IMG/VR virus record: IMGVR_UViG_3300020470_000727
Location: 1-22,850 of that record
Length of the DNA: 22,850 nt
Origin: a virus
Reading direction: 5' to 3' (one strand)
In this document: piece after piece, positions 1 through 22,850 of the stretch
Position numbering within the stretch: position 1 is the first letter of the stretch
Layout: each line of letters starts with the position of its first letter
Program-made: the position numbers and the translations under genes
The notes under the pieces: generated by a model
Seen by the model: the letters and a program-made list of their open reading frames with translations, nothing else
Databases searched by the model: none
Told to the model about the DNA's origin: nothing

Positions 1-1247
1 ATTGATTTGAAACCAGTTGCCTTGCTACCATCAGCGTGCATTCCATTCATACCCCACACACTTCTTAGTGATAGGTTAAATGCGTATGGTGATGCTGAGT
101 CAACAGTATCAATCTCAGTCTTAACTGTTATGTTAGTACCTACTGCGTTTCCAGTAGGTTCTCCCTGCATCTGATAAGTAAATACATTACCTGATGCTGA
201 TGTGACGGTGAAACTGCCGTTATACAACGAAGCATCGACTTCCGATTGTGGACCAGTTGATCCAGTAACACCAGAGATGTTAATGTTAACACCAACAGAG
301 AATCCGTGGTCTCGTGGGTTGTCGAATTCATCAACCGTAACTGCTGTTGCGGTTTGTCCATTCCTTGTAATTTGTAGGATACGATATTCATCAGAAATCG
401 GACCAACGATTCTGTTTTCCTCAACCCTTGCCTGAATTTGGTCAGTTGATGGGTCTCCAGAGGTATCAGGAATTGTTGCGAATGCTTTAGATACTTTCTG
501 ATAGTATATTTCTAAGTCTGTTCTCTCTAGTATGTTAGGTACAGCAGAGTAATCTGCGTTAGGTACAGTACCACCAGAAATAAGTGTTGATAGTGTATTC
601 AAACCATCTGCAAACTCAAAACATGTGAGTCTATGGTGTGAATACTTAGGTGCTAATGTGCTTACAGAGTCAGGTTTGAAATATACACCTTCCTCAGCAC
701 CATCAAAGAATGAGAATTGCCAGAAGTAAGTACCACCAGTTACCTTGAAAATTGCTGTCCGAGGTGGAATCTGTGCTTCTGTGTTAATACCTTGAGCAGG
801 TAATGTTGTAGGATATGGGACATACTTAGGAATAATCTTAGTACGTCTGAGGTCAGTACCAATGACTGAACAACCTCTTGGGACTATAACTCCTCCTTCA
901 CAAGAGTTATACTTATATAATACGTTATTTGGTGACGTTAAGTCTAAGTTAGAGTTAGCATCAATAGGAGCAACGTTTGTGTATAAAACATCTCCTGGTC
1001 TGTTATCAATCTGATACTCAGCAGGATAAAGCATGATGCTGAAAGCATCAAACTCGTCATTACTTAAACCTACTCTATATGAAAATCTTGCTACCTCAAG
1101 AAATGCCCTTTGTAATGATTTAAAAGGACGCAACGCCGAGTTACCCCTATTATCAATAGCATCAGAGGCATCGAAGTCATCAGGGTTGACGTAAATAATA
1201 CGTCCCGTGCGGGACGTAATAATATTCTTTAGTCTAGTTAGGGACAT
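1..1247 (-). CDS. Virion structural protein, fibre/beta-helix-like (C-terminus outside window)
   Basis: The reading frame is open from an ATG at 1245-1247 to the window edge, giving the first 415 residues. The N-terminus begins MSLTRLKNII and continues with IIYVNPDDFD, a pattern I recall from large structural proteins of T4-like cyanophages. The following sequence is rich in Gly, Thr, Asn and Val with short alternating segments, as in beta-helical fibre or baseplate-attached proteins; no enzymatic motif is visible. AGGA lies only 3-4 nt before the ATG. A late-promoter match AATAAATA lies 20 nt upstream, so expression is probably late. It is the last visible gene of a minus-strand unit with the two structural genes upstream of it. 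The exact virion position is not known to me. Confidence 0.8.
   Translation of the reverse strand, partial: MSLTRLKNIITSRTGRIIYVNPDDFDASDAIDNRGNSALRPFKSLQRAFLEVARFSYRVGLSNDEFDAFSIMLYPAEYQIDNRPGDVLYTNVAPIDANSNLDLTSPNNVLYKYNSCEGGVIVPRGCSVIGTDLRRTKIIPKYVPYPTTLPAQGINTEAQIPPRTAIFKVTGGTYFWQFSFFDGAEEGVYFKPDSVSTLAPKYSHHRLTCFEFADGLNTLSTLISGGTVPNADYSAVPNILERTDLEIYYQKVSKAFATIPDTSGDPSTDQIQARVEENRIVGPISDEYRILQITRNGQTATAVTVDEFDNPRDHGFSVGVNINISGVTGSTGPQSEVDASLYNGSFTVTSASGNVFTYQMQGEPTGNAVGTNITVKTEIDTVDSASPYAFNLSLRSVWGMNGMHADGSKATGFKS
1199..1218. repeat. Near-perfect 20-bp palindrome in the 5' coding region of a structural gene
   Basis: TACGTCCCG and CGGGACGTA form two 9-bp perfect inverted arms separated by TG. 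The palindrome lies about 30 nt inside the coding sequence that starts at 1247 and is much more GC-rich than its surroundings. It could form an mRNA hairpin near the start codon or be a protein-binding site. No function is established. Confidence 0.5.
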
Positions 1248-1266
1248 TTCCTATTTACTTTCTAGT

Positions 1267-1274
1267 TATTTATT
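1267..1274 (-). promoter_or_regulatory. Late promoter (AATAAATA) for the structural gene at 1247
   Basis: AATAAATA on the minus strand matches the T4/cyanophage late promoter core NATAAATA. It lies in the 33-nt gap between two structural genes, 20 nt before the downstream ATG, the same distance seen at the gp26 and gp5 promoters in this window. Confidence 0.6.
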
Positions 1275-1280
1275 TGGTCA

Positions 1281-2762
1281 TCAACCACTGCCACCAGCGA
1301 CGGTTGCATTAGGATCGAAGTTTCTAGTTACGAATGCAGTTGAAGCATCCTCAAATCCAACAAGAGTAGCAACGTTGTTAGCAGTTGCATTCTTAATAAT
1401 AAGTCTCTCGCCAGGTCCAATAACAAGTTGATTGATTTTAGCAATCGCATTATTGCCGAGTGCTACCCCAACAGCAATCCAATGCTTATCTTCTACAGCA
1501 GTTGTTGCTGTAGTAATACTGGATATTGTACAAGTTGTACGAGTCGCAGTACCAAGTTTAGGATTATCTAAGAAAGTATGACTTGTAGTAAAGTCAGCAG
1601 AGTTTTTACCCTTAATGACTTTCAAAGATGTGCCTGTATAATCTCTGACATAACCATATGCTGAGGTTGTTTGACCAGTAACAGTATAAGTTACACCATT
1701 GAATGTAAATGTGTCAGTAGAGTTTGTCCATGACCCTTCAATATCATATACCCAGAAAGAAGTATATTCATAGGTTGCACTAATGGTAATTAGACGGTCA
1801 CTACCACCATAACTTGAGTTAGCAGCAGTACCAGTAGTACCTTCATAGAAGTACATATTGGATGGAGGTGACGCATTCGCAGACCAGTCATACTGGACAT
1901 ATGCTCCAGCATTTCCTGGTGTACCGTTTGTTGTCTTACCAGTAGTATATTCTGTGCCATCATCAGAGTTACCAGCAGTACCATCAGGTCCCCACTCACC
2001 ATTAACTGTTACAGATACATGGAAATCTTTCGATGCCATTGATGCGTCAGCAACATTAAAACGATAAGTCCTGTCTCCAAACTGTGTAAAGGTTGTGCCC
2101 TTATACATGTCGTAAGTACCACCAGCAGTTGTTGTAGAGAATACAAAACTGTTTACTCCAGTAGCAATACCACCAGTAGAAATAGTACCTGTTGCACCAC
2201 CACTTGATGTAACACTATCACCAGCAGCATATTCATTTGCTGATCCAGAAAGAGTTGTAGGACCAACGTAAACTATTGTGCTACCAGACCCAGAAGTTGT
2301 TGCGTAGATGGTTGAAACAGCAGTGTTACCACCAGACCCTTCTGTTAAAGTTTCTCCAACTGCAAATGTACCAGTAGTTGATTCAAGTGTTATTGCACGA
2401 ATCAATACTGATTTAACGAATATCTCCGTATAATCTGGAGTATAGAAAGACTCAAACTTAGCAGTCTTTTCATTCGTCATGTTTGTGAGGAGTGTTCCTC
2501 CAGTTAAACCAGCAGCAGTTGTAATTGCTGTTCCAACTGTAAATCTATATCCTGTAATAATATCTCCCTTATGAAGCAAGTAAGTAGATGCTCCAACAGC
2601 GAGATCTTGGTCATAATCTTTTATGGCAACATTATATGCTGCACCTGTGCCATCGTTGGCGATTGTTAATGCAGCAGAAGCAGAAGTTGAAACGTCACAT
2701 TCATACAGCACAGCGTTGCTGTTCCCCTGTTTATTCTGTGCAAGTATTCCTTGATTTGCCAT
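1281..2762 (-). CDS. Virion structural / fibre-associated protein, 493 aa
   Basis: The protein begins MANQGILAQNKQGNSNAVLY and is dominated by Gly, Ser, Thr and Ala. Low-complexity stretches of the type VGETLTEGSGG and AAGDSVTSSGG occur around residues 130-200, typical of phage fibre and baseplate-attached proteins. The C-terminal 70 residues (VALGNNAIAKINQLVIGPGE onward) resemble a compact beta domain seen in cyanophage structural proteins. There is no signal peptide or membrane segment. No Shine-Dalgarno sequence precedes the ATG at 2760-2762. The stop of the upstream structural gene is only 12 nt away, so the two are probably co-transcribed from the late promoter at 4126-4133. The precise role is unknown; a short-fibre or decoration protein would fit equally well. 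Confidence 0.8.
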   Translation of the reverse strand: MANQGILAQNKQGNSNAVLYECDVSTSASAALTIANDGTGAAYNVAIKDYDQDLAVGASTYLLHKGDIITGYRFTVGTAITTAAGLTGGTLLTNMTNEKTAKFESFYTPDYTEIFVKSVLIRAITLESTTGTFAVGETLTEGSGGNTAVSTIYATTSGSGSTIVYVGPTTLSGSANEYAAGDSVTSSGGATGTISTGGIATGVNSFVFSTTTAGGTYDMYKGTTFTQFGDRTYRFNVADASMASKDFHVSVTVNGEWGPDGTAGNSDDGTEYTTGKTTNGTPGNAGAYVQYDWSANASPPSNMYFYEGTTGTAANSSYGGSDRLITISATYEYTSFWVYDIEGSWTNSTDTFTFNGVTYTVTGQTTSAYGYVRDYTGTSLKVIKGKNSADFTTSHTFLDNPKLGTATRTTCTISSITTATTAVEDKHWIAVGVALGNNAIAKINQLVIGPGERLIIKNATANNVATLVGFEDASTAFVTRNFDPNATVAGGSG

Positions 2763-2774
2763 GAGTTTTAATGT

Positions 2775-4097
2775 TTATGATCCTGCGTAGAAAAATTGTT
2801 GTTGCCTAGTGCGACCTGTTAAGTTAGCAGCACCAATACCAGCACCAAACGTAACATCTTCAAGAGTTACGTTTTCAGTGGACAGTAGTGTAGCATCAGC
2901 ATCAGGAAACTTAATAGTTCTTGGACCAGTGAGATTGCTTACATCTAAAGTCGCTTGACCGATTATGTTACCAGTCTGTTTGAAGACAGGTGCATAATGT
3001 GTCTTATTATATAAGTCTTGACTTGCTAGTGCCGAGACTATTGTATTCATTCCACCTGAGTTATTTAGATTGTTTGTAGGTGGGAATTGAAATGTTTCAT
3101 TAGATAATGAGTTTTGATTTGCAACACTGAATGTTATCTTCTTCGTTGTCGTCGTTGGGTCTTGTAAAATAAGAGTCTCAACACTCTTGTTTTGAAGAAC
3201 CTGAGTTGCATCAGTACCTACTAAGGTAATAGCAAGGTCAGGCATTGTGATTGTCCTGTTTGCTGTTAATGCAGACGTATTCCAGATAGCATAGTTTGTT
3301 GCTGTCTCAGCGTCAGCAGCAAGTTTAAGATTAACAAGTGTTTTACTTAATACTGTTTGCTCTGCTTTTGTATCTAATAATGTGGATGAAGTAGCAGTAG
3401 GTTCAGAAGTAGTTGTTACAGTACCACCATCAGGTAAGAAGTATGACCTTCTAGTAGCAGAAGTAATTGCCCAGTTAATCTGGAAAATTGCTTCTTCAGT
3501 ATTATCTGTAATAACAAAATTATCCTCGTCAATGAGGATAGTCTTATTCCTTAGTGTCTGTTGTGTATCATCACCAACTAAAACTGTGCCATTACCAGAA
3601 GTAATAGCAGGTAGTGTCATAATTCTGGTATTAGTACCAGTACCAACGTTACTTACCTCAAATCGTGCTTTCGGACCTTGAGCATCTTCCAATACGAAAG
3701 ATCCATCTGCCATAACAAATTGACCAGTTACTTTAACTGCTCCTGTGCCTTTAGGTGCGAATACTATATCAGCATTGTCCGCAGTATCATCAAGTGCCGT
3801 AATATACAGTGAAGAATATTCCGACGCATTTAATATACGAGACATATAAAAACCACCATCACCAAAGGTCATCCCTAATTGGTCATAGGCAGTTTGATAG
3901 AATCCAGTATCTCTGTCCAAATCAAAGGATATACCAGGAGCATCTTTAGTACCCTGAGCAACACCTTTAAAGAGTTGATTTACTTTTGCTTTTCGGTTAG
4001 GAATCAATGGGTCAGAAACAACAACTGGAAGAATTGCTTCTCCAGACAGGTTAGCATCTGAGATTGTTTCTAACTGAGATATCTTTTTAGTTCCCAC
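2775..4097 (-). CDS. Tail-fibre-like virion structural protein with internal repeats, 440 aa
   Basis: The start is a GTG at 4095-4097 because an in-frame TGA lies two codons upstream; the protein begins MGTKKISQLETISDANLSGE, typical of cyanophage structural proteins. From about residue 150 it holds at least four and perhaps five degenerate repeats of roughly 50-65 residues. Each has a strand such as TRIMTLP, NRTITMP or PRTIKFP, then a short turn and a QTLRNKT- or QVLQNKS-like motif. This architecture points to a trimeric beta-structured fibre or fibre connector. No catalytic motif is visible. It is the first gene of a three-gene late unit, 28 nt downstream of a perfect TATAAATA. There is no Shine-Dalgarno sequence. 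Confidence 0.8.
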   Translation of the reverse strand: MGTKKISQLETISDANLSGEAILPVVVSDPLIPNRKAKVNQLFKGVAQGTKDAPGISFDLDRDTGFYQTAYDQLGMTFGDGGFYMSRILNASEYSSLYITALDDTADNADIVFAPKGTGAVKVTGQFVMADGSFVLEDAQGPKARFEVSNVGTGTNTRIMTLPAITSGNGTVLVGDDTQQTLRNKTILIDEDNFVITDNTEEAIFQINWAITSATRRSYFLPDGGTVTTTSEPTATSSTLLDTKAEQTVLSKTLVNLKLAADAETATNYAIWNTSALTANRTITMPDLAITLVGTDATQVLQNKSVETLILQDPTTTTKKITFSVANQNSLSNETFQFPPTNNLNNSGGMNTIVSALASQDLYNKTHYAPVFKQTGNIIGQATLDVSNLTGPRTIKFPDADATLLSTENVTLEDVTFGAGIGAANLTGRTRQQQFFYAGS

Positions 4098-4124
4098 GAA
4101 TCAAATACACTATTGGCTACAGGT

Positions 4125-4346
4125 CTATTTATACGGATAATCAATCGGTCCGTAACCGAGTAGGTGCTCATATAATCCCATTGCTTTCTGAGACTGACCT
4201 TCGTGATACTCTACGAGTTCTCTAGCACAGGCAAGAATCTCGTCATATGCTTTTTTATCGTCATAAGTATCATCATCGATATACTCCCTGAGACATTCAG
4301 TTATACGTTCTCTAGGGAGTTTCGCATAATCATAATTAACTTCCAT
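4125..4346 (-). CDS. Small acidic hypothetical protein, 73 aa
   Basis: I chose the ATG at 4344-4346 (MEVNYDYAKLPRERI) because a strong GGAGGAG lies 7 nt before it; a longer form starting at 4382 lacks such a site. The protein is highly charged and probably helical (LRERITECLREYIDDD-like N-terminal half), with no membrane segment or known motif. It overlaps the end of the upstream gene by 11 nt, which suggests translational coupling. Its last codons double as the late promoter of the next unit. Function unknown. Confidence 0.7.
   Translation of the reverse strand: MEVNYDYAKLPRERITECLREYIDDDTYDDKKAYDEILACARELVEYHEGQSQKAMGLYEHLLGYGPIDYPYK
4126..4133 (-). promoter_or_regulatory. Late promoter (TATAAATA) for the fibre/structural unit
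   Basis: A perfect T4 late promoter core TATAAATA lies 28 nt upstream of the GTG at 4097. The motif is also the last two sense codons and part of the TAG stop of the preceding gene, so promoter and coding end share the same bases. Confidence 0.75.
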
Positions 4347-4488
4347 CGTAGACTCCTCCGTCAGGATCCTTGTCATAGTCATCCTTAACAGGATTTTCTA
4401 TTTGTTTGGTTGTCATACCGTGGTCAACAGTGTAAACACTGGGGTCAGCATCAGGTTCATTCAGCAATGCTGGATTATCATTTGGCAT
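4336..4488 (-). CDS. Small hypothetical protein, 50 aa
   Basis: The preferred start is the ATG at 4486-4488 (MPNDNPALLNEPDADPSVYT), with AGGA 9 nt upstream. An upstream start at 4521 would lie deeper inside the preceding gene. The protein is Asp/Pro-rich, probably disordered, and ends DPDGGVYDGS. It overlaps both neighbours by 11 nt, a pattern of translational coupling in this tiny-gene cluster. No function can be assigned. Confidence 0.6.
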   Translation of the reverse strand: MPNDNPALLNEPDADPSVYTVDHGMTTKQIENPVKDDYDKDPDGGVYDGS

Positions 4489-4621
4489 CTCGTATATCCT
4501 GGTGTAAACGTTCAGTTGCACGTAGTTTTTCTAGTGCAGCAACAACTTCAGGAGTTTCATCCCACTCCCAAATTTGATTATGTTGAGGGTTTTTCTTTTC
4601 GATTGTGTGACTTTTTTTCAT
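4478..4621 (-). CDS. Small hypothetical protein, 47 aa
   Basis: ATG at 4619-4621, stop TGA at 4478-4480. The protein starts MKKSHTIEKKNPQHNQIWEW and continues with an amphipathic helix (ETPEVVAALEKLRATERLHQ). Its first 44 nt overlap the end of the upstream gene in another frame, unusually long even here. No alternative ATG exists further downstream. A purine-rich AGAAGG abuts the start codon. The protein composition looks real (a conserved-looking WEW and a clear helix), but the long overlap lowers certainty. Confidence 0.55.
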   Translation of the reverse strand: MKKSHTIEKKNPQHNQIWEWDETPEVVAALEKLRATERLHQDIRDAK

Positions 4622-4751
4622 CCTTCTTCTGCTGTTTAATTCTTTTCTTCACCATTTTAGCATAATATAAGTCAGATTCGCTATACATTTCTGGATGTTT
4701 TTTAGCTATCTTAATAATCCGTTTGGCGGCCTGTTTGTCGGTTAGGTCCAT
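4578..4751 (-). CDS. Small basic hypothetical protein, 57 aa
   Basis: ATG at 4749-4751 and TAA at 4578-4580. The N-terminal MDLTDKQAAKRIIKIAKKHP followed by a Tyr/Ser-rich turn (YSESDLYYAKM) resembles a small hypothetical protein I recall from many cyanophages. The C-terminal 25 residues are almost all Lys, Arg, Gln and Glu. It may bind nucleic acid, but nothing in the sequence proves that. It overlaps the upstream membrane protein gene by 41 nt and the downstream gene by 44 nt. Confidence 0.65.
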   Translation of the reverse strand: MDLTDKQAAKRIIKIAKKHPEMYSESDLYYAKMVKKRIKQQKKDEKKSHNRKEKPST

Positions 4752-4941
4752 ATTCTAAAAATTGTATTCTAGGTTGATCGTGTATCTTTATGATTATGGT
4801 ATCCATGATTCGATTAAAAGATTTGGACATCTGACGATACCCACTACCAACATAAAGTTGACCTGCACAAACTGCAACTGTTGCTGTGCCCCAGAACCAA
4901 TAATACCATTGTGTTTTCACTTGGTGGTTACGTTTTCCCAT
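4711..4941 (-). CDS. Small single-span membrane protein, 76 aa
   Basis: The ATG at 4939-4941 has GGAG 7 nt upstream. The N-terminus MGKRNHQVKTQ is basic and precedes a hydrophobic segment (residues 12-31, with WYYWFWG then TATVAVCAGQLYVG) that should span the inner membrane once, N-in by the positive-inside rule. The remaining 40 residues are polar. A small one-span protein of this kind recurs in cyanophages and has no known function; a lysis role is possible but there is no direct sign of one. A late promoter (TATAAATA) lies 43 nt upstream, with a TATAAT box between. Confidence 0.7.
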   Translation of the reverse strand: MGKRNHQVKTQWYYWFWGTATVAVCAGQLYVGSGYRQMSKSFNRIMDTIIIKIHDQPRIQFLEYGPNRQTGRQTDY

Positions 4942-4984
4942 AATAAAACTCCATTTTTTACATATTATAACATACGTGTAAAGG

Positions 4985-4992
4985 TATTTATA
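4985..4992 (-). promoter_or_regulatory. Late promoter (TATAAATA) for the small membrane-protein unit
   Basis: Perfect TATAAATA on the minus strand, 43 nt upstream of the ATG at 4941. A TATAAT hexamer at 4964-4969 on the same strand could be a sigma70 -10 box, but no -35 element sits at the right distance, so the late match is the stronger reading. Confidence 0.65.
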
Positions 4993-5000
4993 CCCCTTTA

Positions 5001-5080
5001 CAGGAGGTTAAGATTTTACCCTTTATCCTGGAATACTAACCTAAATAATGGTAGACTTAAGGAGGTAAAAGATGTAACCA
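5001..5080 (+). promoter_or_regulatory. Possible regulatory leader with duplicated Shine-Dalgarno-like blocks
   Basis: Two similar blocks, AGGAGGTTAAGATTTTACC (5002-5020) and AGGAGGTAAAAGATGTAACC (5060-5079), lie upstream of the plus-strand gene. TTTTACC of the first is exactly complementary to GGTAAAA of the second, so the second Shine-Dalgarno could be masked. The second block is followed at once by ATG TAA, a start-stop pair. A late-like CTAAATAA lies at 5041-5048. Function is inferred, not shown. Confidence 0.3.
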
Positions 5081-5126
5081 AACCTTCTATATTATGAGGT
5101 TAAAGTTAAAGGTATGGAGAAAAACG

Positions 5127-5294
5127 ATGCATAACGCAATTTCAAAGAATCAACTAGCAGACTGGAATCATATGGATCATGCAACAATGCAAGATCAACT
5201 ATTAGACGATTACTACGAATGCCTAGTTGAATGTGTAGATGAGCAAAACTCTTGTAAGCGAGTCTGTAAAGAAATTCTTATGTATCCAACGTAA
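5127..5294 (+). CDS. Small Cys-rich protein with twin CX3C motif, 55 aa
   Basis: The ATG at 5127-5129 is preferred (GGAGA 8 nt upstream); an in-frame ATG at 5094 has no ribosome binding site. The first half is polar and helical (MHNAISKNQLADWNHMDHAT). The second half reads ECLVEC, six residues, then CKRVC, i.e. CX3C-X6-CX3C, which could bind a metal or form two disulfides in a helical hairpin. I recall similar small Cys proteins from other marine cyanophages, with unknown function. It is the only plus-strand gene in the first 19.8 kb of the window, ends at its own strong terminator, and faces the minus-strand small-gene train. Confidence 0.7.
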   Translation: MHNAISKNQLADWNHMDHATMQDQLLDDYYECLVECVDEQNSCKRVCKEILMYPT

Positions 5295-5314
5295 AGTCAA
5301 AAAAAAGTCACGTT

Positions 5315-5341
5315 AAAACCCCTCGCAAGAGGGGTTTTTTT
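5315..5341 (+). terminator. Strong rho-independent terminator
   Basis: A perfect 10-bp stem (AAAACCCCTC / GAGGGGTTTT) closed by a GCAA tetraloop is followed by a run of T to 5341. It ends transcription of the 55-aa plus-strand gene 20 nt upstream. On the minus strand it lies just past the last gene of the small-gene train, where the shorter T run makes it a weaker but plausible terminator too. Confidence 0.9.
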
Positions 5342-5495
5342 AATGGTTAACTGTCCTATCCCATATTCCTTTAGCGTGCTTATTATGCTCGCATAGTTTC
5401 TGTGCCCATACTCTCTCTTCTAACGTTACTTCTCTATTGAGACGAGTTTTACAAGCAATTATTTGAAGTCTTAATCTATAATCCTTACTTAGCAT
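5340..5495 (-). CDS. Small hypothetical protein, 51 aa
   Basis: I take the ATG at 5493-5495 (MLSKDYRLRLQIIACKTRLN), which matches the start of a family of small cyanophage proteins I recall with the pattern MLSKDYRLRL ... EV.L.E..WA.KL. A longer form from 5534 would overlap the upstream gene by 50 nt. The start overlaps the upstream gene by 11 nt. Mostly helical and basic. Last gene of the train; its stop touches the T run of the terminator. Confidence 0.7.
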   Translation of the reverse strand: MLSKDYRLRLQIIACKTRLNREVTLEERVWAQKLCEHNKHAKGIWDRTVNH

Positions 5496-5640
5496 GACGA
5501 GTCTTGTTTGAGATAATAATGCAGTCATTCTCATAGTCTGCTTTAAAATCTAAGACATCTTCGTGATTCCAACATAGTTCGCCATACAATGCGTTAAGCG
5601 TTGCCATGTCTTCGTATAAATCCGTGGGTTTTTCTTGCAT
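5485..5640 (-). CDS. Small acidic hypothetical protein, 51 aa
   Basis: ATG at 5638-5640, TAA at 5485-5487. The protein begins MQEKPTDLYEDMATLNALYG and contains LCWNHEDVLDF; it is acidic and predicted soluble. Its ATG shares one base with the TGA of the upstream gene (TGATG), a classic re-initiation junction, which supports the start. Function unknown. Confidence 0.65.
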   Translation of the reverse strand: MQEKPTDLYEDMATLNALYGELCWNHEDVLDFKADYENDCIIISNKTRHAK

Positions 5641-5795
5641 CACTTCTGCTTAACCTCATATTCGATTGTTATCTTTTTAGAGGATCTACCCATTGAATTT
5701 AAGGTGGTAGTCCGTGTGGCAGTGCCTCCAAGTAAAGCAGCAATTTGCAATATCTCAGAAATCAATTCACCTTCATCCATGTTTTCTGTTGTCAT
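5640..5795 (-). CDS. Small hypothetical protein, 51 aa
   Basis: ATG at 5793-5795, TGA at 5640-5642. The N-terminal half MTTENMDEGELISEILQIAA is an acidic amphipathic helix, followed by LLGGTATRTTTLNSMG and a basic strand. I recall cyanophage proteins of the form DE.ELI.EIL...ALLGG.A.RST. The start overlaps the upstream gene by 4 nt (ATGA) and its end overlaps the next by 1 nt, so the three genes are probably translationally coupled. No biochemical role known. Confidence 0.7.
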   Translation of the reverse strand: MTTENMDEGELISEILQIAALLGGTATRTTTLNSMGRSSKKITIEYEVKQK

Positions 5796-6118
5796 ATCCT
5801 TGGTATGTATTTAGCTCCTTGCTTGACTAATGGCAGAACATCAGATTCAACCTTCTCTACAATGTCATCAATAACATTAACATCCAAATCCATAAATGGA
5901 GGGATAATACCTAAGATTCGTAACAATCCATCAACAAATAATGCAAGACATATAAAACCAAGAATCATACTAATAATCGTAGCATCACGATTATGTTTTG
6001 CCATTGATAATCTATCAACCTCTTTTGCTTCTGCCAAGGCATTTGCTATAAGTTGGTCAACTTGCTCCTTAGTATAGGTAAGTTGAGGGACGATCTCACG
6101 GATCTTGTCTTCAGACAT
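5792..6118 (-). CDS. Membrane protein with N-terminal coiled coil, 108 aa
   Basis: ATG at 6116-6118 (MSEDKIREIV); a GTG three codons upstream is possible. Residues 15-45 form a likely coiled coil (YTKEQVDQLIANALAEAKEV). Residues 48-72 are a strong membrane span (IISMILGFICLALFVDGLL), and the last 35 residues form a second soluble helix. This topology resembles small phage membrane proteins of unknown role; a holin- or spanin-related role is conceivable, but no lysis cassette is visible. It lies 11 nt after another single-span gene and overlaps the next by 4 nt. Confidence 0.7.
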   Translation of the reverse strand: MSEDKIREIVPQLTYTKEQVDQLIANALAEAKEVDRLSMAKHNRDATIISMILGFICLALFVDGLLRILGIIPPFMDLDVNVIDDIVEKVESDVLPLVKQGAKYIPRI

Positions 6119-6129
6119 TGTAATCACGG

Positions 6130-6273
6130 TTAAAGCAATATTGCTCCAATAACGAAACCTTTGCCAAAGGATAACACGAGCATTTGGTAGTCTGTTAGAT
6201 TGAATTTATCTTGGATTTTCTTCGCTAAATTGCGATCCCAAGTAACAACCTTATCGAAATACTTTTTAATCAT
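6130..6273 (-). CDS. Small protein with C-terminal hydrophobic segment, 47 aa
   Basis: I chose ATG 6271-6273 (MIKKYFDKVVTWDRNLAKKI) because CAGG lies about 6 nt upstream and the gene then begins 10 nt after the preceding stop; a longer form from 6321 would overlap that gene by 38 nt. The last 18 residues (MLVLSFGKGFVIGAILL) are hydrophobic and could anchor in a membrane. Function unknown; the neighbour downstream is also membrane-anchored. Confidence 0.6.
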   Translation of the reverse strand: MIKKYFDKVVTWDRNLAKKIQDKFNLTDYQMLVLSFGKGFVIGAILL

Positions 6274-6283
6274 AGCATACCTG

Positions 6284-6556
6284 TCAAGTTTTAGGGGTGT
6301 TCCAGTTTTGTGATCCTCCACCTTCCCAAGGGGAGTGTTTCTTGATGTAATCTACATCACTCTGAGCATTTTCAGATCCACCTACATGAAATGGATTGTT
6401 TCTTGCTGTTGCAATTCGATACATCTTTTCATGCATCGTTATTTCTTCTTCTTTTTTTTCTTCTTTATCTGTTGCCATTGGCCAATTATCATAAGGGTGG
6501 GGAGGGTCGTGAAACCACTCGTCATATGGTATTTTATCGGGTGCAGGATAAGTCAT
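6284..6556 (-). CDS. Hypothetical polar protein, 90 aa
   Basis: ATG at 6554-6556 overlaps the upstream TGA by 4 nt. The N-terminal 30 residues are Pro/Trp-rich (IPYDEWFHDPPHPYDNWP), followed by a Lys/Glu run (around residues 29-39) and a Gly/Asn-rich tail, suggesting a largely disordered protein. A second ATG within the gene (MATDKEE, residue 27) could give a 64-aa form. No family recognised. Confidence 0.6.
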   Translation of the reverse strand: MTYPAPDKIPYDEWFHDPPHPYDNWPMATDKEEKKEEEITMHEKMYRIATARNNPFHVGGSENAQSDVDYIKKHSPWEGGGSQNWNTPKT

Positions 6557-6792
6557 TTCTTATTGGATTCCCATTTACCTGTTTTCTTATTATATTTCTT
6601 TACTTCTCCTGGTCTTAGTTTGCTAACTCTTTTCTTTGCTTCTAATGCATCTTTTGTAAATTCTTTCCACTTCTTTCTACCATGCGTCATGACCAGTCTA
6701 TCTTTTTCTAATCTCTTCTGATCAGCAGCACGTTTTTCCCGATACTTCGCAGTATCGAATGTGTCACCGTATTTTTCACTGATATTTTGCAT
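6553..6792 (-). CDS. Small basic hypothetical protein, 79 aa
   Basis: Starts MQNISEKYGDTFDTAKYREK, with GGA 6 nt before the ATG at 6790-6792. It is rich in Lys and Arg and probably one long helix, ending in KYNKKTGKWESNKK. It overlaps the upstream gene by 17 nt and the downstream one by 4 nt. The basic composition would suit nucleic acid binding, but nothing else supports that. Confidence 0.65.
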   Translation of the reverse strand: MQNISEKYGDTFDTAKYREKRAADQKRLEKDRLVMTHGRKKWKEFTKDALEAKKRVSKLRPGEVKKYNKKTGKWESNKK

Positions 6793-6994
6793 TGAATTCC
6801 TTAAATGATGATTGACAATCAGGTGGGTCTGGATACTTGTATCCTTTGATCTTCATCCATTTATTATGCATTGCACCTAGTATCCAAGATTGAGATAGAC
6901 TCTTAGGTCCATTCTCTAACAACTCAAGTTGTTTCTTGTTACTTGTGTATGCTTTGTATTCTTCTCTCCAGTTAGAATCATCAAAGTCTACCAT
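6776..6994 (-). CDS. Small hypothetical protein, 72 aa
   Basis: The ATG at 6992-6994 has a very strong AAGGAGG 8 nt upstream, fixing the start. The central part (ENGPKSLSQSWILGAMHNKW) and the C-terminal PDPPDCQSS resemble a small cyanophage family I have seen annotated as hypothetical. Soluble, mixed charge. It overlaps the upstream gene by 7 nt (ATGGTAG). Role unknown. Confidence 0.7.
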   Translation of the reverse strand: MVDFDDSNWREEYKAYTSNKKQLELLENGPKSLSQSWILGAMHNKWMKIKGYKYPDPPDCQSSFKEFNAKYQ

Positions 6995-7164
6995 TCAAAT
7001 TTCCTCCTTTTCTTCCAGTCTTGATACATCTCACCAAACTTCATACCTTCATGTGATTTGATTTCACCTGTTAGTATTCTTTTTTGGTCTTCAGTGAGTT
7101 TCACCATTGTAGCATATTCTTTAGGAAATTGTCCAATTTCCTTTGAAATCTCTTCAGGGGTCAT
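6988..7164 (-). CDS. Small hypothetical protein, 58 aa
   Basis: ATG at 7162-7164 and TAG at 6988-6990. Protein MTPEEISKEIGQFPKEYATM followed by a helical basic C-terminus (YQDWKKRRKFEW). The start overlaps the upstream gene by 4 nt (ATGA), and the coding end contains the strong Shine-Dalgarno of the next gene. No known domain. Confidence 0.65.
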   Translation of the reverse strand: MTPEEISKEIGQFPKEYATMVKLTEDQKRILTGEIKSHEGMKFGEMYQDWKKRRKFEW

Positions 7165-7664
7165 TTGTAATGATATGAGGGTTTGTTGGTCTTACCAAGT
7201 TTACCACTGCGTACCTTAGTACCAGAGGTTTCACCATCCCCTTTAGGATGTTTACCTGGTGCAGACTTACCAATGTTTGCTGACTTTCCTGGTTTTTTAG
7301 ACTCAGTGTCATGCAATCTTGCTGGTTTGTCCTTGTCTTTGGTAATAACGGATTCTTGCCCGTGTTTGCGTCCTAAACGACGCATTGTTTTCCCAAATCT
7401 ACGTTTAGACATTTTATCAGGTTTTGATGTCTGATAGGAAACCTCTCGGCCAGTTTGTCCACTGCCATACTTGTATTCCCCTACACCTTTTTTATACCCG
7501 ATACCCTTCTTTTTGAGATCTTTTTCAAGACTCTTTCTCTTCTTACGATTTCCTGACTCACTATCTCCACGGTCAGCAGAAATATTCCCAGTTACCTGAG
7601 TTTTTGATTTCTTAAGCATCCTAGCAGTAGGATTGCCTTCCATGAATTGCTTGTAAGTCTTCAT
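7161..7664 (-). CDS. Highly basic hypothetical protein, 167 aa
   Basis: I chose the ATG at 7662-7664 (MKTYKQFMEGN) because a late promoter TATAAATA lies 23 nt upstream; a GTG at 7703 would put the promoter inside the gene. The protein is strongly basic and low in hydrophobic residues. A central block KMSKRRFGKTMRRLGRKHGQ followed by ESVITKDKDKPARLHDT, then a Gly/Lys-rich tail, recalls a family of uncharacterised cyanophage proteins with FxKxMxxLGKKxxQxSV. A late-expressed basic protein could be a virion or DNA-associated component, but this is inference. It overlaps the next gene by 4 nt. Confidence 0.7.
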   Translation of the reverse strand: MKTYKQFMEGNPTARMLKKSKTQVTGNISADRGDSESGNRKKRKSLEKDLKKKGIGYKKGVGEYKYGSGQTGREVSYQTSKPDKMSKRRFGKTMRRLGRKHGQESVITKDKDKPARLHDTESKKPGKSANIGKSAPGKHPKGDGETSGTKVRSGKLGKTNKPSYHYK

Positions 7665-7687
7665 CTTCGTAATACTTTTATCATTGG

Positions 7688-7695
7688 TATTTATA
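7688..7695 (-). promoter_or_regulatory. Late promoter (TATAAATA) for the basic 167-aa protein
   Basis: Perfect TATAAATA directly after the TAA stop of the preceding small gene and 23 nt before the MKTYKQF start. It implies that the second half of the small-gene train can also be transcribed late. Confidence 0.75.
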
Positions 7696-7839
7696 TTATC
7701 CACCTGCTAATGCGTCATAATCTTCGTCTGTATAACTATCTAACTCAAGTAGGACTTCCTTATGATACTCTGCAGATCTTCTGATTGCATCGTAACATTT
7801 TTCTAATTCTTCCTTCTTTTCTTCTGGTGTCATTACCAT
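7696..7839 (-). CDS. Small acidic hypothetical protein, 47 aa
   Basis: Reads MVMTPEEKKEELEKCYDAIR from the ATG at 7837-7839; the third codon is also ATG (7831-7833), which overlaps the upstream stop by one base (TAATG) and may be the true start. Acidic and helical, ending DEDYDALAGG. The stop is immediately followed by the late promoter. Function unknown. Confidence 0.6.
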   Translation of the reverse strand: MVMTPEEKKEELEKCYDAIRRSAEYHKEVLLELDSYTDEDYDALAGG

Positions 7840-8012
7840 TTACCGATAGGACAGTGCATTGAAGGTATTCTGACTTTAATTGGCATAATACAACCACATT
7901 GACTGCAAATGCTTAATCTTTGCAAATGCTCACACTTCTGACATATACCCATCCTAGTATTTGCTTGTCTAGGAGCAGGTCTATTACTCAGAAAGTCCTT
8001 AATCTCATCCAT
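7833..8012 (-). CDS. Cys-rich putative zinc-binding protein, 59 aa
   Basis: ATG at 8010-8012. After MDEIKDFLSNRP the protein has CQKC (residues 24-27), then CSQCGC (36-41) and a final MHCPIGKW. The pattern CxxC-x8-CxxCxC with terminal CPxGKW recurs in small phage zinc-ribbon-like proteins, many from cyanophages. It probably binds one zinc ion and may act as a small adaptor or nucleic acid binder; the role is not known. It overlaps its upstream neighbour by 8 nt. Confidence 0.75.
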   Translation of the reverse strand: MDEIKDFLSNRPAPRQANTRMGICQKCEHLQRLSICSQCGCIMPIKVRIPSMHCPIGKW

Positions 8013-8097
8013 TTAATCTTTTAACCATCATTTTAGTCATCTTCTTGATTTGGCGCAAACGTGCAGACGCAGCCTTGGACTTGGTGTTGCGTCCCAT
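8005..8097 (-). CDS. Very small basic protein, 30 aa
   Basis: ATG at 8095-8097, TGA at 8005-8007. MGRNTKSKAASARLRQIKKM continues with further Lys/Met. It fills the 98-nt gap between two confident genes and overlaps the downstream start by 8 nt, as do its neighbours. An in-frame TAG lies just upstream, so it cannot be longer. Shine-Dalgarno is weak (AAAG). Short length makes this tentative. Confidence 0.45.
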   Translation of the reverse strand: MGRNTKSKAASARLRQIKKMTKMMVKRLNG

Positions 8098-8110
8098 CTT
8101 TCTAGGTGAC

Positions 8111-8362
8111 TCATGCTTCTTCAGCAGCATCGGTCTTAGCCTCATCGAGTGTACTATTTATGAATTCCTTACGAAACTCTTGTACCTGACTAAGAACTTC
8201 ATCATCGACAGGTGGTCCTGATTGCATTACAGGACATAAAAGTGCTGTTGCACCATCAGGACGTTTTATCCTCCATACAGTGCGGTTTCTTTCACACATC
8301 GTGAGAAGGAAGGACAAATTACTACATGCTTCCTGCTCTGATACATCTTGAATCTCGTTCAT
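8111..8362 (-). CDS. Small acidic hypothetical protein, 83 aa
   Basis: MNEIQDVSEQEACSNLSFLL starts at an ATGA overlap with the upstream gene. The middle (RTVWRIKRPDGATALLCPV) looks like a beta strand pair, followed by PPVDDEVLSQVQEFRKEF, a helix, and an acidic tail. I recall this pattern from cyanophage hypothetical proteins. Second gene of the unit starting at the sigma70-type promoter 8581-8609. Role unknown. Confidence 0.7.
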   Translation of the reverse strand: MNEIQDVSEQEACSNLSFLLTMCERNRTVWRIKRPDGATALLCPVMQSGPPVDDEVLSQVQEFRKEFINSTLDEAKTDAAEEA

Positions 8363-8559
8363 AATACTGCAAATTGATAGGTACGAATTTCTGCCTCGGT
8401 AACTTCCTCTATGGCAGCAATAGTTTCAGCAAATCCTTCAGCACCTTCTTCGTCCCATTTCCATTCCACCTTTTTGAGCTCTCCCTCATCTGATGCAATG
8501 GTAATGCTACGCTCTGATAGGTTGATTACTATCGAGGTGACTTCGGAATCCACAATCAT
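8359..8559 (-). CDS. Small acidic hypothetical protein, 66 aa; first gene of the small-gene train
   Basis: MIVDSEVTSIVINLSERSIT is followed by strands and a helix rich in Glu (EEGAEGFAETIAAIEE). Soluble, no motif recognised. ATG at 8557-8559 lies 21 nt downstream of the -10 box of a good sigma70-type promoter, so the 5' leader should be short; no Shine-Dalgarno is seen. Overlaps the next gene by 4 nt. Confidence 0.7.
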   Translation of the reverse strand: MIVDSEVTSIVINLSERSITIASDEGELKKVEWKWDEEGAEGFAETIAAIEEVTEAEIRTYQFAVL

Positions 8560-8580
8560 GGGTATATATCGGATATCTGG

Positions 8581-8609
8581 ATTATAACACAGGTGTCAAG
8601 TCAATTCAA
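8581..8609 (-). promoter_or_regulatory. Sigma70-type promoter driving the small-gene train
   Basis: On the minus strand TTGAAT (8604-8609) and TATAAT (8581-8586) are separated by exactly 17 nt. The -10 is perfect and the -35 matches 4 of 6. This is the best host-type promoter I see in the window and suggests early or middle expression of the small genes by host RNA polymerase. The -35 begins next to the stop codon of gp5. Confidence 0.7.
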
Positions 8610-11177
8610 GTATATAGTCTTTGCAACGAGTTTCATGGTTTTCTTTGCTGTAAGGGTCATTGGACCATCTGTAGCATTCATAGTAGCAGAGACTTTAGCA
8701 TCCATTGCATATGCTCCATCTTCTACATCGATTGTATATCCACCCTTCTCAACAGTATGAGTAGCACCACCAGCAGCACAAGTCATCATATATGGACCTG
8801 GTGTAGTAATAGAGAATGGAGGAATCTTAGAAGTTTGTGATTCAATCTGTTTCCAGTTGATTGGACCACCTACATTAGAGAAACGTCCACCAGCAGGTGC
8901 TTTAGGATCTAAGTAATTTAAGTTTTCTGTTAATGAGCAAGCATTGAATGTAATAGCATTACCAGCATTAACAACAAATTCTCCTGGACTATATGTCTGT
9001 GTCTTATATGTGCTCTTGAAACTAGATCCACTAATAACCATATCACGAGCACCTAACTCGAAATTGGTCAAATTGAGTTTTAATCCACTACCAGCAAACT
9101 GTAAATCAACGTCACTACCAAAGGAAACTTGGTGTTTCTGGATTTTACCAGCAGATCCTGCTTTTTTACCATTCTTATCAACCTGTTTTGCAGCTCCCTG
9201 AGCATTAAATGCCATCATTCCACCAACAGTAACATGCATGTCACCAGTAACGTGTAAACGATAGTCACCTTCAATAGTACGACAATAATCTCCATCAACT
9301 GTCTTACATTCGTCACCATGCACTTCAAGAGTATGGTTACCTGCATAAGTTGAGTGGTCTGCAACTAAATTACCCTCATCAGTCTCAGAATTACCACCAG
9401 TTGCTTTTTTAGTCTGAGATCTAACAAAATCTGCTAAGTCTTTATCACTTATATCTGGATTTTTCTTTCTTGCTTCCTGTTTTGCCTTATATTGTGCTAA
9501 TTGAGCATTATTTTGCTTAATTGAGTGGAATGTTGACCCAGATGCCTTTTTAGTAATAGTTGCTTGTCTACCAGGTGTGCCCATTTGAGTTTCATAAGCA
9601 CCACTAACATAATTAGTCGCATCAGTTAAATATGGGTCTGCTTCTGCCATAAAGGAATCGAGGAAACCTCCTCCACCACCCTGATCTGCTTTTCCATTCT
9701 CACAACTACCTTTATCTGAACCTAACAAATTCCTTAAATTGGCTAATTCAGCAGGAGTACAAGCAGTAGTCCCGAAGAATGGTTGCCAACCTACATTATC
9801 ACCACCATTATTTGCTGACCTATCACAACTTGGTTTTAGCTTTGTAAAGAATAATGCCAAAATACCTGCAAATAAACCACCAGCACCAGATCCAGTAGGA
9901 GTAGCAATTTCGTTAATATCGAATTTTTCATCCATAATACCTGTGCCTGATGCCCACTTTTCCATAATACTACCAATTCCTGCTTGACCAGAAACTAGAC
10001 CCTTAACTGTTTTAAGAATACCACTAAGATTTGAAAGCATTGATTGTACACTACAAACAATGGAATCTAAAGTCTTTTCAAGACCTTCTGTTGCCATTTG
10101 TGCTTTTGAAAGGACTCCATTTAACTGACTCTTAATTAAACCCTCTATTGTAGAAATTGGAGATGAAATAAGAGAAGCAAGTTGTGCATCTAGTCCACAA
10201 ATCGACCCTAATAATGCTTGTAATGCTTGCTCAACAACTTTGAAACTTTCGTTAGGAACACCTGTAAATGAATTCTTAAATGATGCTTTTTCAATTTTTT
10301 GGACTAAATCGTCTAATTGCATCCTCATAGCAGAAATCACCTGAGAGAATAATGCTCCAAGGTAATTTTTCATCTTTCCTGTCAATTTCTCCATCGTAAC
10401 CAACTTACCTTCGACAATATCGATAAAATCGCCATTATCGGTTTTTACAAGTTGACTAGCAGATGTAGAAATATCCTCTATAAGGTATCCTAGCTGATAT
10501 TCCATAGTTTTGTATGGACCGCCTACACCGTTAGCAGCAGGAATTGGGTCTTTTGGACTTCTTGGTTTTTGGGGATTACTGCTACTTCCTGCCTGTCCTG
10601 GCTTATTTGCATTATTAAAAGGTGCACCAAAACTACCTGGTTTAACAGTTTCATTCTGTGGACCAATAGAGACAGAATTGGACTCTGGAGGTTCTCCAGT
10701 ATTATTCTCCATTACGTTAGATTCACCAGGAGGCAATGTTGCTGGATTTGGTGAAACACCGTCTGGATACTCTTGTGATGAAAATATAAACTTCTTCGTT
10801 TTCTTCTTATAACCAATATGTGACCTCATGACACCCATAACAAGAGGCATTTGAGCATCTTGACCGTCCATGAAGAATCCCATGACAATAGCGCCAGGTT
10901 GCAACCATCCGCTAGATTTACCTAATCCCCAAGATCCTGCTTGGTCTGTAGGCTGCAAAACAGTTGCCCAAGGCAAATCTTCGGTTTTTAGCTCTGTAGC
11001 AGTACCACCTTTTGGAGTCGTATAGTAGTTTAAGACTCTACACTTAACACGACCAATTTGAAGTGGATCTTCATTATCTTCAACTTCGCCAATCCACCAA
11101 TAAAATCCATCCTTCCCTACAAAGTTAGTAGTAGATTCATTCAGTATATTGTCAACGTTGTTCGTACTAACTGTCAT
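8601..11177 (-). CDS. 5: gp5-like baseplate hub / membrane-puncturing needle protein, 858 aa
   Basis: In T4, gp5 sits under the tail tube: an OB-fold, a lysozyme domain and a C-terminal triple beta-helix needle. Here residues 20-130 match the OB-fold region (FYWWIGEVEDNEDPLQIGRV, then SGWLQPGAIVMGFFMDGQDA). Around residues 612-655 lie needle-type repeats such as LEVHGDE, RTIEGDY and LHVTGDM; the C-terminus is also beta-rich. The 480-residue middle contains Pro/Asn-rich linkers and amphipathic helices but no recognisable T4-type lysozyme. The protein is much longer than T4 gp5 (575 aa). No Shine-Dalgarno; a late promoter CATAAATA ends 18 nt before the ATG. It forms its own transcription unit, separated from cpeT by a 66-bp repeated element. 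Confidence 0.85.
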   Translation of the reverse strand: MTVSTNNVDNILNESTTNFVGKDGFYWWIGEVEDNEDPLQIGRVKCRVLNYYTTPKGGTATELKTEDLPWATVLQPTDQAGSWGLGKSSGWLQPGAIVMGFFMDGQDAQMPLVMGVMRSHIGYKKKTKKFIFSSQEYPDGVSPNPATLPPGESNVMENNTGEPPESNSVSIGPQNETVKPGSFGAPFNNANKPGQAGSSSNPQKPRSPKDPIPAANGVGGPYKTMEYQLGYLIEDISTSASQLVKTDNGDFIDIVEGKLVTMEKLTGKMKNYLGALFSQVISAMRMQLDDLVQKIEKASFKNSFTGVPNESFKVVEQALQALLGSICGLDAQLASLISSPISTIEGLIKSQLNGVLSKAQMATEGLEKTLDSIVCSVQSMLSNLSGILKTVKGLVSGQAGIGSIMEKWASGTGIMDEKFDINEIATPTGSGAGGLFAGILALFFTKLKPSCDRSANNGGDNVGWQPFFGTTACTPAELANLRNLLGSDKGSCENGKADQGGGGGFLDSFMAEADPYLTDATNYVSGAYETQMGTPGRQATITKKASGSTFHSIKQNNAQLAQYKAKQEARKKNPDISDKDLADFVRSQTKKATGGNSETDEGNLVADHSTYAGNHTLEVHGDECKTVDGDYCRTIEGDYRLHVTGDMHVTVGGMMAFNAQGAAKQVDKNGKKAGSAGKIQKHQVSFGSDVDLQFAGSGLKLNLTNFELGARDMVISGSSFKSTYKTQTYSPGEFVVNAGNAITFNACSLTENLNYLDPKAPAGGRFSNVGGPINWKQIESQTSKIPPFSITTPGPYMMTCAAGGATHTVEKGGYTIDVEDGAYAMDAKVSATMNATDGPMTLTAKKTMKLVAKTIYLN

Positions 11178-11195
11178 GAAACCAATGTTTTTAGA

Positions 11196-11203
11196 TATTT
11201 ATG
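11196..11203 (-). promoter_or_regulatory. Late promoter (CATAAATA) for gp5
   Basis: CATAAATA on the minus strand, 18 nt before the gp5 ATG and directly downstream of the 66-bp boundary element. The implied 5' leader is about 10-15 nt and carries no Shine-Dalgarno sequence. Confidence 0.7.
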
Positions 11204-11204
11204 G

Positions 11205-11270
11205 AAAAACCCTACAGGTGAAAAAATATGCCGAGTTTTTTTCCCGCTTTTCTGGGAACTAAAAGTCGAA
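11205..11270 (-). repeat. 66-bp late-unit boundary element, copy A
   Basis: It spans exactly from the base after the cpeT stop codon to the edge of the gp5 late promoter. It is 53/66 identical, without gaps, to copy B at 18565-18630. On the minus strand it can form a stem GAAAAAA/TTTTTTC around a conserved CTCGGC loop, and a weaker hairpin from CTTTT/AAAAG near its 5' side. It ends AGGGTTTTT. It may be a terminator, an RNA-processing site or a late-promoter accessory element. Confidence 0.75.
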
Positions 11271-11768
11271 TTATATATGCGACTTTGTTTTATTCAACCT
11301 GTACATTTCATCACCCCCGAAAACTTTTAGTCCTCCAGGGGTGACTGCTTTGTCTTTGCTTTCGTAAACGTCTCTAGTTATTCTAACTTCAGACGTAACA
11401 ATACCACCAGCAATGATACATTCATCACCGATGACTCTGCCATTCCATGCTTGGCCATCCCAAGTGAATATCATATCACATTTGGGATTGCGTGTCCAGT
11501 CTAAATTATAATTTTCTACAACAATCCTATTGGGTGGGTGCTCCACCATCCTGTGATACTTCTCTCGATATGGTTTGTCTGGTCCTTCACTCCTCTTCCA
11601 TTGCTTAGAGTGGTATCCTCCTTCGATTTTCTCCCAAAGGAGGAACACCTGACTAAACTCAGTAGGAAATGATTGGGCTTGCCTTTTGTTATTATAAAAT
11701 CCTAAAAGGTAAGTCTCAAATTCATTCGTCAAAGACTTTACATTCGGGCTCACTTGGATGCATTTCAC
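11271..11768 (-). CDS. cpeT: CpeT/CpcT-type phycobiliprotein bilin lyase, 165 aa
   Basis: T-type lyases attach phycoerythrobilin or phycocyanobilin to beta-subunit cysteines of phycobiliproteins; cyanophage homologues are known to bind bilin. The family pattern is visible: YLLGFYNNKRQAQSFPTEFS (residues 20-39), KPYREKYH (65-72), a Cys-containing strand PKCDMIFTW (95-103), the GDECIIAGG turn (114-122) and the C-terminal LKVFGGDEMYRLNK. The length fits the phage forms. The start is uncertain: GTG at 11766-11768 overlaps cp12 by 47 nt, whereas a TTG at 11730-11732 would overlap by 11 nt and start nearer the domain. It follows cp12 in one short unit downstream of tail hub genes. The 3' end abuts repeat copy A. 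Confidence 0.85.
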   Translation of the reverse strand: MKCIQVSPNVKSLTNEFETYLLGFYNNKRQAQSFPTEFSQVFLLWEKIEGGYHSKQWKRSEGPDKPYREKYHRMVEHPPNRIVVENYNLDWTRNPKCDMIFTWDGQAWNGRVIGDECIIAGGIVTSEVRITRDVYESKDKAVTPGGLKVFGGDEMYRLNKTKSHI

Positions 11769-11949
11769 AGAATAATTCTATACAGTTGGGATCGTGATGA
11801 TCTCCTGCTACAATCTCGTCGTGATGATTATGCTCATACACTTCTAAATCATGTAGCTCCTCTTTAATATGCCTTCTTGTTTGAGGTGAAATTTGAGGAT
11901 CAGCTAGCACAGCTCTATCATGTTCTATGTGTGCTTCAATTGTTTTCAT
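11722..11949 (-). CDS. cp12: CP12-like Calvin-cycle inhibitor, 75 aa
   Basis: CP12 bridges GAPDH and phosphoribulokinase and shuts down carbon fixation, which cyanophages are thought to exploit to favour the pentose phosphate pathway. The C-terminus IELFCEMHPSEPECKVFDE matches the CP12 GAPDH-binding tail, with Cys61 and Cys70 in the usual CX8C spacing and an acidic end. The middle (EELHDLEVYEHNHHDE) matches the conserved CP12 core. The N-terminal Cys pair of plant CP12 is absent, as in other phage forms; an extra Cys56 is present. AGGGG lies 9 nt before the ATG. Late-like CTAAATAG lies at 11976-11983 over the stop of the gene upstream. Confidence 0.85.
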   Translation of the reverse strand: MKTIEAHIEHDRAVLADPQISPQTRRHIKEELHDLEVYEHNHHDEIVAGDHHDPNCIELFCEMHPSEPECKVFDE

Positions 11950-11975
11950 AGGAAGTTACCCCTAGTTATACATTA

Positions 11976-11983
11976 CTATTTAG
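11976..11983 (-). promoter_or_regulatory. Possible late promoter (CTAAATAG) for cp12-cpeT
   Basis: CTAAATAG coincides with the last codons and stop of the hub gene and lies 26 nt before the cp12 ATG. The same CTAAATA core precedes gp26 and gp4 at similar spacing. Because the bases are also coding, chance is possible. Confidence 0.35.
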
Positions 11984-13394
11984 GTAACGGAACCGAGTCT
12001 CTCACTAACATCAGCTCAGTATAAAGAGTTTCGTCAGTATATTTGTGACGTATTCCTGAAATAACATACCTTCCACTGTACTTGTAGTCTGTCTCCATCC
12101 TACTACCCACTGGCTTTGTCTTAGGAATACGAATCTCAACTCCGTATCCTGAGTATAGGTCAAGATTACCTGGAACGACAACTAATAACTGCACATTTTT
12201 CAGGGATTGCACACGTAAGTGCTGATAAGACTGCAAATATGGTATCTCATCATAGTTTTTTGATTCTTCTCTTACAGTACCACCAAAGGTAAAACCTCCT
12301 ACCTTCCAACGAGGTCTATCATACATTCTGTTAGGTAGAAAATCATATCTAATTCTCTTAGGGTTCTGTATTAATTTCTTGATGTCTTCATCATATGTTT
12401 CAACAGGATTTTTAGAGGTTGACTTACCTACATGAGACATCTTACCCCAGAACTCACTGATGTCATACTCATGAGCATGAGTAGCAGTCAACATATCTTT
12501 TGATATCTTTCCGTTAGCAAACATGTTAGGGTCAAACCCTACACTAAACCCAGACCATGCACCTTGTCTTAGTCCTGTTAGGTAATCTCTATCAGCAGGG
12601 AATACTATCCCTTCAATCTTCATGTCATCGTTTGCTTCATCACCTGACTTCTTAGGTGCGTAAGTATATTCATATAGTTTTGCCTTACCTGCATTAATAT
12701 CAGTCTCTTGTTCAAATGACTGTTGATTAACATCGTCAATCATCTTATCAATAGACTTAAAGTGATACCCCATTATGTTTTCCCAGAATAGGAAACCATT
12801 TTGTTTTGCATCCTTTGCACCACCACCTGTTGCTCTAACAGTCCTCTTTGCAATCCAATATATCATATCAAAGATTCTCCAGTTGGAGGCAACAAAGACA
12901 TGTTTATTCAATGTTTTCTCAGTATGTAATTTCTTTGGTGTATTAAGATACTTTGAGTCCTCAAGAAGTGTCTCAACTATATTCTCTGCTTCTACCTTGT
13001 TGTCAAATAAAGTCTTAGTGTTACCAAAGATACTAAGCACTTCATTCTTTAGAAACTCATCAGACACACACTTAACAGTGTATGCTTCTACATTACCTGC
13101 TCTTACTCTATCACTAATAGTATATGCTCTTAACTTATAGGTTGCTTTCTTGTGTATAGTCTCAAGTTTTAACTCCCATATCTCACTACCATTAAGGGTA
13201 CTAATTAATCCACTAGCATCTTCAAGAACAAACTCACCTTCTAAAGTTGCTTGGCCAATACTCTCTGTAATAAATGCAGCTTTAACTAATAGAGCAAGGT
13301 CATTACTACCTTCTTTATTCTCAACATATGTTCCATCACGTTTGATCTTAAGACCAATCTTGACATCAGATGCATCTACCCTTCTCATTGCCAT
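11976..13394 (-). CDS. Baseplate hub protein, gp27-like candidate, 472 aa
   Basis: The protein starts MAMRRVDASDVKIGLKIKRD and ends with a hub-type beta domain (LYSGYGVEIRIP, then KYSGRYVISGIRHKYTDETL), the layout of T4 gp27 and related tail hub proteins that form the trimeric ring around gp5. The N-terminal part contains FITESIGQATLEGEFVLEDA, consistent with the first tube-like domain. It is somewhat longer than T4 gp27 (391 aa). GGA lies 9 nt before the ATG, and the upstream stop is 3 nt away, indicating coupling. Position beside tape-measure candidates and gp5 supports the call, but identification rests on pattern and context rather than a diagnostic motif. Confidence 0.6.
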   Translation of the reverse strand: MAMRRVDASDVKIGLKIKRDGTYVENKEGSNDLALLVKAAFITESIGQATLEGEFVLEDASGLISTLNGSEIWELKLETIHKKATYKLRAYTISDRVRAGNVEAYTVKCVSDEFLKNEVLSIFGNTKTLFDNKVEAENIVETLLEDSKYLNTPKKLHTEKTLNKHVFVASNWRIFDMIYWIAKRTVRATGGGAKDAKQNGFLFWENIMGYHFKSIDKMIDDVNQQSFEQETDINAGKAKLYEYTYAPKKSGDEANDDMKIEGIVFPADRDYLTGLRQGAWSGFSVGFDPNMFANGKISKDMLTATHAHEYDISEFWGKMSHVGKSTSKNPVETYDEDIKKLIQNPKRIRYDFLPNRMYDRPRWKVGGFTFGGTVREESKNYDEIPYLQSYQHLRVQSLKNVQLLVVVPGNLDLYSGYGVEIRIPKTKPVGSRMETDYKYSGRYVISGIRHKYTDETLYTELMLVRDSVPLPK

Positions 13395-13397
13395 AAT

Positions 13398-15554
13398 TTA
13401 TTTCCAGATACTGTTGTAGGATTGTAATTGATCGACCAAAGATTCTCTCTTGGTACCACTACCAAGCACCAATGGTTTCTTACTGTTTGCTGCACCAGTA
13501 GCACCTGCAACAGTCTTCTGACTAGCAGCACTTAATGCTGCAACTTTTGCTTCAGCAGCAGCTGCTTGCTCTTGAGCAGCTTGAAGAGCTTGCATTGCTG
13601 CTTCTTGTTTTTCTTTTTTAGACTGTCCTTTAAGACCTCTTACTGCATCAGTTGCCTTAGACATCACACTTGATGCAGTTGAACTAATCTTACTCCATGC
13701 TGCTTGCCCTCCTCTCTTAGCAAGACTAGCACCCTTCCTAATCATACCACCCAAGAACATTGGTTGTGGTACATGCAACTGAGGTTTCTGTTGATAGATA
13801 CCACCCTCAGACATCATGTTAATGACAGGTGACAATGTAGGTTGGAAAAGACCACCCTTATCAAACATCTCACCTTCAAATATTGAATACCCTTCGCCTG
13901 GTTTAATACCTCTAATCTCTAAGTCTTTTTTATGTGCATCTCTCTTCTTCTTAGAAGTTGCTTTCTGTGCATCAGATGCTTTAAGAATAGGGAATAAAAT
14001 GTCATTATCTAGTCCAGTCATCCGATAATATACCTGCATGATATTATATGCTTGTCCAGTAGCTTGCTTCAACGAATCTATAAGTTGCTGCTGATGTTCC
14101 ATCAGGTCAGGGACACCAATTGATCCCATAATTGATTTAAACTTCTTGAAAGATTTTTCCGTATCTATCACACCGTTGACCGTTACAGTCTTCTCTATAA
14201 ATTCTTTCTGACCATAGACTAACTGCTCTGGATTTATTTGTCCTATCTGATATCCTTCCTTACCATAGTGAGACTTATCAAAGTTTTTAATCCTACCAGT
14301 GTTTTGATTCTTCATCTTACCACCAGCATCAAACTCAGGTAAGTAAGTATTGATATTAATTGGACCGCCTTCTGCTCTACCAGGTACTTTGAATCCTGCA
14401 CTAGAAGCTTGCCTCATCCTCCGACCTGTTAGACCAGAGTCTTTCCTTGTAGCAGGAGTATCAAATGGTACTACAAATCCACCACCATGAGATCTCTGTG
14501 CAACATACTCTGTGCCATGACCTATAAATGCTGTGCTCCTACCACCATCAAGTGATACAGGATAACCTGACTGTGGTCCATGTATCCATCCACCTTTAGC
14601 TTTCTTAGGTAGTTTGCGATACTTGTCTTCAAGTTCTTCTAGCCTTGTATTGTCCTTGTCGAATTCGGGATCGCCATGTGTTTTTCCCTCATTTTCAAGA
14701 CTCTCCAGCCTATCTCTAAGATTAGACATTTCAATAGCATCATCTCTTGATACTGGATTTCCATTGATGGTGGTACCACCCCCACCATCATCCTCATCAT
14801 CACCCTTAAGCTTATCATTGAGCATCATACCAGCACCAATGATCAACCCAATGACACCTAACCTCTTGATCATTTTCTTCGAGGTCATCTTCAACCCTTT
14901 AGCAAACACCTTAAGGAGTTTCCTTAAGTCTTTCACTAGCTTCATAGGATTCTTCAGCCATCGTATGGCTATGAAGAGTCCAGCAAAGTTAGTAATCATC
15001 TGGAAGAGACCTACTATCTTCTCCCACCAGTTACCTTCAATTAATTTTCGTAATCCTTCTAGTCCTCCTATTACTCTATCAGTAAGGAACTTTGCTACAA
15101 ACCCAAAGAATTTTACCATCCCCTCTACGATATTCTTTAACGCTTCTGTATTCTTGGGGTTGGCCAACCATTTCATCACTGGACCAGCGATGGCAAGTAC
15201 TATAATATCTTTGAATACACCTAGGAGATTCTCCAACCAACCAGCTTGAGGTTTCTCTGGTGCTTCGTCACCTCCTTCTCCTTCAGGGACAGGAGTAGCA
15301 CCCTCTGACTGATTGAACGTTGGTTTGAACTCTACCTTCGCACCTTTACTTAACTTCTTAAATGCATCGAGCTGAATATTCTTAGTATCCATCAAGATTT
15401 TGGCAATCGAATTCCATGTCTTGTTTAAATCATTCGTTGCCTTAATATTAATATTGATTGACTTTATTGTTGCTGCCTGATCACCTTGCTCCTTAGCAGG
15501 TCCAACTACCTTCGCAAAGTTTATTTTTCCACCTTTCTTAACTGCTGATGCCAT
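13398..15554 (-). CDS. Tape-measure/hub-like structural protein, 718 aa (paralogue of next gene)
   Basis: Residues 106-200 (WLENLLGVFKDIIVLAIAGP, ANPKNTEALKNIVEGMVKFF) align with the corresponding block of the neighbouring 696-aa protein, so the two look paralogous. Several hydrophobic helices follow, up to about residue 245. Around residues 325-370 a segment GGWIHGPQSGYPVSLDGGRS then FIGHGTEYVAQRSHGGGFVV resembles the motif common near tape-measure C-termini. The last 110 residues are Ala/Gln/Lys-rich coiled coil. It may be the tape measure, a hub plug or a second tape-measure-related protein. ATG overlaps the preceding stop by 1 nt (TAATG). In related genomes such proteins are usually annotated only as virion structural. 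Confidence 0.65.
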   Translation of the reverse strand: MASAVKKGGKINFAKVVGPAKEQGDQAATIKSININIKATNDLNKTWNSIAKILMDTKNIQLDAFKKLSKGAKVEFKPTFNQSEGATPVPEGEGGDEAPEKPQAGWLENLLGVFKDIIVLAIAGPVMKWLANPKNTEALKNIVEGMVKFFGFVAKFLTDRVIGGLEGLRKLIEGNWWEKIVGLFQMITNFAGLFIAIRWLKNPMKLVKDLRKLLKVFAKGLKMTSKKMIKRLGVIGLIIGAGMMLNDKLKGDDEDDGGGGTTINGNPVSRDDAIEMSNLRDRLESLENEGKTHGDPEFDKDNTRLEELEDKYRKLPKKAKGGWIHGPQSGYPVSLDGGRSTAFIGHGTEYVAQRSHGGGFVVPFDTPATRKDSGLTGRRMRQASSAGFKVPGRAEGGPININTYLPEFDAGGKMKNQNTGRIKNFDKSHYGKEGYQIGQINPEQLVYGQKEFIEKTVTVNGVIDTEKSFKKFKSIMGSIGVPDLMEHQQQLIDSLKQATGQAYNIMQVYYRMTGLDNDILFPILKASDAQKATSKKKRDAHKKDLEIRGIKPGEGYSIFEGEMFDKGGLFQPTLSPVINMMSEGGIYQQKPQLHVPQPMFLGGMIRKGASLAKRGGQAAWSKISSTASSVMSKATDAVRGLKGQSKKEKQEAAMQALQAAQEQAAAAEAKVAALSAASQKTVAGATGAANSKKPLVLGSGTKRESLVDQLQSYNSIWK

Positions 15555-17644
15555 TAGACTTTATCAAGTAGGGGTGAGCGTTGACCTTGTATTACTTCCT
15601 GACTACTATTTATTGGCATGGGCAAGAAGATTGGAATTGTATTAGTAATAGGGAAAGCAAATGGAGTTGCATCCTCATCCTCTTCCAATGCATTTGATTC
15701 TGACATAGAAGTTAACGCACCACCTGATGCCATCTCAGGTATCCTAGTGAATGGTCCACCTTGTGAAAACTCATCACCACCACCTTCAATAAATTTATCA
15801 CCAGAGATAACATTATCTTCATTGACCTCCCAACCTGAAGTATCAGTACCTCCACCAGGAGTTGTAGTATCTTCCTCTCCACCTTCAACTTTATCCTTCT
15901 TATTACCTCCTCCAAACCAACCCATGATCTGACTTAAGTCAGGTAGTTTCTTAAAGAGAGCATCCATCTTACCTTTGAGACCACCCAGACCTAGTTTCTC
16001 AATCATAGCATCTTCACCTGCCTTGAGGTCTGCTTCTGGGAAGAAGTCAGGCAGCAAGTCTCTTGCAAACATGTAGGCATCCAAACCAAGAGATATTTTA
16101 GGACCAGGGAGAAAACCTGGACCTATAGGAGGTGGTAAACCAGACAAGTCTAAGATACCAGACGCACCTTCAATAAGACCACCAATAGTATCCCCCTGAG
16201 CAAATCTATCATAGGCAAACACCATGTTAACAATACCACCAATGATATCAATTGCTTTCGGTCCTATCTCTTTCAACACTGGACCTAAACTAAAGATACC
16301 TTTAGCACCTTTCTTCTTCAGGAGTTTCATTATCCATTCAAAGCCAGGTATCTTTCTCAATAATTTGGTGATTGTATCACCGACACCAGTCATCCTCTTC
16401 ATCAAAGGATCTAAATGCTTCTTAGCAGGCTTTAGAACCTTCTCAATCATTATCTCTTTGGCTCTGCTACCAGCCTTCTTAATCCAGTTACCCAGATCAC
16501 CCCACTTAGAATTCAATCTCTTCTGTAAGTTTTTACCATACTTCTGTGCCTCAGCCCACTTACTTGTTACTTGCTTTCCAGCCCAATCAATACCAGACTG
16601 AATATTCTTACCAATACCACTAAAGAAATTACCTATCCCCTTCTTTGCATCCCCAACATCTACCTTGGGCAGGAGGTTTTTTAATTTCTTTGGATCTAAA
16701 AACTTACCTACATTATCAATTGCACCAGTAACTTGCTTACCAATCTTAGTATCTGCTAACTTTTTAGTTACCTTACCTGCACCCTCCATTATATCATCTA
16801 TCTTGGATGCTTTCTTAGCATCCTTCGCCTTATCTACTCCCTTAATTGCATCCTTAGTCTTATCTACTGCTTGAACACCCTTTTGTCCTACCTTTCCAGC
16901 CTTCTTCCTCCACCAGTTTTGGAATTTTTTTGCCAGCTCAATAACTTTCTCAACCAAACCAGCTAGGTTTTGACACAGTGCGATGATACCCATCATCAAA
17001 CCGAAAGGATTCATTAGAGCTGCTAGCCCTAGGAATCCCATCAGCATCTGGCCAAATCCTTTTAACCTCTCCCAAAATGGTGCGTTAGAATCAAATACCT
17101 TACCCATACCGCCGAGAAGATTCTCGACAGATCCCTTAACCCAACCAGCAAAGAACTTAAAGACCTTACCTGTAGTTTCAATTGCCCACTGTACTGTCTT
17201 AGCATTCTTAGGGTCTTTCATGAAGTCAAAGACCGCCTTAGTAATCACTAAGGTGATCAAATCTTTCATAAAGTTTGCTAATGGGCCAAAGACTTTCTCC
17301 ATCCAAGTCATTGCTCCCTTGGATGTCTTCGTATCTTTTAAGTCTTTATTCTTACCTTCGTTAATGTTACCTTTCGGTGGACCCTCAGGTAATATCTTTC
17401 CTTCCTGTAAATTCTCAGCAGCTTTATCTTTCTCTAAGCGTGCTAACTTCTTCTTTTTCTTCTCTTGATACTTTTGAAATGATACCGTTGCACCAGCAAT
17501 GGATTTCATTTCCAGTATAATCTTACCAATACTATTACTAATTACTCCTGACTGATTAATAGCAAGAGTTTTCTGGCTATGAGCAGCTAGAACCCCTTTT
17601 CCTTTAAGAGGTTTGGCAGGTTTATATAGTACTAACTTAGCCAT
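15554..17644 (-). CDS. Tape measure protein candidate, 696 aa
   Basis: A tape measure sets tail length and is normally encoded directly after the tail assembly chaperones. Here the gene follows the gp26/frameshift ORF with an 8-nt overlap. Features: charged coiled-coil N-terminus (Lys/Glu run at residues 58-78), hydrophobic helices between about 114 and 235 (WMEKVFGPLANFMKDLITLV, MGFLGLAALMNPFGLMMGII), a long Lys-rich helical middle, another hydrophobic region (GPKAIDIIGGIVNMVFAY), and a Gly-rich C-terminus with QGGPFTRIPEMASGGAL. T4 gp29 is 590 aa. Sequence similarity to gp29 cannot be shown here, so the name rests on architecture and position. Confidence 0.6.
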   Translation of the reverse strand: MAKLVLYKPAKPLKGKGVLAAHSQKTLAINQSGVISNSIGKIILEMKSIAGATVSFQKYQEKKKKKLARLEKDKAAENLQEGKILPEGPPKGNINEGKNKDLKDTKTSKGAMTWMEKVFGPLANFMKDLITLVITKAVFDFMKDPKNAKTVQWAIETTGKVFKFFAGWVKGSVENLLGGMGKVFDSNAPFWERLKGFGQMLMGFLGLAALMNPFGLMMGIIALCQNLAGLVEKVIELAKKFQNWWRKKAGKVGQKGVQAVDKTKDAIKGVDKAKDAKKASKIDDIMEGAGKVTKKLADTKIGKQVTGAIDNVGKFLDPKKLKNLLPKVDVGDAKKGIGNFFSGIGKNIQSGIDWAGKQVTSKWAEAQKYGKNLQKRLNSKWGDLGNWIKKAGSRAKEIMIEKVLKPAKKHLDPLMKRMTGVGDTITKLLRKIPGFEWIMKLLKKKGAKGIFSLGPVLKEIGPKAIDIIGGIVNMVFAYDRFAQGDTIGGLIEGASGILDLSGLPPPIGPGFLPGPKISLGLDAYMFARDLLPDFFPEADLKAGEDAMIEKLGLGGLKGKMDALFKKLPDLSQIMGWFGGGNKKDKVEGGEEDTTTPGGGTDTSGWEVNEDNVISGDKFIEGGGDEFSQGGPFTRIPEMASGGALTSMSESNALEEDEDATPFAFPITNTIPIFLPMPINSSQEVIQGQRSPLLDKV

Positions 17645-17831
17645 TAGATGCTTGTTTGTCCTTGTAGCGTCTTTCCTCTTCCTTGAGGAATTTTATGAGT
17701 AGATGAACATAGATTTCCTTTTCAAATGGTATAAGGTTGTCTATGTATTCCATGTTCCACTTATGATGATGCATCAAAGCAAAGTTTGATTCATAATATG
17801 TCTTTAGGTCCCCGTGTAGGAGGACTACTCG
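17637..17831 (-). CDS. -1 frame extension of gp26 (tail assembly chaperone-like), 64 codons
   Basis: The frame is open from the slippery site to TAA at 17637-17639. It encodes RVVLLHGDLKTYYESNFALM, then HHHKWNMEYIDNLIPFEKEI and a Lys/Glu helix. The pattern L..HHHKW..E....IPFE.EIY..LL is typical of the small C-terminal domain of gpG-T-type tail assembly chaperones that bind tail components. An internal ATG (17772-17774) would give a 45-aa protein but has no Shine-Dalgarno and cuts off the conserved YYESNFAL part. Frameshift expression as a 299-aa gp26 fusion is therefore the better reading. It precedes the tape measure candidate, as expected for this gene type. Confidence 0.75.
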   Translation of the reverse strand, partial: RVVLLHGDLKTYYESNFALMHHHKWNMEYIDNLIPFEKEIYVHLLIKFLKEEERRYKDKQASNG

Positions 17832-17837
17832 AAAAAA
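17808..17837 (-). promoter_or_regulatory. Programmed -1 ribosomal frameshift signal at the end of gp26
   Basis: On the minus strand the heptamer T TTT TTC (17837-17831) is in the correct X XXY YYZ phase relative to gp26. A 5-nt spacer GAGTA follows, then a stem GTCCTC/GGGGAC (17825-17820 and 17813-17808; one G-U pair) with a 6-nt loop CTACAC. The zero-frame stop TAG overlaps the spacer and stem start. Slippery site, spacer length and stem-loop meet the canonical requirements. Confidence 0.8.
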
Positions 17838-18535
17838 GAGCTTAGTCCCTCCAATGTGACCTCATTCTCTACACCAGTGTTAGGATTTAATACCTTAATA
17901 GTATGAGATAACTTAGGCATAGTCTCAAAGAATGTTTGTATCTTTTTAAACTGTCCTGAGTTCATATCATCAAAGAATGCTAGGAGTTCTTTCTTAGAAG
18001 AGTCTTTGCAATCATATACTTGTTCGCTATCAGCAATAGTTTCAACACATGCTGCTGCCATTTCAAAAACTTGATCCACACCAGGATCATCACCAACAAG
18101 ATTAAGTTTAACAAACATATCAAAGGATGGATAACCCATAGTGATAATGATATCATCACTGAGTTTTATCTCTCTTTTATGATCGGGACTCTTTGTTATT
18201 TCAATATCATCTAGTGGTATTGATACAGGAACCTGTGTCTCATTATCATCTGGACAAGTAATGTTTACATCAACATTCTCACCCACAGATCTCGTCCTGA
18301 TTTTAAGGAAGAGATATTCAATATCAAAGGTTGCAAGATCTTTTAGTGACCTGAGATTAGTACATGAGGTAAGGATATTCTTGACTGCATCAATCATATC
18401 TTTCTGCTCACCACTTTCCATTGCTAGGTAGAGAAGTTTCTCTTCCTTGACCAGGAAAGGTCTATACTTTACATTCTTTCCACTGCTAGGCAGCTTGAGA
18501 TTATACTCAGGGACGTTTAACTTAGGTAATGCCAT
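17825..18535 (-). CDS. 26: gp26-like baseplate hub protein / tail assembly chaperone, 236 aa
   Basis: The T4 gp26 family pattern is clear: LPSSGKNVKYRPFLVKEEKL (residues 16-35), LYLAMESGEQ, then LATFDIEYLFLKIRTRSVGE and a C-rich strand ITCPDDNE. T4 gp26 (208 aa) is needed for baseplate hub assembly. I chose the ATG at 18533-18535 (MALPKLNVPEYN) rather than a GTG three codons earlier, because a late promoter CTAAATAA ends 19 nt upstream of it. The last codons TCT TTT TTC GAG TAG contain the slippery heptamer described separately, so a fraction of ribosomes should make a longer product. It is first in a unit with the tape-measure-like, hub, cp12 and cpeT genes. Confidence 0.85.
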   Translation of the reverse strand: MALPKLNVPEYNLKLPSSGKNVKYRPFLVKEEKLLYLAMESGEQKDMIDAVKNILTSCTNLRSLKDLATFDIEYLFLKIRTRSVGENVDVNITCPDDNETQVPVSIPLDDIEITKSPDHKREIKLSDDIIITMGYPSFDMFVKLNLVGDDPGVDQVFEMAAACVETIADSEQVYDCKDSSKKELLAFFDDMNSGQFKKIQTFFETMPKLSHTIKVLNPNTGVENEVTLEGLSSFFE

Positions 18536-18554
18536 AGAATTCACTTCAGTACAG

Positions 18555-18562
18555 TTATTTAG
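18555..18562 (-). promoter_or_regulatory. Late promoter variant (CTAAATAA) for the gp26 unit
   Basis: CTAAATAA sits between repeat copy B and the gp26 ATG, at the same place as CATAAATA relative to copy A and gp5. The shared position supports it as a functional late promoter despite the T-for-A change from TATAAATA. Confidence 0.6.
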
Positions 18563-18564
18563 TC

Positions 18565-18630
18565 AAAAACCCTAGGGGTCAAAAAATGTGCCGAGATTTT
18601 TTTGCGACTTCTGGGGAACTAAAAGTCGAT
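18565..18630 (-). repeat. 66-bp late-unit boundary element, copy B
   Basis: Spans from the base after the stop of the tail-tube-like gene to 2 nt before the late promoter of gp26. On the minus strand it can form hairpin CGACTT/AAGTCG (12-nt loop) and a second stem CAAAAAA/TTTTTTG around CTCGGC. The closing pair is C-G here and G-C in copy A, a compensatory change that supports the RNA structure. It ends AGGGTTTTT. Confidence 0.75.
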
Positions 18631-19410
18631 TTAGGGTAGGCCGAATTGATTAACAGGATCCATACTAGATGCTGAGTCAAACTTATCATCAACATAAAAT
18701 CTATACCTCTCGTAATAAAATCCAACTGAGAGTGTGATAGTTTGTGCTGTCTCGTTAGTTAATGATATCGATCCAATGTTGAATGGGAATACATTTCTCA
18801 TGTCATATATTCCTACCAACTGGTCTGCCTTATAAGAAGGTACTTGCTCTAACTTTATACCTAATGATTTAATATGCTCAAGGAATTTCTGGGTGTAAGG
18901 TACCTTCAATCCTCCACCTCTTTCCCACTTAAAAACTTTTAGACTAGGGCAAACATAACTGTCATAGTAATCTGTCATCTGATTAGCATCACTAGACATC
19001 AACTGGATCCATCTCTCAAAGATGTTACGAGTTGCATGTGACCTAGGTAGTAAGAAATCTATTTGAATTTGACTGAATGTAGATGATGTAGCATAGTTAT
19101 ATGCTGATCCAATATTAGTAATGGCAGAGGTTGTTACCTGTCTACTAGGTAAGTTAACAGTTGATGCATAGAAATTTAAGAGGTTAGCATTGTCACCAAT
19201 CTCTAAAGTAAAATTCTTTCCACCATAATATGATACTCTATCTGATGTTGACCCACCACCTCCACCAAAGATAACTGGTGTTGAAAATTGTACAGAGTAT
19301 CTATTGCTATACGAAGGAGCATTCTTATTATTCTTTGACCATCCTATCAGTTGGTTCAAAGATGCTCTCGGTGTATATCGAGACCTCTCTTTAAAGTTTT
19401 GTACTACCAT
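18631..19410 (-). CDS. Baseplate tail-tube initiator (gp54-like candidate), 259 aa
   Basis: The protein has a tail-tube-like layout: strand-rich core with NFTLEIGDNANLLNFYASTV, LPSRQV, then IQIDFLLPRSHATRNIFERW, a YYDSYVCPSLKVFKW strand, and a C-terminal beta hairpin (TITLSVGFYYERYRFY). T4 gp54 starts tail tube polymerisation on the baseplate and shares this fold with the tube protein gp19. Length (259 aa) lies between gp19 (163) and gp54 (320). The position beside gp4 and close to gp48 favours gp54 over the main tube protein, which in these phages is usually near the sheath gene. ATG overlaps the gp4 stop by 1 nt (TAATG). Confidence 0.6.
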   Translation of the reverse strand: MVVQNFKERSRYTPRASLNQLIGWSKNNKNAPSYSNRYSVQFSTPVIFGGGGGSTSDRVSYYGGKNFTLEIGDNANLLNFYASTVNLPSRQVTTSAITNIGSAYNYATSSTFSQIQIDFLLPRSHATRNIFERWIQLMSSDANQMTDYYDSYVCPSLKVFKWERGGGLKVPYTQKFLEHIKSLGIKLEQVPSYKADQLVGIYDMRNVFPFNIGSISLTNETAQTITLSVGFYYERYRFYVDDKFDSASSMDPVNQFGLP

Positions 19411-19829
19411 TATACTTTGAGTTCTTTTTCAGTAATCAATTCAAATCCCCACCCGTTTGCTTTACAAAATTTCTGAGCCGCTTTCCACTTAGCATGGTTG
19501 ACACTATATGTAACAACCTCTCTAATATATTTTTTATTAATTTTCTTTTGCGTCTTAGGTTCTTTTGTTTGATACAAAGGTTTAACTTCAACTAAAGATT
19601 TTTTCCCCTTCACTTTGACATAAAAATCTGGGAAATATCTGTGACGTTTACCATCAACAGGAGATATATAAGGTATTGCAATCTCTTCACTAGCCCACTC
19701 TTGTACAGATGTAGATGTGTCTGCCCACACCATGAATTTGTACTCCCAAGAAGACCTGTAAATAATATTCGTAGGGTCACCCTTATACTTCCTTGGAAAT
19801 CTAGGAGTGAATTTACCCTGATACCTCAT
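19410..19829 (-). CDS. 4: Head completion protein gp4 (nuclease-like), 139 aa
   Basis: T4 gp4 stabilises filled heads before tail joining and has a nuclease-like fold. Family residues are clear: MRYQGKFTPRFPRKYKGDPT, NIIYRSSWEYKFMVWAD (21-37), SEEIAIPYISPVDGKRHRYF (47-66), then PDFYVKVKGKKSLVEVKP, where PD (67-68) and EVK (81-83) form a PD-(D/E)xK-like motif. The start is the ATG at 19827-19829; longer forms run back into gp48 on the other strand and have no family similarity. A late promoter CTAAATAC lies 22 nt upstream. There is no Shine-Dalgarno sequence. Confidence 0.88.
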   Translation of the reverse strand: MRYQGKFTPRFPRKYKGDPTNIIYRSSWEYKFMVWADTSTSVQEWASEEIAIPYISPVDGKRHRYFPDFYVKVKGKKSLVEVKPLYQTKEPKTQKKINKKYIREVVTYSVNHAKWKAAQKFCKANGWGFELITEKELKV

Positions 19830-19834
19830 AAATA
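19827..19834 (+). promoter_or_regulatory. Late promoter (CATAAATA) for gp48-gp53
   Basis: CATAAATA on the plus strand, 39 nt before the gp48 ATG. Its first three bases, CAT, are the complement of the gp4 start codon, so the promoter overlaps the first codons of gp4. Confidence 0.65.
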
Positions 19835-19851
19835 GACATAGCAAAGTAAAA

Positions 19852-19859
19852 GTATTTAG
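19852..19859 (-). promoter_or_regulatory. Late promoter variant (CTAAATAC) for gp4
   Basis: CTAAATAC on the minus strand, 22 nt before the gp4 ATG, lying inside the leader of the divergent gp48 gene. The two late promoters are only 17 nt apart and point past each other, so their transcripts overlap at the 5' ends. Confidence 0.55.
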
Positions 19860-19873
19860 GTACAAGACCGAGC

Positions 19874-20947
19874 ATGGCATTAACATATCCCATAAGAGTA
19901 CCAGTTGAAGGTAAAAATGAACATGGTGTTGAAGGAAGCACTGGGTCTGTTGACTACTTAAAACTACAACGATTCGCAATCGATTACGAGAAGTCACCAG
20001 CAGGATACGGTGGTCAAAACTTACCTGGATCAAAAGCAGCAACCAAAATTAAAGGTGAGCCAGTTTACATGGCAATGCCAGCAGCATTATCAGCAGCATA
20101 CGCAGCACAATATCAAACTGTTGATGTAGGACAAGGTGGTGTGATGGCACTGCAAATGGCTGGGACAGCAATGGGTGAAGGAGATTCTAAAACTAAAGCA
20201 GAGTCAATGACTAGCAGCATTCAAGCTGCTGCTTCAAGTATGTTTCCAGAGATAGCATTCAATAAAGGTACCTCTCTAGCAGCAGGTCTTATGAATCAAG
20301 CTGGATTAAATACACAGTTGGATGGTAAATCTGCAATGGCATTAACGAAAGGAAAGATAGTTAACCCTTTCACTGAGCAAGTCTTTAATGGTGTGCCATT
20401 TAGAAACCATTCTTTCTCTTGGAAGATGTTTGCTCGTAACTATAAAGAAGCACAAAGAATACTAGCAATCATTCAGACTATAAAGATGGGTGTGCTACCT
20501 CAGTTTGGTAATGCTCCACCACCTACAGTTGCAGAGGGTGAAAATAAAAACTGGACTTATAAAGATGGTATGTTAACTATCACTAAACCAGTTGAGGGTG
20601 ATAGTAATGAAACAAAATCAGAAGTACAAGCAACAACCACAGTAAATCTACAAGGTAGATACCTTAAGACACCTGATAGATTTAACTTAGAATTTGTAAG
20701 ACTTGATCAAAATGGTACGGGACTCAGAAAGATTCCACACTACAGATTCCACCCATGTATTTGTAATTCATTCAATGTAAACTACACACCTGATGGTCAG
20801 TATGTTTCATTCAAAGATGCAATAGCAAAATTTAATAACAATAATACTACACCACTACCACAAATGATGGTACCCGCAGTGCAGATTGACATCTCATTCG
20901 CAGAGACTAAGATACTCACAACAGCAGACGCAGCAGCAGGATTCTAA
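19874..20947 (+). CDS. 48: Baseplate tail tube cap gp48, 357 aa
   Basis: T4 gp48 sits on the hub and, with gp54, nucleates the tail tube. The family core NPFTEQVFNGVPFRNHSFSW (residues 164-183), followed by ARNYKEAQRILAIIQTIKMG and LPQFG, is well preserved, as are the C-terminal strands HYRFHPCICNSFNVNYTPDG. The N-terminus is extended by Ala/Gly-rich sequence between residues 55 and 150; 357 aa compares with 364 in T4. No strong Shine-Dalgarno precedes the ATG. It is the first gene of the only plus-strand structural unit in this window; the stop overlaps the gp53 start by 1 nt. Confidence 0.85.
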   Translation: MALTYPIRVPVEGKNEHGVEGSTGSVDYLKLQRFAIDYEKSPAGYGGQNLPGSKAATKIKGEPVYMAMPAALSAAYAAQYQTVDVGQGGVMALQMAGTAMGEGDSKTKAESMTSSIQAAASSMFPEIAFNKGTSLAAGLMNQAGLNTQLDGKSAMALTKGKIVNPFTEQVFNGVPFRNHSFSWKMFARNYKEAQRILAIIQTIKMGVLPQFGNAPPPTVAEGENKNWTYKDGMLTITKPVEGDSNETKSEVQATTTVNLQGRYLKTPDRFNLEFVRLDQNGTGLRKIPHYRFHPCICNSFNVNYTPDGQYVSFKDAIAKFNNNNTTPLPQMMVPAVQIDISFAETKILTTADAAAGF

Positions 20948-21714
20948 TGGCATTCTTTTCTAACCTACCTAATGTATTTGTCGGAGTTGAAGGTGCCGAT
21001 GAAATTATATCTTATAAAAAGGTAAAAAATATCTTCAGAAGAGTGATAGTTCAAGAGGAACTTCAGAAGTTTAGTAATGAATTTGAATCATATTATATTC
21101 GTGAAGGTGAAAGACCTGACATGATTGCTAACACCTACTATGGTACACCAGACTTAGATTGGGTTATACTTCTCACAAATAATATCATTGACCCTTATGA
21201 AGGATGGCCAAAAGATATTCATACTCTAAGAGAGGTAGCACTAAAGAAATATATAAACATCGATGGAGTCCATCACTGGGAAACCAAAGAGGTTAAAGAT
21301 GGTGACATCCTTGTAACACCTAAAGGTGTTGAGGTTAATGAAACATACAGAGCAACGGTAGGTGGCAACACTCTATCTAAAGCACTGTCAATATATCCTG
21401 TGACTAACATGGAGCATGAGACATATCTTAATGAAGTAAAAAGATTGATTGCTCTACCTAGTGTAACTCTAATAGAATTCTTTGAAGATAACTTCTCCGA
21501 CTTAGTAGACTACGAACCAAACAAAGAAGTAGATAGGAATGGTGATAAGAAAACTATTAACTCATTCGCATCTCGCTTCTTAGATAGAGCAGACTACAGG
21601 AGATCAGCACCAACAACAGTCTCAAGGACTGGTGAAGCTACTGGTGCTAATGTCACGTTTGATAACGGTCCTAGTTCTACTACTGCAACTGCTGGTGTAG
21701 TATCTAAAACCTAA
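20947..21714 (+). CDS. 53: Baseplate wedge subunit gp53, 255 aa
   Basis: T4 gp53 links wedges around the hub. The N-terminal half is characteristic: MAFFSNLPNVFV, VKNIFRRVIVQEELQKFSNE, YYIREGERPDMIANTYYGTP (a LysM-like core) and LDWVILLTNNIIDPYEGWPK. T4 gp53 is 196 aa; the extra C-terminal 60 residues are Ser/Thr-rich and probably disordered. The ATG overlaps the gp48 stop (TAATG). The last 4 nt overlap the end of the convergent nifU-like gene, with no terminator between them. Confidence 0.9.
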   Translation: MAFFSNLPNVFVGVEGADEIISYKKVKNIFRRVIVQEELQKFSNEFESYYIREGERPDMIANTYYGTPDLDWVILLTNNIIDPYEGWPKDIHTLREVALKKYINIDGVHHWETKEVKDGDILVTPKGVEVNETYRATVGGNTLSKALSIYPVTNMEHETYLNEVKRLIALPSVTLIEFFEDNFSDLVDYEPNKEVDRNGDKKTINSFASRFLDRADYRRSAPTTVSRTGEATGANVTFDNGPSSTTATAGVVSKT

Positions 21715-21959
21715 ACTGATATTACTTTATTAATTTCTGGAAACTTTTCCTTAAGCATACGTTCAATACCCATCGTTAATGTTTGGGCACTCATTGAGCA
21801 GCCTGCACAAGCACCAAGCATTCTTACCATGACTACTGGACCTTCCTTAAGGTAATCGATAGCAACATACTCAAGGTACCCTCCATCTGCTTCGATGTAA
21901 GGACGTATCTCATTGAGCACGTTGTTGACATTCAAATCGTTGAGTTCTAACCCTGCCAT
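21711..21959 (-). CDS. NifU-like (Nfu) Fe-S scaffold protein, 82 aa
   Basis: The whole protein corresponds to the NifU C-terminal (Nfu) domain that carries and delivers Fe-S clusters. Visible features are LNEIRPYIEADGGYLEYVAI (residues 15-34), VVMVRMLGACAGCSMSAQT with the cluster-binding C51xxC54, and MGIERMLKEKFPEINKV. Length equals stand-alone cyanobacterial Nfu proteins. It is likely host-derived and may support Fe-S enzymes during infection. The ATG overlaps the upstream membrane-protein gene by 13 nt. Confidence 0.93.
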   Translation of the reverse strand: MAGLELNDLNVNNVLNEIRPYIEADGGYLEYVAIDYLKEGPVVMVRMLGACAGCSMSAQTLTMGIERMLKEKFPEINKVISV

Positions 21960-22231
21960 ATCATATCAGGCATTGCCTGTGGTTGTTGTCTTCCGACAGT
22001 AAACATTAGGATAAAGTATCCAAAGAACCAGATGAGATTAAAAATCCATGCTTGTCTGTAGAGATACTTTCGTATTCCCATAGACATTATAACACGTTTT
22101 ACATCCTCTGGGTTATCTTCGTTACCTCTTGCTCGGAAGATTTGTTCAATAATTACTGCAACGATTGTGCCTATCACTAGAGGATAGAATACAAAGTTTG
22201 CAAAAGACATGATGCCAATTAGGAATGCCAT
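21947..22231 (-). CDS. Two-span membrane protein, 94 aa
   Basis: Two hydrophobic segments, residues 8-27 (MSFANFVFYPLVIGTIVAVI) and 61-79 (AWIFNLIWFFGYFILMFTVG), flank a charged loop (FRARGNEDNPEDVKRVIMSM). The ATG at 22229-22231 overlaps pyrE by 13 nt, the same overlap length as at the next junction with the nifU-like gene. The alternative ATG at 22208-22210 starts exactly at the first span and is also plausible. No known family; it lies between pyrE and the nifU-like gene in a tight operon. Confidence 0.7.
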   Translation of the reverse strand: MAFLIGIMSFANFVFYPLVIGTIVAVIIEQIFRARGNEDNPEDVKRVIMSMGIRKYLYRQAWIFNLIWFFGYFILMFTVGRQQPQAMPDMIWQG

Positions 22232-22761
22232 AATTCTTCTAGTGAAAAGAGACTGTAAAGTGCAAGGTTATTATACTCCATGAGTTCGTCTGCTTCTGTG
22301 TCCTCTTGACGATTAACAATAGCAACTACTCGGTCAACTATATATCCAGCGTCCCTTAATTTTTGTGCTGCCTTGATTGCCGAACCTCCTGTCGTAACTA
22401 CATCCTCAAGCACAACAACCTTGCTACCCACTGGAGGTAGTGGTCCTTCTATCCATGCTTGAGTGCCATGACCTTTTGCTTCTTTCCTGACAATCAATCC
22501 ATCAACTGTGCGTTCATCCATTGCTGCTGCCATAGCAACACCACTTACTAATGGGTCAGCACCAAGAGTCAGTCCTCCTACTGCTGCTACATCATCTTCA
22601 AGAAACTCTAGCATCATACAACTGACATAAAATAACCCTCTACAGTGGAGGGTGACAGGTTTGCAGTTAACATAATGCTCACTGGTTTTGCCAGAGGAAA
22701 GTTTAAATTCACCCTTGCGGTATGCTCTTTCCTTCAGCAACTTTAATAATTCTTCTCTCAT
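22219..22761 (-). CDS. pyrE: Orotate phosphoribosyltransferase PyrE, 180 aa
   Basis: PyrE joins orotate to PRPP to make OMP in pyrimidine synthesis. The PRPP-binding loop VVVLEDVVTTGGSAI (115-129) is intact. The OPRT start FKLSSGKTSEHYVN (19-32), GADPLVSG (68-74) and the catalytic RKEAKGHG loop (92-99) are present. Length is normal or slightly short for bacterial OPRT (about 180-215 aa), so it should be active. Phage pyrE would supply nucleotides for phage DNA. The ATG overlaps the upstream gene by 4 nt (ATGA). Confidence 0.95.
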   Translation of the reverse strand: MREELLKLLKERAYRKGEFKLSSGKTSEHYVNCKPVTLHCRGLFYVSCMMLEFLEDDVAAVGGLTLGADPLVSGVAMAAAMDERTVDGLIVRKEAKGHGTQAWIEGPLPPVGSKVVVLEDVVTTGGSAIKAAQKLRDAGYIVDRVVAIVNRQEDTEADELMEYNNLALYSLFSLEELWHS

Positions 22762-22850
22762 TGATCAGTTATACCATATTTTGATAGGTCATACTTTGCC
22801 ATCTTTAATGGCTCATGTTTAACTACAGGTGGTTTACCTATTATATCCTC
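22758..22850 (-). CDS. C-terminal end of an unknown gene (partial)
   Basis: The last 30 codons are visible, ending KMAKYDLSKYGITDQ before the TGA at 22758-22760, which overlaps the pyrE start. The frame is open to the window edge. Basic and soluble; too little for identification. Co-oriented with pyrE and likely in the same operon. Confidence 0.6.
   Translation of the reverse strand, partial: EDIIGKPPVVKHEPLKMAKYDLSKYGITDQ

Follow-up and report, generated by a model that had tools for sequence, protein, structure and literature searches.

The window, the whole 22,850-nucleotide stretch of viral DNA analysed here, most probably encodes the tail assembly chaperone of a T4-like cyanophage, which would be made both as gp26 and as a minor −1 gp26–gp51 fusion (probability about 0.93). 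The comparative evidence that the longer form would arise by programmed −1 ribosomal frameshifting is very strong. All parts of the gp26/extension locus lie on the minus strand, an orientation left out of the first-pass annotation, as do the two flanking genes:

17825–18535, minus strand: gp26, the short isoform (TAC-N); open reading frame with translation, matching PF12322 (T4_baseplate, E = 2e-76) and phrog_150 (E = 1e-88).
17831–17837, minus strand: slippery heptamer T TTT TTC in −1 phase; T TTT TTN in 134 of the 135 non-redundant relatives having the site.
17637–17831, minus strand: −1 frame extension of 64 codons plus TAA, corresponding to the gp51 C-terminal domain (TAC-C); matches phrog_634 (E = 4e-28).
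17847–17852, minus strand: Shine–Dalgarno (SD)-like element GGAGGG, 9 nt upstream of the heptamer, a candidate stimulator; anti-SD pairing across relatives exceeds synonymous nulls.
17808–17825, minus strand: 6-bp stem with a 6-nt loop (GUCCUC/CUACAC/GGGGAC) after a 5-nt spacer, a weak candidate stimulator; present, with marginal energy.
18631–19410, minus strand: tail tube protein gene, just upstream; matches phrog_45 (tail tube, E = 1.7e-47).
15554–17644, minus strand: next gene, 696 aa, a tape-measure candidate by position and hydrophobic segments; matches phrog_790 (labelled endolysin, E = 1e-73).

The gp26 gene begins with ATG at 18535 and runs for 236 codons to a TAG stop at 17827–17825, its 3′ end reading TCT TTT TTC GAG TAG. 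After a −1 slip at the heptamer, translation would continue as RVVLLHGDLKTYYESNFALMHHHKWNMEYIDNLIPFEKEIYVHLLIKFLKEEERRYKDKQASNG up to a TAA at 17639–17637, yielding a predicted fusion of 299 aa that spans 17637–18535. A first-pass annotation of this DNA had proposed precisely this arrangement, and its heptamer in canonical −1 phase (17837–17831), its 64 open codons and its 299-aa product all proved exact. The 5-nt spacer that it described (GAGTA, 17830–17826) and the 6-bp stem with 6-nt loop are also present, one of the six pairs being U-G. A slippery heptamer lying in phase no more than 60 nt from the stop occurs in gp26 alone among the 26 candidate genes in the window.

In the mechanism that we propose, most ribosomes would terminate at the TAG and release gp26 (TAC-N, 236 aa), while a minority would undergo −1 tandem slippage on U UUU UUC and produce the 299-aa gp26–gp51 fusion (TAC-NC). 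Slippage is probably aided by pairing of GGAGGG, 9 nt upstream, with 16S rRNA and, in many relatives, probably also by a stem just downstream of the site. On the model of lambda gpG/gpGT, the two isoforms would cover the tape measure protein and deliver tail tube subunits to it. We infer the slippage itself, its efficiency, the stimulator roles and the chaperone function; the last is supported by the position of the gene between those for the tail tube and the candidate tape measure.

The slippery site is nearly invariant. Loci collected from IMG/VR and phage records were thinned below 90% identity to 138, of which 135 have the site: TTTTTTC in 94, TTTTTTT in 34, TTTTTTA and TTTTTTG in three each, and GTTTTTT in one. 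In 132 of the 135, the site and the stop are a single sense codon apart. The arrangement is common to KVP40-like, Aeromonas Ceceduovirus, Stenotrophomonas, Sinorhizobium and Rhizobium phages. Two Ackermannviridae-type loci (L090, 3501–4304; L092, 3342–4082) retain the −1 frame with its MPWH motif, and at these two the T TTT TTN heptamer was not found, ATT TTC or CTT TTC standing there instead. A further apparent exception, L164, was dismissed, as it carries a 1-nt shift upstream that is probably a contig error and its junction is normal. The alignment of the junction in other phages, which had been suggested as a check, recovered both the heptamer and the −1 reading frame; close relatives have neither lost the heptamer nor shifted the −1 frame, and a conserved start with its own ribosome binding site was not found for the extension.

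The second frame, which overlaps gp26 in −1, codes for protein, and its starts are not conserved. Across relatives, dN/dS of the extension is 0.059 in the −1 frame and above 1 in the other two frames, and the −1 frame is closed upstream of the gp26 stop at a median of 34 nt. Together with the invariance of the heptamer and the homology to the gp51 C-terminus described below, this strong purifying selection and the lack of a conserved start support the original proposal that a programmed −1 frameshift fuses a chaperone C-terminal extension to gp26.

Could the heptamer be fortuitous, gp26 ending in Phe-Phe for protein reasons and the open −1 frame being incidental? The FF pair is indeed conserved in the protein and TTT is the common Phe codon (0.74). 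Against this, T precedes the TTT codon in 134 of the 135 relatives, where 79 would be expected from codon usage, and still does so in 17 of 17 lineages after thinning to below 60% identity. The residue ahead of the TTT codon varies (S, N, T, A, D) while its third base stays T, and the TTT codon itself is present in all 135. An A-site codon of TTA or TTG replaces Phe by Leu in the protein and leaves the heptamer intact. On this third-base T excess, the dN/dS of the −1 frame and the singularity of gp26 among the 26 window genes, we rejected a chance origin, barring misalignment of the sequences compared; it is the least probable of the alternatives considered. Slightly less remote, and still most improbable, is transcriptional rather than ribosomal slippage on the T run as the source of a fused mRNA. 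Such slippage is known in bacteria on runs of nine A or T (PMC5009743), and the window has a run of six T, one clade a run of seven. Among relatives, however, the run is usually only six, it is kept in a constant codon phase that RNA polymerase would not need, and the SD-like pairing and downstream stem sit at ribosomal distances.

The remaining alternative makes gp51 a small gene in its own right, with translation beginning at an independent start or resuming by reinitiation past the gp26 stop; it is somewhat better placed than these two and nonetheless very unlikely. It has the support of database records that annotate it so, of an ATG two to three codons into the extension in about a third of relatives, where independent initiation is thus possible, and of an ATG overlapping the gp26 stop in some phages. 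Start positions are not conserved, however, and 39 of the 135 relatives lack any start within the first 14 extension codons. In the window the first ATG, GTG or TTG comes only at codon 18–19 (the TTG ATG of FALMHHH), so that the first-pass description of an extension with no usable start was right in effect: initiation there would forfeit the conserved N-terminal part. Conservation sets in immediately at the slip (FFR/FFQ). A separate gene would also leave the invariance of the heptamer unexplained, and in T4-type phages gp51 is a single protein with both domains. An independent gp51 start was therefore rejected as the general mechanism for want of a conserved start, leaving −1 ribosomal frameshifting as the preferred reading.

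The extension was identified as the C-terminal domain of gp51. Its phrog_634 match carries the label ‘baseplate hub assembly catalyst’ (gp51), and it also matches positions 231–281 of phrog_150. In HHalign comparisons, the cyanophage extension family aligns to residues 210–248 of T4-type gp51 (E = 5e-7), and the same family gave no match to T4-type gp26. The extension is homologous to the C-terminus of T4 gp51. In T6, gp26 (208 aa) and gp51 (249 aa) are encoded divergently, and both match PF12322 (E = 3e-63 and 3e-55, respectively) and phrog_150, gp51 over nearly its whole length whereas gp26 matches only to position 235. T4-type gp26 and gp51 are paralogues, and HHalign aligns them with 98.9% probability over 191 columns. 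PF12322 occurs twice in T6 and in a Proteus Tevenvirinae phage, and once in the 14 other phage records tested. On these copy numbers and the paralogy, the Tevenvirinae carry separate short and long genes, and the others have one gene with a −1 extension. On all of these profile matches (PF12322, phrog_150, phrog_634), both the short form and the extension are placed in the T4 gp26/gp51 family. Public cyanophage records (L001, L002, L003, L094) either annotate the extension as gp51, a gene of its own starting at an internal ATG, or omit it altogether (S-CAM1, S-CAM7).

AlphaFold models of the window gp26 and of a T4-type gp51 were of good quality, with pLDDT scores of 87 and 84, respectively. 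In a fold search of the PDB with gp26, the HK97 chaperone 2OB9 had the highest probability among the matches listed (0.51), but with a non-significant E-value of 1.7; the gp51 model gave no match, and sequence and fold searches of the PDB returned no significant relative. Among predicted viral structures, the matches to gp26 included other T4-like baseplate hub proteins, a gp51, and proteins without a name from other myoviruses and from a single siphovirus record.

Across relatives, the sequences on both sides of the heptamer also carry signals beyond synonymous-codon nulls: upstream, over the full set, an SD-like element, and downstream, in numerous lineages, an RNA stem. Synonymous-codon conservation at the LEG codons, taken alone, looked unremarkable, and the SD-like signal emerged only with a pairing-energy test. 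Pairing to the 16S anti-SD peaks 7–9 nt before the heptamer, with a mean best energy of −6.4 kcal/mol observed and −5.0 kcal/mol in synonymous randomisations, and GAG is used in 61 of 98 Glu codons at the element compared with 27% elsewhere. Downstream, the 45 nt after the site fold with an energy of −9.5 kcal/mol versus −4.8 kcal/mol in synonymous nulls, dinucleotide z-scores reaching about −2 only for windows that start 0–11 nt downstream. Both effects survive thinning to 17 lineages (p about 1e-3).

The register of the stem differs between clades, and the strong stems are found in clades other than that of the window. The S-PM2-type sequences, 39 in all, share a 13-pair stem in which pairing reaches 92.7%, compared with 42–55% in slid controls. 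Three of its pairs have changed on both sides, a covariation that is modest because most pairs vary little. Taken alone, the window's stem is matched in stability by 5.5% of synonymous randomisations and its SD-like element is matched in strength by 5.8%. Stems in the window's clade are weak and differ between close relatives, one of which (L015) loses a pair. Within that clade, the window's own stem is therefore unsupported as a conserved stimulator: the stem-loop cited in the first-pass annotation is present but is not kept in the closest relatives. That annotation had described the heptamer, spacer and stem of the frameshift signal correctly, and had missed the upstream SD-like element and the gp51 identity of the extension.

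These comparisons raise the possibility, to which we give even odds, that the site carries a dnaX-like three-part signal composed of an SD-like element, U UUU UUN and a downstream stem. The position and sequence of the stem would depend on the clade while its presence would be selected, such that the ratio of short to long form would be tuned by a rapidly rebuilt RNA structure. The Tevenvirinae, having two divergent copies (26 and 51), would be free of such a constraint.

The gene order is tail tube, gp26, extension and tape-measure candidate. The earlier suggestion that the next gene encodes the tape measure is plausible. In S-CAM7, Vibrio D491s and phiM19, tape-measure PHROGs are matched by the gene at this position. 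The window's 15554–17644 gene has no direct tape-measure match among the PHROGs, matching only phrog_790 (labelled endolysin) and its relatives. At 17637–17644 the stop of the extension overlaps the ATG of this gene (ATGGCTAA), an overlap through which synthesis of the long form could be coupled with that of the tape-measure candidate. The two large downstream genes, 13398–15554 and 15554–17644, share an N-terminal region with about 30% identity over 197 residues. Their PHROGs (790, 1200) are labelled endolysin, a label that looks doubtful because the proteins are hydrophobic and lie in a tail operon. Within the tail gene region there is also a CpeT-like antenna (phycobilisome) gene at 11271–11768, which supports a cyanophage origin.

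Put together, the cyanophage ‘baseplate hub’ gp26 and ‘hub assembly catalyst’ gp51 would be the short and long forms of one chaperone, here seen in a large comparative set, and the gene model would then be wrong or missing in many genome records. The family offers a natural comparison of how a two-isoform ratio may be set, by recoding in cyanophages, KVP40-like and Sinorhizobium phages or by two gene copies in the Tevenvirinae. It also points to the next gene as the cyanophage tape measure, where annotation is poor or misleading.

Several known systems bear comparison with this locus. As in lambda gpG/gpGT, a short form would be accompanied by a minor −1 fusion, encoded here between the tail tube gene and the candidate tape measure gene. 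The slippery site differs, that of lambda being G GGA AAG, and our searches gave no significant sequence or fold match. For T4-like phages, the 2022 abstract of Vladimirov, Gautam and Davidson reportedly describes frameshifting as conserved in several groups. Like the E. coli dnaX −1 frameshift, the gp26 locus has a slippery heptamer, with an SD-like element upstream and a stem-loop downstream as candidate stimulators; in dnaX, however, the frameshift product is the shorter one and here it would be the longer, and the proteins are unrelated. The chaperone of Vandenendeviridae and Andersonviridae, also myoviruses, has a −1 shift at a poly-T site close to the TAC-N end, there with a GTTTTT motif and in other phage families (PMC12846349). 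Closest are the T4-like gp26/gp51 chaperones, which, as far as that work is represented in the sources citing it, belong to the same protein family (Vladimirov, Gautam and Davidson, Virology 2022, doi 10.1016/j.virol.2021.11.003). It is cited for T4-like phages with separate short and long chaperone copies by PRFect (PMC10885494) and for poly-T −1 signals in T4-like TAC-N genes by PMC12846349. On these accounts gp26 is already published as a tail assembly chaperone; the core reading is thus known, and the quantified signal and the clade-dependent stem may be new.
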